A stretch of 56,372 bases of DNA from a virus. The translations under genes were made by a program, and so were the position numbers. Positions 1-56,372 of the stretch are shown one piece after another; the stretch's first letter is position 1, and every line of letters begins with the position of its first letter. The notes below the pieces were generated by a model that had not been told where the DNA came from, searched no databases, and was given only the letters and a program-made list of their open reading frames with translations. The stretch lies in IMG/VR virus record IMGVR_UViG_3300032893_000057, positions 1 to 56,372 of that record. One strand, 5' to 3'.

Positions 1-22
1 CAACGACTGAGGAGCGCAGACC

Positions 23-295
23 ATGGCGACCATCACCACCGGCAAGCCCGCCTCCGGCCACGTCCGGGCGAAGTTCTACGTGTACGCCGTCGAACTCACC
101 GGCTACTCGACCACCGTCAAGATGCGCCCGGTGACCCGCGGCGAGGACAACAAGGCGTGGGCCGCGGCCACGCCCTACGGCGAACTCAGCATGGGCATCG
201 CCAACGACCTGGCGGCCGAGCAGTTCTCACCCGGCCAGGAGTGGTACCTCGACTTCACGCCCGCCCCGCAGGGCCAGGAGGGCATGGGCGGGTAG
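23..295 (+). CDS. Small phage protein of unknown function
   Basis: A 90-residue soluble protein starts at ATG 23 with the Shine-Dalgarno GAGGAG a few bases upstream. It has no signal peptide or membrane segment. It reads as a compact beta-rich domain with a conserved-looking end (EQFSPGQEWYLDFTP). I recognise the general style from phage DNA-metabolism regions but cannot name a function. It sits just upstream of a small membrane protein gene, and its own upstream neighbour is outside the window. Confidence 0.75.
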   Translation: MATITTGKPASGHVRAKFYVYAVELTGYSTTVKMRPVTRGEDNKAWAAATPYGELSMGIANDLAAEQFSPGQEWYLDFTPAPQGQEGMGG

Positions 296-331
296 GTTCC
301 CCGCCTGCCTGGACTGGGTACACCCTGGCCC

Positions 332-508
332 ATGGCAGCCATCCTCTTCCTGCTGACGCTGATCATCGCCGCCATCCACTGGGGCGGCGGCGACGTCTTC
401 GGCGCCCACTACCTCGACGCTGTCTTCACCTTCCTGGCAGCGGGCCTGTTCTGCCTGGCGATGGGATGGGGAGCGATCCCCATCGCCATCGGCCCCAGGC
501 GGCCCTAG
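332..508 (+). CDS. Small membrane protein, 58 residues
   Basis: This short frame encodes a very hydrophobic peptide with two probable membrane segments (about residues 3-18 and 30-52) and a basic tail ending GPRRP. A -10-like TACACC lies seven bases before the ATG, so the transcript may be leaderless. Its TAG stop interlocks with the stop codon of the convergent gene on the other strand through a CTAG tetranucleotide. A holin-like role is possible but unsupported. Confidence 0.5.
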   Translation: MAAILFLLTLIIAAIHWGGGDVFGAHYLDAVFTFLAAGLFCLAMGWGAIPIAIGPRRP

Positions 509-735
509 CCGCCCAGCGGGCGGTAGAACGGGTGGCGCCGCTCGTCCCGCCCGTCGTAGGACCGGACGGCGGCGATGCCGCCCTGCTCGTAGACCCCGAC
601 CGCCTTCCGGGCGGCGTCTGAGGGGCGCCAGCCGGGCGACGTGTTCATGATGTAGTTGCCCAGGAGGGCGACCTCGTTGCGGTGCTCGACGTCGGTGACG
701 CCAGCCTCGATGACTTCGGTGAAGGGTGTGGTCAT
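505..735 (-). CDS. Small unknown protein behind a sigma-28-type promoter
   Basis: A 76-residue soluble protein. I place the start at the ATG ending at 735 (MTTPFTEV), because it follows a sigma-28-like promoter (743-771) and the purine-rich AAGGGA; a longer in-frame start would lie inside the promoter. The N-terminal half looks helical (EVIEAGVTDVEHRNEVALLG). It is the last gene of a leftward run, overlapping the 3' end of the upstream gene by four bases, but it can be transcribed separately. Confidence 0.65.
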   Translation of the reverse strand: MTTPFTEVIEAGVTDVEHRNEVALLGNYIMNTSPGWRPSDAARKAVGVYEQGGIAAVRSYDGRDERRHPFYRPLGG

Positions 736-1091
736 GTCCCTTCCATCGGCACGGCGGCCTCGGGACTTGAGCACTTCGGTCGACGAACCCCGCGGGGCAG
801 CTTCGCCTGCTGGGCCTGGTACTCCCGCAGGTCCTCGGCCCTTGCCCGGTCATGGCGCAGGCGCTCCTCGCGCTGGAGGCGCGCCACGAAGTCGAACTCG
901 GCCTCCAGGGCCGGGATCGCCAGGTCGAGCGCTCGGATCTCCTGGGCGTCGAAGGAGCCGTCGGCGTCCCAGCCCGGGTTGACGGCCTGACGATCGGCGA
1001 CCCGCTGGAGGAGCCAGTCCCGGCGCTTGCCCAGGGTCTCGATCGCGGCGCGGACCGCCTTCGTCCTCGGGAGGCCGTTCTCGGTGGTCAC
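732..1091 (-). CDS. Unknown helical phage protein
   Basis: A 119-residue, charge-rich, mostly helical protein (ETLGKRRDWLLQRVADRQAV, then a second Arg/Glu-rich helix). Start ATG overlaps the upstream stop as ATGA. The 3' end contains the sigma-28-type promoter of the next gene, so its C-terminal codons double as promoter DNA. No recognised domain. Confidence 0.6.
   Translation of the reverse strand: MTTENGLPRTKAVRAAIETLGKRRDWLLQRVADRQAVNPGWDADGSFDAQEIRALDLAIPALEAEFDFVARLQREERLRHDRARAEDLREYQAQQAKLPRGVRRPKCSSPEAAVPMEGT
743..771 (-). promoter_or_regulatory. Sigma-28-type promoter
   Basis: CTCAAGT, 14 bases, GCCGATGG on the minus strand, inside the end of the gene at 732-1091 and seven bases before ATG (735). 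Confidence 0.65.
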
Positions 1092-1396
1092 CCGCGGCGT
1101 CGGTTCCGGGGACGGGGCACGTAGCGGTACGGCTGAGGATTAGCGACCCGCCACTGGTCGTAGCGCAGCGGCTTCTCCTCGCCAGCGATCGCCGAGCCCG
1201 GGTCCTGGGGCGAGATGAACCCGACGATCCGGGCGGGCTCCCAGCCGGTCAGGCCACGCCGCCGGACTTCGACCACCTGGTCGACGGCGAGCCCGGCTTC
1301 CCGGATCTGGGCCGCATGCCACGCCAGGCGTGCCGCGGCGAGGCGCTCGTTGACGGCGCGGATCTCGGCCTCCCACTCAGCGGCGGTCTCAGGCAT
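1088..1396 (-). CDS. Unknown phage protein
   Basis: A 102-residue protein with a helical N-terminus (EAEIRAVNERLAAARLAWHA) followed by a short beta-type segment (DQVVEVRRRGLTGWEPARIVGF) that resembles the small SH3-like folds common in phage proteins. It overlaps both neighbours and is part of the same leftward operon. Function unknown. Confidence 0.6.
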   Translation of the reverse strand: MPETAAEWEAEIRAVNERLAAARLAWHAAQIREAGLAVDQVVEVRRRGLTGWEPARIVGFISPQDPGSAIAGEEKPLRYDQWRVANPQPYRYVPRPRNRRRG

Positions 1397-1721
1397 CGCC
1401 CAGCACCTCGTCGAGGACGTGCCCGCCGTCGATGCCGAGCAGCAGGGCGAGTGCGGTCGACCAGCCGGAGAGGAACGCGTCCTTCCACTGGGCGACCTCG
1501 ACCGTCGACATGCCGGAGTTGCGCAGGAACTCGGGCCAGGGCCAGCCGGGCAGGTGCAGCGAGTGGTGCTCGGGCAGCAGTTGGCGGGTGGGGTCCTTCG
1601 CCAGGTCCTTGAGGGCCGCCAGGACGGCCTCAGCGGCCGTCCAGCGGTCGTCGGGCAGGCCGCAGTCGGACAGGGCGCGTCGGACGGCTGCGGGGGCGTC
1701 GTTGGACGTGAGACGGGTCAT
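1389..1721 (-). CDS. Unknown phage protein
   Basis: I choose the ATG ending at 1721 (MTRLTSNDAPAAV), which overlaps the previous stop as ATGA; the frame is open a further 15 codons upstream but inside that gene. The 110-residue product is helical and Trp-rich (LHLPGWPWPEFLRN). No recognised family. Confidence 0.6.
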   Translation of the reverse strand: MTRLTSNDAPAAVRRALSDCGLPDDRWTAAEAVLAALKDLAKDPTRQLLPEHHSLHLPGWPWPEFLRNSGMSTVEVAQWKDAFLSGWSTALALLLGIDGGHVLDEVLGDA

Positions 1722-1870
1722 GCGGTGGCCTCCTCCTCTGGGAGTTCGTAGAGGCGGGCCTCGCACCAGTGGCAGGTCGCCACCGGGCCGCTATGGAGGA
1801 AGCGCTCGGACGGCAGGTCGCCGACGAGCACCTCCAGCGTGTCGTGTCCGCACTCAGGGCAGGTATCCAT
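1718..1870 (-). CDS. Short zinc-ribbon protein, 50 residues
   Basis: This gene encodes MDTCPECGHDTLEVLV and ends with CHWCEARLYELPEEEATA. Two CxxC pairs (CPEC, CHWC) point to a single zinc ribbon. It lies 9 bases from the GCCGATA box of a sigma-28-type promoter (1879-1905) and overlaps the next gene by four bases, so it is the first gene of a leftward operon running to 732. A nucleic-acid-binding or adaptor role would fit but is inference. Confidence 0.6.
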   Translation of the reverse strand: MDTCPECGHDTLEVLVGDLPSERFLHSGPVATCHWCEARLYELPEEEATA

Positions 1871-1878
1871 GCCCCTTG

Positions 1879-1905
1879 TATCGGCGGGCCGCTCCGAGAC
1901 TTGAG
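1879..1905 (-). promoter_or_regulatory. Sigma-28-type promoter linked to a palindrome
   Basis: CTCAAGT, 13 bases, GCCGATA on the minus strand. The palindrome at 1922-1933 is 16 bases upstream, joined by ATTCTTC. Confidence 0.7.
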
Positions 1906-1921
1906 CCCCACGACGAAGAAT

Positions 1922-1933
1922 CTACCGCGGTAG
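1922..1933 (-). promoter_or_regulatory. Palindrome CTACCGCGGTAG at the 3' end of the HNH gene
   Basis: It encodes the last four codons of the HNH gene including its stop. On the minus strand it is followed by ATT, making TAGATT, a -10-like box pointing at the gene ending at 1718. Confidence 0.6.
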
Positions 1934-2470
1934 CGCCGCCTTCGCCTTCCGGCGGTCCCGGTCGATCCTCGCCTGGGCCGCATTGGCTGCCCGACAGGCG
2001 GGGCACCGGCAGCCGCGGTCCCGGTAGCCGTAGATCGTCCCATGCCGAGGGTCCGCCGAGTCCTCGGGCCTGAGCGGGCGCCGTCGCCGCTCATGGACGC
2101 CGTCGAAGCGCATGTGGCACGGGCGGCAAAGGGCTCGGTAGTCGTACGGGTCGGCGTAGCGCCCTGTGAGGTTGGCCCAGTCGATGCGACGGGTGCTGCT
2201 CCCGCACTCCTCACAGACCGTCGGTCGCCCGCGAGCATCCGCGACGCGGCGGTGGAAGGAGGCGTAACCCACCTCGTCGCCTCGCCACGCGTGGTGCCTC
2301 GACCCCCGTGGGTCTCCCTGGCGGCGGTGGACAACCACGCCGAGGCGCTTCAGGTCTCGGCTGACGGTGGTCTGACTGACCCCGACGCTCGCCGCGATCT
2401 CGTACTGCGATCGCCCAGCCTCGTAAAGCTGGGCGATCGTCAGACCCCGCATCGTTGGGCGGTCCCCCAT
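1922..2470 (-). CDS. HNH endonuclease with HTH domain
   Basis: The N-terminus is a helix-turn-helix (TIAQLYEAGRSQYEIAASVG, then VSQTTVSRDLKRLG), followed by an HNH-type zinc module with paired cysteines (VCEECGS ... LCRPCHMRFD) and a second Cys cluster (DRGCRCPAC). HNH enzymes cut DNA and often act as free-standing homing enzymes in phages. I chose the ATG ending at 2470, preceded by GGATGGGG; further in-frame ATGs exist on both sides. It overlaps the upstream lysozyme gene. Its last codons, CTACCGCGGTAG, are also the palindromic operator-like element used for the downstream gene. Confidence 0.75.
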   Translation of the reverse strand: MGDRPTMRGLTIAQLYEAGRSQYEIAASVGVSQTTVSRDLKRLGVVVHRRQGDPRGSRHHAWRGDEVGYASFHRRVADARGRPTVCEECGSSTRRIDWANLTGRYADPYDYRALCRPCHMRFDGVHERRRRPLRPEDSADPRHGTIYGYRDRGCRCPACRAANAAQARIDRDRRKAKAALPR

Positions 2471-2907
2471 TGTCCCCATCCTGCGTGTGCCGCCCACGCC
2501 TCTGCAACCTGGTCCTGGACGGCGGGGGGGGCGAGGTCAGCCCGACCCCCGAGCGTGAACTCGGGCCAGTCGGCGTATCGAGCGGCGGCGATCCAGGTGC
2601 TCGGGAGCCACTGCGCCGCGCCGAAGTACCCGTTGCCGGTGTTTTCTGAGTACGTGTCGCCGCTCTCGGCGTTCAGAATGCAAGGCCAGGGCCATGGCGG
2701 TGGCAGGTGCGGCACGTGGAAGGCGAGCCAGACCTTGAACCCGGGGTGGAGGCCGTCGAGGCAGTCGACGCGCTGCTGGCCCGTTGGCAGGCCGAGGCAC
2801 CAGCGGTCCGACAGGGTCGGGCCGGAAGAGGAGAAGTCGGCGCGCGCGCCGAGGACGACGGTGAGGATGGCGGCCACAACAAGGGCCGTGCTGCGGAAGG
2901 CTCGCAC
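2440..2907 (-). CDS. Secreted lysozyme/transglycosylase-like protein
   Basis: A 155-residue protein starting at GTG with GAAAGGAGGG upstream. Residues 1-23 form a classic signal peptide (MRAFRSTALVVAAILTVVLG). The C-terminal half has the Rpf/transglycosylase-like layout: a probable catalytic Glu in LNAESGDTYSENTGNGYFGAAQ, then WLPSTW and a terminal aromatic repeat. It should act on peptidoglycan outside the membrane. It diverges from the Gam-like gene, with a 219-base regulatory gap between them. Confidence 0.75.
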   Translation of the reverse strand: MRAFRSTALVVAAILTVVLGARADFSSSGPTLSDRWCLGLPTGQQRVDCLDGLHPGFKVWLAFHVPHLPPPWPWPCILNAESGDTYSENTGNGYFGAAQWLPSTWIAAARYADWPEFTLGGRADLAPPAVQDQVAEAWAAHAGWGQWGTAQRCGV

Positions 2908-3098
2908 TGGAGTCCCTCCTTTCCGCCGAGGCTCTCCAGCGAGGCCCCTGGCGTTGGGGAATGGTCTTCGACAGGCGAGCGACGACGCTGGCTGCGACGA
3001 CGCTCAGGCTTGACCCAACGGCTCCCCTCCCTCTCGGCGAATCCGGGGGACCGTAGCAGGCCGGGGGTAGCTGTCAGCGGGTACGTGTACCCTCACCT

Positions 3099-3113
3099 CT
3101 ACCGCGGTAGACC
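3099..3113 (+). promoter_or_regulatory. Palindrome CTACCGCGGTAG overlapping a -10 box
   Basis: The 12-base palindrome (3099-3110) runs into TAGACC, a -10-like hexamer. It lies just ahead of the Gam-like gene, whose Shine-Dalgarno GAGGAGGG follows directly. The same element occurs before many other operons in the window. Confidence 0.6.
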
Positions 3114-3126
3114 TGAGGAGGGCGAC

Positions 3127-3744
3127 ATGCGCTCACACGACCTGGACGACGACCTCGCCGAGTTCGACCCCGACAACCCCGACCACTACTTCGACGACCC
3201 GGACTTCGACGCGCCGGTCACCGACCCCGACCACGAGGCCGCGGTCTTCACGCTGCTGCGGCGCCGGGCCGGTCACCTCAAGCGCATCGCCGAGGCCGAC
3301 GCCACCGTCGAGCGCGAGCGGCGGCGCTGGGAGGCGTGGCACGCGGACCGCACCGCCGGGATGCGCCGTGAGATCGAGCGCATCGAGGCCGCGGTCGAGG
3401 CCTGGATCCGCTTCGACGGCCGCAAGACCTTCCCGACGCCCTACGGCGTGACGCCGAAGCTGCGCCAGGCCCAGCCGCGCCTGGAGGTCATCGACGAGAA
3501 GGCGCTCGTCGCCTGGGCCCAGGAGAACCACTACGACGGGCTGCTCAAGGTCGAGCCCCGGATTGCCGAGGTACGCAAGATGCAACCCGGTCCCACCATC
3601 GACGACTACGTCTCCATCGAGGCCCCGGACGAGAAGGTCACCGCCGTGCTCCTCCTCGACGACGGCAACCCGGTGCCTGGCGTGGCGCTCGTGACCCCCG
3701 TCGACAAGCGCTTTTCCATGGGGAAGGCGAAGGAGAAGGACTGA
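3127..3744 (+). CDS. Gam-like host-nuclease inhibitor
   Basis: A 205-residue protein starting at ATG 3127 after GAGGAGGGCGAC. An acidic N-terminal tail is followed by a long charged helical hairpin (LKRIAEADATVERERRRWEA to EIERIEAAVEAWIRF) and a small beta segment (GRKTFPTPYGVTPKLRQAQP, then EVIDEKALVAWAQEN). This is the layout of the Mu Gam/host-nuclease-inhibitor family, which binds double-stranded DNA ends and blocks RecBCD-type nucleases. It is two bases upstream of the ERF annealing protein gene, the usual phage recombination pairing. Confidence 0.75.
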   Translation: MRSHDLDDDLAEFDPDNPDHYFDDPDFDAPVTDPDHEAAVFTLLRRRAGHLKRIAEADATVERERRRWEAWHADRTAGMRREIERIEAAVEAWIRFDGRKTFPTPYGVTPKLRQAQPRLEVIDEKALVAWAQENHYDGLLKVEPRIAEVRKMQPGPTIDDYVSIEAPDEKVTAVLLLDDGNPVPGVALVTPVDKRFSMGKAKEKD

Positions 3745-3746
3745 CC

Positions 3747-4940
3747 ATGACCGACGATCTCTCTGCTGCCGACCACGACGACGTGATCGCCGACATCGCC
3801 CAGGCGCTCGTGGACAAGGGCGACTTCGCTGGGCTGAGCGACGCCCAGCAGAAGAACTACCTGGCCCGGGCGGCGCGCATCGCGCCTCGGGTCGAGGCCG
3901 TCTTCGCCCGCCGGGCGACGTCGAGCCCCCCCGCCGACCCGCCGACCACGGTCATCCAGGCCATCCACGCCGTCATGCGGGACCTGCCCGGCATCGGCAA
4001 GGACGAGAAGTCCGAGCAGGGCTACCAGTACCGAGGGATCGAGCAGATCACCCGGCACGTCCAGGCCCTCTTCGGCAAGTACGGGGTCACGATGATCCCT
4101 GAGGTCCAGGAGCGCCGGGTCAAGGAGTTCTCGATCAACAGTCGGCCCTGGACCGAGGACGAACTGCACGTGGTCTACCGGGCCTACGGGCCCGCCCACG
4201 GCACCGTCCGGTCCCGCCGGGTGCTCTCCGACGACGGCAGCACCGTCCTGGAGGTCGACGAGGTCGTCCAGGACATGGTCACGATCGGCCCGCTGATCGG
4301 CCTCGGCCGGGACAACTCGGACAAGGGCGCCAACAAGTCGATGACCCAGTGCCTCAAGTACGCCCTCATCCAGACGCTCTGCATCGGCGACGGCAAGGAC
4401 GACGCCGACAGGGACGAGGCCCGGGTGGCCGACCCGCCGCCCCCGCCGGGCTGGGCTGAGCGCGAGCGGCTGCGCACGAGCATCCAGAGCGGCGGGCGCC
4501 CGCTGCGCGACGACTTCCGCGACTGGGTGGCCGAGCAGGGCTTCCCGGCCAAGGTCCACGAGTTCAACGACACCCAACTCGACGCCGCCGAGGGGTGGCT
4601 GATGGCGCGGCGCGCCGCGGAGGCCGAGCGCAAGGAGGCCCTGGTGCGCCTGGCGAAGGCCGGGGTGACGCCGGAACTGCTCACGAAGCCGAGCGGCACG
4701 TTCACCGACGAGGAAGCCGACCTCATCAACGACCTGCTGCACGGCCCAGACGCCGACCACCTGCGCTGGTGGATCGACAGCCTGGAACCCCCGGCGCAGC
4801 GCGTGACCGGCTCGGCCCCCGAGCCCGTCGCGACCGAGCCTGCCATCAGCGAGGCCGGAGAGGCCTCTCAGGAGCCGCTCCTGGGCTCCGAGCCGTCGGA
4901 CGCGTCGACCGACTACCCCGACGGGGAGGAGCCCTTCTGA
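3747..4940 (+). CDS. erf: ERF-family single-strand annealing protein
   Basis: A 397-residue protein. Residues about 70-230 carry the ERF superfamily pattern: IQAIHAVMRDLPGIGKDEKS, GYQYRGIEQITRHVQALFGK, and the conserved GANKSMTQCLKYALIQTLCI near the end of the domain. ERF proteins anneal complementary single strands during phage recombination and genome circularisation. The C-terminal 160 residues are a charged extension not needed for the core fold. The gene follows the Gam-like gene after two bases, so both are probably driven by the promoter at 3099. Confidence 0.85.
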   Translation: MTDDLSAADHDDVIADIAQALVDKGDFAGLSDAQQKNYLARAARIAPRVEAVFARRATSSPPADPPTTVIQAIHAVMRDLPGIGKDEKSEQGYQYRGIEQITRHVQALFGKYGVTMIPEVQERRVKEFSINSRPWTEDELHVVYRAYGPAHGTVRSRRVLSDDGSTVLEVDEVVQDMVTIGPLIGLGRDNSDKGANKSMTQCLKYALIQTLCIGDGKDDADRDEARVADPPPPPGWAERERLRTSIQSGGRPLRDDFRDWVAEQGFPAKVHEFNDTQLDAAEGWLMARRAAEAERKEALVRLAKAGVTPELLTKPSGTFTDEEADLINDLLHGPDADHLRWWIDSLEPPAQRVTGSAPEPVATEPAISEAGEASQEPLLGSEPSDASTDYPDGEEPF

Positions 4941-4946
4941 GTGTCA

Positions 4947-4975
4947 TGGACACTGTCCGCTGGGGGCGCTACCGT
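4947..4975 (+). promoter_or_regulatory. Predicted vegetative-type promoter
   Basis: TGGACA and TACCGT are separated by 17 bases, a good match to an actinobacterial primary-sigma promoter. The -35 lies within a GTGTC-ATG-GACAC inverted repeat. It would start a leader of about 90 bases before the small ORF at 5072 and the replisome-organiser-like gene. Confidence 0.45.
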
Positions 4976-5071
4976 CGGCGGGCTTACAAGCGTGGTATCC
5001 CAGCCGATGGCTCGGGGCCGGTCCCACACCAGCCCCGCAGCCGCCATCGCACCCTAACCAGAGGAGGGGCT

Positions 5072-5131
5072 ATGGACCAAACTACATGGGCGTCATTTAC
5101 GGGTCCAGGCGGCCCCCGCTCCCGCTCGTGA
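5072..5131 (+). CDS. Possible 19-residue leader peptide
   Basis: An ATG with the strong Shine-Dalgarno GAGGAGGGG four bases upstream opens a short frame, MDQTTWASFTGPGGPRSRS. Its TGA overlaps a GTG (5128) that is in frame with the next gene, giving a GTGA junction. The best ribosome-binding site in this region therefore belongs to the small ORF, and the downstream gene may be translated by coupling. Confidence 0.35.
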   Translation: MDQTTWASFTGPGGPRSRS

Positions 5132-5856
5132 CCGAGACCCCCCGCACCCAGTTCATCCAGATCCCACTGTGGGTGATCCGGCACGACCGGGTCGCCAAGG
5201 TCGAGGGCGGCACGATCCTGCGGGTGTACGCCTCGCTCCTCGCCGACTCCAGCTACAAGTCCCGGATCACCCGCCTGCCCATCGCCGGGATTCAGGAGGA
5301 GACAGGTCTCGGCCGGTCCGTCGTGTACCGAGCCCTGAGCGTGCTGAGGGAGATCGGAGCGATCATCGAACGCCCGAACGGGACGCTCTGGCTGCCGCTT
5401 GACGACGTTCTGTCCGATTCCACCACCGTGGAATCAGGGGCTCCACCGTCCACGCCTGCGGACGGAACGTCCACCACCGTGGACGCGGCGTCCACCACCG
5501 TGGACTCCTCCCTTTCTTACATAGGAGGACTCATAGAGTCAGAGATTTCTTCGCCGCCTGCGGCGTCGAAGCGAGGCGCCCGGCTCCCTGAGCCATTCGT
5601 CCTCACGGCCGAGATGAAGATCTGGGCGCGCGAGACCGTGCCCGAGGTCGACATCCGGGACCAGACGCAGCGCTTCGTCGACTACTGGCGCGCCCAGCCC
5701 GGCCAGCGCGGGGTGAAGCTCGACTGGCTGGCGACCTGGCGCAACTGGATGCGGAGCGCCCGCGACCGTATGCGCCCGCCACCGTCCGGGACCGGCCGAG
5801 CCCGCCAGGACGATGCCTTCACCCGCATCGCGAACGAGATCCGAGGAGGCGCCTGA
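5086..5856 (+). CDS. Replisome-organiser-like DNA-binding protein
   Basis: The N-terminal 110 residues form a winged helix with the RepA/lambda-O style pattern (FIQIPLWVIRHDRV; ITRLPIAGIQEETGLGRSVV; YRALSVLREIGAIIERP). A Ser/Thr-rich linker and a C-terminal helical module (RFVDYWRAQPGQRGVKLDWL, then ATWRNWMR) follow, as in phage replication initiators. The linker DNA holds three copies of TCCACCACCGTGGA and an AT-richer patch, a likely origin. ATG 5086 is 16 bases from the Shine-Dalgarno; GTG 5128, coupled to the leader peptide, may be the true start. The next gene looks like its helicase-loader partner. Confidence 0.65.
   Translation: MGVIYGSRRPPLPLVTETPRTQFIQIPLWVIRHDRVAKVEGGTILRVYASLLADSSYKSRITRLPIAGIQEETGLGRSVVYRALSVLREIGAIIERPNGTLWLPLDDVLSDSTTVESGAPPSTPADGTSTTVDAASTTVDSSLSYIGGLIESEISSPPAASKRGARLPEPFVLTAEMKIWARETVPEVDIRDQTQRFVDYWRAQPGQRGVKLDWLATWRNWMRSARDRMRPPPSGTGRARQDDAFTRIANEIRGGA
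5416..5555 (+). other. Predicted lambda-like replication origin inside the initiator gene
   Basis: Three copies of TCCACCACCGTGGA at 5419, 5470 and 5491 are imperfect palindromes. The first is extended to GATTCCAC-N4-GTGGAATC and the others to GTCCAC-N4-GTGGAC. Spacings of 51 and 21 bases are close to whole helical turns. A partial copy lies near 5442. Directly downstream (about 5509-5553) is the most AT-rich stretch nearby. Iterons followed by an AT-rich segment within the initiator gene is the lambda ori/O arrangement. Confidence 0.5.
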
Positions 5857-6401
5857 TGGACGTCCCCGAGATGAAGCTCCTCTGGCTCTACATGCACGAG
5901 GTCTGGCCGGTCACCTATTCGCTGCCGACGGCTGACCAGGACCGTCTTCGCACCCAGGTGTGGACCGACATCCTCGGCGACCTGCCCGCTCAGGGAGTGC
6001 GCGCGGCGATCATGGCGCACGCTGAGGACCAGTTCCCTCCGGCGCCGGGCAAACTCGCTGCGACTGCCCGCCGTCTCCTCGACGACGCCTCCGGCCACCA
6101 CCAGCCCGACCTCGACGAGGCCTGGGCCGAGGTCCAGACGATGGTGCGCCTCCACGGGCTCCAGGTCACCGGCCCGATCGCCTGGTCGCACCCGTCGGTC
6201 GAGGCGGCCGTGGCGGCGCTGACGTGGCGGCGGCTCTGCCTCGACGAGAACCAGACCGCGTTGTTCGCCCACTTCGCTCAAGTCTTCCGGCCCGCTGCCG
6301 ATAGGACGGAGCGAGCATCGGCCATTCCGGTCGCGGCCCGCGACATCGTGACTGGACTGGCGGGCTCGCTCGCCACGAGGAGCAGGGAGTTGGAAGCATG
6401 A
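5856..6401 (+). CDS. Helicase-loader-like protein (G39P type)
   Basis: A 181-residue helical protein overlapping the initiator-like gene by one base. The first 75 residues (MHEVWPVTYSLPTADQDRLR, then WTDILGDLPAQGVRAAIMAH and FPPAPGKLAATARRLLDD) match the pattern of phage G39P-type helicase loaders, which deliver the replicative helicase to an initiator-bound origin. Family assignment rests on pattern and position only. The 3' part of the gene contains a sigma-28-type promoter (6277-6304) aimed at the downstream WhiB gene. Confidence 0.55.
   Translation: MDVPEMKLLWLYMHEVWPVTYSLPTADQDRLRTQVWTDILGDLPAQGVRAAIMAHAEDQFPPAPGKLAATARRLLDDASGHHQPDLDEAWAEVQTMVRLHGLQVTGPIAWSHPSVEAAVAALTWRRLCLDENQTALFAHFAQVFRPAADRTERASAIPVAARDIVTGLAGSLATRSRELEA
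6277..6304 (+). promoter_or_regulatory. Sigma-28-type promoter inside the loader gene, ahead of whiB
   Basis: CTCAAGT, 13 bases, GCCGATAG. It is intragenic and lies 94 bases before the WhiB start, so WhiB and the small genes after it could be transcribed independently of the replication genes. Confidence 0.55.
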
Positions 6402-6667
6402 ACGGCCTGGAACGCATGCTGGACCTGAAGCGCAGGGGCGCGTGCCACGACGTCCCGACCGAGGTGTTCTTCCCCGGCGACGACCACGGCAGCATCGGCC
6501 CCGCCTTGCAGATCTGCGCAGAGTGCGGGATCCGAGAGGAGTGCCTGGAGTACGCCATCGAGTTCGGCGAACACGGGGTGTGGGGCGGCACCAGCGAGCG
6601 CGAGCGGCGGCGGATGTCGCGTCGTCGCCGCGATGCCGCCTACAAGGCGAAGAAGGGCGCGGCGTGA
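6398..6667 (+). CDS. whiB: WhiB-family transcription factor
   Basis: An 89-residue protein with all four WhiB cysteines (C16, then CAECGIREEC giving C40, C43 and C49), the GVWGG turn and a basic tail (RRRMSRRRRD). WhiB proteins are iron-sulphur transcription factors confined to actinobacteria and their phages, and they bind the primary sigma factor to change promoter choice. It overlaps the loader gene by four bases (ATGA). Phage WhiB proteins can repress host whiB genes or alter superinfection, as known for mycobacteriophage TM4; the role here is unknown. Confidence 0.92.
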   Translation: MNGLERMLDLKRRGACHDVPTEVFFPGDDHGSIGPALQICAECGIREECLEYAIEFGEHGVWGGTSERERRRMSRRRRDAAYKAKKGAA

Positions 6668-7023
6668 CCGAGGGCCGCCCGAGGCTCACCCGGGTCGACA
6701 GCGAGTACTCGCTGCTCGTGGCCCTGTACGTGGCCCTGTACGCCCCGTTCATCGGCGTCAGCGCGCGCTGGCCCGGCGTCATGCACGCCATCTCGATGGA
6801 GGAGGTCATCGACTCGTGGCCGGGGCTGCGGCCCGGCAAGCGCCAGCGCGCGGTCACGGCCGCGTGTGGCACCCGTTGGCTCCAGTTGCTCGGCGACGGC
6901 CAGGGCTCGCCGATCGCCTGGCCGCCCCGTGCAGACAGCCTGCCGCCCGGCTGGAGCCGCTGCGTCGCCTGCCACAAGGCGACCGGGCGCAAGCGCCCTC
7001 GCTCGGCGTGGGCGGCCTCGTGA
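6664..7023 (+). CDS. Unknown protein, GTG start
   Basis: A 119-residue protein whose GTG overlaps the WhiB stop (GTGA). It contains a short hydrophobic patch (SLLVALYVALYAPFIGV) and ends with a single CVAC pair and a basic tail. No family recognised. It is part of a run of overlapping small genes. Confidence 0.6.
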   Translation: MTEGRPRLTRVDSEYSLLVALYVALYAPFIGVSARWPGVMHAISMEEVIDSWPGLRPGKRQRAVTAACGTRWLQLLGDGQGSPIAWPPRADSLPPGWSRCVACHKATGRKRPRSAWAAS

Positions 7024-7298
7024 CCTGGTCCCCTGACGGCAAGCGCTGGCTGATCGACGACCGTCCCTGGCTCGACGAGTTCCGCTGGACCGAGGCGCTG
7101 AACAGGGCCCGCTCGATCCGGCTCCGCCAGGACCGCAAGCAACCCGGCGACGCCGCCGTGTGCCCGCAGGCCGACTGCGACGACAGCGGCCTGCTGACCT
7201 CGACTGACGCCGAGGGCCTGCACTACGCCATCCCCTGCCCCACCTGCCGCCCAGCGGCCTACCGCCATGCCGTTGCCGACCCCGAGAGAGGTGCCTGA
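7020..7298 (+). CDS. Small zinc-ribbon protein
   Basis: A 92-residue protein from GTG 7020, overlapping its neighbours. The N-terminal half is Trp-rich (RWLIDDRPWLDEFRWTEAL). The C-terminal half carries a probable zinc ribbon (VCPQADCDDSGLL ... IPCPTC). The next frame, also zinc-ribbon-like, starts within its stop codon. Function unknown. Confidence 0.6.
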   Translation: MTWSPDGKRWLIDDRPWLDEFRWTEALNRARSIRLRQDRKQPGDAAVCPQADCDDSGLLTSTDAEGLHYAIPCPTCRPAAYRHAVADPERGA

Positions 7299-7525
7299 TG
7301 CCCTGCAAGTCCTGCGACGCCCCGATCATGTGGGTCACGACCGAGAGCGGCAAGAAGATGCCGCTCGACCGGGTGCCGGTCCCCGACGGCAACGTCGTGC
7401 TGCGCGGCGTCGACGAGCCGGTGGCGGTCTACGTCACCGACAAGCGCCCGGCCATCGAGGGCGAGAGGCGCTACACGTCGCACTTCGCCACCTGCCCCAA
7501 CGCCGCGAGCCACCGCAAGTCATGA
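7298..7525 (+). CDS. Conserved phage zinc-ribbon protein
   Basis: A 75-residue protein with the familiar phage pattern MPCKSCDAPIMWVTTESGKK, then MPLD, DGNVV and a terminal HFATCPNAASHR. The N-terminal CxxC and C-terminal HxxxC probably bind one zinc ion. Proteins of this pattern are widespread in actinophages but have no assigned role. Confidence 0.7.
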   Translation: MPCKSCDAPIMWVTTESGKKMPLDRVPVPDGNVVLRGVDEPVAVYVTDKRPAIEGERRYTSHFATCPNAASHRKS

Positions 7526-7746
7526 CTGAGAAGGTGCCCTACTCGTTCCGCGACGGCGTGTGGCCGGGCACCGAGACCCGCCATACCGGCGATCGCGGCC
7601 CGTGCACGAAGTGCGGTGAGCCGACCGCCCGCAAGGACGACCACGGCCGCTGGCACCACGGCTGGTGCGAGGGCGGCCTGGCGCCTGCCAGGTACGCCGG
7701 TCTGCTGAGCCGCCGTCGCGCTACCACGGTAGAGTCGGGGCGATGA
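7522..7746 (+). CDS. Small zinc-finger protein
   Basis: A 74-residue protein starting at ATG 7522 (ATGA overlap). The centre holds a CTKCGEPTARKDDHGRWHHG zinc-finger-like motif. The 3' end contains the palindromic -10 element used by the next gene, and its TGA overlaps that gene's ATG. Function unknown. Confidence 0.6.
   Translation: MTEKVPYSFRDGVWPGTETRHTGDRGPCTKCGEPTARKDDHGRWHHGWCEGGLAPARYAGLLSRRRATTVESGR
7721..7735 (+). promoter_or_regulatory. CTACCACGGTAG palindrome with TAGAGT -10; leaderless promoter
   Basis: The palindrome (7721-7732) overlaps TAGAGT, which ends seven bases before ATG 7743. That spacing predicts a transcript starting at the ATG itself. Confidence 0.6.
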
Positions 7747-8135
7747 TCGAGCGCATCGCCGACGAGGTGTACGCCACCGGCCGACGGCTGCCCCACGGCA
7801 AGGTCAACCTCGACCCGGCCGACCCCGACTACTGGGCGACCAACCTGGTGATGGAGAACGGCGCGATGCTGCGGCTGGCCCACGAGGACGGCAAGGACTC
7901 GGTCTGGCTGGAGGTGCCCGACCCCGACCCCGACCACCTGGACTTCAGCGCCACGATCGAGACCCGCCGCGGCGAGCAGGTTGTCGTGCCGCTCGTCGGC
8001 CTCTGGGCCGAGGTGACCAAGTCCTGGTACTGCGAGGTCGCGAGCGGCGACGAGGTGTGGCACTACCTGGGCTGGATCGGCCGCATGCCGCTCGTCCACC
8101 CGACGGCCCAGATGACGGGGAGGCGGGCGTGGTGA
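7743..8135 (+). CDS. Unknown protein from a leaderless promoter
   Basis: A 130-residue acidic protein (PDPDPDHLDFSATIETRRGE) with a beta-rich pattern, no signal peptide and no recognised motif. The start is fixed by the TAGAGT -10 box seven bases upstream. It opens a transcriptional unit that continues through an HNH gene and a methyltransferase by four-base overlaps. Confidence 0.65.
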   Translation: MIERIADEVYATGRRLPHGKVNLDPADPDYWATNLVMENGAMLRLAHEDGKDSVWLEVPDPDPDHLDFSATIETRRGEQVVVPLVGLWAEVTKSWYCEVASGDEVWHYLGWIGRMPLVHPTAQMTGRRAW

Positions 8136-8590
8136 TCCCCCTCGGAGAGAAGCCGACGACGCCCTGCCGGGTGTACCGAGGGTGCCTGGATGGCCACGGC
8201 TACGGCAGCCTCCGGCTGAAGGGAGGCCGAGGCTGGAACCGGCGGAAGCTCCATCGCTGGGTGGTGGAGCAGTACCTCGGTCGTTCCTTGGCGCCGACAG
8301 AGGTGGTGCGCCACACGTGTGACACCCGCGCCTGTTTCCGGTTCGATCATCTCGTGTTGGGGACCAAGCGGGAGAACGACGCTGATATGTGGGCCAAGGG
8401 CCGAGGTGTCCCGCCGCCTCACAGACTCGGGTCCGCATCGGCGAACGCGAAGCTCACCGAGGACCAAGTGGCTGCGATCAAGCGGCGTCACGAGGCGAGC
8501 CATGCCGCGCTCGGCCGAGAGTATGGGGTCACCCTCCAGGCGATCCGAGACATCCGACGAGGCCGCACATGGCGCCAGGTCGAGCCATGA
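8132..8590 (+). CDS. HNH endonuclease with C-terminal HTH
   Basis: A 152-residue protein from GTG 8132. The core VVRHTCDTRACFRFDHLVLG is the zinc-type HNH_3 pattern, with LHRWV upstream and KRENDADMWAKGR after it. The C-terminus (LTEDQVAAIKRRHE, then ALGREYGVTLQAIRDIRRGR) is a helix-turn-helix that would read a target site. This is typical of free-standing phage homing endonucleases. It sits between two genes joined by overlaps, so it may have inserted without breaking them. Confidence 0.8.
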   Translation: MIPLGEKPTTPCRVYRGCLDGHGYGSLRLKGGRGWNRRKLHRWVVEQYLGRSLAPTEVVRHTCDTRACFRFDHLVLGTKRENDADMWAKGRGVPPPHRLGSASANAKLTEDQVAAIKRRHEASHAALGREYGVTLQAIRDIRRGRTWRQVEP

Positions 8591-9321
8591 CGCTGCCCAA
8601 CCCAGACCACCCTGCCCCCTTCTCGGCTGTGATCCTGGAGGTGCTACAAACCATCGTGGACCGAGAGCGGCGGCGCCTCGGTCGCGATCCCCACGTCTGC
8701 GACCCCTTCGCCGGGATCGGGCGCGTGCACCAACTGCGGCGGTGTGTGACTGTGGGTGTCGAGATCGAGCCCGAATGGGTGGCGTGCCATCACCAGACCG
8801 TCCAGGGTGACGCTACTGCTCTACCGCCTGAGTGGGCGGACCGCTTCGACGTTGTCGCCACGTCGCCCGTGTACCCAAACCGCATGACGGATCACCACGA
8901 CGCGCGCGACCCGCACAAGACCTGCGACGGCCAAGGTTGCCCCTCGTGCAAGCAGACGGGCCGGTCACCCCGGAAGGGCTACAAGTTCAGCCTTGGGCGC
9001 GACCCGAGCCCCGGCTCGGCCGCCGTGATGTCCTGGGGGCCGGAGTACCGCAACCTGCACCGCGCGGCCGCTGCGGAGATGCTGCGGGTGCTCACCCCGG
9101 GCGGCCTGGCGGCGATCGACATGAGTGACTCCTTTCGGACACGTGCTGGCCGAGGGCAGGAGCGGATCCCGGCCGTCGAGTGGTGGCGCCAAACACTGGA
9201 GGACGTCGGGTTTCGAGCGGTGGCGGTGTCCGATCCCATCGCTACCCCCAGAATGCGCCGGGGCGCCAACTACGAGGCGCGCGTCGAGGGCGAGCAGGTC
9301 ATCACCGGGAGGAAGCGATGA
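8587..9321 (+). CDS. DNA methyltransferase with altered catalytic motif
   Basis: A 244-residue SAM-dependent DNA methylase. CDPFAGIGR is the SAM-binding motif near residue 38, and VEIEPEWV follows as motif II. The catalytic motif is TSPVYPNRMTD, where the family usually has TSPPY. A cysteine-rich insertion (CDGQGCPSCKQTG) follows. It probably modifies adenine or cytosine amino groups in phage DNA, perhaps against host restriction. The Pro to Val change could reduce activity. Confidence 0.75.
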   Translation: MTLPNPDHPAPFSAVILEVLQTIVDRERRRLGRDPHVCDPFAGIGRVHQLRRCVTVGVEIEPEWVACHHQTVQGDATALPPEWADRFDVVATSPVYPNRMTDHHDARDPHKTCDGQGCPSCKQTGRSPRKGYKFSLGRDPSPGSAAVMSWGPEYRNLHRAAAAEMLRVLTPGGLAAIDMSDSFRTRAGRGQERIPAVEWWRQTLEDVGFRAVAVSDPIATPRMRRGANYEARVEGEQVITGRKR

Positions 9322-9530
9322 GCGACGCCGTGATGGCTGAGCAAGCGCCGGGACTGTGCCCGTTGTGTGGGAAGGAGACCCCGCACACCAGCAGCCAGTT
9401 CACCTCCCGGCTGTGGGAGATCGAGGGCCAGGTGCAGGCGCTCAAGGGCCAGGCGCAACGGCTGGCATCGGACCTCAGCCGCGTGGCGCTCGACATCAGC
9501 GGCCTGGTGCCCGAGGGGGGAGGCAAGTGA
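9318..9530 (+). CDS. Small protein with CxxC and coiled coil
   Basis: A 70-residue protein with an N-terminal CPLCGKETPH zinc knuckle followed by a continuous amphipathic helix (LWEIEGQVQALKGQAQRLAS). It overlaps both neighbours by one to four bases. It may dimerise through the helix; function unknown. Confidence 0.6.
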   Translation: MSDAVMAEQAPGLCPLCGKETPHTSSQFTSRLWEIEGQVQALKGQAQRLASDLSRVALDISGLVPEGGGK

Positions 9531-9778
9531 TGCCGATCTTCCACCTGGTCGACGGCGAGATGGTGCTCAAGGTCTGCCCGGCGTGCGGCGAGCCCGCGCC
9601 CGAGCACGTCGAGGGCTGCAAGAAGGCGAAGCCCTGGTCGGTCGTGCCCGAGACGCCGCCGGAGGTCTGCGACTCGTGCGGCGAGGAGATCGAGGAGGGG
9701 TTTGCCGTTTACTGCCAGGACGACATCGACGGCGTGACGATCCGCACCGTCTACTGCGAAGGGTGCTGGTCGCCGTGA
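9530..9778 (+). CDS. Double zinc-ribbon protein
   Basis: An 82-residue protein with four cysteine pairs or partners (VCPACGEPAPEHVEGC; VCDSCGEEIEEGFAVYC; VYCEGC), suggesting two small zinc ribbons. Start ATG overlaps the previous stop by one base. No known function. Confidence 0.65.
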   Translation: MPIFHLVDGEMVLKVCPACGEPAPEHVEGCKKAKPWSVVPETPPEVCDSCGEEIEEGFAVYCQDDIDGVTIRTVYCEGCWSP

Positions 9779-9966
9779 TCTGGGAGGTAAGTGATGACCC
9801 GCCCGTCAAAGAGTGCTTGTACTGGTACTGGTGCTGTGAACACAACTGCGGGCACCTCACCGCAGACCCAGCCATGTCATGGCGGCTCGGATGCCGTCTC
9901 GAAGGCCCGTATGCCACGCTCGCCGACGCCGAACGAGGGGGAGGAGAAGGGAACGGTGAGCGATAG
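9775..9966 (+). CDS. Small Cys/His-containing protein
   Basis: A 63-residue protein from GTG 9775 (GTGA overlap). The centre, ECLYWYWCCEHNCGHLT, is rich in Cys, Trp and His and may bind metal. An internal ATG-led frame of similar length exists in another register but lacks the overlap pattern. Function unknown. Confidence 0.45.
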   Translation: MIWEVSDDPPVKECLYWYWCCEHNCGHLTADPAMSWRLGCRLEGPYATLADAERGGGEGNGER

Positions 9967-10499
9967 TGACGTTTGACGGCCTGCAACCGCCGTACGCGAC
10001 GATCGTTGTCGATCCGCCGTGGCACTACGCCAAGACGAACGCCGACAAGGACGGCGAGGGCTACCGCGGCCGTGCTGGGCTCGGCTACTCGTCCATGACC
10101 CTGGACGAGATCAAGGGGCTTCCCGTCGGCGACCTGACGAACGACGGCCGCTGCTTCCTGTGGGTCACGAACCGCTACCTCCGTCACGGCTGGGACGTGC
10201 TGGAGGCATGGGGGTTCGGCTGTCAGGACCGGGTGCTTGTGTGGTGCAAGCCGCCTCGTTGCACCACGCCGGTCACCACCGAGTTCGTGCTGATCGGCCG
10301 CAAAGGGAACCCGCCGAAGATGCCCTGGCATGGCACAACGTGGTTCCAGTGGAGCCACCAGGCCGGGCACAGCGTCAAGCCGTCAGCGTTCGGCGACCTT
10401 GTTGAGTCGTGGTGCCCCGGCCCCTACGTCGAACTGTTCGCCCGCTCGCCGCGACTTGGCTGGGACGCGTGGGGCAATGGCTACGAGGCGGCATCGTGA
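9966..10499 (+). CDS. MT-A70 family adenine methyltransferase
   Basis: A 177-residue protein from GTG 9966. DPPWHY at about residues 16-21 is the catalytic motif IV of MT-A70 enzymes, and HSVKPSAFGDLVESWCPGPY near the C-terminus is the family's SAM-binding KP motif. It should make N6-methyladenine in DNA. It overlaps the preceding gene by one base and is the second DNA methylase in this operon, which suggests that the phage protects its genome from host restriction. Confidence 0.85.
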   Translation: MTFDGLQPPYATIVVDPPWHYAKTNADKDGEGYRGRAGLGYSSMTLDEIKGLPVGDLTNDGRCFLWVTNRYLRHGWDVLEAWGFGCQDRVLVWCKPPRCTTPVTTEFVLIGRKGNPPKMPWHGTTWFQWSHQAGHSVKPSAFGDLVESWCPGPYVELFARSPRLGWDAWGNGYEAAS

Positions 10500-10525
10500 A
10501 GGGGAGAACATGACCGAGGCCGATG

Positions 10526-10672
10526 ATGCCTGACTCGTTGTGGGGCCGTCACCCGGTCAGCGGACTGAACGTCGGCACCGGCAGGTACGAGCCGACCGAG
10601 GCGTCACCTTCGGACACCAACCAAACCAACGCCCCGGCCGAGCCCGCCGATGACCCTATCGGGGCGGGATGA
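10526..10672 (+). CDS. Small unknown protein, 48 residues
   Basis: MPDSLWGRHPVSGLNVGTGR continues into an acidic, Asn/Thr-rich tail. It starts at the second ATG of an ATGATG pair and its stop overlaps the next start as ATGA, which supports it being translated. An even shorter frame (MTEADDA) overlaps its start. No function. Confidence 0.5.
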   Translation: MPDSLWGRHPVSGLNVGTGRYEPTEASPSDTNQTNAPAEPADDPIGAG

Positions 10673-11004
10673 GGCGCTCGCCACTGAAGCGAGGGAAGCC
10701 CCTCAAGCGCGGCGCTCCGCTCCGGGCGAAGCACCGGATCAAGCCGGTCAGCGACAAGCGCCGGGTCGAGCGCGAGGACTACCGCGACGCCGTGATGGAG
10801 ATGCACGCCCGCTCGGGGTGGCGCTGCGCGGCCGAGGCCCTCGTGCCCGAGGTGCGCTGCGGCGGCCCTCTCGACCCCCATCACGTCAAGCTGCGCGGCC
10901 CGCACTACGCCGACGCGGAGAGCCTGGCGCAGGTGTGCCGACGGCACCACGACTGGATCACGACCTGGACGCGTGAGGCCCGCAAGCGAGGGCTGCTCGC
11001 GTGA
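10669..11004 (+). CDS. HNH / NinG-like nuclease
   Basis: A 111-residue protein with a very basic N-terminus (RRSPLKRGKPLKRGAPLRAK), as in NinG/Rap-type phage recombination nucleases. An HNH-like core follows: GWRCAAE ... VRCGGPLDPHHVKLRG ... LAQVCRRHHDWIT. NinG-type proteins help resolve recombination intermediates; a generic HNH role is the alternative. It lies close to a VRR-NUC-like nuclease gene. Confidence 0.7.
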   Translation: MRRSPLKRGKPLKRGAPLRAKHRIKPVSDKRRVEREDYRDAVMEMHARSGWRCAAEALVPEVRCGGPLDPHHVKLRGPHYADAESLAQVCRRHHDWITTWTREARKRGLLA

Positions 11005-11390
11005 GCCTCTACGGCAAGCGCCAGTACTGGCGGTACGCCCGCCGGGCGTCGCGTGGCGACGTCTGCCGAACGGCGCTGCACTCCGACCTGTTCGAGCGCG
11101 ACAACCCGGACCTGGTGCTGGCCGAGATCCGACGCGGCTGCATCCAGCCGATCGGGAGCCGCTCGCAGCCGCGGGTGACCAAGCGCCAGGAGCGCGTCGT
11201 CGTGGAGCAGCCCAGGCGGTCCCGGCCGCTGCCGAAGGCCCTCCGCCCCGTCAGCGACGAGGACATGGCCCGGCTCCCGGCCTACGTGCGCGCCGAGATC
11301 GAGCGGCTGCGCGCGCTGGTCGACCCGGCCCGGGCCGAGGTGGTCGTGCTCCCAGAGCCCGCTGCGGCGGCCGAGGAGGGCGTGGCGTGA
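11001..11390 (+). CDS. Unknown basic protein
   Basis: A 129-residue Arg-rich protein starting at GTG in a GTGA overlap. The N-terminal half is basic (GKRQYWRYARRASRGDVCRT), while the C-terminal helix (SDEDMARLPAYVRAEIERLR) is amphipathic and followed by an Ala/Glu tail. It could bind DNA. No family recognised. Confidence 0.55.
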   Translation: MSLYGKRQYWRYARRASRGDVCRTALHSDLFERDNPDLVLAEIRRGCIQPIGSRSQPRVTKRQERVVVEQPRRSRPLPKALRPVSDEDMARLPAYVRAEIERLRALVDPARAEVVVLPEPAAAAEEGVA

Positions 11391-11839
11391 ACCAGCCGCT
11401 CCCGGGCATGCGCAGGCCCCAGATGCCCGCCAAGGCGTCGGAGAAGGACTACCAGGACGTCGTCGTGGGCATGGCGGTGAAGATCCTCCACTGGGAGTCG
11501 CACCACGTCTACCCCCTCACCGACAGCCGGGGCAACTGGCGCACCCCGACCTCGGGCACCATGGCGAAGGGCTTCCCCGACTGGATCTTCATCCGGGAGG
11601 ACTGGCAGGTGGCCGTCGAGTTCAAGGGCTTCTCGGCCGACGGCAAGCCGACCCCGACCCAGCCCGGCCAGGAGCGCTGCCTCGACCTGCTGGCGCGCGG
11701 CCCCCAGCACCGCGCCTGGATGCTGCGCCCCACCGACGACTGGGACCTGACCGTGTCGTGGTTCCGCCACCCATGGACGGCGCCCCGCACCTACGGCTAC
11801 GAGTCCGCGCTCGGGCGCAACCTGGACGTCCGACTTTGA
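11387..11839 (+). CDS. VRR-NUC-like nuclease (resolvase type)
   Basis: A 150-residue protein from GTG 11387. The pattern SEKDYQDVVVGMA, then GTMAKGFPDWIFI, then VAVEFKGF and PTPTQPGQERCLDLLA fits the PD-(D/E)xK VRR-NUC fold: Asp of FPDW, Glu and Lys of EFKG, and a helix with TxxQ. In phages such proteins often replace RuvC-like Holliday-junction resolvases. It ends the operon; a new promoter follows within four bases. Confidence 0.75.
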   Translation: MNQPLPGMRRPQMPAKASEKDYQDVVVGMAVKILHWESHHVYPLTDSRGNWRTPTSGTMAKGFPDWIFIREDWQVAVEFKGFSADGKPTPTQPGQERCLDLLARGPQHRAWMLRPTDDWDLTVSWFRHPWTAPRTYGYESALGRNLDVRL

Positions 11840-11842
11840 GAC

Positions 11843-11857
11843 CTACCGTGGTAGGGT
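11843..11857 (+). promoter_or_regulatory. CTACCGTGGTAG palindrome with TAGGGT -10
   Basis: The palindrome (11843-11854) overlaps TAGGGT. A leader of about 24 bases with GAGGAGG follows before ATG 11889. Confidence 0.6.
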
Positions 11858-11888
11858 CACGAGAACCGCACCCTTCGAGGAGGACCCC

Positions 11889-12371
11889 ATGGCGAGAGGC
11901 CGCAACACCGAGGACGACGAGCCCCGCCAGGTCATGAGCGACGACCTGCTCGCTGCCCTGCTCGACAACAAGCTGACGCCGTTCGAGGGCCGGGACGTCA
12001 TCAAGTCGACGATCGTGATCAAGAAGGCGGGCGACGGGCTGTCCCAGCCGCTCCAGTTCCGCCCGGTCGAGTTGATCGAGGGCCAGGAGGTCTTCGTCCT
12101 GCTCCGCACCGTGGTGGACAACGTCAGCTTCCCCCGGATCAAGGACACCGAGGCGTCGGCCCGCAAGCACGACCTGGTCACCCTCCAGGCATGCACCCCG
12201 GACCGGGAGTGGGCCGAGGAGCAGTTCCGGCTGGCCGACGCCGAGGTCCAGAGCCTTCGGGAGGAGGCCGTCGGTCTCCAGGCCCAGCGCGAGCGCGAGG
12301 AACGCATCGCCCGCGGCGAGTTGAACCTCGACGACGCCATGGAGGATGCCGACGGCGCTGGCGATGCCTGA
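11889..12371 (+). CDS. Unknown phage protein
   Basis: A 160-residue protein with GAGGAGG upstream and a nearby palindromic promoter. The middle is beta-type (STIVIKKAGDGLSQPLQFRP), and the C-terminus is a long charged helix (LADAEVQSLREEAVGLQAQR). Similar layouts occur in uncharacterised phage proteins of DNA-metabolism regions. It overlaps the next gene by eight bases. Confidence 0.65.
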   Translation: MARGRNTEDDEPRQVMSDDLLAALLDNKLTPFEGRDVIKSTIVIKKAGDGLSQPLQFRPVELIEGQEVFVLLRTVVDNVSFPRIKDTEASARKHDLVTLQACTPDREWAEEQFRLADAEVQSLREEAVGLQAQREREERIARGELNLDDAMEDADGAGDA

Positions 12372-12612
12372 GTTCTCCGCTGAGGTGCTTGCCCTCAAGC
12401 GGGAGCTACAGGCCGTCCAGGGGCGCCTGGACCAGGTGAAGCGCCAGGACAAGGCGCTGCGCGCCCGGCGCCGTGACATCGAGAAGATCCTCCTGGAGGT
12501 GCACGAGATCGACCGGGCCGAGGTCGGCCGGTGGGTGGGTGTGACGTCGATGGCGATCGAGTTCGACGTCTACGGGCGCAAGGGCCGGTCACCGAGGGCT
12601 GCCGCGGGCTGA
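12364..12612 (+). CDS. Coiled-coil protein with HTH-like tail
   Basis: I use ATG 12364 (MPEFSAEVLALKREL) because it gives an eight-base overlap; a start 18 bases earlier is also open. An 82-residue product: a heptad-rich helix, then KALRARRRDIEKILLEVHEI and a short HTH-like segment ending in basic residues. Probably a small DNA-binding dimer. Function unknown. Confidence 0.55.
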   Translation: MPEFSAEVLALKRELQAVQGRLDQVKRQDKALRARRRDIEKILLEVHEIDRAEVGRWVGVTSMAIEFDVYGRKGRSPRAAAG

Positions 12613-12630
12613 AGAATCTCCTCGGGAGGG

Positions 12631-12659
12631 CTAAAGGCCCGGGCCTGGGCTGCCGATGG
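12631..12659 (+). promoter_or_regulatory. Sigma-28-type promoter, CTAAAG variant
   Basis: CTAAAGG, 14 bases, GCCGATGG. TAAA-N16-GCCGAT is the textbook FliA/WhiG form. The ATG of the next gene is seven bases downstream. AGAATCT lies upstream at the spacing also seen at other sites of this group. Confidence 0.7.
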
Positions 12660-12666
12660 ATAGGGC

Positions 12667-13029
12667 ATGTCCAGCCCCATCACAGATCCCGAGGCCTATC
12701 TGGCCGAGTACCAGGCGAAGTACCAGGCGGCGCTGGCCGCGGTCCCCACGATGCGGACGACCCAGGTCGTCGACACGGGGGACGGCCCGCTCGTCGTCAA
12801 CCACGTCGAGTACGGCGTGGTGCCCGTCGAGGAGGTCCTCGCGGGGACGGCGGCCGCTGAGACGGTCACGCTGACCGAGGACGGCCGTTCGGCCAACCGC
12901 GTGGCGTGGCACGAGGGCCCGGCGGCCGACGCCGACTGGGTCCGCTACGAGCGCTGGCAGGTGGGCGCCGGTCGTGTCGCCCATGGGTTCGTGCATCGAG
13001 GCTCTCGGAAGCTGCTCCAGGTCGGATGA
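12667..13029 (+). CDS. Unknown protein behind a sigma-28-type promoter
   Basis: A 120-residue protein with a helical N-terminus (PEAYLAEYQAKYQAALAAVP) and a beta-rich remainder. The start ATG follows GATAGGGC and the promoter's GCCGATGG box, leaving almost no leader. It overlaps the following HNH gene by four bases. Nothing indicates its function. Confidence 0.65.
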   Translation: MSSPITDPEAYLAEYQAKYQAALAAVPTMRTTQVVDTGDGPLVVNHVEYGVVPVEEVLAGTAAAETVTLTEDGRSANRVAWHEGPAADADWVRYERWQVGAGRVAHGFVHRGSRKLLQVG

Positions 13030-13517
13030 CCTACGAGTTCCGCGTGGGCCAGCATCGGGCGGTCGTCGATGACGTAGATGTCCCGCTGGTGCTGGCCCAC
13101 ACATGGCACGCCAACCCTGGCGCACACACGATCTACGTCCGGACCCAGGTCGCCGGACGCAAGGTCTATCTGCACGCTCTGATCCTTCCGAGCGCCGTCC
13201 AAGTCGATCACGTGGACCGCAACGGCCTCAACAACCGTCGGTCGAACCTGCGCCCGGCGGCTCAACGTCTCAACGCCGCGAACCAGCCCGGGAGGCTGGT
13301 GCAAGGCGGGCGGCAGACGACGTCGCGGTTCAAGGGAGTCTCTTGGGACCGGGTCGCTGGGCGCTGGCGCGCGCAAGTCACCGTGGACGGGCGCATGCGG
13401 TACCTGGGCCGGTTCGCTGACGAGGTGGCCGCGGCCCAGGCTTACGACGCCGCGGCCCTCGGTATCTGGGGCGAGTTTGCAGCGCTCAACTTCTTGCCCG
13501 GACCTTCCGATACATGA
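13026..13517 (+). CDS. HNH-AP2 homing endonuclease
   Basis: A 163-residue protein. The HNH_3 core is VQVDHVDRNGLNNRRSNLRP with AAQRLNAANQ after it. An AP2/ERF DNA-binding domain follows (SRFKGVSWDRVAGRWRAQVT, then YLGRFADEVAAAQAYDAAAL). HNH-AP2 proteins are mobile homing enzymes. The ATG overlaps the preceding stop by four bases. Base composition looks slightly less extreme than its neighbours, in keeping with mobility. Confidence 0.88.
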   Translation: MTYEFRVGQHRAVVDDVDVPLVLAHTWHANPGAHTIYVRTQVAGRKVYLHALILPSAVQVDHVDRNGLNNRRSNLRPAAQRLNAANQPGRLVQGGRQTTSRFKGVSWDRVAGRWRAQVTVDGRMRYLGRFADEVAAAQAYDAAALGIWGEFAALNFLPGPSDT

Positions 13518-13549
13518 CTGTCATACCCCCCCTGTACCGTCATCAACGT

Positions 13550-13564
13550 CTACCACGGTAGACT
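13550..13564 (+). promoter_or_regulatory. CTACCACGGTAG palindrome with TAGACT -10
   Basis: The palindrome (13550-13561) runs into TAGACT. A leader of about 20 bases with GAAAGGA follows before ATG 13591. This is one of the best-formed copies. Confidence 0.65.
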
Positions 13565-13590
13565 CAACCCACCCGAAAGGACCGCTACCC

Positions 13591-14823
13591 ATGACCATCA
13601 CCGACACCGTCAACGACATCCCCGTCTCCATGCGCAACGCAGGGCTCGGGGACATCGCCGGGCTCCTCAAGGTCCAGCACAACCTGAAGAAGGACCTCGT
13701 CGTCCCGGCCTCCCGTCTGCGGGTCAGCAACGGCCTCGTCTTCGCCGACCCCGAGAACCCCGACGCCGCCCCGATCGGCCCCTTCCGGCCGACCGAGATC
13801 TTCGACGGCTGCGTCGCCGACAAGCTGAACATCCCCGTGAAGTACCTGCGCAAGATGCGCGACGAGCGGGTCGACCTCTACGACGCCAACGTCAACGGCT
13901 GGCTGCACGGCCGCGAGGCCCGCTGGGGCGAGAACGGCACGCCCGCCGACCCCCGGAACTTCTTCGTCCGGCTCTTCACGAACCCCGAGCCGCTGGGCAT
14001 GGGCGTGGCCCGCTCCCTGCACTCGGACAAGTACAAGCCGATGGACAACCTCGACACCCTGCTCGCCCTCCTGGACGGGTGCAAGGGCCTCGACATCGAG
14101 GTCCTGAACGCCGACCTGACCGAGCGCCAGATGGTGGTCCGGCTGGTCTCGCCGTCCATCACGGCTTTCGCCCCCGAACTGCTCGCCAACTACCGCAGCC
14201 CGGTGAACCGTGAGCAGCCCGGCTGGTCGATCGAGTCGGCCCGGCGCGCTGCGGCCGCCGAGGGCCTGGGCTACCCGCCCGGTCAGGAGCCCATCCTCTT
14301 CGCTGGGCTCGTGGCGACCAACTCCGAGACCGGCATGGGCAAGTGGCGGATCGGCCCCGAGGTCCGGGTGAAGATCTGCGGCAACGGGCTCGTGCTGACC
14401 GAGCACTTCATCGAGTCGACCCACCTGGGCGGCCGGATGGAGGAGGGCGTCATCGAGTGGTCCGGTGAGACCAAGCAGAAGCAGGTCGAACTGATCCGCT
14501 CCCAGACGGCCGACGCGGTCCGCCAGTACCTCAACCCCGAGTTCCTCCGCTCGGCCGTCGCCAAGCTGACCGAGACGGCCGGGGTCGAGATCGCCGAGCC
14601 CCAGAAGACCATCGTCGAGGTCTCCAAGCAGCTTCGGTTCTCCGACGAGGAGGCCGAGGGGATCCTGGCCCACTTCATCAAGGGCGGCCAGGTGACCACC
14701 GGAGGCGTCATGCAGGCCGTGTCCAGCTACGCCCAGGAGGTCGCCAACCCCGACGCCGCCTGGGACCTGGAGCGCCAGGCCGTCGACGCCATGCGCGTCG
14801 CCGCCAAGCTGGTGAAGGCCTAG
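13591..14823 (+). CDS. DUF932-like phage protein
   Basis: A 410-residue protein; the start ATG follows AAAGGACC and the palindromic promoter. The pattern FVRLFTNPEPLGMGVARSLH, SDKYKPMDNLDTLLALLDG and WRIGPEVRVKICGNGLVLTE resembles DUF932 (phage/plasmid-like) proteins, which are common in actinophages and of unknown function. It has its own promoter and a strong terminator hairpin after it, so it is expressed as a single-gene unit, perhaps at high level. Confidence 0.65.
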   Translation: MTITDTVNDIPVSMRNAGLGDIAGLLKVQHNLKKDLVVPASRLRVSNGLVFADPENPDAAPIGPFRPTEIFDGCVADKLNIPVKYLRKMRDERVDLYDANVNGWLHGREARWGENGTPADPRNFFVRLFTNPEPLGMGVARSLHSDKYKPMDNLDTLLALLDGCKGLDIEVLNADLTERQMVVRLVSPSITAFAPELLANYRSPVNREQPGWSIESARRAAAAEGLGYPPGQEPILFAGLVATNSETGMGKWRIGPEVRVKICGNGLVLTEHFIESTHLGGRMEEGVIEWSGETKQKQVELIRSQTADAVRQYLNPEFLRSAVAKLTETAGVEIAEPQKTIVEVSKQLRFSDEEAEGILAHFIKGGQVTTGGVMQAVSSYAQEVANPDAAWDLERQAVDAMRVAAKLVKA

Positions 14824-14831
14824 ATCGCCGC

Positions 14832-14874
14832 CCCGGGGAGGCAGGGGGCCCCGCTCGCTCCTGGCCTCCCCGGG
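14832..14874 (+). terminator. Strong hairpin after the DUF932-like gene
   Basis: CCCGGGGAGGC (14832-14842) pairs perfectly with GCCTCCCCGGG (14864-14874), and the stem can extend outward by a few GC pairs past one bulged C. The loop is 21 bases. There is no T-tract, as is usual for actinobacterial terminators. Confidence 0.65.
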
Positions 14875-14901
14875 CGGCACTCTCAGGGATGGTGACCCGA
14901 G

Positions 14902-15504
14902 ATGCCCCGAGGAACCCGAGCAGTCCCGGCTGATGAGTCGGAGCTATCCGAGAACCTGCACCACCGCCACGACACGAACACCCACACGTTCGTCAGCCCG
15001 CTCGTGGACGTCCTGGACGTCACGTGCTGGTGCGAGAGGGCCATCGTGCGGGTGGCCCAGTACACGGTCCGCTGGGAGGGCCTGACGGTCTCCTGCGGGC
15101 GCTTCGACTGCGAGCCCCCCGAGGGCGTCGAGGCCGTCACCGTCGGTCCGGTCGTGGCGAAGGAGATGAGCGACGTCGGCAGCAAGGTCCGCTCCGGCGG
15201 CTACCTGTCGACGCTGATCACCGAGCGCTACGAGCGGTCCGAGTGGGCGCAGCGCAAGGCCGAGCGCGGCGGCTACGTCCAGCGGGTGCTGCCACGGCCC
15301 CCCGGGTCTCCCCGCCGCCGCGGCCCGAGCCCCGTGGTCGCCGAGCGCCGGGACCGGGTGGCGGTGCTCTGGCGCGCCGGGTGGCGGGCGAAGGACATCG
15401 CCGAGAAGCTGGGCATGTCGGTCAGCCTCGTCCAGAGCGACGTGCTGCTCCTCCAGGGCGGCGGCCAACTTTCCCGGCGGTACCGGCTCAAGTCCTCGGG
15501 CTGA
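14902..15504 (+). CDS. HTH DNA-binding protein with N-terminal zinc motif
   Basis: A 200-residue protein. The N-terminal half has a possible zinc ribbon (TCWCERAIVRV ... VSCGRFDC). A basic Pro/Arg linker leads to a helix-turn-helix at the C-terminus (RRDRVAVLWRAGWRAKDIAE, then KLGMSVSLVQSDVLLLQ) of the sigma-70 region 4/terminase-like type. Likely a transcription regulator. Its 3' end contains the sigma-28-type promoter for the next gene. Confidence 0.6.
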   Translation: MPRGTRAVPADESELSENLHHRHDTNTHTFVSPLVDVLDVTCWCERAIVRVAQYTVRWEGLTVSCGRFDCEPPEGVEAVTVGPVVAKEMSDVGSKVRSGGYLSTLITERYERSEWAQRKAERGGYVQRVLPRPPGSPRRRGPSPVVAERRDRVAVLWRAGWRAKDIAEKLGMSVSLVQSDVLLLQGGGQLSRRYRLKSSG

Positions 15505-15515
15505 CCTGCCGATGG
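15487..15515 (+). promoter_or_regulatory. Sigma-28-type promoter
   Basis: CTCAAGT, 14 bases, GCCGATGG, overlapping the end of the HTH gene. ATG 15523 is seven bases beyond, with AGAGGC between. Confidence 0.7.
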
Positions 15516-15522
15516 AAGAGGC

Positions 15523-15942
15523 ATGACCACTTCCCCCGAACTCAAGCGCCACCTCGACCGCCACGCGACCCGCCCTCAGAAGGGCTGCCGCTTCTGTGAG
15601 GCCGTCCGGGCCTTCGACGACAGCGGCAAGCTGATCGTCCGAGAGCCGGTCCCGGCCCCCACCCTCGTCGCCACGAAGGCGACCGTCCTCGGCCCCGCCC
15701 CCTTCGGCGGGACCATCACGACCACCCTCGACGACGTGATGCTCGACCGGGCGCTCGCCGCGGGCGGCACGATCGTCGATGTCTGGAACGTCTTCCGGTC
15801 CTACGACGGCACGCTCCGCACCGAGAACCTGGACGGCTCCCCCCGGCGCAGCCAGGCCCTTCCCAGGCCGATCCCCCGCTCGCAGGGCGGCCTTCGCGTG
15901 GTCGGGATCACGTTCACGCCAGAAACCCCGGCCGAGGCCTAA
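15523..15942 (+). CDS. Unknown protein behind a sigma-28-type promoter
   Basis: A 139-residue protein with one CRFC pair near residue 21 and a beta-rich middle (GTIVDVWNVFRSYDGTLRTE). The last codons (GAGGCCTAAAGC) contain the -35 of the next sigma-28-type promoter. No recognised family. Confidence 0.6.
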   Translation: MTTSPELKRHLDRHATRPQKGCRFCEAVRAFDDSGKLIVREPVPAPTLVATKATVLGPAPFGGTITTTLDDVMLDRALAAGGTIVDVWNVFRSYDGTLRTENLDGSPRRSQALPRPIPRSQGGLRVVGITFTPETPAEA

Positions 15943-15967
15943 AGCCCGGCGCCGAGCCTGCCGAAGC
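15939..15967 (+). promoter_or_regulatory. Sigma-28-type promoter, CTAAAG variant
   Basis: CTAAAGC, 14 bases, GCCGAAGC. The -10 is weaker (GCCGAA) but the -35 is the canonical TAAA form. ATG 15975 lies seven bases downstream. Confidence 0.55.
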
Positions 15968-15974
15968 AAGAGAC

Positions 15975-16079
15975 ATGACCACCACCGCAGCCCTCATCGA
16001 ACTGGCCGAGATCGCCGACCCCGAGCGGGCGGCGGCGCTGGCCCTGCTGGCCGAACTCGCCCAGGGCGAGGCGGCCTGA
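15975..16079 (+). CDS. 34-residue peptide behind a sigma-28-type promoter
   Basis: MTTTAALIELAEIADPERAA continues to LALLAELAQGEAA, a single amphipathic helix. The start has AAGAGAC upstream and lies at the fixed distance from a sigma-28-type promoter. It is followed by a strong hairpin, so it looks like a self-contained transcription unit. Function unknown. Confidence 0.45.
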   Translation: MTTTAALIELAEIADPERAAALALLAELAQGEAA

Positions 16080-16086
16080 TCCACCG

Positions 16087-16139
16087 GGGAGCCGCCCACA
16101 CGAGGGCCGACGCAGCCAAGGTCGGCCAGGGCGGCTCCC
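16087..16139 (+). terminator. Two-tier hairpin, probable terminator
   Basis: GGGAGCCGCCC (16087-16097) pairs with GGGCGGCTCCC (16129-16139). Nested within it, GGCCGAC (16105-16111) pairs with GTCGGCC (16121-16127) around a nine-base loop. It separates the 34-residue peptide gene from ATG 16183; a structured leader is the alternative. Confidence 0.55.
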
Positions 16140-16182
16140 GCCAGTCCCACACCCAACCCACCCCCCCCGAAAGGACCCCACC

Positions 16183-16503
16183 ATGTTCCGCCACCACCGC
16201 ACCGAGTTCGGCGACATCGACCCGGACACCCTCCCCCCCGTGACCGAGGCCGAGAAGGCCGAGCGCGGGTTCGACTTCCTCGTCCGGGTCGGCATCACCC
16301 CGGTCGCCCCGGTCTCGCCTGAGGCGATCGTGGCCGAGATCGTCGACGAGGCCCCGTGTGGCCGCCACTCCAACGGCGAGGTCGTCGGCGACGAACCGAC
16401 GAAGCGGCCGCCCCGGTTCCGCGCCGCTCCCGTCCTGGAGGACGGCACCCCCACCACGGCCGAGGACCTGCGGCCGCTCGTGTTCACGATGGGCCGCGCC
16501 TGA
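16183..16503 (+). CDS. Unknown phage protein
   Basis: A 106-residue protein with GAAAGGACC upstream of the ATG. It contains a helical region (EAEKAERGFDFLVRVGI) and an extended Pro-rich C-terminus. It overlaps the next gene by one base. No function is apparent. Confidence 0.6.
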   Translation: MFRHHRTEFGDIDPDTLPPVTEAEKAERGFDFLVRVGITPVAPVSPEAIVAEIVDEAPCGRHSNGEVVGDEPTKRPPRFRAAPVLEDGTPTTAEDLRPLVFTMGRA

Positions 16504-16721
16504 TGGCGCTCCCGACGGCGCCTGACCCGAAGGCCCAGCGCCGCGACCGCCTCTTCGCCCAGGCGATGGAGCACACGATGGGCGACCTGGAGATCATGGG
16601 CCTGCTCTTCGTGCCGCCCTGGGTGGGCGACGCCATCATCGACGAGGCCCGGCGTCGCGCCGACCTCTGGGTCGTGTGCGAGGAGATCGTCGACCAGGCT
16701 GCTCGCAGCCTCGGCGCGTAG
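16503..16721 (+). CDS. Unknown small helical protein
   Basis: A 72-residue helical protein (DRLFAQAMEHTMGDLEIMGL). ATG 16503 overlaps the previous stop. Followed by a promoter element at 16750. No function assigned. Confidence 0.6.
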   Translation: MALPTAPDPKAQRRDRLFAQAMEHTMGDLEIMGLLFVPPWVGDAIIDEARRRADLWVVCEEIVDQAARSLGA

Positions 16722-16749
16722 CGGACGTTTAGTCACCGAGGTGCCTGGG

Positions 16750-16764
16750 TAACGGCGGTAGAGT
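16750..16764 (+). promoter_or_regulatory. Degenerate palindrome AACGGCGGTAG with TAGAGT -10
   Basis: Only the right half of the usual CTACCNNGGTAG is kept (TAACGGCGGTAG), joined to TAGAGT. The same AACGGCGGTAGAGTC block recurs at 49871. It would drive the MerR-like regulator gene through a leader containing an inverted repeat. Confidence 0.5.
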
Positions 16765-16790
16765 CGGGACATCCCCGATGTTCGACCACG

Positions 16791-16833
16791 CCCCTCAAGC
16801 ACAGTGGGGGTGGGGCTGGGCCTCTTTGAGGGG
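16791..16833 (+). repeat. Inverted repeat in the leader of the MerR-like gene
   Basis: CCCCTCAA (about 16791-16798) and TTGAGGGG (16826-16833) are exact complements separated by about 27 G-rich bases. The right arm contains the Shine-Dalgarno GAGGGG of the regulator gene, so folding would hide the ribosome-binding site; an operator is the alternative. Confidence 0.4.
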
Positions 16834-16841
16834 TGCCCCTG

Positions 16842-17294
16842 ATGATCGACCGCAAGTTCCGCTCCCCCGAGGCAGTGCGTCTGGCGAGGATCACCTACCG
16901 CCAGTTGGACTACTGGGCGCGCATCGGGCTCGTCCGCCCGACGGAAGGCCACGGCGACGGCTGCGGCTCGATCCGGCTCTACAGCTACCGGGACGTCTTC
17001 GACCTCTTCCTGGTCGCGCGCTTCGCCCATGCCGGGATGAGCCTCCAGCGCTGCCGCGCCATGATCGACGTGCTGCACCAGGCCGAGATGGAGGAGGGCG
17101 AGGACCCCTACACGGGCACGCTGGTGATCGAGGAGGGCTGCCCGCCCCGCCTGGTCTCCCCGAGGGCGATGACCCGGGCACTGCGGGAGAGCGGCGCGGC
17201 CTTCGTCGTGCTCCTGCCTCGGCTGGAGGAGATCTTCGACGAGCGGGTCATGGAAGTGGCCCCAGGCTGGCTGGAGAGTGAACGCTCGGCCTAA
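16842..17294 (+). CDS. MerR-like transcription regulator
   Basis: A 150-residue protein. I use ATG 16842, eight bases after GAGGGG; an in-frame GTG lies at 16833. Residues 5-45 give a MerR-type winged helix (VRLARITYRQLDYWARIGLV, then PTEGHGDGCGSIRLYSYRDV) and helices about residues 50-85 follow (FDLFLVARFAHAGMSLQRCR). The C-terminal domain is not a known ligand-binding fold. It has its own promoter and a structured leader, suggesting regulated expression. It is the best candidate here for a phage regulator, though its target is unknown. Confidence 0.7.
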   Translation: MIDRKFRSPEAVRLARITYRQLDYWARIGLVRPTEGHGDGCGSIRLYSYRDVFDLFLVARFAHAGMSLQRCRAMIDVLHQAEMEEGEDPYTGTLVIEEGCPPRLVSPRAMTRALRESGAAFVVLLPRLEEIFDERVMEVAPGWLESERSA

Positions 17295-17299
17295 GCCGG

Positions 17300-17328
17300 T
17301 TGCGCACGATGTCGCCGACCCGTACGGT
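17300..17328 (+). promoter_or_regulatory. Predicted vegetative-type promoter
   Basis: TTGCGC and TACGGT with a 17-base spacer, upstream of the HNH gene at 17363. Confidence 0.45.
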
Positions 17329-17362
17329 TTTGGGTGATGCCGCCGCCCTGAGGGGAGTCACC

Positions 17363-17917
17363 GTGCCCACCGCCGTACCGATCGACCAGCTTGCCCTCGG
17401 GTGCTCGCTGAGCCGGTGGGCTGGTGAGCCGGACCGCTGCCGCTGGTGCAACGAGCCCCTGGTGGGCGCCCAGGTCTCCTGGTGCTCCTCGACGTGCCGC
17501 ACCCGCTTCACGGTCAACCACGTCTGGCGCCACGCCCGGGGTGCGGCGCTGATGCGGGGCGGGTGGTCCTGCGACCTCTGCTGGCGCGGCCAGGCCGCTG
17601 ACGCCCTGCTCCACGTGCTGCTGCCGACCATGAGCCGCTCCGACTGGCGTCACTGGCCCGCCACCGACCCCGCCCTGGCCGCCGCCTGGTGGGAGTTCAC
17701 CACCCCGCGCCTGGAGGTGGACCACATCGAGCCGATCTGGGGCGACCGCGGCCCCGGCTGCCAGCACCACGCCACCGGGCTGCGCGTCCTCTGCGCCGAG
17801 TGCCACAAGGCCGAGACGGCCCGCTGGAGGGCCGTGCGTCGCGCGATGAAGGATGCCTTCGACCTCGACATCGCGACGCCCGTAGCGGCCCCAGGGGAGG
17901 CTGTCCCGGCTGCCTGA
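17363..17917 (+). CDS. HNH endonuclease
   Basis: I choose GTG 17363 because GAGGGGAG lies seven bases upstream and the predicted promoter is before it. The 184-residue protein has an N-terminal zinc module (RCRWCNEPLVGAQVSWCSST, then C) and a C-terminal HNH core (LEVDHIEPIWGDRG ... LRVLCAECHKAETARW). This architecture is common in actinophages. It may be a homing enzyme or assist DNA packaging; it has its own promoter. Confidence 0.8.
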   Translation: MPTAVPIDQLALGCSLSRWAGEPDRCRWCNEPLVGAQVSWCSSTCRTRFTVNHVWRHARGAALMRGGWSCDLCWRGQAADALLHVLLPTMSRSDWRHWPATDPALAAAWWEFTTPRLEVDHIEPIWGDRGPGCQHHATGLRVLCAECHKAETARWRAVRRAMKDAFDLDIATPVAAPGEAVPAA

Positions 17918-17939
17918 GCCATCCGTCACGCCCCCGGCT

Positions 17940-17954
17940 CTACCATGGTAGGGT
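17940..17954 (+). promoter_or_regulatory. CTACCATGGTAG palindrome with TAGGGT -10
   Basis: The palindrome (17940-17951) runs into TAGGGT. A leader with GGGAGGAG precedes ATG 17979. It opens the envelope-protein block. Confidence 0.65.
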
Positions 17955-17978
17955 CAGGGGGCGGACGGGAGGAGCAGC

Positions 17979-18200
17979 ATGGATGGCAGCGGGAGCAAGG
18001 CAGTCGTCGTTGGCCTGACGTTGACGGTGCTCGTGCTGGTGGCCGCCCACGTGCGGGGCGCGCTCTGGCACCGCCTGCTGCTGATGGCGGTCTTTACGGC
18101 CGCCGCCTACGTGGCGCTGATGACGCTGCGCGCCGTCGTCCGGGACTGGTGGTTCTGGCGCCAGACCGCCCGCTCCTACCGCCCCCGGCGCAAGCGATAG
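17979..18200 (+). CDS. Small membrane protein, holin candidate
   Basis: A 73-residue protein with two membrane segments (about residues 8-25 and 33-51) and a strongly basic tail (RSYRPRRKR). Size and topology fit a class II holin, and lysis-type proteins lie nearby, but many phage membrane proteins look alike. Start is set by GGGAGGAG eight bases upstream. Confidence 0.6.
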   Translation: MDGSGSKAVVVGLTLTVLVLVAAHVRGALWHRLLLMAVFTAAAYVALMTLRAVVRDWWFWRQTARSYRPRRKR

Positions 18201-18212
18201 GGAGGCCGCACG

Positions 18213-18500
18213 ATGGAGGACGGGCACGAGCCCGAGGCCGAGCAGCAGATGCCCGGCCCGCAGCAGATGGTCCAGGTGCCCCAGTGGGTGACGGTCGGGA
18301 TCCCCCCCTTCTGGGACCCCCACCTGCCAGCGAACTACGCCTTCATGAAGGTCCCCGGCGTCGAGCAGGGCGGCAAGCCGTACTACGCGCTGCGGCTCAT
18401 CTTCAGCGGCCAGATGATCGTCATCCCGTTCAACCACGAGGCGGCGGTCAACCTGGCGAGGGACATCCAGCAGGTGACTTCGGGGCTGATCCTGCCGTGA
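18213..18500 (+). CDS. Unknown protein
   Basis: A 95-residue soluble protein with an acidic Gln-rich start and a beta-type body (PYYALRLIFSGQMIVIPFNH). It lies between two membrane-protein genes and overlaps the second by four bases. Function unknown. Confidence 0.6.
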   Translation: MEDGHEPEAEQQMPGPQQMVQVPQWVTVGIPPFWDPHLPANYAFMKVPGVEQGGKPYYALRLIFSGQMIVIPFNHEAAVNLARDIQQVTSGLILP

Positions 18501-18616
18501 GGTGGTGGGACTACGCCCTGCCCTGGCTCGGCTGCCTGGCGCTGGTGCTGGCCGGGTGGCTGCTCGTGGCGGCCGTCGCCTGGGCCGCCGTCGTCCTAAC
18601 GCTCAAGTTCGGCTGA
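18497..18616 (+). CDS. 39-residue single-span membrane protein
   Basis: VRWWDYALPWLGCLALVLAG continues with a hydrophobic stretch to LTLKFG. One membrane helix. GTG overlaps the previous stop. The last codons (CTCAAGTTC) form the -35 of the next sigma-28-type promoter. Possibly a holin partner; too short to judge. Confidence 0.5.
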   Translation: MRWWDYALPWLGCLALVLAGWLLVAAVAWAAVVLTLKFG

Positions 18617-18629
18617 GGCCTGCCGATAC
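18602..18629 (+). promoter_or_regulatory. Sigma-28-type promoter ahead of the surface-protein gene
   Basis: CTCAAGT, 13 bases, GCCGATAC. Unlike most copies it has a leader of about 45 bases with AAGGAG before ATG 18679. Confidence 0.6.
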
Positions 18630-18678
18630 GTCTTCCCGCAACCACCCCATCCACCCACATAAGGAGCTACCCACAACC

Positions 18679-19608
18679 ATGCACCACCGCACTGCTCGCC
18701 TGATGGCGGCGCTCACCCTCGTCATCGGAGGGCTCGCGCTGGGATCGGTCGCGCTCATCGCGACCGCTGTCCCCGCGTCTGCCCACACCGGGGCGATCTC
18801 CATCACGTGCGACACGATCACCGTGTCGTTCGACCACTTCCCATCCGGCCACAACACCGCCACCGTCGTGATCAACGGCGGCGACCACACGGCGTCGTGG
18901 TTCGGTTCCTCGGGGACCTACTCCACCGCCCGACCGCACACCGCCGTCACCGTGTCCGCCTCATGGACCGCCGATGGTGGCGGGTCCGCGGGCCCAGTCT
19001 CGAACTCGGGGAGCGACTGCCCGTGGCACCAGACGACGACCACCGTGCACCCGACCACCACGACTGAGAAGCCGGGGTGCGAACCGGACGACCACGACGG
19101 AGACAAGCCGGACGACTGGTGCCCGACCACGACGACGAAGCCGCCGACGACCACCGTGCCGCCGACGACAGAGCCGCCCACCACGGCACCGCCGACGACA
19201 GAGCCGCCGTGCCCGACGACGACCACCGCCGAACAGGTCTACGGCCTGAAGTTCGCGGCGGTCGAATGCCCGCCGCCGACGACGGTCCTGCCGCCGCCCA
19301 TCCTGACGTGCGCGAACGTCCCGGCGTTGTGCCCGACGACCGTGCCGCCCACGACGGAGCCTCCGACCACGGTCGCCCCGAGCACCACGGTCGCCCCGAC
19401 GTCGACCACGACGCCGCCCGTGTCGCTCATCCCGCCCGTGTCGGAGGTCAACCCGACACCCACCACGACGGCCCCCCCGGCTACGGAACTCGCCCACACG
19501 GGCGCGCCGCTCGGGCTGCCGCTCGCGGTGGCGGGCCTGCTCATCAGCGTCGGCACCGCCCTCGTGCGGCCCCGCTGGCTCGTCGCCCTCGTGCGGGCGC
19601 TCCGGTAA
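18679..19608 (+). CDS. Sortase-type cell-wall-anchored surface protein
   Basis: A 309-residue exported protein. Residues 1-37 are a signal peptide ending near VPASAHTG. About residues 38-115 form a beta-sandwich-like domain. A long Thr/Pro stalk follows (repeats such as TTTVPPTTEPPTT). The C-terminus is a complete sorting signal: LAHTG, a hydrophobic span and an RP/RALR tail. LAxTG is the signal of class E sortases of actinobacteria. The phage therefore appears to display this protein on the host wall, and a sigma-28-type promoter sits just upstream. It may alter adsorption or adhesion. Confidence 0.8.
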   Translation: MHHRTARLMAALTLVIGGLALGSVALIATAVPASAHTGAISITCDTITVSFDHFPSGHNTATVVINGGDHTASWFGSSGTYSTARPHTAVTVSASWTADGGGSAGPVSNSGSDCPWHQTTTTVHPTTTTEKPGCEPDDHDGDKPDDWCPTTTTKPPTTTVPPTTEPPTTAPPTTEPPCPTTTTAEQVYGLKFAAVECPPPTTVLPPPILTCANVPALCPTTVPPTTEPPTTVAPSTTVAPTSTTTPPVSLIPPVSEVNPTPTTTAPPATELAHTGAPLGLPLAVAGLLISVGTALVRPRWLVALVRALR

Positions 19609-19847
19609 TGCGATGCGGACCGCGCACCGTCTCGACCTCGTCGACCGGGGCGCGGTCCACGTCCATCGCTGGACCCCCCACCTGCTCGTGCGGGTGGGTG
19701 GGGGTCCACCGGAAGACCAAGCGCAAGGCGGCCTGGGAGTGGCGCCAGGACCACGTCCGGCGGGCCATGCGTGATGTACGCCCTCGGCGGGCACCACGTG
19801 CCCGGCCGCTGACCCCAATCGACAAGCTGCCGGAGGAGTTGCGATGA
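19608..19847 (+). CDS. Small basic protein
   Basis: A 79-residue protein whose ATG overlaps the previous TAA by one base. It contains CSCGWVGVHRKTKRKAAWEW and a very basic tail (RRAMRDVRPRRAPRARPLTP), so nucleic-acid binding is likely. It ends in an ATGA overlap with the HTH coiled-coil gene. Confidence 0.55.
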   Translation: MRCGPRTVSTSSTGARSTSIAGPPTCSCGWVGVHRKTKRKAAWEWRQDHVRRAMRDVRPRRAPRARPLTPIDKLPEELR

Positions 19848-20677
19848 CTGACATCACGCCCATGTCGGAGGAGGGGGCGCTGCGCGCCGCCCGCGAGCTA
19901 TCCGACGAGGAGATCGACGACCTGGTGCGAGCGCACCTGACCGACGCCATCATGGTCGGTGCCGCCCTCACCGAGCGCAAGGAGCGCGGGACCTGGAAGG
20001 CGTCCCACACCACCTGGGAGACGTTCTGCCAGGAGACCTACGGCATCACCCGGGTGACGGCCTGGCGCAAGATCCAGCAGCACCGCGCCAACCGGGAACT
20101 GCCCCAGGGCACCCAGCCGTCCAGCCAGCGCAAGGTCCTCGACGCTCGCTCGACCGAGAAGAAGGCGGCCGAGACCCCGGCCCCGCCGCCCCCTGCACCC
20201 GAAGAGCCTCCCGTCGCGCCGCCGCCTGCGAGCGTGCCGGTGCACGACCCTCTCGCGAGCCTCCAGGATGACCTCGACGAGATCGCCGCCGAGGACGAGC
20301 AGGCCGACGTGATGGCCGCTCTCCGGGAGGAGAACGCGTTGCTCCGAGACAAGGTCAAGGAACTCCAGGGACGGGTCCAGAGCCTCCTCAGGGACCTCAA
20401 CGCCCGCCCGGCGCCTGACACCACCGCCCAGCCCATCAGGACCTCTGAGGCCGCCAGGCTGGCCGATGCGGTGCTCTTCATGCCGGTGCTGCTCGACCTC
20501 GACCCGGACTCGGTCGCCTTCACCATCGAAGACACCGAACTGCGCTGGTCGACGGCCAAGCGGCTGCGGCGCTGGGTCGATCGCTTCGAGATGGCGGCCA
20601 AGGGCTTCACCGCCCCGCCCGAGCGCTCCGAGACGGTGACGCCCAGGTTCAAGGAGCGCGACAAGCCCAAGGGGTGA
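19844..20677 (+). CDS. HTH coiled-coil DNA-binding protein
   Basis: A 277-residue protein. Residues about 20-85 give a helical region with an HTH (TWETFCQETYGITRVTAWRK, then IQQHRANREL). A Pro/Ala linker leads to a coiled coil (ALREENALLRDKVKELQGRV) and a C-terminal helical domain. The pattern matches phage proteins with a ParB/KorB-like or excisionase-type HTH, but no exact family can be named. Confidence 0.65.
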   Translation: MTDITPMSEEGALRAARELSDEEIDDLVRAHLTDAIMVGAALTERKERGTWKASHTTWETFCQETYGITRVTAWRKIQQHRANRELPQGTQPSSQRKVLDARSTEKKAAETPAPPPPAPEEPPVAPPPASVPVHDPLASLQDDLDEIAAEDEQADVMAALREENALLRDKVKELQGRVQSLLRDLNARPAPDTTAQPIRTSEAARLADAVLFMPVLLDLDPDSVAFTIEDTELRWSTAKRLRRWVDRFEMAAKGFTAPPERSETVTPRFKERDKPKG

Positions 20678-20737
20678 TTCGTCCCGACATGGTCCGATCA
20701 TCACAGTGCGAGGCGCTCTGACCGCTTAGCGCTTGTG

Positions 20738-20760
20738 ATACCGAGGTAGACCCACTACGC
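20738..20760 (+). promoter_or_regulatory. Variant palindrome ATACCGAGGTAG and TACGCT -10
   Basis: A diverged copy of the palindrome (20738-20749) runs into TAGACC. TACGCT follows at 20755. Either could be the -10 for the LysM-lysozyme gene, whose Shine-Dalgarno is GAGGAGAGG. Confidence 0.4.
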
Positions 20761-20796
20761 TCAGCGGCGACAACCGCCGACCGTGAGGAGAGGGTC

Positions 20797-22176
20797 ATGT
20801 CGGAGAGGCGTCATAGTCGCCGAGCGCGGCGCCGTCTGAGGCGTCGGATCAGGGTCATCTGCGGCGTGCTGGCGATCACCGGCACGGTCGTCTTCGGCAT
20901 GGCCTCGACCGCTTCGGCGACGCCCGAGGCCTGCGCCTCGCGCACGGCTGCTCCGGGCGACACGATCAGCCAGTTCGTCTACGACTGGGGCCTCTCCTGG
21001 CGCAACCCCCTCGACGTGTGGCGCGTCGCCCAGGCCAACCCGGCGATCACGAACCCCAACTCGCTCGCCGTCGGCGAGGTCGTCACCGACTGCCCCGCCA
21101 CCGCCACGGCCAACCTGGCCGTCCCCGTCGTCACCCACGGGCTCCAGCCCGGCGAGTCGCTGCGCTCCCTGGAGTCGGGCGCGACCGGCGACTGGCACTG
21201 GCCGATCCCGGAATGGGTCCTCGCCCAGGCGAACCCTTCGCTACCGTCCCCAGATGCCGGGACAGTGGGCGAAGTCGTGCGCCTCCTGCCCGGCGCGTCA
21301 CCGGCCTTGGCCCAGGCCCAGACGCCGCCGCCCGCCCCGGCCGTTGTGAGTCCCCCTCCAGCGGCCGGGGCACCCTCGATCGTGCGTGCCGTCCCACTGG
21401 CGCCCGCACCCGCCCCGGTGATCGTGCTGCCGCCGACGACCTCGGCGCCCCACGTGACCGTGGACAACGGCCCGGCCATCGTCACCTCGTCGCCGACGAC
21501 CGCGCCGAGCACCACCGAACCCCCTGCTCAGCCCGCGCCGACGGTTCCCCTTTTGCCCCCGGCCACGCTGCCGCCGGACCCCCCGAAGATCGTGGAGCCG
21601 TCTACCGACTCAACCAGTCCGTCGGATCCCGGCCCATCCGACAAGCAGAGCGCCCCGCCGACTACCGCCGATAATATTTCCCCCCCGGTCACGCCCCCCA
21701 CAACGGCCGCGCCCACGCCGCCGCCCGTGGCCGCCATCGGCGCCTTGATCCACCCGCACTACGCCGGGCCGGTCGACCCCGCCGACCCGAACGTGGTGGC
21801 CCACGTGTTCGCCGAGTTCGCCAAGGACGACCCTGGCGTGACGCCCCGCGGCGATGCCTGGATCGTCGGCGGGTGGGTCCAGGAGTCGGGGCTCAACCCG
21901 AACGCCGTCGGCGACGGCGGCGAGGCCCACGGCATCGGCCAGTGGCACGAACCGCGGACCTGCGGCGAGTCCACCGACCTGGACGCGCAGATCGCGTGCG
22001 GTGCCAACGAGATCATCCACAACTACCCGACGGTCCAGGCCGTGATCACCGATCCGAACGCCACCGACGGCGCCCTCGACCACGCCGAGAAGGTGTACGA
22101 GGGCTACGGCAAGGCCGGGCCGCGCGGTCGCTACGAGCGAGGCATCGCTGGTCAGGTGGCTGGGGGGAAGTCGTGA
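20797..22176 (+). CDS. Secreted LysM and lysozyme-domain peptidoglycan hydrolase
   Basis: A 459-residue exported protein. A twice-basic start (RRHSRRARRRLRRRIR) leads to a hydrophobic segment and a likely cleavage after STASA. Residues about 45-95 and 105-170 are LysM-like (APGDTISQFVYDWGLSW ... NSLAVGEVV; GLQPGESLRSLESG). A 160-residue Pro/Thr linker follows. The C-terminal domain (VGGWVQESGLNPNAVGDGGE, then AHGIGQWHEPRTC) matches phage tail-lysozyme-like enzymes with a Glu in QESG. It probably works in lysis or wall remodelling; the linker resembles the neighbouring surface protein. Confidence 0.8.
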   Translation: MSERRHSRRARRRLRRRIRVICGVLAITGTVVFGMASTASATPEACASRTAAPGDTISQFVYDWGLSWRNPLDVWRVAQANPAITNPNSLAVGEVVTDCPATATANLAVPVVTHGLQPGESLRSLESGATGDWHWPIPEWVLAQANPSLPSPDAGTVGEVVRLLPGASPALAQAQTPPPAPAVVSPPPAAGAPSIVRAVPLAPAPAPVIVLPPTTSAPHVTVDNGPAIVTSSPTTAPSTTEPPAQPAPTVPLLPPATLPPDPPKIVEPSTDSTSPSDPGPSDKQSAPPTTADNISPPVTPPTTAAPTPPPVAAIGALIHPHYAGPVDPADPNVVAHVFAEFAKDDPGVTPRGDAWIVGGWVQESGLNPNAVGDGGEAHGIGQWHEPRTCGESTDLDAQIACGANEIIHNYPTVQAVITDPNATDGALDHAEKVYEGYGKAGPRGRYERGIAGQVAGGKS

Positions 22177-22358
22177 GGCACTCCCGCCCCGACGACGACT
22201 TCGACGAGGCCCTGGACATCCTGAGCGACACGCGCCCGCCGTTCGCTACCCACCGAGGGCTCCTCGGGCGGCCTCCCCCGTCCGAGGAGCCTGAGGCTCT
22301 GCCCCCCGCGCGCCACCCCGGCGCGCGGCTCCACAGTCGCAAGCGAAGGAGGGACTGA
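22173..22358 (+). CDS. Small unknown protein
   Basis: A 61-residue charged protein from GTG 22173 (GTGA overlap). Asp-rich start (RPDDDFDEALDILSDTRPPF), Pro-rich middle and a basic end (RLHSRKRRRD). Translationally linked to the lysozyme and DUF4230-like genes. Function unknown. Confidence 0.55.
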   Translation: MRHSRPDDDFDEALDILSDTRPPFATHRGLLGRPPPSEEPEALPPARHPGARLHSRKRRRD

Positions 22359-23143
22359 TGAGCTACGTCCCGTTCTCAGCCGGGCGCCGCGGTGTCGGCC
22401 TGGGCGTGAAGCTGGCCGCCGTCGTGGCGGTCGCCGGGCTCGGCCTGGTGGGCCTGAACAAGCTGACCGGCTGGTCGCCCGTGCACGTCTCGGCGCCCCA
22501 CCTGCACATCCCGCCGGTCTCCCAGGACGTCACCGGGCCCTCGACCTCGACGATCATCCTCCAGCACATCCAGGCGCTCGGCGAGGTCCACGCTGACAAC
22601 GTCACGTACTCGTGGGGCAAGACCGTGTCGTCGCGCCACACGTTCCTCGGCGTCACCACGGGCACCGCCAAGCACACCGTGACCCTGGAGGCCACGGTGC
22701 CCGTCGCCGTGGACGTCACCCATGCCGCCTTCGCCATCCCCGCTCCGAACGAACTGGTCCTCTCCCTGCCTGCGCCCGTGCCCGGTACGCCCTCGATCGA
22801 CCCGGCCACTCAGCAGCAGGTCGACTCGTGCGCCCGCCACGTACCGATCTCGCCGCTCTTCAGCGTCAACCTGGCCCGCTCGTGCCCGGGCGACACGCTC
22901 GCCTACCAGGCCGAGGCGATCAAGGCCGTCACGGCCGAGGCCGCCCACGACACCGCCATGCTGAACGGCGCTCGCGCCCAGGTTGCGAGCCTGCTGTCGT
23001 GCCTGGTGGCGCCGACCGGCTGGCAGGTCCAGGTGGCCTGGACCGATCAGCCCGCTCCGGCCAGCTTCACTGGGGGCTCCTGCGCGACCCCGATGCCCAA
23101 CCGCCTGCCCGCCCTCCCGACCCCCACAACCGGCGCCCCGTGA
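22358..23143 (+). CDS. Membrane-anchored DUF4230-like protein
   Basis: A 261-residue protein with an N-terminal anchor (VKLAAVVAVAGLGLVGL) and an outside domain. The pattern STSTIILQHIQALGEVHADN, then FLGVTTGTAKHTVTLEATVP and the small repeats of beta strands resembles DUF4230. The C-terminus has a Cys pair and a Pro/Thr tail. It would face the cell surface next to the LysM-lysozyme. Role unknown. Confidence 0.6.
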   Translation: MSYVPFSAGRRGVGLGVKLAAVVAVAGLGLVGLNKLTGWSPVHVSAPHLHIPPVSQDVTGPSTSTIILQHIQALGEVHADNVTYSWGKTVSSRHTFLGVTTGTAKHTVTLEATVPVAVDVTHAAFAIPAPNELVLSLPAPVPGTPSIDPATQQQVDSCARHVPISPLFSVNLARSCPGDTLAYQAEAIKAVTAEAAHDTAMLNGARAQVASLLSCLVAPTGWQVQVAWTDQPAPASFTGGSCATPMPNRLPALPTPTTGAP

Positions 23144-23289
23144 CCCGCGAGATCTACGGCGGCGACGGGTTCTGCGATCACTCGATCGACGAGGAGCGCG
23201 GCGAATGCATCTACTGCGCCGCGGTGGTCGTCGAACCCGAGCTACCGCCGGAGGCGCCGGTCATGCCCGCACCCACGCCCCGTTGCTGA
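23140..23289 (+). CDS. Small Cys-containing protein, 49 residues
   Basis: From GTG 23140 (GTGA overlap), VTREIYGGDGFCDHSIDEER continues with GECIYCAAVVVEP: a CxH...CxxC pattern that may bind zinc. The last 29 bases overlap the convergent gene on the other strand. Function unknown. Confidence 0.5.
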   Translation: MTREIYGGDGFCDHSIDEERGECIYCAAVVVEPELPPEAPVMPAPTPRC

Positions 23290-23644
23290 GGTCGACGACA
23301 CCGGCCTCGCTGAACCCGCGACGGCGCGCCTCGGCGTGAAGTAGGGCGGCGAAGTCGCTGCGGCGCAGGATCTCGACCTTGTCGCCGCTCGCCGTCAGCC
23401 GCACCAGCACGAACCGGCGCGTCGTGGCCGTGCGGAACGGCACGCCCCTGAAGCTGAGCGACCGGGACTCGGCCGCCTGCGCCGGGTGGCGGGCGAACGT
23501 CGGCGCGTGCTGGGCGCACTCGGCGAACGTCCGACCCCGCCGCGTGAACGTCACGACGGCGGGGCGGCCGCAGAGTTCGCCCGTGACGGCCGAGGGGCCG
23601 ATCGTGCAGAACACGCCGGGGATGATGGGCATCGGCTCTTCCAT
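23261..23644 (-). CDS. Unknown protein
   Basis: A 127-residue protein with a CTIGPSAVTGELCGRPAVVT start that may form a small metal site with CAQHAP. GGAG lies upstream of the ATG. It is second in a leftward pair read from the divergent promoter region at 23856 and ends inside the convergent gene. Confidence 0.6.
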   Translation of the reverse strand: MEEPMPIIPGVFCTIGPSAVTGELCGRPAVVTFTRRGRTFAECAQHAPTFARHPAQAAESRSLSFRGVPFRTATTRRFVLVRLTASGDKVEILRRSDFAALLHAEARRRGFSEAGVVDLSNGAWVRA

Positions 23645-23652
23645 GGCTCCTC

Positions 23653-23847
23653 CTATCGGACGAAGACGAGGGACAGGCCGTGGACCTCGAAGAGTTCCGA
23701 GGCGCGCAGCCCGGCCGCCTTGGCCTCGGCGACCGAGGCGAAGTGCGGGTGCGCGGCCACGAACTCAGCCTGGCGCTCGCCGAGGGCGGCGAGGCGCGCC
23801 GTCAGCGTGGCTGCGTCGGTGGCGATGGGGCCGGGGAACGGTGTCAT
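23653..23847 (-). CDS. Small helical protein behind a sigma-28-type promoter
   Basis: A 64-residue protein with an amphipathic helix (AATLTARLAALGERQAEFVA) and an Ala-rich middle. The ATG lies nine bases from a sigma-28-type promoter (23856-23883), with GAGGAGG overlapping the -10. Function unknown. Confidence 0.6.
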   Translation of the reverse strand: MTPFPGPIATDAATLTARLAALGERQAEFVAAHPHFASVAEAKAAGLRASELFEVHGLSLVFVR

Positions 23848-23855
23848 GCCTCCTC

Positions 23856-23883
23856 TATCGGCAAGCGCCCGTGCTCACTTGAG
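23856..23883 (-). promoter_or_regulatory. Sigma-28-type promoter, leftward
   Basis: CTCAAGT, 14 bases, GCCGATAG, read on the minus strand. It feeds the leftward genes ending at 23653 and 23261. Confidence 0.7.
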
Positions 23884-23915
23884 GGATCTACCGCGGTAGA
23901 TTCTTCCACGTGGCG

Positions 23916-23944
23916 CTCAAGTCCGTCAGCCCCCTTGCCGATCA
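23916..23944 (+). promoter_or_regulatory. Sigma-28-type promoter, rightward
   Basis: CTCAAGT, 14 bases, GCCGATCA. ATG 23952 follows with AGGGC between. Sixteen bases separate it from the palindrome, as at two other sites. Confidence 0.65.
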
Positions 23945-23951
23945 TCAGGGC

Positions 23952-24167
23952 ATGGCTTCCCACACCGTCGAGTCCACCGCCGCCCTCCTCGTCGAGGCCG
24001 GGCTGCCCCCCGTCTTCACGGGGACGACCCGCTTCGGCGGGGCCCACTACTTCGCGGTCCGCACCCATGCGGCCAAGGCCGCGTTCCTCCTCCGCCGTGA
24101 GAGCCTCACGGCGACCGTCCGCCGCGCGCCCAACGGCCCGGCCGCCTTCGCGGTCGAGGTGCGGTGA
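23952..24167 (+). CDS. Small unknown protein behind a sigma-28-type promoter
   Basis: A 71-residue protein (MASHTVESTAALLVEAGLPP) rich in Ala, with a beta-type middle (FGGAHYFAVRTHAAKAAFLL). I start it at ATG 23952 because the upstream in-frame region is the promoter. It overlaps the next gene by four bases. Function unknown. Confidence 0.6.
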   Translation: MASHTVESTAALLVEAGLPPVFTGTTRFGGAHYFAVRTHAAKAAFLLRRESLTATVRRAPNGPAAFAVEVR

Positions 24168-24364
24168 CCGTCACGTTCGCCGTCACGGTCACGCCCGACC
24201 AGGACGACCGCGACATGAGCGGGGACCTGGCTGGTCCCTTCCGGGAGCGCGTCGTGTACGTCACGGTGCTCGACGACGGCACCGCTGACCTCGCCGCCCA
24301 CGCCATCGTGGCCGCGACCTACCCCGACGGCATGGTGCTCGGCCTCGCCCCGGTGGCGATCTGA
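24164..24364 (+). CDS. Small beta-rich unknown protein
   Basis: A 66-residue protein from GTG 24164 with alternating hydrophobic strands (VTVTFAVTVTPDQDDRDM; ERVVYVTVLDDGTADLAAHA). Overlaps both neighbours. Function unknown. Confidence 0.55.
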   Translation: MTVTFAVTVTPDQDDRDMSGDLAGPFRERVVYVTVLDDGTADLAAHAIVAATYPDGMVLGLAPVAI

Positions 24365-24558
24365 TGACGGTCCGGCCCTGCGCCGAGTTCGTCCCGCCGA
24401 AGCCCGGCATGAAGTACGGCGCCTACTGCGCCCGGTGCTGCTTCAGCCGCGTCGCCCATGAGCGCTGGGACGAGTGGACCGAGGCGGCGCAGATCACCGA
24501 ACGAATCGCTGCCGAGGGCTCAAGTCAGGCCCCGGACGTGCCGAAGGAAGAGGCATGA
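24364..24558 (+). CDS. Small Cys-rich protein
   Basis: A 64-residue protein with GAYCARCCFSRVAHERWDEW, a CxxCC...H motif suited to zinc. The 3' end (GGCTCAAGT) contains the next sigma-28-type promoter, and its TGA overlaps the next ATG. Function unknown. Confidence 0.6.
   Translation: MTVRPCAEFVPPKPGMKYGAYCARCCFSRVAHERWDEWTEAAQITERIAAEGSSQAPDVPKEEA
24519..24547 (+). promoter_or_regulatory. Sigma-28-type promoter
   Basis: CTCAAGT, 14 bases, GCCGAAGG, inside the end of the preceding gene. ATG 24555 follows with AGAGGC between. Confidence 0.6.
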
Positions 24559-24875
24559 CCAACACCTCCGCCGCCATCAACCGCCTGGCCGACCTCGTCC
24601 TGGCCCAGCAGAAGGCCCGCCTGGCCGACCAGTACCCCAACTCGCCGTGGATGGCCGAGTCCGAGACCGTCCAGGTCGTGCCCGGCCGCAAGTACACGAA
24701 GATCGACGTCGGGCCCGCCCACAACATGAGCGGCCGCTACATGGTCGACAACGTCACGGGCGAGATCTTCGGGATCAAGGGCTACGGCGTCGTCCACAAG
24801 GGCCACCGCTACGGCACGCTCGACACGATCGAGGCGTGGAACTGGGGCGGCTACACCGCCCGGCGGGTGGCGTGA
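24555..24875 (+). CDS. Unknown protein behind a sigma-28-type promoter
   Basis: A 106-residue protein: a helical start (INRLADLVLAQQKARLADQY) then a beta-type domain (GRYMVDNVTGEIFGIKGYGV, YGTLDTIEAWNWGGY) that resembles small phage proteins of unknown role. Overlaps the following gene by one base. Confidence 0.65.
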   Translation: MTNTSAAINRLADLVLAQQKARLADQYPNSPWMAESETVQVVPGRKYTKIDVGPAHNMSGRYMVDNVTGEIFGIKGYGVVHKGHRYGTLDTIEAWNWGGYTARRVA

Positions 24876-25120
24876 TGCCCCGCTGCCTCGTGGTCGACCT
24901 GGGTGCTGCCACCGAGATCGGCGTCCGCCTCACTGCCGACGCCCTCGTCGCGGCCGAGACCCCCAACGCCGAGCAGGTCGGGCTGATCGCCGTCGACACC
25001 GACGGCGACTGGATGGGGACCGTCGTGATCCGCACCGACGACCCTGTGGCCGCGGCCGAGCGGGTCGGCGCCATGATGCTGCCCGCCGTCGTCGGCTGGC
25101 ACGTCGAGGAGGAGTTCTGA
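24875..25120 (+). CDS. Small unknown protein
   Basis: An 81-residue protein with LVVDLGAATEIGVRLTADAL and a second beta-alpha unit (VVIRTDDPVAAAERVGAMML). ATG overlaps the previous TGA. No family recognised. Confidence 0.55.
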   Translation: MPRCLVVDLGAATEIGVRLTADALVAAETPNAEQVGLIAVDTDGDWMGTVVIRTDDPVAAAERVGAMMLPAVVGWHVEEEF

Positions 25121-25401
25121 TGGGACTACGTGAGCGCCGCGAGCGCGACACGGCGGCGTGGGTCAGCAAGCGCAACGGCTGCTGGTTCATCCAGGTGACC
25201 GGCGAGCAGGCCATGGATGCGTCGCCGGAGGAACTCTTCGACTGCGCCTCCTCGCTCGCCGCTGCCAAGCGCATCGCGCGCAAGATGGCCGCCGAGTTCG
25301 GCTTCGCCGGGGCTGCGCGCTGGGACGAGGAGCAGCCGGGCCGCCTCTGGGTGCTGGAGATGACCGAGGTCGGCGAGGAGTACGACGGAGAGGACGACTG
25401 A
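25120..25401 (+). CDS. Unknown protein
   Basis: A 93-residue protein starting with a basic, Arg/Glu-rich segment (GLRERRERDTAAWVSKRNGC) and ending in an acidic tail. The middle is helical (SSLAAAKRIARKMAAEFGFA). One-base overlaps with both neighbours. Function unknown. Confidence 0.55.
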   Translation: MGLRERRERDTAAWVSKRNGCWFIQVTGEQAMDASPEELFDCASSLAAAKRIARKMAAEFGFAGAARWDEEQPGRLWVLEMTEVGEEYDGEDD

Positions 25402-25703
25402 TGCCCTACCGCCCGGGCGACTTCGCCCACACGACCAGCCCGTTCCGCACCCGGGCGCTCCTCGCCGAGACGCTCAACAAGGCTGCGGCGAACGACGCGC
25501 TCATCCTGGAGACCGCCAGCGGGTCCGACAGGTTCCTCTCCTTCCGGGTGGTGCGCCAGCCGAAGCCGGGCCTGGGCCGCAAGGAACTGTTCCGGGTGGT
25601 GACCGGCGAGGGCTTCCCCATCGAGGTCTACGACGGCCCGCCGCGGCGCAACACCCGCCTGCCGCTCCGCAAGGCCCTCAACCGAGCGGAGACGGCCCGG
25701 TGA
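25401..25703 (+). CDS. Unknown protein
   Basis: A 100-residue protein; helical start (RALLAETLNKAAANDALILE) then beta segments (FLSFRVVRQPKPGLGRKELF). Part of the overlapping small-gene run. Function unknown. Confidence 0.55.
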   Translation: MPYRPGDFAHTTSPFRTRALLAETLNKAAANDALILETASGSDRFLSFRVVRQPKPGLGRKELFRVVTGEGFPIEVYDGPPRRNTRLPLRKALNRAETAR

Positions 25704-25891
25704 GCCCCGACCGCCTGGCGAAGCTGCGGGCGCACGCCGCCGACCCGGCCTGCACCTCGGCCGAGCGCGCCGCCTTCACCCGCAAGATCGAGCAGGCGAC
25801 GCGCGTCAGCCGGGCCTACGGGCTCTGCCACCCGTGCATGAGCTACTCCTGCGACCACGCCATCGACCAACCGAGAGGATGGACCGCATGA
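25700..25891 (+). CDS. Small Cys/His protein
   Basis: A 63-residue protein from GTG 25700. A helical half (SPDRLAKLRAHAADPACTSA) leads to GLCHPCMSYSCDH, a likely zinc site. It overlaps the next gene by four bases. Function unknown. Confidence 0.55.
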   Translation: MSPDRLAKLRAHAADPACTSAERAAFTRKIEQATRVSRAYGLCHPCMSYSCDHAIDQPRGWTA

Positions 25892-26139
25892 GCAGCACCC
25901 CTTCCGACGGCGTCTCCGGTTCGGACTCCCTACGTCGCGCCGACTGGACCACCGCCGAGACGGTCGACGTCACGCTGACGTGGCAGGAGATCGCCGACCT
26001 GCGCCATGCGCTCCAGACCGTGGCAGGCGCGGGTGCGTCCGCCCGTCAGTGGGAGCGGTACGCCGTGCTGGAGGCCCGCCTCAGCGAGGCCCACCAGCGG
26101 CTCCCGAACCCGCTGGACACCCACCTGCCGAAGCCGTGA
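25888..26139 (+). CDS. Small helical protein
   Basis: An 83-residue protein; I start it at ATG 25888 (ATGA overlap). The C-terminal half (TWQEIADLRHALQTVAGAGA, YAVLEARLSEAHQRL) is a two-helix hairpin. Function unknown. Confidence 0.55.
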   Translation: MSSTPSDGVSGSDSLRRADWTTAETVDVTLTWQEIADLRHALQTVAGAGASARQWERYAVLEARLSEAHQRLPNPLDTHLPKP

Positions 26140-26375
26140 GCGACGGCCGCTCACTCCCGCGCTGCCGCGGCCGGGTCGACGTCGGGCTCGGGATGACCGA
26201 CAGGTGCATCCTGCGGTACCGCCACCGCGGCCCCTGCCGTGTGGAGCCCCCCGACCCAATCGACCACGCCGCCGAGATCGGCCGGACGGTCGGCGGCCGC
26301 CAGACCTGCGCCGTCTGCGACCACGTGATCAACGTCTCGGTCACCCACGTCTGGCCGCCCGAGAAGCCCGGCTGA
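26136..26375 (+). CDS. Small Cys-rich protein
   Basis: A 79-residue protein from GTG 26136 with several Cys/His residues (DRCILRYRHRGPCRVEPP; QTCAVCDHVINVSVTHVW) that could bind one or two metal ions. Last gene of the overlapping run started at 23952. Confidence 0.5.
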   Translation: MSDGRSLPRCRGRVDVGLGMTDRCILRYRHRGPCRVEPPDPIDHAAEIGRTVGGRQTCAVCDHVINVSVTHVWPPEKPG

Positions 26376-26390
26376 GGCCCCAGGCGGGCG

Positions 26391-26396
26391 TAATCT
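26391..26396 (+). promoter_or_regulatory. -10 box of a leaderless promoter
   Basis: TAATCT lies eight bases before GTG 26405, the spacing seen at other leaderless genes here. No clear -35. Confidence 0.4.
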
Positions 26397-26404
26397 CCCG
26401 GGGC

Positions 26405-26671
26405 GTGCGGCCCCTGGATGAGCGGCTGATGGTCCGCCGGGCGGTCCTCACCGCCCGGCTGCGGCCCTCGTGGCAGGGCGTCGCGATCTTCATCGGCCTG
26501 GCGCTGCTCGCTGGCCTGCTCGGGATCGTGGCCTACAGCCTGGTGGAGGCCGGGGGCGGCGGTGCGGCCGCGGTCGCCACGGTCACCATCCTGATCGGCC
26601 TGGTCTCGACACTGGCCGCGGTCGCCTCGGTGGTGGTCAGCTACCTGGCCTGGCGCCACCCGCACGCCTGA
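26405..26671 (+). CDS. Two-span membrane protein
   Basis: An 88-residue protein from GTG 26405. Two hydrophobic helices (GVAIFIGLALLAGLLGIVAY; VATVTILIGLVSTLAAVASV) with a Gly-rich turn. A holin-like topology is possible. It ends three bases before a perfect palindrome. Confidence 0.55.
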   Translation: MRPLDERLMVRRAVLTARLRPSWQGVAIFIGLALLAGLLGIVAYSLVEAGGGGAAAVATVTILIGLVSTLAAVASVVVSYLAWRHPHA

Positions 26672-26673
26672 GC

Positions 26674-26695
26674 CGCGTTACGCGCGCGTAACGCG
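26674..26695. repeat. 22-base perfect palindrome, copy 1 (possible bidirectional terminator)
   Basis: CGCGTTACGCG is followed immediately by its reverse complement. It lies between two convergent genes (ends at 26671 and 26701), so it may terminate transcripts from both sides. The identical 22-base sequence recurs at 32848. Confidence 0.55.
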
Positions 26696-26700
26696 AGCGC

Positions 26701-26943
26701 TCACTCGACGCGCTCGTCCGTTCCGATCGAGTAGGCCCCCAGGTCGCCCCTGAGCGCCTCGGGGAGGCCGCCGGGCACATCCACCGTCAGGACCAGCGTG
26801 CGGCCGTTGTCGGCCAACTCAGCGGCCGTGATGGTGCCTGGCGTGGCACCGACCTTCGTGGTCTGGCCGACCAGCTTGCGCGCGGCCAGCGGCGTGACCA
26901 CCTCGTGGGCCCCGAGGGGCGAGCGGAGCGTGAACTCGGCCAT
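26701..26943 (-). CDS. Small beta-rich protein
   Basis: An 80-residue protein (MAEFTLRSPLGAHEVVTPLA) with alternating strand patterns and an acidic end. Its ATG overlaps the upstream stop by one base. Possibly a small structural protein, since it is next to the packaging genes; no family recognised. Confidence 0.55.
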   Translation of the reverse strand: MAEFTLRSPLGAHEVVTPLAARKLVGQTTKVGATPGTITAAELADNGRTLVLTVDVPGGLPEALRGDLGAYSIGTDERVE

Positions 26944-27200
26944 CAGCGGGCCAGCCAGTTGAGCACGGTGGTGAGAGCGGTGCACGAGACGAGCGTCCAG
27001 AGCGCGATCTGGACATAGCGCTTCTCGTGCACTTCCTCGGTCAGCCAGCGGATTGCCGGGTTCCTCGGCGTGGTCTCGACCCAGCCGTCCTCGGGCGGGG
27101 CCACGTACTGCACCAGGCGCTCGTCGACCGGCTCGCGCAGGCGCAACGTCGACGGCGGTTGCCCCGGCTGGCCGTCCTTCCTGAACGTCCTCGTCGCCAT
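26943..27200 (-). CDS. Small tail-anchored membrane protein
   Basis: An 85-residue protein starting at the ATG ending at 27200, after GGAGGAGGCGAC. A soluble basic/Pro N-terminus leads to a C-terminal membrane helix (VQIALWTLVSCTALTTVL). Function unknown; the palindromic element at 27227 lies upstream. Confidence 0.55.
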   Translation of the reverse strand: MATRTFRKDGQPGQPPSTLRLREPVDERLVQYVAPPEDGWVETTPRNPAIRWLTEEVHEKRYVQIALWTLVSCTALTTVLNWLAR

Positions 27201-27226
27201 CCCGTCGCCTCCTCCGCCCGATGGGT

Positions 27227-27238
27227 CTACCGCAGTAT
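27227..27238 (-). promoter_or_regulatory. Variant palindrome CTACCGCAGTAT, leftward
   Basis: Read on the minus strand it gives ATACTGCGGTAG followed by ACCC, like the TAGACC copies. It sits 27 bases before the leftward gene start. Confidence 0.4.
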
Positions 27239-27252
27239 ACGCAGGCGTGCTG

Positions 27253-27258
27253 TACAGT
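27253..27258 (+). promoter_or_regulatory. -10 box TACAGT, probable leaderless promoter
   Basis: TGTACAGT is an extended -10 form, nine bases before ATG 27268. It would start the packaging operon. Confidence 0.4.
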
Positions 27259-27267
27259 CTGCGCCCC

Positions 27268-27426
27268 ATGGCGCCATGCTGGCCGGAGGGCACTGGACCG
27301 ACGATCCCCGCGACCGGGGCGGGGCTCGATAGGTCGCCCGAGGCCTCGGGTGAGAGCCCCCCGGCCAGCCCGCCAGACCCCTCGCACCGTCCTGGCTGCC
27401 GCCGTCCTGGCGGGCGGATAGCGTGA
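27268..27426 (+). CDS. Possible 52-residue Pro-rich protein
   Basis: MAPCWPEGTGPTIPATGAGL continues into a Pro/Ser/Arg-rich tail. Support comes from the -10 box nine bases upstream and from the GTGA overlap with the TerS-like gene. Low sequence complexity leaves doubt. Confidence 0.35.
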   Translation: MAPCWPEGTGPTIPATGAGLDRSPEASGESPPASPPDPSHRPGCRRPGGRIA

Positions 27427-27896
27427 ACCCCGTGGGGCGTGAACGCCGCTGGAACCGCCAGTCGACCGAGGACATCGAGCGTGACGGCCGTGCGCTGCGC
27501 CTCTACAGCCAGCGCCTCCCCTACCGGGAGATCGCCTCCCAACTCGGCGTGAGCGTCGGCGGCGCCCACAAGATGGTCCACCGGGGCATGCTGCGCTTCC
27601 TCAAGGACAACGGCGCAGAGGAGGTCAAGGCCGACATCCTGGCCCGCACCGACCTGGCGCTCTCGGCGATCATGCCCGCCGTCGAGAAGGGCGACCCGAC
27701 GGCCATCGACCGGATGCTGAAGCTCGACAAGCAGCTTCGGGACCTCTTCGGCCTCGACGCCCCGAAGACCAAGCGCCACGAGTGGATCGACGCCAACTCC
27801 CTGGAGGCCCAGATCGCCGACGCCGCTGCCCGCCTGGGCGTTCCGGTGCCCCCCCGCATCATCGACACGAGCGCCGTCCCGGCGCTGAACCCATGA
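27423..27896 (+). CDS. TerS-like HTH protein (probable small terminase subunit)
   Basis: A 157-residue protein from GTG 27423. The N-terminal HTH (ALRLYSQRLPYREIASQLGV, then SVGGAHKMVHRGMLRFL) is followed by an oligomerisation-type helix pair (LALSAIMPAVEKGDPTAIDR, then MLKLDKQLRDLFGLDAPKTK). This is the common actinophage pattern for small terminase or terminase-associated proteins. It is 850 bases upstream of the large terminase gene. DNA recognition for packaging is the likely role. Confidence 0.7.
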   Translation: MNPVGRERRWNRQSTEDIERDGRALRLYSQRLPYREIASQLGVSVGGAHKMVHRGMLRFLKDNGAEEVKADILARTDLALSAIMPAVEKGDPTAIDRMLKLDKQLRDLFGLDAPKTKRHEWIDANSLEAQIADAAARLGVPVPPRIIDTSAVPALNP

Positions 27897-28216
27897 GCGA
27901 CGCCATGGCGTGGGCCGTCGTCGAGGACCAGAGCCATGATGCGCGCGCCCGTCAGTGGGAGCACTGGTGCCGCTGCCGGGTCTGGTACTTCGCCGGGTAC
28001 TACAAGTACACCTTCCTCTTCACGGCCTCCTCCGGCATCACCGAGCCCGAGAGCTACCGCGGGGAACTGCACGTCGGCGGCACCGCGGACGACATCTACC
28101 GCTTCGACGTCAAGCCCACGATGCGCTTCGACGACATCATCGGGGCGCGCGAGTACCGGCTGGCCGTCAAGCAGGGCGTCAACGACATCTACCTGCTGAC
28201 GCGTCAGGTCGTGTAG
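27893..28216 (+). CDS. Unknown protein in the packaging operon
   Basis: A 107-residue protein; ATG 27893 gives a four-base overlap. Aromatic-rich (WEHWCRCRVWYFAGYYKYTF) and beta-type afterwards. Its position between TerS-like and TerL genes suggests a virion or packaging role, but no motif supports it. Confidence 0.6.
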   Translation: MSDAMAWAVVEDQSHDARARQWEHWCRCRVWYFAGYYKYTFLFTASSGITEPESYRGELHVGGTADDIYRFDVKPTMRFDDIIGAREYRLAVKQGVNDIYLLTRQVV

Positions 28217-28220
28217 GGCG

Positions 28221-28568
28221 ATGGAGATCGACGAGGAGGCCAGAGCCCTGGCGTGGCGGCGAGCCGCGCTCCAGCAACCCCAGTCGGTCGTGCGCGCCCA
28301 GTACCGGCCCGAGGAGTGGGCGACCCGACCCGACCCCACAGCCATCCTCGACGAGCCCGCGACCGAGGAGATCGACCGGGTGCTGCTCGGCGACCTGCTC
28401 CGCGACGACGCGGCCGACGCCGTGGCCTACACCGTCTATCGCGCGGCCACCCAGACGACGTCGGTCGTTGTGGGCCCGAGGCTGACCGACAGCCGGGACC
28501 TGTACGCCTGGGTCCTCTTCGCCAAGTACCGCCGTCCCCCCCCGTTCTCGACGGTCACTCTCTGCTGA
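28221..28568 (+). CDS. Unknown protein in the packaging operon
   Basis: A 115-residue protein with an acidic helical start (EIDEEARALAWRRAALQQPQ). GTGTAGGGCG precedes the ATG. Its TGA overlaps a CTG that may start the next gene. Function unknown. Confidence 0.6.
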   Translation: MEIDEEARALAWRRAALQQPQSVVRAQYRPEEWATRPDPTAILDEPATEEIDRVLLGDLLRDDAADAVAYTVYRAATQTTSVVVGPRLTDSRDLYAWVLFAKYRRPPPFSTVTLC

Positions 28569-28762
28569 GCCGCCTCTTCGCCTGGGTGCTCCCGGACAGG
28601 AGCCTGACGTGGGACCCGTTCCGGCCGCTCTCGGCCGAGTTCTGGCTGACCGGGATGGAGACCGTGCTCACCGGCCTCACCGCCGTCGCGGGCCGCTGGG
28701 CGTTCCCTGGTGAGCCGCTGCCCGACCTGACGACGGTCCGGGACCGCCGTGAGCGTCTCTGA
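28565..28762 (+). CDS. Small protein with probable CTG start
   Basis: The frame has no ATG before the middle of the protein. CTG 28565 overlaps the preceding stop as CTGA, exactly like the ATGA junctions elsewhere, and gives MSRLFAWVLPDRSLTWDPFR; GTG 28586 is the fallback. The 65-residue product overlaps the terminase start by 14 bases. Function unknown. Confidence 0.4.
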   Translation: MSRLFAWVLPDRSLTWDPFRPLSAEFWLTGMETVLTGLTAVAGRWAFPGEPLPDLTTVRDRRERL

Positions 28763-31727
28763 GCGTCGCTACCGCATCGACGCCGACCTGAGCGATCGGG
28801 AGCGCCTCGCCGTCCTGCTGGCGTTGCGCGACAAGCGCGACCTGGCTGCGGTCGAGGCCGAGCGCCAGATGCTCGCCGAGCGCCAGGCCGTCGACGCCGT
28901 GTACACCCGCAAGGTCGGGCTGTACCACGACGACCCCGTCGCCTGGGCGCACGACTGCGTCATCTGGCGCCCCGGCGAGGGCCTGACCGCCTACCAGGCC
29001 GAGACCTTCCACGCCATGATCGAGCACGGCCGCGCCGCGGTGCGCGGCCCGCACGGCCTGGGCAAGACCTGCATGGAGTCGCTGGCGGTGCTCTGGTTCG
29101 CCCTCACCCGCGACGCCGCGGGCGAGGACTGGAAGGTGCCGACCACCGCGTCGGTCTGGGAGCAACTGAAGAACTTCCTCTGGCCCGAGATCCACAAGTG
29201 GGCCAAGCGCCTGCGCTGGGACGTGATCGGCCGCGAGCCCTTCGACACCCGCCGGGAACTGCTCCAGTGGAACCTGAAGCTGAACCACGGCGCCGCCTTC
29301 GCCATCAGCCCCGACGACCCCGCCCACCTGGAGGGCGCGCACGCCGAGCAACTGCTCTACGTCTACGACGAGTCCAAGGCCGTGAGCGACGCCACCTTCG
29401 ACGCCTCCGAGGGCGCGTTCTCGACCGCTGGCTCGGGCGGCACGGTCGCCTACGCCCTCGCCGTCTCGACGCCTGGCGAGCCCCAGGGCCGCTTCTACGA
29501 CATCCACGCCCGGCGCCCCGGCTTCACCGACTGGTGGGCGCGCCACGTCACCGTCGAGGAGTGCATGGCCGCTGGCCGGGTCACCGAGGAGTGGGTCTAC
29601 AACCGGGGCCTGATGTGGGGGATCGACTCGGCGGTCTACAAGAACCGCGTGCTGGGCGAGTTCGCCTCCTCCGCCACCGACGGCGTGATCCCGCTCGCCT
29701 GGGTCGAGGCGGCCAACGCCCGCTGGCGGATGCGGTACGAGCCCAACGGCGAGAAGCTGGGCGCCCACCGCGAGCCGCACCAGGGCACGCGCGCCGTGCT
29801 CCAGCCCGGCGAGAAGCTGCACACGATCGGCTGCGACATCGCTGCGGGCGGCGAGGACAAGACCGTGCTGGCGCTCCGCCAGGGCAACGCCATCGTCGAG
29901 CTACGCCGGGACGGCTACACCGACGACACGACGATCACCGCCGACCGGATCGTCGCCATCCAGCGGGCCCACGGCGAGCCCATGGCGATCGTCGACGCCA
30001 TCGGCGTGGGCGCTGGCGTGTTCAACGACATCCGCCGCGAGCACACCCCCTGCGCCCCGTTCATCTCCTCGGGCGCGACCAAGCGCCACGACCTCTCCGG
30101 CGAGTTCGGCTTCGCCAACTGCCTGACCGGCGATGCCCGGGTCTTGCCGATCGGCGAGCTACGCCGGGTCTACCGGGCTCGGCACAATGGCCCCCTCGTC
30201 CGGGTCCAGATGGCCTCGGGAGACGAGTTCACCGCCACCCCGAACCACCGCGTACTGGCGCCGAGTGGATGGGTCGCCGTCCATGCGCTGAGCGTGGGCG
30301 ACGACCTGGTCAGCGCCGAGGGCCGAGATTGGGCTGGCCCGAGTCACCCACACGTAGAGGACGTGCCAGCCTCGATCGGCGAGATGTACCGAGCGGAGCG
30401 CGAGCGAGGCGTCACCGAGCGGGTAGACGCCCGAACGGTGAACTTCCACGGCGACCGTCCCGTGGGTCAGGTCGATGTTGTACGTGTCGTCGGCGACCTG
30501 CTGGCCGTGCACGAACCCGGGCGGGAGCAGGTCGATCAGTGTGCGTTCGTAGGCTCGCTGGTGGGCCAGAGTCCGCTGCCTGGTCAGGGCGGCCTTGGCG
30601 CCCATCGGGTTCTGGACGACGGGTCGCCGGAACGGCACGTAGATGACCCGCGACCAGTCGCCCGCGAGGTGGTGGCGCTTGCCGGTGGCGACGTGCTGGG
30701 TAGCCCACAACCGGTTCGCCGTGCCGATGTCGCGCAGGGCCACCCCGGCCTCGGTCAGTTCGCGCCGCACGACCCACTCCCCGGTGTGAAGGCTCTTGGC
30801 GAGGGCGAGGACGGACTCGCCGCTCTCGTAGCGCCGGACGAGATAGACGCGGTCAAGGGGCCGCCGCCTGAGAGCGGCCGCCTCGGCTCGCGTCCGTCGC
30901 TCGATCCCATGTTCGGCGAGGATGCGTCGCACGACGCACCGGTCGATACCGAGCCCGGCGCAGATCGAGCGTTCCCCTTCGCCGCCGATGTACCGACGGA
31001 CCAGGTCGTCAGCATCGAGATCATCCCGCCGAGCAGGCATGGCACCATCCGCGTCTACACGGTCGAGACCTCGACCGGCGCCTATCGCACTACCAGCGTA
31101 GTCCACAAGAACTGTCGGTCCTGGGCCTGGTGGAACCTGCGCGAGATGCTCGACCCCGCCAACGGCATGGACCTGGCGCTGCCGCCCGACGACCTGCTGA
31201 CCGGCGACCTGCTCGCCCCGAAGTGGCGGGAGGTGTCCGGCGCGCGCATCCAGGTCGAGTCGAAGGACGACATCGGCAAGCGCCTCGGGCGCTCGACCGA
31301 CAACGGCGACGCCGTCGTCTACGCCTACAGCCGCTCGGGCGGCTCGTGGGCTGCGCTGTACGCCGGAGAGCCCGAGCAGACCGAGGAGGACGACGACGTG
31401 CCCCTGCCCACCCAGAAGCCCGCGCGCTCAGGCGGCTGGGGCGACGTCTACGCTCCCAGCGGCGGGGCGGCCCCGGATGCCAATGCGGCCCGGCCGGAGT
31501 CGCCTCGCCCCATCCAGACCAGCGGCTACTTCGCCGGGAGCCCGGTGATCGAGGCCAAGGCCCAGCCGAAGAGCGGCCCCGTCCCGACCGACGTCCTCGT
31601 CGACGAGCGGGCGCTCAACCGGCCCTGCCGCTGCGGCAACCTGCGCCGCGACCACTCCGGCGACCGCCATGACGGCCCCTGCACCGACGTCGAGTGCTCG
31701 TGCGAGCGGTTCGAGCCGCCCCGCTGA
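28749..31727 (+). CDS. terL: Large terminase subunit precursor with intein
   Basis: A 992-residue precursor from GTG 28749. ATPase motifs: Walker A GPHGLGKT at residues 100-107 and Walker B-like LLYVYDESKAV. Nuclease motifs: GCDIAAGGEDKTVLA, then AIVDAIGVGAGVFNDIR, and the last acidic group RSTDNGDAVVYAY after the intein. The intein (residues 458-788) splits the nuclease domain between FGFAN and CRSWAWW; excision leaves a 661-residue terminase. The protein cuts concatemers and drives DNA into the head. The Cys-rich C-terminal tail (PCRCGNLRRDHSG) is unusual for TerL. Confidence 0.9.
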   Translation: MSVSERRYRIDADLSDRERLAVLLALRDKRDLAAVEAERQMLAERQAVDAVYTRKVGLYHDDPVAWAHDCVIWRPGEGLTAYQAETFHAMIEHGRAAVRGPHGLGKTCMESLAVLWFALTRDAAGEDWKVPTTASVWEQLKNFLWPEIHKWAKRLRWDVIGREPFDTRRELLQWNLKLNHGAAFAISPDDPAHLEGAHAEQLLYVYDESKAVSDATFDASEGAFSTAGSGGTVAYALAVSTPGEPQGRFYDIHARRPGFTDWWARHVTVEECMAAGRVTEEWVYNRGLMWGIDSAVYKNRVLGEFASSATDGVIPLAWVEAANARWRMRYEPNGEKLGAHREPHQGTRAVLQPGEKLHTIGCDIAAGGEDKTVLALRQGNAIVELRRDGYTDDTTITADRIVAIQRAHGEPMAIVDAIGVGAGVFNDIRREHTPCAPFISSGATKRHDLSGEFGFANCLTGDARVLPIGELRRVYRARHNGPLVRVQMASGDEFTATPNHRVLAPSGWVAVHALSVGDDLVSAEGRDWAGPSHPHVEDVPASIGEMYRAERERGVTERVDARTVNFHGDRPVGQVDVVRVVGDLLAVHEPGREQVDQCAFVGSLVGQSPLPGQGGLGAHRVLDDGSPERHVDDPRPVAREVVALAGGDVLGSPQPVRRADVAQGHPGLGQFAPHDPLPGVKALGEGEDGLAALVAPDEIDAVKGPPPESGRLGSRPSLDPMFGEDASHDAPVDTEPGADRAFPFAADVPTDQVVSIEIIPPSRHGTIRVYTVETSTGAYRTTSVVHKNCRSWAWWNLREMLDPANGMDLALPPDDLLTGDLLAPKWREVSGARIQVESKDDIGKRLGRSTDNGDAVVYAYSRSGGSWAALYAGEPEQTEEDDDVPLPTQKPARSGGWGDVYAPSGGAAPDANAARPESPRPIQTSGYFAGSPVIEAKAQPKSGPVPTDVLVDERALNRPCRCGNLRRDHSGDRHDGPCTDVECSCERFEPPR
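30120..31112 (+). other. Intein in TerL with no sense-strand endonuclease
   Basis: The intein begins at Cys 458 (CLTGDARVLPIGELRRV, block A), has block B (SGDEFTATPNHRVLAPSGWV) with the TxxH motif, and ends with block F (IRVYTVETSTGAYRTTS) and block G (VVHKN, then Cys as the first extein residue). Penultimate residue is Lys rather than the usual His. About 190 residues between the splicing halves show no LAGLIDADG or HNH motif and read like the shadow of a gene on the other strand. Splicing is inferred from the intact blocks. Confidence 0.85.
30159..31040 (-). CDS. Antisense homing endonuclease inside the intein (Vsr/DUF559-like)
   Basis: A 293-residue protein, start ATG ending at 31040 with GGATGG four bases upstream. 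Residues 10-45 and 63-100 are two HTH-like segments (DDLVRRYIGGEGERSICAGL; LVRRYESGESVLALAKSLHT). Residues 160-232 fit a Vsr/DUF559-type PD-(D/E)xK nuclease: YERTL (E165), GQQ, YNIDL (D190), VAVEVH (E199), LALRSV and GWHVLYVW. Its codons line up exactly with those of the intein on the other strand, so it must avoid TTA, CTA and TCA. Its last 40 residues lie opposite the N-terminal splicing region and may be non-essential. Confidence 0.75.
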   Translation of the reverse strand: MPARRDDLDADDLVRRYIGGEGERSICAGLGIDRCVVRRILAEHGIERRTRAEAAALRRRPLDRVYLVRRYESGESVLALAKSLHTGEWVVRRELTEAGVALRDIGTANRLWATQHVATGKRHHLAGDWSRVIYVPFRRPVVQNPMGAKAALTRQRTLAHQRAYERTLIDLLPPGFVHGQQVADDTYNIDLTHGTVAVEVHRSGVYPLGDASLALRSVHLADRGWHVLYVWVTRASPISALGADQVVAHAQRMDGDPSTRRQYAVVRGGGELVSRGHLDPDEGAIVPSPVDPA

Positions 31728-31745
31728 AGATTCTTCGCTGAGCCG

Positions 31746-31774
31746 CTCAAGTCCCGGGGACGCCTGGCCGATAG
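31746..31774 (+). promoter_or_regulatory. Sigma-28-type promoter after terL
   Basis: CTCAAGT, 14 bases, GCCGATAG; ATG 31782 follows. AGATTCTTC sits upstream at the same distance as in the palindrome-linked copies, though the palindrome itself is absent here. Confidence 0.7.
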
Positions 31775-31781
31775 ATAGGAC

Positions 31782-32141
31782 ATGGCAACCACTTCCCTCC
31801 CGAAGCTCCCCTACTACAGCGAGGCCACCCTCGACGAGATGACCCTCGCCGACCTGGTCGCCCTGGCGCAGACCCTCCGCCGTGGCCTCTACATCGCCTC
31901 CGAGGTCCGCTCCCCCGCCGCTGCGAAGTACGCAGGCCGCTCGCTCTTCATCCTGGAGCGCCTGGTCGAGCCCCGCATCGACGCCCTGCGCGCCGCCGAC
32001 CCCCGCCCGACCGTTGCCGAGTACGCCGCCTCCGAGCGGGCCCGCATCATCGCCCTCGGCGAGACCGACCTCGGCAACATCGAAGAGTGCGTCATGGCGA
32101 ACACCGAGTACGCCATCGAGGCCGGGCTGGTGAAGCCGTGA
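31782..32141 (+). CDS. Unknown helical protein behind a sigma-28-type promoter
   Basis: A 119-residue all-helical protein (LADLVALAQTLRRGLYIASE; YAASERARIIALGETDLGNI). It begins a three-gene insert between terminase and portal genes that has its own promoter. ATG has ATAGGAC upstream. Function unknown. Confidence 0.65.
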   Translation: MATTSLPKLPYYSEATLDEMTLADLVALAQTLRRGLYIASEVRSPAAAKYAGRSLFILERLVEPRIDALRAADPRPTVAEYAASERARIIALGETDLGNIEECVMANTEYAIEAGLVKP

Positions 32142-32389
32142 TCGTCCACGTGCCCGCCACCCTCGACGCCGAGGTCCTCGTGGGCCTCGCCGTCACCGCC
32201 GCCGCCCAGGCCGTCATCGACCAGATCACCGCCGGGCCAGACACGACGGTCAACTCCGAGCGGATGCTCGCGCTGGAGTCTCAGCCCGAGTTCCAGGTGG
32301 CCGTCGCCACGCTGGAGTCGGTCCTGCTCTTCGGCGATACCTCCGCCGCCGACGTGCTGACCGCCGAGATCGACAGGCTCCTCCAGTGA
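32138..32389 (+). CDS. Small helical protein
   Basis: An 83-residue protein from GTG 32138 (GTGA overlap), Ala/Val-rich and helical (GLAVTAAAQAVIDQITAGPD). Second gene of the sigma-28-driven insert. Function unknown. Confidence 0.55.
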   Translation: MIVHVPATLDAEVLVGLAVTAAAQAVIDQITAGPDTTVNSERMLALESQPEFQVAVATLESVLLFGDTSAADVLTAEIDRLLQ

Positions 32390-32676
32390 CCGGCACGGGC
32401 AAGGACCCCGACATGCCCCTCGCCGCGGCGCCCGACGACGCTCCCATCCCGGGCATGCCCACTCCCCGCTTCCGCATCGGCGACCGCGTCACGGGCCGCT
32501 GCGTCACGACCTACCTGGAGTACACCGGCACCATCAGCGAGATCAGCGTCCCCGGCGTCTTCACCTTCCCGGGCGGCGTGCGCTACCGGCTGGTGGACAC
32601 CGGCCAGACCTACTCCTCGGGTGCCCCCGTCGAGCCGATCGTCGATGAGGCGACCTGCCGGGAGGTGGGCCGATGA
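32386..32676 (+). CDS. Small SH3-like protein
   Basis: A 96-residue protein from GTG 32386. After a Pro-rich start, FRIGDRVTGRCVTTYLEYTG and VFTFPGGVRYRLVDTGQTYS form a barrel-like beta pattern common in small phage proteins. Function unknown. Confidence 0.55.
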   Translation: MTGTGKDPDMPLAAAPDDAPIPGMPTPRFRIGDRVTGRCVTTYLEYTGTISEISVPGVFTFPGGVRYRLVDTGQTYSSGAPVEPIVDEATCREVGR

Positions 32677-32709
32677 TCTGACTGACTGGATGTTGTGCCA
32701 CGGTTCCCT

Positions 32710-32721
32710 CTACCGTGGTAG
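32710..32721 (+). promoter_or_regulatory. Palindrome CTACCGTGGTAG
   Basis: A full copy, but followed by CGG rather than a -10-like sequence, so it may act only as a protein-binding site. Confidence 0.5.
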
Positions 32722-32845
32722 CGGACCGCTTCGGGGAAGTAGCGGACCGCCGGAGTCCAAGCAGTGGGCCGAGGGAGCAAAACCGCGGATCACCTCCCAC
32801 TGTGACCGCCCCCGTTCTCGGCGTCTCCTGCCGGGGCGGGGACGG

Positions 32846-32871
32846 CTCGCGTTACGCGCGCGTAACGCGAG
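32846..32871. repeat. 26-base perfect palindrome, copy 2
   Basis: CTCGCGTTACGCG followed immediately by its reverse complement. The inner 22 bases are identical to 26674-26695. Here it lies 33 bases upstream of a -10 box and not between convergent genes, which suggests a binding site more than a terminator. Confidence 0.55.
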
Positions 32872-32894
32872 CGGGAGGACTGACAACCCCGGCC

Positions 32895-32909
32895 CTACCC
32901 TGGTAGCGT
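32895..32909 (+). promoter_or_regulatory. CTACCCTGGTAG with TAGCGT -10; leaderless promoter
   Basis: The element overlaps TAGCGT, which ends seven bases before GTG 32917. Confidence 0.55.
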
Positions 32910-32916
32910 CGACCGT

Positions 32917-33516
32917 GTGAGCGGCTGGGACGACGACTACGACCCCGACGCTGCCGACATGCCCGCCGACCCGACGACGCCGATGAGCGAGTCGGCCGTC
33001 GCGATGCGGGAGGTCTACCTGAGCTACGTCGAGGCGGGCTTCACCGCCGACCAGGCGCTCTATCTCACCGGCTGCGTCGCCTCGACCCTGGCGTCGGCCG
33101 AGATGCTCCAGCAGAGCGAGGCGATCAAGCAGGCGATGCTCGCCCGGGTGATGGACCAGGCCGACCAGCTACGGGCCATCCGGGCCATGCGCGAGCCTCG
33201 GCCTCGGGCCACGGGGTCCGGGACGATGACGTCGCTGACGGTGGTGTGCCCGAAGTGCTCCCGCCACTTCACCTGGATGATCGACGACTACACCGTGCCC
33301 TACCGCCGCGACCCCGGCGAGCGCGTCGCCGCGATGCAGAGGATGCTGGGCGAGGAGTGCCCGGTCCACGAGCACCGCACGCCCGCCCACTTCATGGACG
33401 CCATGACGCCCAAGTGCATCGTCTGCGGCCGCACCGACCTGGTCGCGACCAGCTACGGCCTGGAGTGCCCGGAGCACCGCACGCCCAGCGGCCCGCCGCG
33501 GAGCACGCCGTGGTGA
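32917..33516 (+). CDS. Zinc-ribbon protein of the head operon
   Basis: A 199-residue protein from GTG 32917, fixed by the leaderless promoter. N-terminal acidic segment and helices (EVYLSYVEAGFTADQALYLT), then two zinc ribbons (VCPKCSRHFTW ... CPVHEH; KCIVCGRTDLV ... CPEH). It opens the operon leading to the portal gene. Role unknown. Confidence 0.65.
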   Translation: MSGWDDDYDPDAADMPADPTTPMSESAVAMREVYLSYVEAGFTADQALYLTGCVASTLASAEMLQQSEAIKQAMLARVMDQADQLRAIRAMREPRPRATGSGTMTSLTVVCPKCSRHFTWMIDDYTVPYRRDPGERVAAMQRMLGEECPVHEHRTPAHFMDAMTPKCIVCGRTDLVATSYGLECPEHRTPSGPPRSTPW

Positions 33517-33830
33517 AGGCGCGGGAGCCGCTGCCGCCGCTCGACCAGGCGGCGAGGCAGCAGGCGGCGACCGACTGGGCAGCGCTCGTGTGCGGCGACT
33601 GCGGCACGATCCACGCTCAGGTCGTCTGCCCCCGGGTGAAGAGCATCGAGGTGGAGTTCCGCCACCCGAACGGCGCCGTCGAGGTGCGCAGGGTCACCTA
33701 CCACGACAACGACGAGTGGGACCTCCCACCGGACGCCAGGACCGCCCGCGACGTGTTCGGGGAGGCTGGTCTCCACCCGGCCCGTAAAGCGCCTGAGCCG
33801 CCCCCTCAGGCCCCGGCGAAGAAGGGCTGA
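33513..33830 (+). CDS. Unknown protein with zinc motif
   Basis: A 105-residue protein from GTG 33513. CGDCGTIHAQVVC may bind zinc; beta-type segment (KSIEVEFRHPNGAVEVRRVT) follows, and a Pro/Lys tail. Function unknown. Confidence 0.55.
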   Translation: MKAREPLPPLDQAARQQAATDWAALVCGDCGTIHAQVVCPRVKSIEVEFRHPNGAVEVRRVTYHDNDEWDLPPDARTARDVFGEAGLHPARKAPEPPPQAPAKKG

Positions 33831-34063
33831 TGGTCAACCGCCTACCGTTCCGACCGTTCCCCGTGAAACATACCCAGGCACCCGAGGAGCTACGGGAGAC
33901 TGCCGTGCTCGCCGTCCACGCGGCGGTCGAGCAGTTCCGGCGCGAGGGCGGCTGGCTGACGCCCTACAGCATGATCGACTGCGTCCTCGACTCGGTGCCC
34001 GCTGGCTGGATGAAGCGGGCCGACGGCACCTGGGGCAAGCCGGGCGACGGGACGGCCTGGTGA
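33830..34063 (+). CDS. Small unknown protein
   Basis: A 77-residue protein (MVNRLPFRPFPVKHTQAPEE) with a helical middle and aromatic end. ATG overlaps the previous TGA by one base. Function unknown. Confidence 0.55.
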   Translation: MVNRLPFRPFPVKHTQAPEELRETAVLAVHAAVEQFRREGGWLTPYSMIDCVLDSVPAGWMKRADGTWGKPGDGTAW

Positions 34064-34302
34064 TGGCGGTCCTCTGGATCGGTGGCGTGGTCGCCGTCCT
34101 CCTGCTCGGCCCCGTCTGGTCAAGGCTGCACCCGGGCGCCCGGTACGGCGCCTTCTTCGCTGGGGCCCTCTTCGTCCTCGGCTTCCTGGTGGTCGCCGAC
34201 CTGCCGCGATGGTTGACCGTGCTCGCCGCCGCCTACGTGGGCTCCATGATCTACGACGGGCTCCGGAAGTTCGCTCGGTACCGGGCGGAGGGGAAGGTCT
34301 GA
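34060..34302 (+). CDS. Three-span membrane protein
   Basis: An 80-residue protein; GTG 34060 gives a GTGA overlap and ATG 34063 is directly adjacent. Three hydrophobic segments (VLWIGGVVAVLLLGPVW; YGAFFAGALFVLGFLVVADL; LTVLAAAYVGSMIYDGL). A membrane protein within the head operon is unusual. Holin or superinfection-exclusion roles are guesses. Confidence 0.55.
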   Translation: MMAVLWIGGVVAVLLLGPVWSRLHPGARYGAFFAGALFVLGFLVVADLPRWLTVLAAAYVGSMIYDGLRKFARYRAEGKV

Positions 34303-34784
34303 TGGGCAGGGCCGAGAAGCGGGCCAGCTTCCGCCAGGCGCGCGCCAACCTGCCCGAGGACTTCCGCCGCAACCTGAAGAAGTCGGCCGGGCGCCGCCGC
34401 GGCTACATCGACCGGGTGCTGCACCCCGAGGACGCGCCCGCGCAGGCGCCGCAGCCCCAGGTCGCTCCGCCGCCAAGCGCGCTCAGCGAGACGGCCTCGA
34501 TGACCGCCGAGGAGATGGACGCCAAGGAGGCCGAGATCCTCCGCTCGATCCCGACCGAGATCCGCGACGACCCCGAGACGCTGAAGATGATCACCCGGCT
34601 GCGCGCCTCGTGGGTGACGCCGGTCCCGGCCGAGATCGCCGAGAAGTGGTGGCGGGAGTGGCGGGAGTTCCTCGACAGCCGCCCCGAGGCCCGCAAGATC
34701 GCCGCCATGCGCGCCGGGCTGTACGTGCCCGGCGCCTCCGATGATGGCGCCCTGTCCAGCCTGATCCTCCCGGAGGGAACGTGA
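34302..34784 (+). CDS. Unknown protein of the head operon
   Basis: A 160-residue protein with a basic start (MGRAEKRASFRQARANLPED), Pro/Ala linker and helical C-terminal part (EIAEKWWREWREFLDSRPEA). It sits three genes upstream of the portal. A scaffold- or head-associated role is possible. Confidence 0.6.
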   Translation: MGRAEKRASFRQARANLPEDFRRNLKKSAGRRRGYIDRVLHPEDAPAQAPQPQVAPPPSALSETASMTAEEMDAKEAEILRSIPTEIRDDPETLKMITRLRASWVTPVPAEIAEKWWREWREFLDSRPEARKIAAMRAGLYVPGASDDGALSSLILPEGT

Positions 34785-35005
34785 GCGAGGCCCTGACCAG
34801 TAGCACCGTCGCACCGCCGCCGGTCGCCGACAACGACCGGATACAGATCGCCGTGCGCGTCAACGGCGAGGACTTCTGGACCTCGCAGTGGATGAGCCGG
34901 GAGGAGTTCCTCGCCTGGATGAGGCCACCGGACCACGGCATGGTCGTCAAGGTAGGCGACGCCATCCTGGCGCTACTCCTGGGCAAGCCTGCCCCGACGT
35001 CATGA
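34781..35005 (+). CDS. Small unknown protein
   Basis: A 74-residue protein from GTG 34781 with RIQIAVRVNGEDFWTSQWMS and an end that looks like a single strand-helix unit. Overlaps both neighbours. Function unknown. Confidence 0.55.
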   Translation: MSEALTSSTVAPPPVADNDRIQIAVRVNGEDFWTSQWMSREEFLAWMRPPDHGMVVKVGDAILALLLGKPAPTS

Positions 35006-35418
35006 GCGGTCCCACCCGGGTGCGGGTCCAGTCGACCGACATGCTGGGCAAGACGACCATCGTCACCGACCTCGACACCGGCCAGCAGGTCCGCAACTGG
35101 GTCGCGGCCGACATCCATGTGGCGGCCGACGAGGTCATCACCGCCCGCGTCGACATGGTCATCGAGGAGGTCGACGTCGAGGCCGAGGTCGTGCCCCGTG
35201 ACGCCGCCACGATCGCCGACTACGTGATCGCCCGCCTGGACGTCCAGCCCGGCGAGGTGATCTTCGTGATCCCGGACCCGAACGTCATCGCCGACGAGAA
35301 GGGCGTGCGCTACCTCCAGGAGGGCCTGGAGCGGATCTTCGAGAGGATGGACACGCGCTTCGACGTGCTCGTGCTGCCGCCCGGCACGCGCCTCGCGTCA
35401 GCGGTCCCGCCCACCTGA
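35002..35418 (+). CDS. Unknown two-part protein
   Basis: A 138-residue protein; ATG 35002 gives an ATGA overlap. The first half (KTTIVTDLDTGQQVRNWVAA, then DIHVAADEVITARVDMVIEE) has the pattern of a conserved phage protein often found near head genes. The second half is an alpha-beta unit (ADYVIARLDVQPGEVIFVIP). Function unknown. Confidence 0.6.
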   Translation: MSGPTRVRVQSTDMLGKTTIVTDLDTGQQVRNWVAADIHVAADEVITARVDMVIEEVDVEAEVVPRDAATIADYVIARLDVQPGEVIFVIPDPNVIADEKGVRYLQEGLERIFERMDTRFDVLVLPPGTRLASAVPPT

Positions 35419-35424
35419 TCGGAC

Positions 35425-35430
35425 TACGCT
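35425..35430 (+). promoter_or_regulatory. -10 box TACGCT, leaderless promoter
   Basis: TACGCT ends seven bases before ATG 35438. The same box occurs before ATG 47001. Confidence 0.45.
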
Positions 35431-35437
35431 CCGCCGG

Positions 35438-35662
35438 ATGGCGGGTTGCATGGCAGCAGGTGCGATCGGCAAGCACCAGTGGAAGGAGTGCGCCTCGGCG
35501 CAGGAGCCGGGCACGAAGCTGGTGGTGCGGTACGTGATCTGCAACGACTACGCCGTGCGGATCGAGCTATGCCCGATGCACCGGGCGCTCTGGGACGCCG
35601 ACTACGAGCGCCTCGCGGTGTGGGCTGGTGCGCCAGTGGCGGACTCCGCCGTGACACGCTAA
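35438..35662 (+). CDS. Small Cys-containing protein
   Basis: A 74-residue protein with scattered Cys/His (KHQWKECASAQEPGTKLVVR; ELCPMHRALWDADYERLAVW). Start set by the -10 box seven bases upstream. It directly precedes the portal gene. Function unknown. Confidence 0.6.
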   Translation: MAGCMAAGAIGKHQWKECASAQEPGTKLVVRYVICNDYAVRIELCPMHRALWDADYERLAVWAGAPVADSAVTR

Positions 35663-35669
35663 GAGCCTC

Positions 35670-38600
35670 ATGGCTGACCCCGCCATCTCGGCCCAGGCCG
35701 CCCTCGCCCGCGCCGGGTACTCGGGGGGCGCCGGAGGCGTGCGCTCGGTCGCGGATGCCATCGGCCCGGGCGCTGCGGCGTGGACGCCCGGCGGCTGGGG
35801 CGCGGTGTACTCGGCCGGGGCATCGCTACCGCGGTCGACCCAGACCTTCCAGGACGGCCAGTTCGGCCCGCTGGCCCCGCTCCAGCCCTACCCGATCGAC
35901 CTGGGCGAGCCGCCCTCAGACCGGCCCGCTCCGCGGCGCTGGCAGTACCCGGTGGGCTGGAACATCCTCACGGGCCAGCCCGGCACCGAGGGCGTCATGC
36001 TCGCCAACTTCCAGGTCTGCGAGGACTACGCCGAGCAGCCCACCGTCCCGCGCCACCTGATCGAGCACGTCAAGTGGAAGGTGCTCGCCCTGATCGGCGA
36101 CGACCTGGCCGAGAACATCGTGCCCACCCCCTCGGCCGAGAAGGCCATGCAGGGCAACCCGGCCAAGCGCAAGGACTTCGAGAGCCGCAAGGCCGAGATC
36201 CTCGACTGGTTCAAGAACCCCGACCCCGACGGCCACACCTCGGGCTTCGTGGACTGGCTGTCGCTCATCCTGGAGGACAACCTGGTCCTCGACGCCGTGG
36301 CGCTGCACGTCCAGCCCACGCTGAAGAAGGGCGCCGGGCCGGTCGACTCCAACCTCGGGGGCCTGGAGTACCTGTCGGGCGACACGATCAAGCCGCTGCT
36401 GACGCTGCACGGCGGCAGGCCGCGCCCGCCCCAGGTCGCCTACCAGTCGGTCATGTGGGGCGTGCCCCGCGTCGACCTCATGAGCCTGCTGGCCGACTTC
36501 TCCAACCCGTCGAACACCCTCGCCGACCTCCAGGCGCTCAACCCGATCCTGGAGGACCTGCTCGACGACCAGGACCAGTTCTCCGCCGACCAGTTGCTCT
36601 ACGTCGTCCAGAACCGGCGGCCGCGCACGCCCTACGGCTACGGCCCGATCGCTCAGTCCCTCCTCGCCGCCTCGATCCTCTTCGCCCGCCAGACCTGGCA
36701 GTTCGAGTGGTTCCAGTCGGGCTCGCTGCCCTCGGTGTTCCTCGACCCCGGCGAGTCGGTCGCCACGGCCGAGGAGGCGCGCCAGCTTCAGGAGGCCATC
36801 AACATGCTGGGCGGCGACCTGGGCGGGCGCCACCAGGTCATCGTCATCCCGCCCGGGGCGAAGAGCTACCCGCAGAAGGACGTCGACCTCACCTCCCAGA
36901 TCGACGAGTGGCTCGTGGCGCTGCTCTGCATGCCCTTCGGCCTGTCGATCTCCGACCTCGGCCTGACCCCGAAGATCGCCGCGCTGATGAGCCCGCAGGC
37001 GAGCAAGGGCGCGGCCCAGGTCGCCTCGGACCGCTCGACCGAGGCCGCCGTCATCCCCCGGGCGAAGACGCTCAAGGAGCAACTCTTCGACGTCATCCTC
37101 CAGCGCTACCTGGGCCAGACCGACATGTCCTGGTCCTGGGGCATCGAAGAGGGCGGCGAGAGCCTCAAGGACAAGATCGACCAGCAGGTCGAACTGGTCG
37201 GCAAGTCGATCATCACCATCGACGAGGCCCGGGTGGAGTTGGGTAAGGAGCCCCTCGGGCTGCCCGAGACCACCGTGCCCGTCAGCTTCACGCCGACCGG
37301 CGTCGTGCCCTTCGGCTCCCCGGCCCAGGAGGCGCTCGCCGCTGGCGAGCCCACCCAGGCCGACCAGGCCGCCATGGAGGCGAAGAAGCCGCCGCCCCTG
37401 CCGCCTGCGCTCGGCGGCCCTCCGGCTGGTGCGAGCGGCGACGGCGGCCCGCCGAAGCCGCCGGGCAAGACCCCGCCGACCAAGCCGGGCGCCAACGGCA
37501 ACGGGGCGAAGAAGCCGCCCGCTGCGGCGAACGGCTCGTCCGGTGGGCGCACGGCTGCGCCCCCGGCCAGCGACAGCCACGCCGCGGCCCGCGTCACCGA
37601 GGCCTCGTCCAAGCCGGGTGGCACGGGCGGGCGCCAGTCCCCCTCGACCGGCGGCACCACCACGCGCAAGCCCGCCAACGGCAACGGCAAGGCGGCGGCC
37701 ACGCCGGTCGCCAAGGTCGTGGCCGAGTGCGAGATCCTGCGGCGCCACCTCAAGCGCGGCGGCGCCCTGGAGGAGTTCGAGCCCCGAGCGCTGCCCGAGG
37801 GCGTGCTGCGCGTCGCCAAGGGCCACACGAGCGCCGACGGCATCGTCTGGGCGGTGACCAAGGCGGCCAAGCGCCGCGCCCGGCGCGACGTCGCCCTCGA
37901 CCCGATCCGCCAGAAGACCACGGCCACGGTCGGCGCCCTGGCGAACCAGGTCGCAGCGGGCACCCTCGGGGCCGACGCCTTCACCTCCAGCGCACGCGAC
38001 GTCATGGCGGACGGCTACAGCGACGCCTACGGCGCCGGGAGCGCGCATGCGGCCGAGGACCTCAAGGGCGACGCCGAGGACGACTGGGACGACGAGAGCG
38101 CCACCAGGGCCGACGCCCAGCGGCCCTACCTGGCCGACTTCGCCGCCGCCATCCTGGCGGGCCTGGCAGGCACCGAGATCGCGGACCGGGCCGGGCTGTA
38201 CGGCGACACGATGACCGGCGCCTACGAGGAGGGCTACGGCACCACCGCCAGCGACACGCTCGACAACCCGCTGATCACCTGGCACCTGGGCGACGCTGAC
38301 CACTGCGCCCTCTGCGAGGAGCGCGACGGCGAGCAGTACACCCCCGACGAGCTACCGGGCTGGCCCGGCGACGGCGACTTCGGCGACGTGTGCGAGGGCG
38401 GCCCGCGCTGCGCCTGCTGGCTGGAGTACGGCGAGGGCGAGGCGGCGACCGATACCCCGAGCGGGGCGCGCGCCACCGACCTGGGCCCGGCCACGGCCGA
38501 GGAGGCCGACGCCCAGATGGCGGGCTTCGACGACGGGACCATGGCTGCCGAGGCGGACCAGCCGAAGATCCGCCGGGACACGACGAAGGCGGTCGCTGCC

Positions 38601-40064
38601 GAGGCCACGAAGGCGATCCACAAGGCGGGCAACCCCGACGCCCTGCGCGACTGGTACAACGACGGCGCGGGCGGCCAGATCGACTGGGGCTCCGAGGGCG
38701 ACTTCGATGCCTGCGTCGACGTCGCCAGCCAGTACATGGACGACGACCAGGCGCGCGGCTTCTGCAACCTGCGCCACCAGGACGCCGTCGGCGGGCCGCC
38801 GGGCACCGAGAAGGCCGTGGGCGACCAGGGCCAGGCGGGCGTGCTCCAGTCGCCGCCGGGCTTCGACAAGGACTTCGGGCTGGCGGGCCCGTCCGGCGTC
38901 AGCTTCACCCCCTTCGACCTGGCTGGCCCCGGCGGGCAGACGGCGCCGAACAACGTGGGCGAGCGCCGCCGCTTCCGCCCGGCCAAGCGCACCACCGACT
39001 TCGCCGAGGTCGTCGCCACCTTCGCCACCCCGCTCACCGCGGCCGAGGCATTCGGCAAGGGCCTCTGGGACCCCGAGACGCACGAGGTCAAGGGCCGCAA
39101 CATCGTCAAGCGCTCGGGCGGCTGGCACTCGGGCGACGGGCTGAGTCCCGACGCCTCCGAGGACGACCTCACCGAGCACATCCTGAGCGACCACTCGCCG
39201 CGGGTGCGCGTCGCCGACCTCCCCGGCGGCCGGGACGCCCTCGACCACTTCCATGCCGGGCTGCACGTGGACCATGGCGAGATCGGGGCGCACCGGGTGC
39301 CCACGTGGGCCGACAAGGCGACGAACGGCACCGAGGCATGGGACAACGCCCAGAGCCATCCCGACGTCACCGGGAGCGGCGTAGACGCCCCGCTGCTGAG
39401 CCACCCGGCGAGCATGCAGGGCGCCGACATCGTCGCCGCGGGCCTGGCCGTGCGCGCCGAGGACACCGGGCGGGTGCTGATGCTCCAGCGCGCCCTGTCC
39501 GACGGCGCTGACCCGGCCTCGGGCAAGACCGACCCGGCGGCCGGGAAGTGGGAGTTCCCCGGCGGCAAGCTGGAGCCGCGTGAGACGCCCTGGGAGGCAG
39601 CGGTCAGGGAGTGGCAGGAGGAGACGGGCCTCACCCTGCCGATCGGCCGGGTGGTGAACAACTGGCGCAGCCCGAACGGCGTCTACGAGGGCTTCGTCTA
39701 CTCGGTCGGCGCCGAGGAGACGCTGCCGATCAACGACCCGGCGCACGCGGCGGTGATCAACCCCGACGACCCCGACGGCGACATCACCGAGACGCTCGCC
39801 TGGTGGAACCCCGACGACATCCCGAACAACCCGGGCGTCCGCTCCGAGGTCCTGGAGGGCACCGACTGGCGCGCGCTGCGCACCCCGACGATGCTCACCG
39901 CCAAGGTCGGCAAGGAGGAGGTCCACTACCGCCCGGCGACCGACGTGGCGATGCGTTGCGGCACCTGTTCGATGTTCTTGCCAGAGGGCGCCTGCACGCT
40001 CGTGGCGGGCACGATCGACGCCGCAGCGGTGTGCGACCAGTGGGACCCTCAGCAGCCGTCCTAG
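35670..40064 (+). CDS. Portal-MuF-Nudix fusion protein
   Basis: A 1464-residue protein. About residues 60-560 are a portal (PRHLIEHVKWKVLALIGDDL; QFEWFQSGSLPSVFLDPGES; LCMPFGLSISDLGLTP). A 120-residue Gly/Pro/Ala linker follows. Residues 690-925 are a MuF-like head morphogenesis domain with WHLGDADHCALCEERDGEQY and later cysteines. About 1240-1400 is a Nudix hydrolase with an intact box (GGKLEPRETPWEAAVREWQE, then ETGL). The end has CGTCSMFLPEGACTLVAGTI, a small Cys motif. Portal and MuF are usually separate or simply fused; a third enzymatic domain suggests an ejected cargo. Confidence 0.85.
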   Translation: MADPAISAQAALARAGYSGGAGGVRSVADAIGPGAAAWTPGGWGAVYSAGASLPRSTQTFQDGQFGPLAPLQPYPIDLGEPPSDRPAPRRWQYPVGWNILTGQPGTEGVMLANFQVCEDYAEQPTVPRHLIEHVKWKVLALIGDDLAENIVPTPSAEKAMQGNPAKRKDFESRKAEILDWFKNPDPDGHTSGFVDWLSLILEDNLVLDAVALHVQPTLKKGAGPVDSNLGGLEYLSGDTIKPLLTLHGGRPRPPQVAYQSVMWGVPRVDLMSLLADFSNPSNTLADLQALNPILEDLLDDQDQFSADQLLYVVQNRRPRTPYGYGPIAQSLLAASILFARQTWQFEWFQSGSLPSVFLDPGESVATAEEARQLQEAINMLGGDLGGRHQVIVIPPGAKSYPQKDVDLTSQIDEWLVALLCMPFGLSISDLGLTPKIAALMSPQASKGAAQVASDRSTEAAVIPRAKTLKEQLFDVILQRYLGQTDMSWSWGIEEGGESLKDKIDQQVELVGKSIITIDEARVELGKEPLGLPETTVPVSFTPTGVVPFGSPAQEALAAGEPTQADQAAMEAKKPPPLPPALGGPPAGASGDGGPPKPPGKTPPTKPGANGNGAKKPPAAANGSSGGRTAAPPASDSHAAARVTEASSKPGGTGGRQSPSTGGTTTRKPANGNGKAAATPVAKVVAECEILRRHLKRGGALEEFEPRALPEGVLRVAKGHTSADGIVWAVTKAAKRRARRDVALDPIRQKTTATVGALANQVAAGTLGADAFTSSARDVMADGYSDAYGAGSAHAAEDLKGDAEDDWDDESATRADAQRPYLADFAAAILAGLAGTEIADRAGLYGDTMTGAYEEGYGTTASDTLDNPLITWHLGDADHCALCEERDGEQYTPDELPGWPGDGDFGDVCEGGPRCACWLEYGEGEAATDTPSGARATDLGPATAEEADAQMAGFDDGTMAAEADQPKIRRDTTKAVAAEATKAIHKAGNPDALRDWYNDGAGGQIDWGSEGDFDACVDVASQYMDDDQARGFCNLRHQDAVGGPPGTEKAVGDQGQAGVLQSPPGFDKDFGLAGPSGVSFTPFDLAGPGGQTAPNNVGERRRFRPAKRTTDFAEVVATFATPLTAAEAFGKGLWDPETHEVKGRNIVKRSGGWHSGDGLSPDASEDDLTEHILSDHSPRVRVADLPGGRDALDHFHAGLHVDHGEIGAHRVPTWADKATNGTEAWDNAQSHPDVTGSGVDAPLLSHPASMQGADIVAAGLAVRAEDTGRVLMLQRALSDGADPASGKTDPAAGKWEFPGGKLEPRETPWEAAVREWQEETGLTLPIGRVVNNWRSPNGVYEGFVYSVGAEETLPINDPAHAAVINPDDPDGDITETLAWWNPDDIPNNPGVRSEVLEGTDWRALRTPTMLTAKVGKEEVHYRPATDVAMRCGTCSMFLPEGACTLVAGTIDAAAVCDQWDPQQPS

Positions 40065-42592
40065 CCCGAGCGGAGGCGATCAAGGACCGGATCGCGTACG
40101 CCCGCGGCCTGAAGTACAGCCCAGACCAGCCCCGTGACGAGCGCGGGCGCTTCGGCTCCGGCGGCGATGGCGGGGCTGCCAAGCCGGTCATCGACCGTGT
40201 GCCGGGCCCCGACGAGGCCCTGGCGCGTATGCACGAGGTCAACGACCTCAACGCCCGGCTGGTCGCCGAGGGCAAGGACACCGAACATCTCTACGCCGCT
40301 GACGGCTCGCCGCCTCCGCCGGGGCTCTACACGGCCGAGCGCGCCGCCCAGCACGCGCAGATCATCGCCGACCTCATGGCGCGCAACGCCGACGTCCCGG
40401 CCGAGGGGAAGGCGATCGTGCTCGGCGGGCTCCCCGGTGCCGGGAAGACCTACGCGATCGACCACCTGCCCGAGGACGCCAAGGCAGTGATCGGCGACAT
40501 CGACCGATCGCAGTACATCACCATCAACCCCGACGACATGAAGGCCGAGCTACAGGCCCGCGGGATGGTCCCGGACTACCCCGGCCTGAAGGGCATGGAG
40601 GCGAGCCCGCAGATCCACGAAGAGTCGAGCTACTTGGCGGCCCAACTCATGGCCGCGGCCCTGGAGAACCACCAGAACGTGATCCTCGACGGCACCCTCG
40701 GCACGACCGGCGGCACGCTGCGGAAGATGGGCGCGCTGGAGGCGGCGGGCTACCAGCCGCCGATCGGCCTCTACGTCCACGTCGACGACTCGGCCGCGTC
40801 GCAGGGCGCCATCGACCGCTTCGCCCGTGGCATGGCGTCGCCGGACGGGCCGCGCGCTGTCGCCCCTGACTTCCTCCAGCAGGTCGAGTCCGGCGCCCAC
40901 TTCCCGAACCGGGAGAACTTCGACTCGATCACACCCCGGATGGGCTCCTACGTGGTGCTCGACTCGTCGGACAAGGCGGCGGGCCCGAAGCTCGTCGCTT
41001 CCGGCGGCTCGGGCGCCAGTGTGAAGTCGTTCCTGGCCGCCATCCGGAAGGCCCTCAAGTTCAGCGAGGACCAGCCGCGGGACGAGCGTGGGCGCTTCGG
41101 CTCTGGCGGTGGGAGCCCCTCGACGACCGCTGAGCGCCTGGCGCACGGCGAGGCGGTCAGCATGAAGCCCTCGGCCGTCGGGCCGCTCCTCGACCACGCC
41201 GCGACCGCGTCGGAGCCCGTCAACCTCAGCAACGTGCGCGTCGAGGGCCGGTCGAACCTCTTCGGCTCCGAGCACGGCGTCGCGCGCGACCAGATGCCGG
41301 TGATCCCCTCGACGGACCCCGCGGTGATCGGCCGGTTCGCCGACCAGCTTCGCCAAGCGGGGATCCCGTCGCGCTACGAGCAGGTCGACCCCCGCACGCT
41401 GTCGGCCACGCAGGGCGAGATGGACGCGCGCAAGGTCGGCCAGATGCTCGACACGGTCCGCAACGCCGGGGGCGTCGAGAACCACACCCTCGTCGTGTCC
41501 CGCAACGGCGACGTCCTCGACGGCCACCACCGCTGGGCAGCGAACGCCGCCTACGCCATGGACAACCCGGGCCACACGATCCCGGTGCTGCGCGCCGACA
41601 CCGACATCCACACCCTGATCGACGAGGGCCACAAGTTCGACGCCAACGAGGGCATCGAGACCCGCCAGTTCGGCAAGGTGATGCACGGCGCCATCCTCAA
41701 GGCGCTGATCGGCCGGGCCGACGCGCAGAAGGTCGACTTCTTCACCGACGAGGACGGGACCGTCCGCCCGATCCGGGGCTCTGACGGCTACTCAGACGAC
41801 GGTGGCGGCGGCGGGGGCGGTGGAGGAGGGTCGCGGTCCCCGGAGCCGACGCCACCGCCGGAGCACGGGGTGGAGTCCTGGGAGGAGAGCGGCCGGGGCG
41901 GCGGCGAGCACGGCATGTACTCGGTCGAGACCCCCGACGTCGGGACCGGGTTCATCGGCCTGAAGGTCGACGCGTCCGCCGAGCGCGTGAACGACGACGC
42001 CAACAACAAGGCACTGGCTGAGCGCGCCCTCAAGCAGATCGCCGCACTGGCCGACCGCTACCCGCAGGTGGCGGAGGAGGCCGCGGCGCACGGCGGCCTC
42101 GGCATCCGCGTCCTGAGCAGTACCCGGGCGGGCCTGGAGTTGGGCACGACCATCGACTCACGCACCGCGGCGTTCACGCTCAGCGACAGCCGGACCGGCG
42201 GCATGTTCTCGGGCGACATCCACGTCATCGCCAGCGGCAGCACATGGCAGCCGGGCACTCAGCAGCCCAGCCTGGAGGACATCAACAACGGCACGGCCGG
42301 GGTGTTCGGCACCTCGACGGAGGGCGCCCTCACCCATGAGTTCGGGCACCTGGTCGACTACTCGACGAGCACGCCCAGCGCCACGCGGGCGGCGTTCAGC
42401 GAGATCGTCGGCAACCAGGGCGCCCCCCGCGACGCCTCCGGGCGTCAGCCCATGGACTACATGAGCACCTACGGCAGGACCAACGCAAAGGAGGCGTTCG
42501 CCGAGGCGTTCGCTGCCTACCACATGACCGGCGGCCAGACGACCAACCCGGTCGTGCAGGCCTACGCCACCCGCTTCGGCTGGAAGGCCTAG
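40040..42592 (+). CDS. Multi-domain ejected-protein candidate (Zeta kinase, ParB-like, metallopeptidase)
   Basis: An 850-residue protein from GTG 40040, overlapping the portal fusion by 25 bases. Residues about 125-320 are a Zeta-toxin/AAA kinase (GGLPGAGKT at about 129; ITINPDDMKAEL; VILDGTLGT). Around 410-560 is a ParB/Srx-like domain (LVVSRNGDVLDGHHRWAANA). After a Gly10 linker (about 588-598), residues 610-850 hold a zincin peptidase with HEFGH at about 766 and a second Glu group in KEAFAEAFAAYH. Near-identical peptides DQPRDERGRFGSGG precede the first two modules. This is a polyvalent, toxin-like layout; delivery with phage DNA is inferred. Confidence 0.75.
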   Translation: MGPSAAVLARAEAIKDRIAYARGLKYSPDQPRDERGRFGSGGDGGAAKPVIDRVPGPDEALARMHEVNDLNARLVAEGKDTEHLYAADGSPPPPGLYTAERAAQHAQIIADLMARNADVPAEGKAIVLGGLPGAGKTYAIDHLPEDAKAVIGDIDRSQYITINPDDMKAELQARGMVPDYPGLKGMEASPQIHEESSYLAAQLMAAALENHQNVILDGTLGTTGGTLRKMGALEAAGYQPPIGLYVHVDDSAASQGAIDRFARGMASPDGPRAVAPDFLQQVESGAHFPNRENFDSITPRMGSYVVLDSSDKAAGPKLVASGGSGASVKSFLAAIRKALKFSEDQPRDERGRFGSGGGSPSTTAERLAHGEAVSMKPSAVGPLLDHAATASEPVNLSNVRVEGRSNLFGSEHGVARDQMPVIPSTDPAVIGRFADQLRQAGIPSRYEQVDPRTLSATQGEMDARKVGQMLDTVRNAGGVENHTLVVSRNGDVLDGHHRWAANAAYAMDNPGHTIPVLRADTDIHTLIDEGHKFDANEGIETRQFGKVMHGAILKALIGRADAQKVDFFTDEDGTVRPIRGSDGYSDDGGGGGGGGGGSRSPEPTPPPEHGVESWEESGRGGGEHGMYSVETPDVGTGFIGLKVDASAERVNDDANNKALAERALKQIAALADRYPQVAEEAAAHGGLGIRVLSSTRAGLELGTTIDSRTAAFTLSDSRTGGMFSGDIHVIASGSTWQPGTQQPSLEDINNGTAGVFGTSTEGALTHEFGHLVDYSTSTPSATRAAFSEIVGNQGAPRDASGRQPMDYMSTYGRTNAKEAFAEAFAAYHMTGGQTTNPVVQAYATRFGWKA

Positions 42593-42759
42593 TCCTTCGG
42601 CGGAGGCGGCCAGTGCCGGGCGAGCGCCTGGCGGGCAAGCTCCAGGTCGTGCAGGTCCGGCTCGACGTCGTCGGGCGGCAGCTTCGGCGGGTGCTCCGGG
42701 TCGAAGGTGTCCTGGATGATCACCGGCTTGCCCCGCTTGCCCTTCTTCGGCTTCGTCAT
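42589..42759 (-). CDS. Small basic/acidic protein, end of leftward island
   Basis: A 56-residue protein: a Lys-rich start (MTKPKKGKRGKPVIIQDTFD) then an acidic/Pro segment. Its TAG stop interlocks with the convergent gene's TAG through CTAG, the same end-to-end arrangement as at 505-508. Function unknown. Confidence 0.55.
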   Translation of the reverse strand: MTKPKKGKRGKPVIIQDTFDPEHPPKLPPDDVEPDLHDLELARQALARHWPPPPKD

Positions 42760-43079
42760 GCCAGCGCCGCCTGCGCCATCCCGACGGCGTGCGCCTGCTC
42801 GGAGGTGATCCACCCGCGGTTCACCGCCGCGATCACCTCGTCGTAGGTCCCGTCGACCGGGAACGTCGAGGACCGGTCGTCGATGTCGTTCCACCAGCGG
42901 ACGAAGTCGGCGCCCGAGTCCGTCGGCGGCAGGACCGTCGGTTTGGTCGCCATCGGCGACGCGCCCAGCGCCGCCAGCGCCTCGTCCCAGGTGATCTTGC
43001 CGTCGTGGTAGTCGGCCAGCGTGCGGGTGATCCGGGTCCCGGCCACCCTACGGAGCCTTGCTCTCAGCCACGCTCTCAT
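42756..43079 (-). CDS. Unknown protein
   Basis: A 107-residue protein; start ATG ending at 43079 after GAGAGGTAGG. A basic N-terminal helix (RAWLRARLRRVAGTRITRTL) precedes a short SHOCT-like segment (HDGKITWDEALAALGA) and a second similar one (YDEVIAAVNRGWITSEQAHA). Possibly a DNA-associated protein. No family is certain. Confidence 0.6.
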   Translation of the reverse strand: MRAWLRARLRRVAGTRITRTLADYHDGKITWDEALAALGASPMATKPTVLPPTDSGADFVRWWNDIDDRSSTFPVDGTYDEVIAAVNRGWITSEQAHAVGMAQAALA

Positions 43080-43096
43080 CGTACCTACCTCTCCTC

Positions 43097-43357
43097 TCAG
43101 AACCTCCGGTGGCTCAGCACTCGGAAGTTGGCGCCCTCGTAGCCCGGCGGCATCATCCGGGCGTGGCGGGGGCAGAACGGCATCTCGTCGACGTGCGGCG
43201 GCTTGCCCGCCAGCTTGTCCTCCTCGTAGTACCAGGACTCCTGGCGGATCATCACGGTCGCCCGGGTCGTGTGCTCGCGGTCCATGCGGCACAGACGGCC
43301 CTCACGCCGCAGCGCCTCCAGCTTCTCCCACTTCTCATGGCTGATCGAGTAGCCCAT
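43097..43357 (-). CDS. Unknown protein
   Basis: An 86-residue protein (MGYSISHEKWEKLEALRREG) with single Cys/His residues spread through MPFCPRHARMMPPGYEGANF. Part of the leftward island; nearly abuts the upstream gene. Function unknown. Confidence 0.6.
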   Translation of the reverse strand: MGYSISHEKWEKLEALRREGRLCRMDREHTTRATVMIRQESWYYEEDKLAGKPPHVDEMPFCPRHARMMPPGYEGANFRVLSHRRF

Positions 43358-43358
43358 C

Positions 43359-43655
43359 TCATGCCTCCCTCTCTGTCAGGCAGGCGTAGCGCCTGCACTC
43401 GCCCTCGTAGGCGAACCCGCAGCGCTCGCACTTCGGCGCTGCCGCGCACGCTGCGGAGGCCAAGTCCCTCTCCGCCCACGCCGCAGCGTCCCGGCTGGGG
43501 TAGGCGCGGTCGCCGGGGCGCTCGTCGCACACGACCCGCCACTTGCCGTCCGGGTAGTTCCGGCTCACGCAGCCGACCGCACCCGACGGGTAGCGGACGT
43601 TGTCGACGTACCAGCCGCCGTGACGCCAGCGGGAGTAGCTCGGTGACCAACTCAT
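43359..43655 (-). CDS. Unknown Cys-containing protein behind a sigma-28-type promoter
   Basis: A 98-residue protein. I choose the ATG ending at 43655 (MSWSPSYSRWRHGGWYVDNV), after GGAGGTGCGGAG. The middle is a beta-type domain (YPDGKWRVVCDERPGDRAYP) and the end has a zinc knuckle (CERCGFAYEGECRRYAC). A GTG-led longer start is possible just after the promoter at 43697. Confidence 0.6.
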   Translation of the reverse strand: MSWSPSYSRWRHGGWYVDNVRYPSGAVGCVSRNYPDGKWRVVCDERPGDRAYPSRDAAAWAERDLASAACAAAPKCERCGFAYEGECRRYACLTEREA

Positions 43656-43696
43656 CTCCGCACCTCCTGGCTCGGGAACCTCACTCACGTCTTCTA

Positions 43697-43724
43697 TATC
43701 GGCCGGTTCAGGCCGTGACTTGAG
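43697..43724 (-). promoter_or_regulatory. Sigma-28-type promoter, near-consensus
   Basis: CTCAAGT, 14 bases, GCCGATATA. The -10 matches the full GCCGATA(T/A) form, making this one of the best copies. It overlaps the end of the upstream LPD29-like gene. Confidence 0.75.
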
Positions 43725-44394
43725 CACTCCCGGCGGCTTTCTTGGCGCAGCGGGAGCAGGTCAACTCGTCTCCCTCCCGAGCCCGGAACATGCCCCGGAT
43801 GAAGCCCCGGGCGCCGCAGACCAGCCGCAGCCGCCCGTCCACCTCGACGGCGTCGTGCACGATCCGCTGGCCGTTGGAGTAGTTCACCAGCCGGACCGTC
43901 TCGGCGCTCGCCACGGCCGCCTCACGGGCCACCTTCGCAGCAGCCTTCCGGGCTTTATCCTCGGCCCGCCAGGCCGCCGACTCGGCGGTCTCAAAGGTCA
44001 CCTGGCCGTAGTAGCGGACGTCGAAGTAGTCGGTCATCGTGTCTGACCCGTCGTGGTTGTACGCCCCGTGGATCCGCTCCAGCACGATCTGCGCTCGGCG
44101 CGCCGCGGGGTTTAGGACCTTGTGGGCGCTGGCGTGCGGGGAGTCGTTGCGGGCCGAGCACCAGTACGAGGTGCAGGAGCCGTCGCAGTCGACCCAGGCG
44201 CCGGACCAGCCGCGCACCGTGATGTTGATCGACTGCCCGCCCGAGTAGTGCTCGGAGGTGACGCTGTAGGTGGGGCCGTCGGGCAACGTGCCCTTGGCGA
44301 CCGCTCGCTTGATGTCGGCGCGCATCGCCTTGGCGATCTCGGTCGCGCCGCCCGTCACCTGGTGGTACCGCTCGCCGTACGTCCTGGTGGTCAT
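43708..44394 (-). CDS. LPD29-like protein
   Basis: A 228-residue protein; start at ATG ending at 44394 with GAGGAGCGAG upstream. Residues 10-80 (GATEIAKAMRADIKRAVAKG; YSVTSEHYSGGQSINITVRG) match the pattern of LPD29, a domain first noted in giant polyvalent proteins of phages and conjugative elements. A helical basic region and a zinc knuckle (LTCSRCAKKA) follow. Such proteins are thought to help establish mobile DNA in a new host; the role here is unproven. Sigma-28-type promoters lie on both sides. Confidence 0.65.
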   Translation of the reverse strand: MTTRTYGERYHQVTGGATEIAKAMRADIKRAVAKGTLPDGPTYSVTSEHYSGGQSINITVRGWSGAWVDCDGSCTSYWCSARNDSPHASAHKVLNPAARRAQIVLERIHGAYNHDGSDTMTDYFDVRYYGQVTFETAESAAWRAEDKARKAAAKVAREAAVASAETVRLVNYSNGQRIVHDAVEVDGRLRLVCGARGFIRGMFRAREGDELTCSRCAKKAAGSAQVTA

Positions 44395-44432
44395 CTCACT
44401 CGCTCCTCTCGGTGGCGTCTCCACACCTGATC

Positions 44433-44460
44433 TATCGGCACGATCAGCCCTGGACTTGAG
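44433..44460 (-). promoter_or_regulatory. Sigma-28-type promoter
   Basis: CTCAAGT, 14 bases, GCCGATAG, leading to the LPD29-like gene with a leader of about 35 bases. Confidence 0.7.
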
Positions 44461-45175
44461 CCTTCACCTCGTCGGGGATCGCCTCGGTGCGGCCAACCCA
44501 CGAACCCTTCGCCCACCGGAACCCGGCGGCCTTGAGGGCGTCCAGGACGTCGCGTGCGGGCTTCTCGGCGAACGTCACGGTGCAGTAGCCGCTCGGGGCG
44601 TACCGGACGGCCACGCCGGACTCGCTGGCCTCCGCCTGCTCCCTGCGGGCCTGCTGGCGCTTGACCGCCACCAGCCGGTCACGGTCCCGCTTGATCGAGC
44701 CCGCCAGGTTGCTGATCTGGTAGCTGGGGTGGGGGACGGCCTGCGAGCGCTCGTAGGGGCTCATCGCCTTGAGCGCCGCTCGGTGTTCCCGGCGGAAGGC
44801 TGCGTTCGCCTCGACCATCTCGGCCCGCTCGGCCTCGCGTGCTGCGATGCGGGCCTCCAGGCGCTCGATGGCCTCGGGGTCGTCGTCGTAGATCGACTCG
44901 TCAAGCTGCGAGCGGATCGTCGACGCCCGGCTCGCCATCGACTCGGCCTTCGTAGCGTCCTCAAAGGCCCGCTCGTAGGTCCGGCCGATGCGGTCCCGGT
45001 AGCGCCGGTCGCCGCGCTCGGAGTGGTGGCCGACCAGGATCGGCTGACCGAAGGGGATGATCGAGCCCATCTGGCGGGCCTGCGCCAGCCCGGACTCCGC
45101 TCGGGCCTCACGCTTCTCGGCCCACTCGTCGAGCCGCTCGGCCCGTGCCTCGCGGCGCTCGCGGTACGTGCTCAT
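44444..45175 (-). CDS. DUF3560-like protein
   Basis: A 243-residue protein from the ATG ending at 45175 (MSTYRERREARAERLDEWAE). The N-terminal pattern (SIIPFGQPILVGHHSERGDR, then RYRDRIGRTYERAFED) is the hallmark of DUF3560. A long charged coiled coil and a C-terminal beta domain (CTVTFAEKPARDVLDALKAA, then GFRWAKGSWVG) follow. DUF3560 proteins are frequent on plasmids and phages and often neighbour anti-restriction genes; no activity is proven. The 3' end overlaps the promoter at 44433. Confidence 0.75.
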   Translation of the reverse strand: MSTYRERREARAERLDEWAEKREARAESGLAQARQMGSIIPFGQPILVGHHSERGDRRYRDRIGRTYERAFEDATKAESMASRASTIRSQLDESIYDDDPEAIERLEARIAAREAERAEMVEANAAFRREHRAALKAMSPYERSQAVPHPSYQISNLAGSIKRDRDRLVAVKRQQARREQAEASESGVAVRYAPSGYCTVTFAEKPARDVLDALKAAGFRWAKGSWVGRTEAIPDEVKAQVQG

Positions 45176-45405
45176 GACGCCACCTGCCGCCATGAATGCT
45201 CGCCGTAGTAGTCGCTCGGATCGACCCGGGGCTCACGCCCGCCGTTCCAGTTCCGGGCGTGGCGGTCGCAGCAGCCCATTTGGGGGAAGACCGAGCGGTA
45301 GGGCATCCGCCACGTGGCGACCTCACCGCACGCCTCCATCGGGCCGCTCCCGTCGGGCCTGCTGCCGTCGGGGCCGCCGCCGCACATCCTGACGAAGTCG
45401 CTCAT
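45172..45405 (-). CDS. Small Cys-containing protein behind a sigma-28-type promoter
   Basis: A 77-residue protein from the ATG ending at 45405 (MSDFVRMCGGGPDGSRPDGS). CGEVATWRMPYRSVFPQMGC, then CDRHARNW, suggests a metal-binding turn. GAGAGGTGG precedes the ATG. It overlaps the DUF3560-like gene by four bases, so both share the promoter at 45447. Confidence 0.6.
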   Translation of the reverse strand: MSDFVRMCGGGPDGSRPDGSGPMEACGEVATWRMPYRSVFPQMGCCDRHARNWNGGREPRVDPSDYYGEHSWRQVAS

Positions 45406-45446
45406 CGGGCCACCTCTCTCGCTCGGGGAACCGCTCACGTCTCTTA

Positions 45447-45474
45447 TATCGGCAGGATGGGGCGCCGACTTGAG
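45447..45474 (-). promoter_or_regulatory. Sigma-28-type promoter, near-consensus
   Basis: CTCAAGT, 14 bases, GCCGATATA. Drives the Cys-containing protein and the DUF3560-like gene. Confidence 0.75.
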
Positions 45475-45478
45475 GGGT

Positions 45479-45652
45479 TCAGGCACCTTCGTTGCCCGCC
45501 AGCGCCTCGGACAGGGAGCGGGTGAGCATCTGCTCAGCCGTCTCGGTGTCGCCGCGGGCGGTGAAGTAGGCGTGCATCTCCTGGGCGCTCTCGTCCAGGT
45601 AGGCGGCGTAGCTAGGGCCGCCGTAGCCGCTCGCTGCGGCAGGCCTGCTCAG
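45479..45652 (-). CDS. Small protein with probable CTG start
   Basis: A 57-residue frame. CTG at 45652-45650 overlaps the upstream TGA as CTGA and gives MSRPAAASGYGGPSYAAYLD; the only in-frame ATG before the last third is 25 codons further in. The C-terminal half is helical (TETAEQMLTRSLSEALAGNE). Function unknown. Confidence 0.4.
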   Translation of the reverse strand: MSRPAAASGYGGPSYAAYLDESAQEMHAYFTARGDTETAEQMLTRSLSEALAGNEGA

Positions 45653-46002
45653 GCATCGAGGGCCTCCAGGCCAGCGGCCCGGCGCGCCCGGCGTGCCTGG
45701 AACATCTCGTCCATCAGGGCCTCGGCCGTCTCGGGGCGGACCGGGCCGACCTGGCGGCCAGCGTCCACGGCGTCGAAGAGGCGGCGCAGGCGGCGGGCCG
45801 TGTCGGGGAACAGGGCGACCGCCGTCGCCGTCCCTTCGGCGTCCTCCATCGAGCGGAACTGGAACGCCTGGCCCTCCTCCTCACGGTCCCACAGGAAGCG
45901 GTGGCCGCGGTGACCGGCGTAGTCGCCGGTCTCGACGCACCACATACAGGCGTCGTACCCGGCCTCACGGTCCCTCTTCGTCGCTCGTCCCGGTCCAGCC
46001 AT
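45649..46002 (-). CDS. Unknown protein
   Basis: A 117-residue protein. A basic start (MAGPGRATKRDREAGYDACM), a CMWC pair with nearby histidines, and a C-terminal Arg-rich helix (DTARRLRRLFDAVDAGRQVG). It overlaps the upstream gene by one base. Function unknown. Confidence 0.6.
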   Translation of the reverse strand: MAGPGRATKRDREAGYDACMWCVETGDYAGHRGHRFLWDREEEGQAFQFRSMEDAEGTATAVALFPDTARRLRRLFDAVDAGRQVGPVRPETAEALMDEMFQARRARRAAGLEALDA

Positions 46003-46382
46003 CAGAAGTCACCTCCATGGTTCGCCCCGCCGCAGGAGCACTCACAACGGGGACCTTTCGCCGACGTGCAGCGAGCGTCGCAGCGCACGTCCTCGCGGAG
46101 CACGCCCTCGACCGCCCGCAGGCGGACGGGGCGACGATGCTCGACGCAGCAGGGCGCCGCATCCCAGCGGTACAGGTCGGACAGCGACATCGGCCGGACG
46201 TCCACCCACCCGTGCGCCGTTCCGCAGCCGGGGACCAGGAACCGGGGGCAGTAGCACTCGTACGACCCGTAGCGGTTCCGCTGGGTCGTGAGGACCTGCG
46301 TCGCCAGCAGGCGGACCGTGGTCCGGCAGCCCTTGACAGGGCAGCGCCCGAGGAAGGGGACGGGGGGCGGAGAACCAGTCAC
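46002..46382 (-). CDS. Cys-rich zinc protein behind a sigma-28-type promoter
   Basis: A 126-residue protein from GTG, with at least ten Cys residues arranged as ribbons (GRCPVKGC; YECYCPRFLVPGCGTAHGWV; CCVEHRR; CTSAKGPRCECSCGGANHGG). It starts nine bases after the promoter at 46391. Probably a multi-zinc protein. Function unknown. Confidence 0.6.
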   Translation of the reverse strand: MTGSPPPVPFLGRCPVKGCRTTVRLLATQVLTTQRNRYGSYECYCPRFLVPGCGTAHGWVDVRPMSLSDLYRWDAAPCCVEHRRPVRLRAVEGVLREDVRCDARCTSAKGPRCECSCGGANHGGDF

Positions 46383-46390
46383 GTACCTAC

Positions 46391-46418
46391 TATCGGCAGA
46401 TCTCCCGGCCGACTTGAG
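46391..46418 (-). promoter_or_regulatory. Sigma-28-type promoter, leftward, linked to a palindrome
   Basis: CTCAAGT, 14 bases, GCCGATAG. The palindrome at 46435 is 16 bases upstream, the same distance as at 1905/1922 and 23899/23916. Confidence 0.7.
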
Positions 46419-46434
46419 CGCCCATAGCCTGAAT

Positions 46435-46449
46435 CTACCGCGGTAGAGC
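46435..46449. promoter_or_regulatory. CTACCGCGGTAG palindrome in a divergent region
   Basis: The palindrome (46435-46446) reads TAGAGC rightward and TAGATT leftward, so it could serve as a -10 in both directions: rightward for the ParB-like gene and leftward for the Cys-rich gene. Confidence 0.6.
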
Positions 46450-46482
46450 GGCTATCGTCCCACGGCGGACAAGGAGGCGGCG

Positions 46483-46947
46483 GTGGGCAAGCGGAAGGGC
46501 CTGCGGACGAAGATCAAGAAGGTGCTCGGCCCCCACAAGGGCCCGCTGGAGAAGAAGGTCCACAAGTACCTCCGCAAGCACTACCCGGAGGACACGACCG
46601 GCTGGGTCTGCAACTCGGCCTGGGAGAAGAACGTGGTCCCGCTCGACCGCATCGCCTACGGCCGCCGCCCCGGCGGGCGCGACCCCGACAAGGTCGCCTC
46701 GATGGCGAAGCGGCTCTCGGCCGGGTGGAAGCCGAAGCGGGTGGTGCTGGTTGACCCGGGCGGCTCGCAGAAGATGACCGTCGCCGACGGCTACCACCGC
46801 TGCCTGGCTGCTGAGCACGACGGCCGCGACGACGTGCGCGCCTGGGTCGGCACGCCCCGCGTCGGCGCGGGCAACTGGCGCTCCGACGTGCGCGCGATGC
46901 AGGCGAAGGTGACGAACCTCTCCGGTCTGGAAGACCAAGGCGGCTGA
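46483..46947 (+). CDS. ParB/Srx-like domain protein
   Basis: A 154-residue protein from GTG 46483 with AAGGAGG upstream. Lys-rich start (KRKGLRTKIKKVLGPHKGPL), then a ParB-like domain: PDKVASMAKRLSAGWKPKRV, VDPGGSQKMTVADGYHRCLA. The DGYHR motif parallels DGHHR in the 850-residue protein at 40040. Such domains appear near phage head genes; their substrate is unknown. Confidence 0.7.
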   Translation: MGKRKGLRTKIKKVLGPHKGPLEKKVHKYLRKHYPEDTTGWVCNSAWEKNVVPLDRIAYGRRPGGRDPDKVASMAKRLSAGWKPKRVVLVDPGGSQKMTVADGYHRCLAAEHDGRDDVRAWVGTPRVGAGNWRSDVRAMQAKVTNLSGLEDQGG

Positions 46948-46987
46948 TGCCGTCCGATGGGTCCGGGGCTGGCGATGTCCTGACAGC

Positions 46988-46993
46988 TACGCT
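46988..46993 (+). promoter_or_regulatory. -10 box TACGCT, leaderless promoter
   Basis: TACGCT ends seven bases before ATG 47001. Confidence 0.45.
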
Positions 46994-47000
46994 CGGCCCC

Positions 47001-47234
47001 ATGGCGACCACCGTCACCCTCACCATCGCAGACGCCGACGCCCCGCGGATCGTGTCTGCGCTCCAGGCACCGAACAAGTACGCACCCGGCGTCGACGCCC
47101 TGTTCTTCCCGCCGACCGGGGCGACCAATGCCGACATCATCAAGGGCTACCTGGTGAACATCTGCCAGCAGGCCACGCTCGCCCACGAGGGCGTCCAGGT
47201 CCCGTCCTCGGTGGGCCTCCCGGCCATCACCTGA
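47001..47234 (+). CDS. Small phage protein, leaderless
   Basis: A 77-residue protein (MATTVTLTIADADAPRIVSA) with a strand-helix pattern. I start at ATG 47001 because of the -10 box seven bases before it; an in-frame ATG at 46947 overlaps the preceding stop and could add 18 residues. Similar small proteins flank virion genes in other phages. Function unknown. Confidence 0.6.
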   Translation: MATTVTLTIADADAPRIVSALQAPNKYAPGVDALFFPPTGATNADIIKGYLVNICQQATLAHEGVQVPSSVGLPAIT

Positions 47235-47251
47235 CCGGCAGAGCCGCGTCG

Positions 47252-47257
47252 TAGACT
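47252..47257 (+). promoter_or_regulatory. -10 box TAGACT before a virion gene
   Basis: TAGACT with CTGACC about 15 bases upstream. A leader of about 30 bases with CGGAGG precedes the CTG-started gene. Confidence 0.4.
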
Positions 47258-47294
47258 CCCGCCCCAACATCCCGACTCTCCGGAGGTCGCCTCT

Positions 47295-48491
47295 CTGATC
47301 CAGGTCGAACTTGGCAACGCCCACCCGCAGGACATCCTCACGACGGCCGGGGTGGAGTCCCGAGTAGACCTCCCCGGCCCCAACGTGACCTACCACCGGG
47401 TGCACGACGGGACCACCTCAGCCGGTCTCGCCGTCTATTCGATGCCCGACGAGGCGGGCGACGACAGCCTCTTCCCCGAGGCGCTCGCCGCTGCGCTCAA
47501 CGGCCAGAACGGCCCGACCCGCAAGCTGCTGATCGACGCGTGGCTCTCCGACCCCTCGGGCGTCAAGGGCCTGCCCAACCACGAGGCCTTCGTGGCGGTG
47601 GCGCACCCGATCCACGGCTCGTGGGCCCGCACGGCCGCTCCCGGCTCGACCCCCGAGTGGGTCTGGTCGGACCATGCCGGGCTCCAGAAGATGCTCGCCG
47701 AGCACTTCGGCTGCGCTGAGGGCCGCCCCGCGGACGTCGAGGACACCCACTACACCCAGCACGGCGCGCTCATGTACCCGCCGGGTGCCGCACCTGACCC
47801 GCTCGCCGACATCGTGATGCTCCACACGAACGCCGGTCGTGACATCCAGGCCGTCCAGATGGCTGGCTTCGGCTACCTGGGCACGACGGGCACGGCCACG
47901 GCCACGGGCGCCTCGTCGCTCACTGGCTCATCGGAGACGGGCGTCTCGCACTCGTCGAACGACTGCGCCTACCAGTGGATCTTCGCCGGTCCGAACTCCT
48001 CGGGCACCGGCTCCACGGTGTACGGCCTGATCCTGTCGAACACCTCGGGCACGACCCCGGTGTACACGATCGACCAGTGGTACAACCCGGCCTCCCCGGG
48101 CGGCGCGGCGGGCACCACGCCCAACGCCACGGCGCACTACCTGGTCTCCTCGGGCGGCCCCCCGGCGATGTTCGTCGGCCTGTCCACCTCCACGGCCACC
48201 CCGGCGGCGGGCGACACCACGCTCGCTTCCGAGATCACGACCGTTGGCGGCGGCCTGATCCGCAAGATCACCACGAACTCGCACTCGGCGGGCGCGGCGA
48301 CCTGGGTGGCGACCACCGTGTTCACGGCCAACGGCTCGGACTCCCTGCCGGTGACCATCGCCAAGGCTGGCTACAGCCAGAGCCTCCTGTCCGGTGCGAA
48401 CAACTCGTACCAGACCCTCGTCAGCCCCACCGCGACGCTGTCTTCCTCCGGCGACCAGTTGACCACATCCTGGACCTTCACCATGACATAG
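47295..48491 (+). CDS. Virion (fibre-like) protein with CTG start
   Basis: A 398-residue protein. No ATG or GTG begins the frame near its 5' end; CTG 47295 has CGGAGG eight bases upstream and gives MIQVELGNAHPQDILTTAGV. The first half is a globular domain. The second half is Ser/Thr/Gly-rich and beta-type (TTLASEITTVGGGLIRKITT; TFTANGSDSLPVTIAKAGYS), as in phage fibre or tail surface proteins. The next GTG would delete the first 19 residues. Confidence 0.65.
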   Translation: MIQVELGNAHPQDILTTAGVESRVDLPGPNVTYHRVHDGTTSAGLAVYSMPDEAGDDSLFPEALAAALNGQNGPTRKLLIDAWLSDPSGVKGLPNHEAFVAVAHPIHGSWARTAAPGSTPEWVWSDHAGLQKMLAEHFGCAEGRPADVEDTHYTQHGALMYPPGAAPDPLADIVMLHTNAGRDIQAVQMAGFGYLGTTGTATATGASSLTGSSETGVSHSSNDCAYQWIFAGPNSSGTGSTVYGLILSNTSGTTPVYTIDQWYNPASPGGAAGTTPNATAHYLVSSGGPPAMFVGLSTSTATPAAGDTTLASEITTVGGGLIRKITTNSHSAGAATWVATTVFTANGSDSLPVTIAKAGYSQSLLSGANNSYQTLVSPTATLSSSGDQLTTSWTFTMT

Positions 48492-48520
48492 CCCTGAAAC
48501 ACTCTGTCACAGTGACGTGA

Positions 48521-48526
48521 TAGAGT
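48521..48526 (+). promoter_or_regulatory. -10 box TAGAGT with nearby inverted repeat
   Basis: TAGAGT ends seven bases before ATG 48534. GTCAC-A-GTGAC lies just upstream of it. Confidence 0.4.
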
Positions 48527-48533
48527 GGAGGGC

Positions 48534-49286
48534 ATGGACGGAGTCGAGAAAGCATGTCCGGGACCGCTCTGCAAGGGGCGGTCCCGGCCCGTTGGGGAGT
48601 TCCTCCACAAGCCAAGCCGAGCGCGCGGTGTCTCGTCGTGGTGTCGGGACTGCCACAACTACGACGTGACGAGCCGGAAGGAGCGGCAAAGAGCCGAGGC
48701 CATCGCCGTGCTCGGTGGCCGGTGCGTTCGGTGCGTCATGATGGGCTGTATGGGCGCGTGCTGCGCGGACATTCGTGCCCTCCAGATCGACCACGTTGAC
48801 GGGAAGGGAGGCCTCCGGCGTAAGGGTGGTGAGCAGGGCACGGCGCTCTATCGGGCGGTGAAAGCCAACCCAGCCGAGTTCCAGCTTCTCTGCGCCTCAT
48901 GCAACGTGATCAAGCGGGCAGAGCAGGAGGAATACAGAGCGAAGGGCTCCTACTCACGGGTGGTGCCGACCGAACTGCGACCGACCGACCGAACTGCGGC
49001 CGACGCCCAGCGAGCAGCGACCATGGAGGAACGGTGGGCAGCCAAGTCAGCGGCCGAGGTGGCCGACATTGTCGCCAAGCGTTCCGAAACGCGCCGGGTG
49101 GCACGGGAGAGGAAGCTGCGAGAGGAGGCCGGGCTACCCCCCCATCCGTCGTGGGCTACCCATGGACTCCTCAGGTGCGGCGACTGTGGAAGGCATGTAC
49201 CCCCACTGTTCTCCAGAGGCCTCTGCCACGCGTGCTACCAGCGGGCCTGGTCGGAGGAGCGGCGAAAGATCGAGGGAATGCCGTAG
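48534..49286 (+). CDS. HNH homing endonuclease between virion genes
   Basis: A 250-residue protein; I use ATG 48534 after GTGGAGGG. N-terminal Cys pairs (CPGPLCKGRSRPVGEFLHKP; SWCRDCHNYDV) lead to an HNH core (IRALQIDHVDGKGGLRRKGG ... FQLLCASCNVIKRAEQ). The C-terminal part adds a basic helical region and another zinc ribbon (LRCGDCGRHVPPLFSRGLCH). Composition is somewhat less GC-rich than its neighbours and it has its own promoter, both signs of mobile insertion. Confidence 0.82.
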   Translation: MDGVEKACPGPLCKGRSRPVGEFLHKPSRARGVSSWCRDCHNYDVTSRKERQRAEAIAVLGGRCVRCVMMGCMGACCADIRALQIDHVDGKGGLRRKGGEQGTALYRAVKANPAEFQLLCASCNVIKRAEQEEYRAKGSYSRVVPTELRPTDRTAADAQRAATMEERWAAKSAAEVADIVAKRSETRRVARERKLREEAGLPPHPSWATHGLLRCGDCGRHVPPLFSRGLCHACYQRAWSEERRKIEGMP

Positions 49287-49289
49287 CCT
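49284..49289 (+). promoter_or_regulatory. -10 box TAGCCT, leaderless promoter
   Basis: TAGCCT overlaps the HNH stop codon and ends seven bases before GTG 49297. Confidence 0.45.
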
Positions 49290-49296
49290 CCGCCAT

Positions 49297-49800
49297 GTGA
49301 TCGTTGTGCCGTTCGTCCCCGGCCTGCTCCGCTCCGAGACCGCAGAGTGGGCCGGGGAACGACCGACCGTCCTGGTCCCGCTCGATCCCGCCGACGACCA
49401 GGCGTACTGGCAGGCCCTCTGCCGCTGGTGGGAGATCCACGACCACCTGGTGATCGTCGAGCAGGACGTGCTCCCGGCCGAGGGTGTGGTCGGCGAGATG
49501 CTGCGCTGCCCCGAGCCCTGGTGCGTCAGCCCGATCCCCATCTACGACCCGGGGCCGGAGGGCTTCTCGACCATGGTCGACAGCCTGGGCTGCGCCAAGT
49601 TCAGCCGCTCCCTGCTCGCCCAGTGCCCCGGTGCCGCCTTCGACGCCTACTTCCCCCAGGGCGGCGACAACGCCCCGCCGGGCACCTGGAAGGCGCTCGA
49701 CGCCCGCCTCGGGACCGTGCTGCGCAAGAAGGGCTGGGTGCACCACCGTCATCGCCCGTCGCGCCACCTCCACGGTGAGCCCGTCCTCGAAGGGGGGTGA
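49297..49800 (+). CDS. Glycosyltransferase-like protein
   Basis: A 167-residue protein from GTG 49297. The pattern (VLVPLDPADDQAYWQALCRW; DHLVIVEQDVLPAEGVVGEM; PWCVSPIPIYDPG; LGCAKFSRSLL; HHRHRPSRHLHGEP) resembles family 2-type glycosyltransferase fragments found beside phage virion genes, with EQD in place of DxD. It may modify virion or wall sugars. A second transferase follows. Confidence 0.6.
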   Translation: MIVVPFVPGLLRSETAEWAGERPTVLVPLDPADDQAYWQALCRWWEIHDHLVIVEQDVLPAEGVVGEMLRCPEPWCVSPIPIYDPGPEGFSTMVDSLGCAKFSRSLLAQCPGAAFDAYFPQGGDNAPPGTWKALDARLGTVLRKKGWVHHRHRPSRHLHGEPVLEGG

Positions 49801-49868
49801 TGATCGTGCCTGAAGTCCCGAACCCAACGTGGGGAGTTGCTTCAGCGTGCAGAGGGTGGTGGGTGGGT

Positions 49869-49883
49869 CAACGGCGGTAGAGT
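49869..49883 (+). promoter_or_regulatory. Degenerate palindrome CAACGGCGGTAG with TAGAGT -10; leaderless
   Basis: AACGGCGGTAGAGTC is identical to the block at 16751. TAGAGT ends eight bases before GTG 49892. Confidence 0.55.
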
Positions 49884-49891
49884 CCGCCCCC

Positions 49892-50524
49892 GTGACCGAC
49901 CCCCGCGTGGCCTGGTGCCTGCCCTGGCACGGCGCCCTCGATCCCTATGCCATCGGCGGCCAGATGATGGCGCTGTCGGCGGCCCAGCGCGCGGGCATCG
50001 TGTGCGGGCCGCAGATCACCTTCTCCGCCCTCGTCGACCACGCCCGCACCGACCTGGTCGAGATGGCGCGCAGCGCTGGGGCGACCCACCTGCTCTGGCT
50101 CGACTCCGACATCCGCCCCCCGATCGACGTGTGCGAGCGCCTGCTGCGCCACCAGCTTCCGGTCGTCGGCGGCCTGTACTGCTACAAGACGCCGCCCTAC
50201 AACCCGGTCGTGTTCGGCCTGGAGCCCTTCCGCCACGTGGCGCCCAACATGGGCGAGGTGCTCACCCGGGTCGACGGCCTGGGCCACGGCTGCCTGCTGG
50301 TCGACATCCGGGTCTACGACCTCTTCCCGGCGCAGGACGCCTACCGCACCGAGTGGCCCGAGGGCGAGGACGTCCGCTTCTGCCGCCTGCTCGGCCTGCG
50401 CGGCCAGCCGATCTACCTCGACACGACGGTGCGCTGCGAGCACGCCTTCGCCCCCCGCGGCGTCAGCCTGGACGACTGGGACGGGCACTCGACCGAGCGC
50501 GGCGCCATGACCTACATCCGCTGA
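49892..50524 (+). CDS. Glycosyltransferase-like protein with DxD
   Basis: A 210-residue protein; GTG 49892 is set by the leaderless promoter, although the frame is open upstream. GATHLLWLDSDIRPPIDVCE carries a glycosyltransferase DxD motif, and VVGGLYCYKTPPYNPVVFGL and DVRFCRLLGLRGQPIYLD fit the GT-A fold. Similar genes occur near phage tail genes. It may glycosylate a virion protein or host surface sugar. It overlaps the methyltransferase gene by one base. Confidence 0.7.
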   Translation: MTDPRVAWCLPWHGALDPYAIGGQMMALSAAQRAGIVCGPQITFSALVDHARTDLVEMARSAGATHLLWLDSDIRPPIDVCERLLRHQLPVVGGLYCYKTPPYNPVVFGLEPFRHVAPNMGEVLTRVDGLGHGCLLVDIRVYDLFPAQDAYRTEWPEGEDVRFCRLLGLRGQPIYLDTTVRCEHAFAPRGVSLDDWDGHSTERGAMTYIR

Positions 50525-51030
50525 TGCACGGCTCGGTACGGGAGTTCGTCCGGCGCGCCGTGCGCGCGTACGGCCTCGGCGGGAGCGTCCTGGAGGTCGG
50601 CAGCTACCAGGAGAACGACATCGTGCGCGACCTGCTGGTGAACGCCACGAGCTACCTGGGCGTGGACCTGCGCGAGGGGCCCGGCGTCGACCTGGTGATC
50701 GAGCCCGGCCGGGCCTTCTACGACCAGCACGAGGCCACCTTCGACACGGTCGTGTGCTGCGAGGTCCTGGAGCACGACCGGCGCCCGTGGGTGACCCTCG
50801 ACGGCATGGCGACGGCGCTCAAGCCGGGCGGCATCCTGCTCGTCACCTGCCGGGGCTTCGGCGAGCACGGCGCCTACGGCCTGCACCGCTGCCCCACCGA
50901 CTACTGGCGGATGCACGTCGACGCCATGGTCGGGCTCTACGAGGACATCGGCGTCGAGCGGATCTACATCGGCCCGGACCTTGAGGAGCGCACCACGCCA
51001 GGGGTATTCGCACTAGGTCGTAAGCACTAG
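50524..51030 (+). CDS. Class I SAM-dependent methyltransferase
   Basis: A 168-residue protein with SAM motifs VLEVGSYQENDIV (I), YLGVDLREGPGVDLVI (II), VVCCEVLEHDRRPW (IV-like, VLEH) and ALKPGGILLVTC. This is the small-molecule or sugar methylase type, not a DNA methylase. Overlap with the glycosyltransferase gene suggests that they modify the same glycan. Confidence 0.8.
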   Translation: MHGSVREFVRRAVRAYGLGGSVLEVGSYQENDIVRDLLVNATSYLGVDLREGPGVDLVIEPGRAFYDQHEATFDTVVCCEVLEHDRRPWVTLDGMATALKPGGILLVTCRGFGEHGAYGLHRCPTDYWRMHVDAMVGLYEDIGVERIYIGPDLEERTTPGVFALGRKH

Positions 51031-51033
51031 GCA

Positions 51034-51039
51034 TAGCCT
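51034..51039 (+). promoter_or_regulatory. -10 box TAGCCT before the G8/beta-helix gene
   Basis: TAGCCT, then a leader of 28 bases with GGGAGGAG before GTG 51068. Confidence 0.4.
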
Positions 51040-51067
51040 GCGCGCAACCAAGGCGGGAGGAGCCACG

Positions 51068-52879
51068 GTGCGCAAGATCACTCGACGGCAGGCGATCATC
51101 AGCCTCGCCGGGACGGCGACGTTGGCGGGGGCGGCAGCAGCGGAGGCCTTCGGGCCGAGCGCTGAGCGGCTCACCACGGGGATGATGTTCATGGCGTCGT
51201 CGACGATCACGTCGGTGCCGTCGTCCTCGGGCGCGGGCAACTGGTCGAACCCGGCCACCTGGAACCTGGGGCGCGTCCCCACGGCCTCGGACGTGGTGGA
51301 GATCGCTGCCTCGACCACGGTCACCCTCGACGTCGACGCCTCGGTGGCCGGGCTCACCGTCGACGCGAGCGGCACGTTCCTGTTCGACCCCCACGCGTCG
51401 CGCTCGTTCATCTCGACCGGCAACGTGGTCGTCAGCGGCGTGCTCCAGATGCAGCCGATGTCGCCCGCCATCGTCCACCAGATGACGTTCTCGGGCATCG
51501 ACGAGACCCGCTTCGTCGGTGGGGGGATGATGCCGCTCGACTCCGACGTCGGCCTCTGGGTGATCGGCGCGGGCAAGCTGGTCGCCAACGGCGCGGCGAA
51601 GCGGGCCTGGTGCCACCTCACCGCCCCGGCCACGCCGGGTGCGTCCTCCATCACCGTCGAGGACGCGACGGGCTGGCAGGTCGGCGACGTCCTCGCCATC
51701 GCGCCGACCATCACCGCCACGAACGCCGACACGAACCCGTCGAACGGCAACTGGCCGATGCACACGAACACGGCCTACGACTTCGCCCTGGTCAAGGCCG
51801 TCTCGGGCACCACCGTGACGCTCGACCGCACGCTGACGTGGGCGCACCCGGCGATCACCCTCGTCGACGGCTCGGTCCACTACGCCGAGGTCCTCAACCT
51901 CACCCGCAACGTCCGCATCGCGGGCACCCCCTCGGGCTACACCCACACCTTCTTCCACTCCACCGTCGCCCAGGCCATCAACTACGTGGCGCTCCAGTTC
52001 GTCGGTCCTCGGGGCCTGGCCCCGTCGGTGCGCCAGGACACCAGCGGGCGCACGGGCTACGGCGCCTACCCGAACGAGGCTGGGGGCGCCGTCCTCGGGC
52101 GCTACGGCATCCACTACCACATGATGGAGAACGCCACCAATGGTGAGGTGTCGACAGGCGTGCTCGTGCAGAACTGCGGCAGCCACGGCATCGTGAGCCA
52201 CGACTCCTACGGCGTGACCTGGCGGGACACCATCGTCGACTTCTGCGCCGACTCCGCCTACTGGTGGGACAACCCCCAGCAGGGGCCGCCCGCGCCGACG
52301 AACCCGTTCTCGAACAACGTCACCTACGACCGCTGCCTGGCGTCGCGCGTCACGGCTGGGCACGAGAACGGCGCCTTCGACGCCTCCTGCGGCTCGGGGA
52401 ACGCGATGGTCAACGGCTGCACCGCCGTCGGCGGGCTGGGCAACGGGATGATCTGGCAGTCGTCCTCGGGGGTCTGGAGCGTGCAGGGCTTCGTCTCCCA
52501 CAACAACTCCGGCGACGGCCTGTTCTCCTGGACCCAGCACATCGCGCAGGAGGTCGACGGCGCCTACCTGTTCAACAACGGCGGCTTCGGGATCGACCAC
52601 GGCGCCTACGACAACGCCTTCCACTATGTGAACTGCGTGGTCGCCAAGAACGTCAGGGGCCCGGTGACGCTGCTCGCGGTCTCCGCCGGACCGCCCGACG
52701 GGGACATCACCCTCCAGGGCTGCAAGCTGGACGCGAGCGGCGAGGCCGCCTACTGCGTCACCTTCGCCGGGGCCGAGGTCGCCCCCGGCGGGCCGACCTA
52801 CATCACGGGCTGCTCGATGACGGGCTACACGGTGGCGCCGCTCGGGCCGACGAACGGCGTGCCGGTCCAGGTCTCCTAG
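51068..52879 (+). CDS. G8-domain and beta-helix protein with Tat-like leader
   Basis: A 603-residue protein from GTG 51068. Residues 1-30 resemble a twin-arginine leader (ITRRQAIISLAGTATLAGAA). A G8-like domain follows (GNWSNPATWNLGRVPTASDV, VEIAASTTVTLDVD). From about residue 290 onward are right-handed beta-helix turns (GVLVQNCGSHGIVSHDSYGV, TIVDFCADSAYWWDN, GCTAVGGLGNGMIWQSS). G8 plus beta-helix proteins usually bind or cleave polysaccharide. It could be a tailspike depolymerase, but a Tat leader on a virion protein is odd and suggests export by the host. Confidence 0.7.
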   Translation: MRKITRRQAIISLAGTATLAGAAAAEAFGPSAERLTTGMMFMASSTITSVPSSSGAGNWSNPATWNLGRVPTASDVVEIAASTTVTLDVDASVAGLTVDASGTFLFDPHASRSFISTGNVVVSGVLQMQPMSPAIVHQMTFSGIDETRFVGGGMMPLDSDVGLWVIGAGKLVANGAAKRAWCHLTAPATPGASSITVEDATGWQVGDVLAIAPTITATNADTNPSNGNWPMHTNTAYDFALVKAVSGTTVTLDRTLTWAHPAITLVDGSVHYAEVLNLTRNVRIAGTPSGYTHTFFHSTVAQAINYVALQFVGPRGLAPSVRQDTSGRTGYGAYPNEAGGAVLGRYGIHYHMMENATNGEVSTGVLVQNCGSHGIVSHDSYGVTWRDTIVDFCADSAYWWDNPQQGPPAPTNPFSNNVTYDRCLASRVTAGHENGAFDASCGSGNAMVNGCTAVGGLGNGMIWQSSSGVWSVQGFVSHNNSGDGLFSWTQHIAQEVDGAYLFNNGGFGIDHGAYDNAFHYVNCVVAKNVRGPVTLLAVSAGPPDGDITLQGCKLDASGEAAYCVTFAGAEVAPGGPTYITGCSMTGYTVAPLGPTNGVPVQVS

Positions 52880-52919
52880 CCGGGGCTACGCTGAGCCGCC
52901 GGTAGGCGAAAGGGCCTCT

Positions 52920-53426
52920 CTGGCGTTCACGATCCCCAACGACGTCATCGGCGGGACGACCGAGCAGCACGCCCAGGCCGCCCCCGACACGATCGACTTC
53001 CTGATGCTCCAGGAGGGCTACACCGGCCAGGGCGTCGTCACCGGCTGCGCCGCCACCGCGGACGGCACCGACCTCGTCATCAGCGTGGCCGCGGGCACGA
53101 TCGCGGTGGCAGGCATCGGTATCGGGGGCACGACTTCCGGCCAGATCGACACGGGCTCGGGGACGACGACGCTGTCGGCGGCCGACGCCACGAACCCCCG
53201 CTTCGACATCGTCTACATCACCACGGGCGGGTCCATCAGCCACGCCACGGGCACGGCCTCGTCCAACCCGATCTTCCCCTCGCTCTCGGCGGGCCAGATC
53301 GCCCTGGCGGCGGTCTATGTCGGGCCGACGGTCACGGCCATCCAGTCGGCCGACGTGATCGACAAGCGGGTCTTCGTGCCGTCCCCGGTGGCGCCGCTCT
53401 ACCAGATGGCCGTGAACTTCCGGTGA
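52920..53426 (+). CDS. Virion surface protein with CTG start
   Basis: A 168-residue protein. CTG 52920 follows AAAGGG and the shared context GCCTCTCTG; it gives MAFTIPNDVIGGTTEQHAQA. The first in-frame ATG would remove 28 residues of ordinary sequence. The rest is strand-rich and Thr/Gly-rich (TADGTDLVISVAAGTIAVAG), as in fibre attachment or baseplate-decoration proteins. It is followed by overlapping fibre-region genes. Confidence 0.65.
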   Translation: MAFTIPNDVIGGTTEQHAQAAPDTIDFLMLQEGYTGQGVVTGCAATADGTDLVISVAAGTIAVAGIGIGGTTSGQIDTGSGTTTLSAADATNPRFDIVYITTGGSISHATGTASSNPIFPSLSAGQIALAAVYVGPTVTAIQSADVIDKRVFVPSPVAPLYQMAVNFR

Positions 53427-53860
53427 TCGTCCTCTACGTCGCGGCCCCGGGCCAAGCCAACGCGGCGGCCCGCGAGGCCGCTCTCGCCGCGGTCGCGCCG
53501 ACGCCCGGCGAGGCCCTCCCCCGGGTCCAGGACATGCGCCTGCCGGTGCTCGTGCTCTACAGCCCGGTGCTCAACCAGTTCTCCAGCTACTACGACGACG
53601 GCACCCTCACCCAGGCGACCTACCTGGCCGACCCGATGTACGCCGAGGAGGTGACGGCCAGCAACGAGGCCACCATCCAGGCGAATGCCGAGACGGCCCT
53701 CACGACCAACGCCACCTTCCTCGGCCAGGGCGCGCCGACCTACCCGCTCACGATCGCCGAGCAGCAGGCGCTCGTGGCCCAGGTCGCCGCGCTGACCCAC
53801 CAGGTGAACGGCCTGATCCGCCTCGCGCTGGCGCAGTTCGACTCGACCGCAGGGACCTAA
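53423..53860 (+). CDS. Unknown virion-region protein
   Basis: A 145-residue protein from GTG 53423 (GTGA overlap). A beta-type start, then helices (QANAETALTTNATFLGQGAP; AEQQALVAQVAALTHQVNGL). Possibly a fibre-associated chaperone or trimeric coiled-coil part. Unknown. Confidence 0.6.
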   Translation: MIVLYVAAPGQANAAAREAALAAVAPTPGEALPRVQDMRLPVLVLYSPVLNQFSSYYDDGTLTQATYLADPMYAEEVTASNEATIQANAETALTTNATFLGQGAPTYPLTIAEQQALVAQVAALTHQVNGLIRLALAQFDSTAGT

Positions 53861-53872
53861 GGAGCAGCCTCT

Positions 53873-54274
53873 CTGGGTACAGCGCCCGTCTTCGCAGCCA
53901 CCCCGATCGTCGGTACCGGCGTCGTCCCGGCCTCCGCCGACACCTCGCTGACCGCGCCGACGAACCAGACCACGCTGTCGTGGTCGACGGCCATCGGCTC
54001 CTCGGGCGCCAAGATCGAGGAGATCGACGTGATCGGCCTGGGCACCACGGCGGCGGGCCTGGTCAACCTGTTCCTCTACGACGGCTCGGCCTACCACCTC
54101 TTCGACCAGGTCACCGTGACCGTGGTCGCCACCTCGACGACCGTGGCCTCGTTCTTCCAGCGCCGCTACTACCAGCAGTTGATCATCCCGAGCGGCTGGA
54201 GCCTGCGCATCACGAACACCGTGGCGGGCAACGTCAGCCTGGTCGGAGTGGTCGCCACCGGGGCCAACTTCTGA
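53873..54274 (+). CDS. Virion surface protein with CTG start
   Basis: A 133-residue protein from CTG 53873, eight bases after AAGGAG and again in GCCTCTCTG context; it gives MGTAPVFAATPIVGTGVVPA. The only in-frame ATG is at 54029, which would remove over a third of the protein. The pattern (GTTAAGLVNLFLYDGSAYHL, PSGWSLRITNTVAGNVSLVG) is a small beta-sandwich seen in tail-fibre regions. Confidence 0.65.
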   Translation: MGTAPVFAATPIVGTGVVPASADTSLTAPTNQTTLSWSTAIGSSGAKIEEIDVIGLGTTAAGLVNLFLYDGSAYHLFDQVTVTVVATSTTVASFFQRRYYQQLIIPSGWSLRITNTVAGNVSLVGVVATGANF

Positions 54275-54278
54275 GGCC

Positions 54279-55235
54279 ATGAACAACGGCGTCCTCCAGG
54301 GCTTCGCCATGCCCCTCGGGCGCCAGGCCGTCGACGTCCAGATCTTCACCGTCAACGCCCACGGCAACACCACGGGCGGGCTCTGGCGCAAGCCACCGGG
54401 CTGCCGCCAGGTGTGGGTGCTCATGCTCGGCGGCGGTGGCGGCGGCGGCAGCGGGCCGGTGGTGGCGTCGAGCACTTCGGCCGGTGGCGGGGGCGGCGGC
54501 CGCTGCGGCGGGGCGACAGGGTCCATCTTCTCCGCCTACGACCTGCCCGACGAACTGCCGGTCCAGGTTGGGGGCGCGGGGCTCGGCGGTCTCGCGGTCG
54601 GGACCGGCGCGAGCAACGGCAACGCCGGGGGCGCCGGGGGCGACTCGATCTTCGGCGCGTCGCCGAACAGCACGTTGTGGTGGCTGATGCGCGGCGCAGG
54701 CGGCGGCGGGGGCGGGGCAGGGCAGACGAACAACACCGGAACGGCCGGGTCGGCACCGGCCAACGCGTTCAACCCTGGCGGCAACGCGGGAGCGGGCACG
54801 AACGGTTCCGCGGGCGCCAACGGCAGCGTCAACACCGGGGGCATCGGCCCGGGGGTCTTCGCCATCCTCTTCGGCTCCGGGGCCGGTGGCGGCGGGATCA
54901 CGTCGGGGAACTCCCCCCAGGCGGGTGGTGCGACCACCGTGCAGACCTTCTGCGTCATCTTCGGGGCCACCATCGCGGGGGGGAGCGCCGGGGGCGGGGC
55001 GGGGCTGAACGGCTACGGCTACGACGAGTCCTTCGGGCTACCTCGGATGGCGCTCGGCTCGCTCTGGTCGACCGGCGGGACGGGTGGTGGCGCGAACACG
55101 TCAGGCCCTGGTGGCAACGGCGGCAACGGCGGGACGGGCTCCGGGGGCGGGGGGGGCGGCAGTACGCAGACCGGGCAGTTGTCCGGGGCCGGGGGCGATG
55201 GGGGCGATGGCGTGGTCATCGTGATCGGCCTGTGA
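54279..55235 (+). CDS. Glycine-rich adhesin, copy 1
   Basis: A 318-residue protein. An N-terminal module (VQIFTVNAHGNTTGGLWRKP) leads to many Gly tracts separated by short variable loops, ending DGGDGVVIVIGL. Gly-rich lattices of this type form the receptor-binding tips of some phage fibres (polyglycine-helix adhesins such as T4-like S16 gp38). It is the first of three tandem paralogues at the right end of the window. Confidence 0.7.
   Translation: MNNGVLQGFAMPLGRQAVDVQIFTVNAHGNTTGGLWRKPPGCRQVWVLMLGGGGGGGSGPVVASSTSAGGGGGGRCGGATGSIFSAYDLPDELPVQVGGAGLGGLAVGTGASNGNAGGAGGDSIFGASPNSTLWWLMRGAGGGGGGAGQTNNTGTAGSAPANAFNPGGNAGAGTNGSAGANGSVNTGGIGPGVFAILFGSGAGGGGITSGNSPQAGGATTVQTFCVIFGATIAGGSAGGGAGLNGYGYDESFGLPRMALGSLWSTGGTGGGANTSGPGGNGGNGGTGSGGGGGGSTQTGQLSGAGGDGGDGVVIVIGL
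54332..54401 (+). repeat. 70-base exact repeat, copy A
   Basis: Identical to 56253-56322. It encodes the shared N-terminal module of adhesin copies 1 and 3. Confidence 0.85.
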
Positions 55236-56206
55236 ACAACGGCGTACGCCGGGGCTTCCCGTTCAACCCGGGCGCCGCGCCCCTGCATGACGTGCAGGTG
55301 TTCCTCGTCACCGGCCACGGCAACACCACCCAGTACCTCTGGCGCAAGCCGCCCGGGGCCAGGATCGTGTTCGTGCTCGTCGCAGCCGGGGGCGGGGGCG
55401 GCGGGTCGGGAGGCATCAATGCCGTCAACAATGCCGTCAGCGGCGGAGCGGGTGGCGGTGACCCGGCCAAGAGCGCGGCGACCTTCGGGGCTGACGACCT
55501 GCCTGACGAGATGTTCGTCCAGGTCGGCGGGGCGGGGCTCGGCGGCCTTGCCGTATCGGGCACGACGATCGCTGGCAACTCCGGGGGCGCCGGGGGCGAC
55601 TCCTACTTCGGGACCTCCCCGAACGGCACCAGTCTGTGGCTGGTGCGCGCCAATGGGGGCATGGGTGGTCAGGGCGGGCAACTGGGGGCATCGTCCACCG
55701 GGGGCGCCGGGGGTTTAGGGTACATGCAGGGCAACGCGGGCGGCAACGGGTCGAACAGTGCCTCCCCAGGTAGCGACGGGGTCCAGAGCGGCTGGCAGTC
55801 CACGGCGCCAGCAGTGCTGACCTACGGTGCGAGCGGGTCGGGGGCGGCCGGGGGCGGGTGCAGCGCAGGCAACAGCGCCCAGGCGGGCGGTGCGGGCGCG
55901 AGCGTCGGGGCCTGCTGTATCGGCGGTGGGTCGTTCGAGGCGCTCGGGGGCGCGGCTGGGGGCAACCCTGGGGCCAACGGTCTGGGCTACGACTGGGTCT
56001 CGGGGCCACTGCGCTCATCGTTCTCGCTCTGGACAACGGGTGGCGGGGGTGGGGGCGCCGTGAACACGAGCGGTACGGGAGGAGCGGGCGGGCAGGGCGG
56101 GTTGTCCTCCGGCGGCGGGGGCGGTGGGTCGGGGCAGAACGGGGCGACGGCCTCGGGCGCGGGCGGCGACGGGGGCGACGGCCTGGTCATGGTGCTCGCG
56201 ATATGA
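55232..56206 (+). CDS. Glycine-rich adhesin, copy 2
   Basis: A 324-residue paralogue of the preceding protein, from GTG 55232 in a GTGA overlap. The start (VQVFLVTGHGNTTQYLWRKP) is the diverged form of the shared module, followed by Gly tracts and the same ending (GAGGDGGDGLVMVLAI). Loops differ strongly from copy 1, which suggests diversification of binding specificity. Confidence 0.7.
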   Translation: MNNGVRRGFPFNPGAAPLHDVQVFLVTGHGNTTQYLWRKPPGARIVFVLVAAGGGGGGSGGINAVNNAVSGGAGGGDPAKSAATFGADDLPDEMFVQVGGAGLGGLAVSGTTIAGNSGGAGGDSYFGTSPNGTSLWLVRANGGMGGQGGQLGASSTGGAGGLGYMQGNAGGNGSNSASPGSDGVQSGWQSTAPAVLTYGASGSGAAGGGCSAGNSAQAGGAGASVGACCIGGGSFEALGGAAGGNPGANGLGYDWVSGPLRSSFSLWTTGGGGGGAVNTSGTGGAGGQGGLSSGGGGGGSGQNGATASGAGGDGGDGLVMVLAI

Positions 56207-56372
56207 ACCGCGGTTGGGCGGAGGGTTTCCGCATCCCCAACCTCGCCGCGTCCGACGTCCAGATCTTCACCGTCAACGCCCACGGCAACACCACGGGCGG
56301 GCTCTGGCGCAAGCCACCGGGCGCGGCGCTGGTCATCGTGATGGCCCTCGGCGGCGGCGGCGGGGGGTCGGG
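56203..56372 (+). CDS. Glycine-rich adhesin, copy 3 (runs off the window)
   Basis: Starts at ATG 56203 (ATGA overlap) and is cut by the window end after 56 codons. The N-terminal module is nearly identical to copy 1, including a 70-base exact DNA match, and a Gly tract begins at the edge. Confidence 0.65.
   Translation, partial: MNRGWAEGFRIPNLAASDVQIFTVNAHGNTTGGLWRKPPGAALVIVMALGGGGGGS
56253..56322 (+). repeat. 70-base exact repeat, copy B
   Basis: Identical to 54332-54401, while the intermediate paralogue has diverged. A recent duplication or gene conversion is likely. Confidence 0.85.

Follow-up and report, generated by a model that had tools for sequence, protein, structure and literature searches.

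A candidate homing endonuclease gene lies antisense to an intein in a phage terminase gene

The terminase intein and the gene opposite it

The window analysed here is the viral record IMGVR_UViG_3300032893_000057 at its full length of 56,372 bases, with a GC content of about 70%. Its forward strand carries a reading frame (28749..31727) that encodes a 992 amino acid precursor of the large terminase subunit (TerL), whose residues 49-463 match the PHROG terminase large subunit with an E value of 9e-21. The frame stays open through an insert of 331 amino acids (30120..31112, forward strand), and the boundaries of this insert can be read directly from the sequence as Cys1 at 30120, Asn331 at 31112 and Cys+1 at 31113. 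Its N-terminal splicing region (amino acids 1-65; 30120..30314, forward strand) contains blocks A and B (CLTGDARV ... TATPNHRVLA), including Cys1 and a TxxH element that reads TPNH, and exhibits sense-specific constraint as well as AF2 pLDDT values above 90. Blocks F and G (RVYTVETSTGAYRTTSVVHKN; 31050..31112, forward strand) have pLDDT values of 85-94 and end at KN/C, so that the C-terminal Asn is followed by one of the residues (C, S or T) expected at the +1 position.

In the AF2 model both ends of the insert adopt the Hint fold (pLDDT >90), and a Foldseek search places this model closest to the Mtu RecA intein (2imz), with a probability of 1.00 but an E value of only 5e-3. The NCBIfam profile intein_Nterm exceeds its cut-off (E = 1e-5) when the window intein is scanned alone. 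The Pfam profile Intein_splicing falls under its cut-off for the window intein, yet reaches E ≤ 0.01 in 49 of 52 family members. By all of these tested features the TerL insert is an intein, with splicing as its predicted activity. The two splicing regions are separated by a short FHGD motif (amino acids 109-112; 30444..30455, forward strand) and by a middle section (amino acids 127-287; 30498..30980, forward strand) that is predicted to be disordered (pLDDT <50) and whose constraint score is near zero (z about 0). Profile scans of this middle section returned no match to a nuclease in the intein's own reading frame.

On the complementary strand, the same DNA encodes a protein of 293 amino acids (30159..31040, reverse strand), with an ATG at 31040-31038 and a stop codon at 30161-30159, and this gene shares identical codon boundaries with the sense intein. 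The antisense protein is modelled by AF2 with a pLDDT of 88 as two helix-turn-helix (HTH) units followed by a PD-(D/E)xK core. The first HTH unit (amino acids 10-43; 30912..31013, reverse strand) is defined by its AF2 helices, and the second (amino acids 64-97; 30750..30851, reverse strand) is additionally matched by Pfam HTH_58 at amino acids 66-110 (E = 1e-9). The nuclease core (amino acids 145-279; 30204..30608, reverse strand) carries E165 (30548-30546), D190 (30473-30471) and E199 (30446-30444), three residues that are invariant across 67 aligned homologues, together with the string GWHVLYVW. Its modelled elements follow the alpha-beta-beta-beta-alpha-beta order of such cores (H163-171, E179-184, E187-193, E196-202, H211-222 and E226-232), and the E...D...ExK signature is present except that the textbook Lys is absent; the sequence reads EVH, with H201 at the Lys position. 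The VAVE motif that contains E199 directly faces the sense FHGD motif.

Assignment of the nuclease fold relies on sequence profiles and on a library of viral protein structures, since a Foldseek search of the PDB with the nuclease model produced no match with E < 0.001. Pfam MTES_1575 is recognized in 41 of 78 antisense family members and DUF559 in six, HTH families are matched as well, and a profile search of the PDB with the antisense nuclease leads to 3hrl. The viral structure library yields full-length relatives (best E = 1.4e-14) and Vsr/DUF559 relatives. By profile and model, the minus-strand protein is nuclease-like. A preliminary description of this locus, made from the sequence, had proposed a continuous TerL frame through an intein with recognizable splicing blocks, a middle section that lacks endonuclease motifs, and a Vsr/DUF559-like protein with two HTH segments on the complementary strand. 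These proposals agree with our results, and the antisense frame yields exactly the stated 293 amino acids, with E165, D190, E199 and GWHVLYVW where that description placed them. That description had suggested modelling both strands, and had also allowed for a minus-strand protein that resembles no nuclease, an outcome contradicted by the profile matches and the AF2 model.

Relatives of the antisense gene and their hosts

A tblastn search with the antisense protein matched 34 phage records. All matches that were examined run antisense to annotated coding sequences, mostly those of a MuF-like or minor head protein, and in two of these records the existing annotation reads ‘minor head protein with inserted intein’. 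At 13 of 13 phage loci the two genes are in the same codon-aligned phase as in the window, the sense coding sequence is free of stops and the ends of an intein are visible. A further locus resides on a Chloroflexota plasmid in which phage genes are also present. For a broader survey of viral and genome contigs, we used a hand-made degenerate DNA pattern for the antisense motif YN[LIV]D[LIF]x4[VI]A[VI]E, which is blind to the other strand, and accepted as homologues those that matched a nuclease HMM with E<1e-20. At least 163 distinct nuclease homologues were recovered by this route, whereas a scan of viral contigs with the single protein found none. Genome loci are distributed among Actinomycetota, Chloroflexota, Bacillota, Pseudomonadota, Acidobacteriota, Chlamydiota and other phyla.

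The arrangement seen in the window is shared by the family. Among the 163 homologues listed, the facing codon-aligned frame is open over the whole nuclease in 162, and over 42,962 codons this phase contains one stop, whereas the other two phases contain 2,520 and 1,348. The sole stop occurs at a locus where the HMM envelope overruns the end of the sense ORF (L175). Profiles for both the N- and C-terminal intein regions match in 143 of the 163, and 19 of the other 20 end at a contig edge. The one exception (L061:960-2783) has an intact antisense nuclease but no recognizable C-terminal splice block, although it is not at a contig end, and possibly represents a decayed intein. A Cys occupies the first position in 135 of 139 inteins, and the +1 residue is C, S or T in 141 of 141.

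As the preliminary description had noted, shared codon boundaries mean that sense stops can arise only opposite antisense TTA, CTA and TCA codons, and the sense frame is kept open because the antisense gene avoids these three. The same description attributed stable two-strand coding to GC-richness. Stable coding is indeed observed, but a need for high GC is rejected, as 22 loci below 45% GC (range 36-45%) retain the arrangement, with an open facing frame, by strict avoidance of TTA, CTA and TCA. This distinction matters for the view that the antisense ORF is a by-product, in which high GC keeps the frame open and its apparent conservation only reflects that of the sense protein. At 70% GC an open antisense frame costs little: given the codon usage of the exteins, its chance probability in the window is about 0.24, which is unremarkable. 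The case is made by the relatives, for which the same calculation gives values down to 1e-12 for single loci below 45% GC.

The hosts of these inteins are diverse and include MuF, Phage_min_cap2, TerL, UDG, a UDG-PolA fusion, dCMP deaminase and head maturation protease. Several individual loci deserve mention. One MuF/protease gene contains two tandem inteins, each with its own antisense nuclease (L018:2-4006), and a fusion of UDG with a family A DNA polymerase is split by an intein of the antisense-nuclease class (L033:7024-10434). The PHROG family phrog_15127 (‘head protein’) contains the intein itself, and consequently mislabels unrelated hosts (UDG, PolA, TerL) as head protein.

Insertion is patchy. 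When the exteins of Gordonia phage Vivi2, which carries a MuF intein, are joined, the resulting 600 bp align contiguously to intein-less Gordonia phages, with up to 94% identity. Such intein-less alleles with contiguous flanks are common: they also occur in Guernseyvirinae, and intein-less homologues of TerL have contiguous flanks at 50% identity. The antisense nuclease is thus encoded in an intervening element that close relatives lack, and no free-standing nuclease homologue exists among the matches listed from viral and genome contigs. These distributions bear on the idea that the antisense nuclease is real but serves mainly a purpose other than homing, such as exclusion of competing phages or other DNA processing. 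Nucleases with HTH and DUF559/Vsr-like domains do vary in their roles. Confinement to inteins (162-163 of 163 among the matches listed) is what would be expected of a homing nuclease, and the occurrence at several sites and in several hosts, alongside close relatives whose alleles lack the intein, likewise makes a principal role outside homing quite improbable.

Selection on the two strands

Substitutions were analysed in 15 close pairs of loci, about eight of which are independent. Within the overlap, dN/dS is 0.20 for the antisense reading and 1.02 for the sense reading, whereas the sense reading outside the overlap yields 0.13 in the exteins and 0.22 in the splice blocks. The distribution of changes among codon positions follows the same division. 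Counts at sense positions 1, 2 and 3 are 943/316/612 in the overlap, where most fall at position 1 (the wobble position of the antisense codon), and 742/568/1350 in the exteins, where most fall at position 3. GC content by codon position flips from.69/.48/.97 to.85/.49/.76 in the overlap of the window, and relatives behave alike. For the TerL clade, which includes the window, the middle DNA aligns at 81-91 bits when read antisense versus 21-35 bits when read as sense.

Column-wise measures of constraint locate the sense-strand signal. Little or none is present at sense amino acids 127-290 beyond what the antisense reading imposes, whereas the splice blocks and FHGD are constrained. At the place where FHGD and VAVE face each other, constraint is found in both readings (z 6.7-10.8). 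Coding occurs on two strands of this DNA, and both are under selection. The preliminary description had considered that related inteins might conserve the sense residues and not the antisense ones; judged from these comparisons, they do the opposite in the middle section. The trees of the nuclease and of the splicing domain agree in part (Mantel correlation 0.59, null maximum 0.13), a result that is weak evidence for movement of the two as a unit because both regions share DNA.

Conservation of FHGD in the sense protein is the one feature, besides the ease of keeping a frame open at high GC, that would fit the by-product view. That view is ruled out by the position-specific pattern of substitution, the low-GC loci and the dN/dS values. 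The confident antisense fold opposite a disordered sense section and the matches of antisense proteins to curated HTH and nuclease families also run counter to it, and we regard it as hardly credible.

Start signals and a proposed mechanism

In most relatives the antisense gene begins 20 codons from the C-terminus of the intein, opposite the His of block F (GHVYNL), and its start is often preceded by GGAGGTT. A count of such Shine-Dalgarno sequences overstates their frequency, since it keeps the most favourable among several possible starts, and the clean evidence comes instead from tests of codon choice. Relative to usage in the exteins, synonymous choice in the sense frame is biased at the block F His (CAT, which gives antisense ATG; p = 2e-9 and 3e-7) and at a Leu (CTC, which gives GAG in the antisense Shine-Dalgarno; p = 7e-6 and 3e-20). 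A -10-like box is found in the stretch around the antisense start at 64 of 97 loci, versus a mean of 22 and a maximum of 30 under a null of synonymous recoding. In the HN class, extended -10 boxes number 13 of 57 versus 1.2; in the SN class, they number 11 of 30 versus 1.5. A few SN-class inteins carry TTGACA over their last codons, which is possible because the usual penultimate His is replaced by Ser. Near-consensus sigma-70 boxes overlap the C-terminal splice motif at the 3ʹ ends of five inteins (L127, L050, L090, L026 and L004).

We restrict claims about promoters and Shine-Dalgarno sequences to the relatives, because no sigma-70-like promoter for the antisense gene was found in the window and its only candidate ribosome-binding element is a weak GGATGG upstream of the antisense ATG (31045..31050, reverse strand), at a position where one TerL relative (L075) has AGGAG. 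These weak signals might indicate that the antisense gene of this particular phage is intact yet silent, a remnant held open by the sense frame. Such silence appears unlikely, given that every family-invariant residue is present, GC content by codon position still tracks the antisense frame, and antisense conservation persists in comparisons within the TerL clade.

We favour, with a probability of roughly 0.9, the reading that the TerL insert is a mobile intein and that its homing endonuclease comes from a gene of its own on the complementary strand, with splicing, expression, cleavage and homing all inferred. On the sense strand, the precursor would be translated through the whole insert, and the two ends would form a Hint splicing domain, expected to cut the insert out and join the TerL halves, with the roughly 160 residues of the sense middle serving as a spacer. 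On the antisense strand, the same DNA would encode a free HTH-HTH-PD-(D/E)xK nuclease, which in many relatives appears to have its own start codon, Shine-Dalgarno sequence and promoter-like boxes inside the intein. This nuclease would presumably cut intein-less alleles, and repair would then copy the whole insert into them.

Inteins of this kind seem to constitute a widespread, unannotated class of mobile element. It is also probable that the homing nuclease of this class is a self-contained antisense gene, in which promoter boxes, Shine-Dalgarno sequence, start codon and coding region all lie inside the intein and overlap its splicing motifs, and in which catalytic residues are opposite a constrained sense motif at one place. 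If so, the timing and dose of the nuclease would be uncoupled from late expression of the host gene. The mobility of phage inteins that apparently lack nucleases could be explained by a nuclease on the other strand that annotation pipelines have missed, which suggests examining both strands of other mini-inteins as well. More generally, the family offers a large natural sense-antisense overlap in which selection can be measured on either strand, in a fixed phase from low to high GC, and a new nuclease family, presumed to act in homing, whose members have two HTH units. A splicing element and a mobility gene can evidently be fully overprinted, with independent expression judged by the start signals.

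Comparison with known systems

No antisense intein nuclease was encountered in the literature searched, a search that did not extend to two works that may bear on priority: a 2025 preprint by Gosselin et al., said to concern non-canonical intein architecture in actinobacteriophages, and a 1998 article by Gorbalenya, reportedly on non-canonical inteins. Split inteins in fractured genes are accompanied by a gene for an EDxHD/Vsr-like endonuclease; there the host gene is in two parts and the nuclease lies between the halves. The antisense family likewise pairs a splicing element with a Vsr-like nuclease made as a protein in its own right, but its intein is unbroken and contains the nuclease gene on the opposite strand. 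Profile matches indicate that the nuclease core is shared with DUF559 and REase_MTES_1575 proteins (PF04480, PF18741; PDB 3hrl), which are ordinary genes; the antisense family adds two HTH units and, among the matches listed, occurs only antisense to inteins.

Classical large inteins, such as PI-SceI, the Mtu RecA intein and phage TerL inteins (PMC5050341), carry an in-frame homing endonuclease. The window intein resembles them in its Hint domain, its Cys1/Asn/Cys+1 residues, its insertion at a conserved motif, its patchy presence and the location of a nuclease within intein DNA. It lacks their in-frame nuclease: here the nuclease has its own gene and start signals on the opposite strand and forms no part of the spliced intein, and the sense middle is a disordered spacer. 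The ShiLan-type insertion is a same-strand element that hides an out-of-frame HNH nuclease, lacks a splicing domain and shows no detectable ribosome site (PMC11855218). Both systems place a homing nuclease in another frame of an insert that is open in the frame of the host gene. The system described here departs from the ShiLan type in that its nuclease is antisense and of the PD-(D/E)xK type, its insert is a real intein and its start signals are conserved. The ShiLan arrangement is the nearest of the described architectures compared, and the antisense intein differs from all of them.
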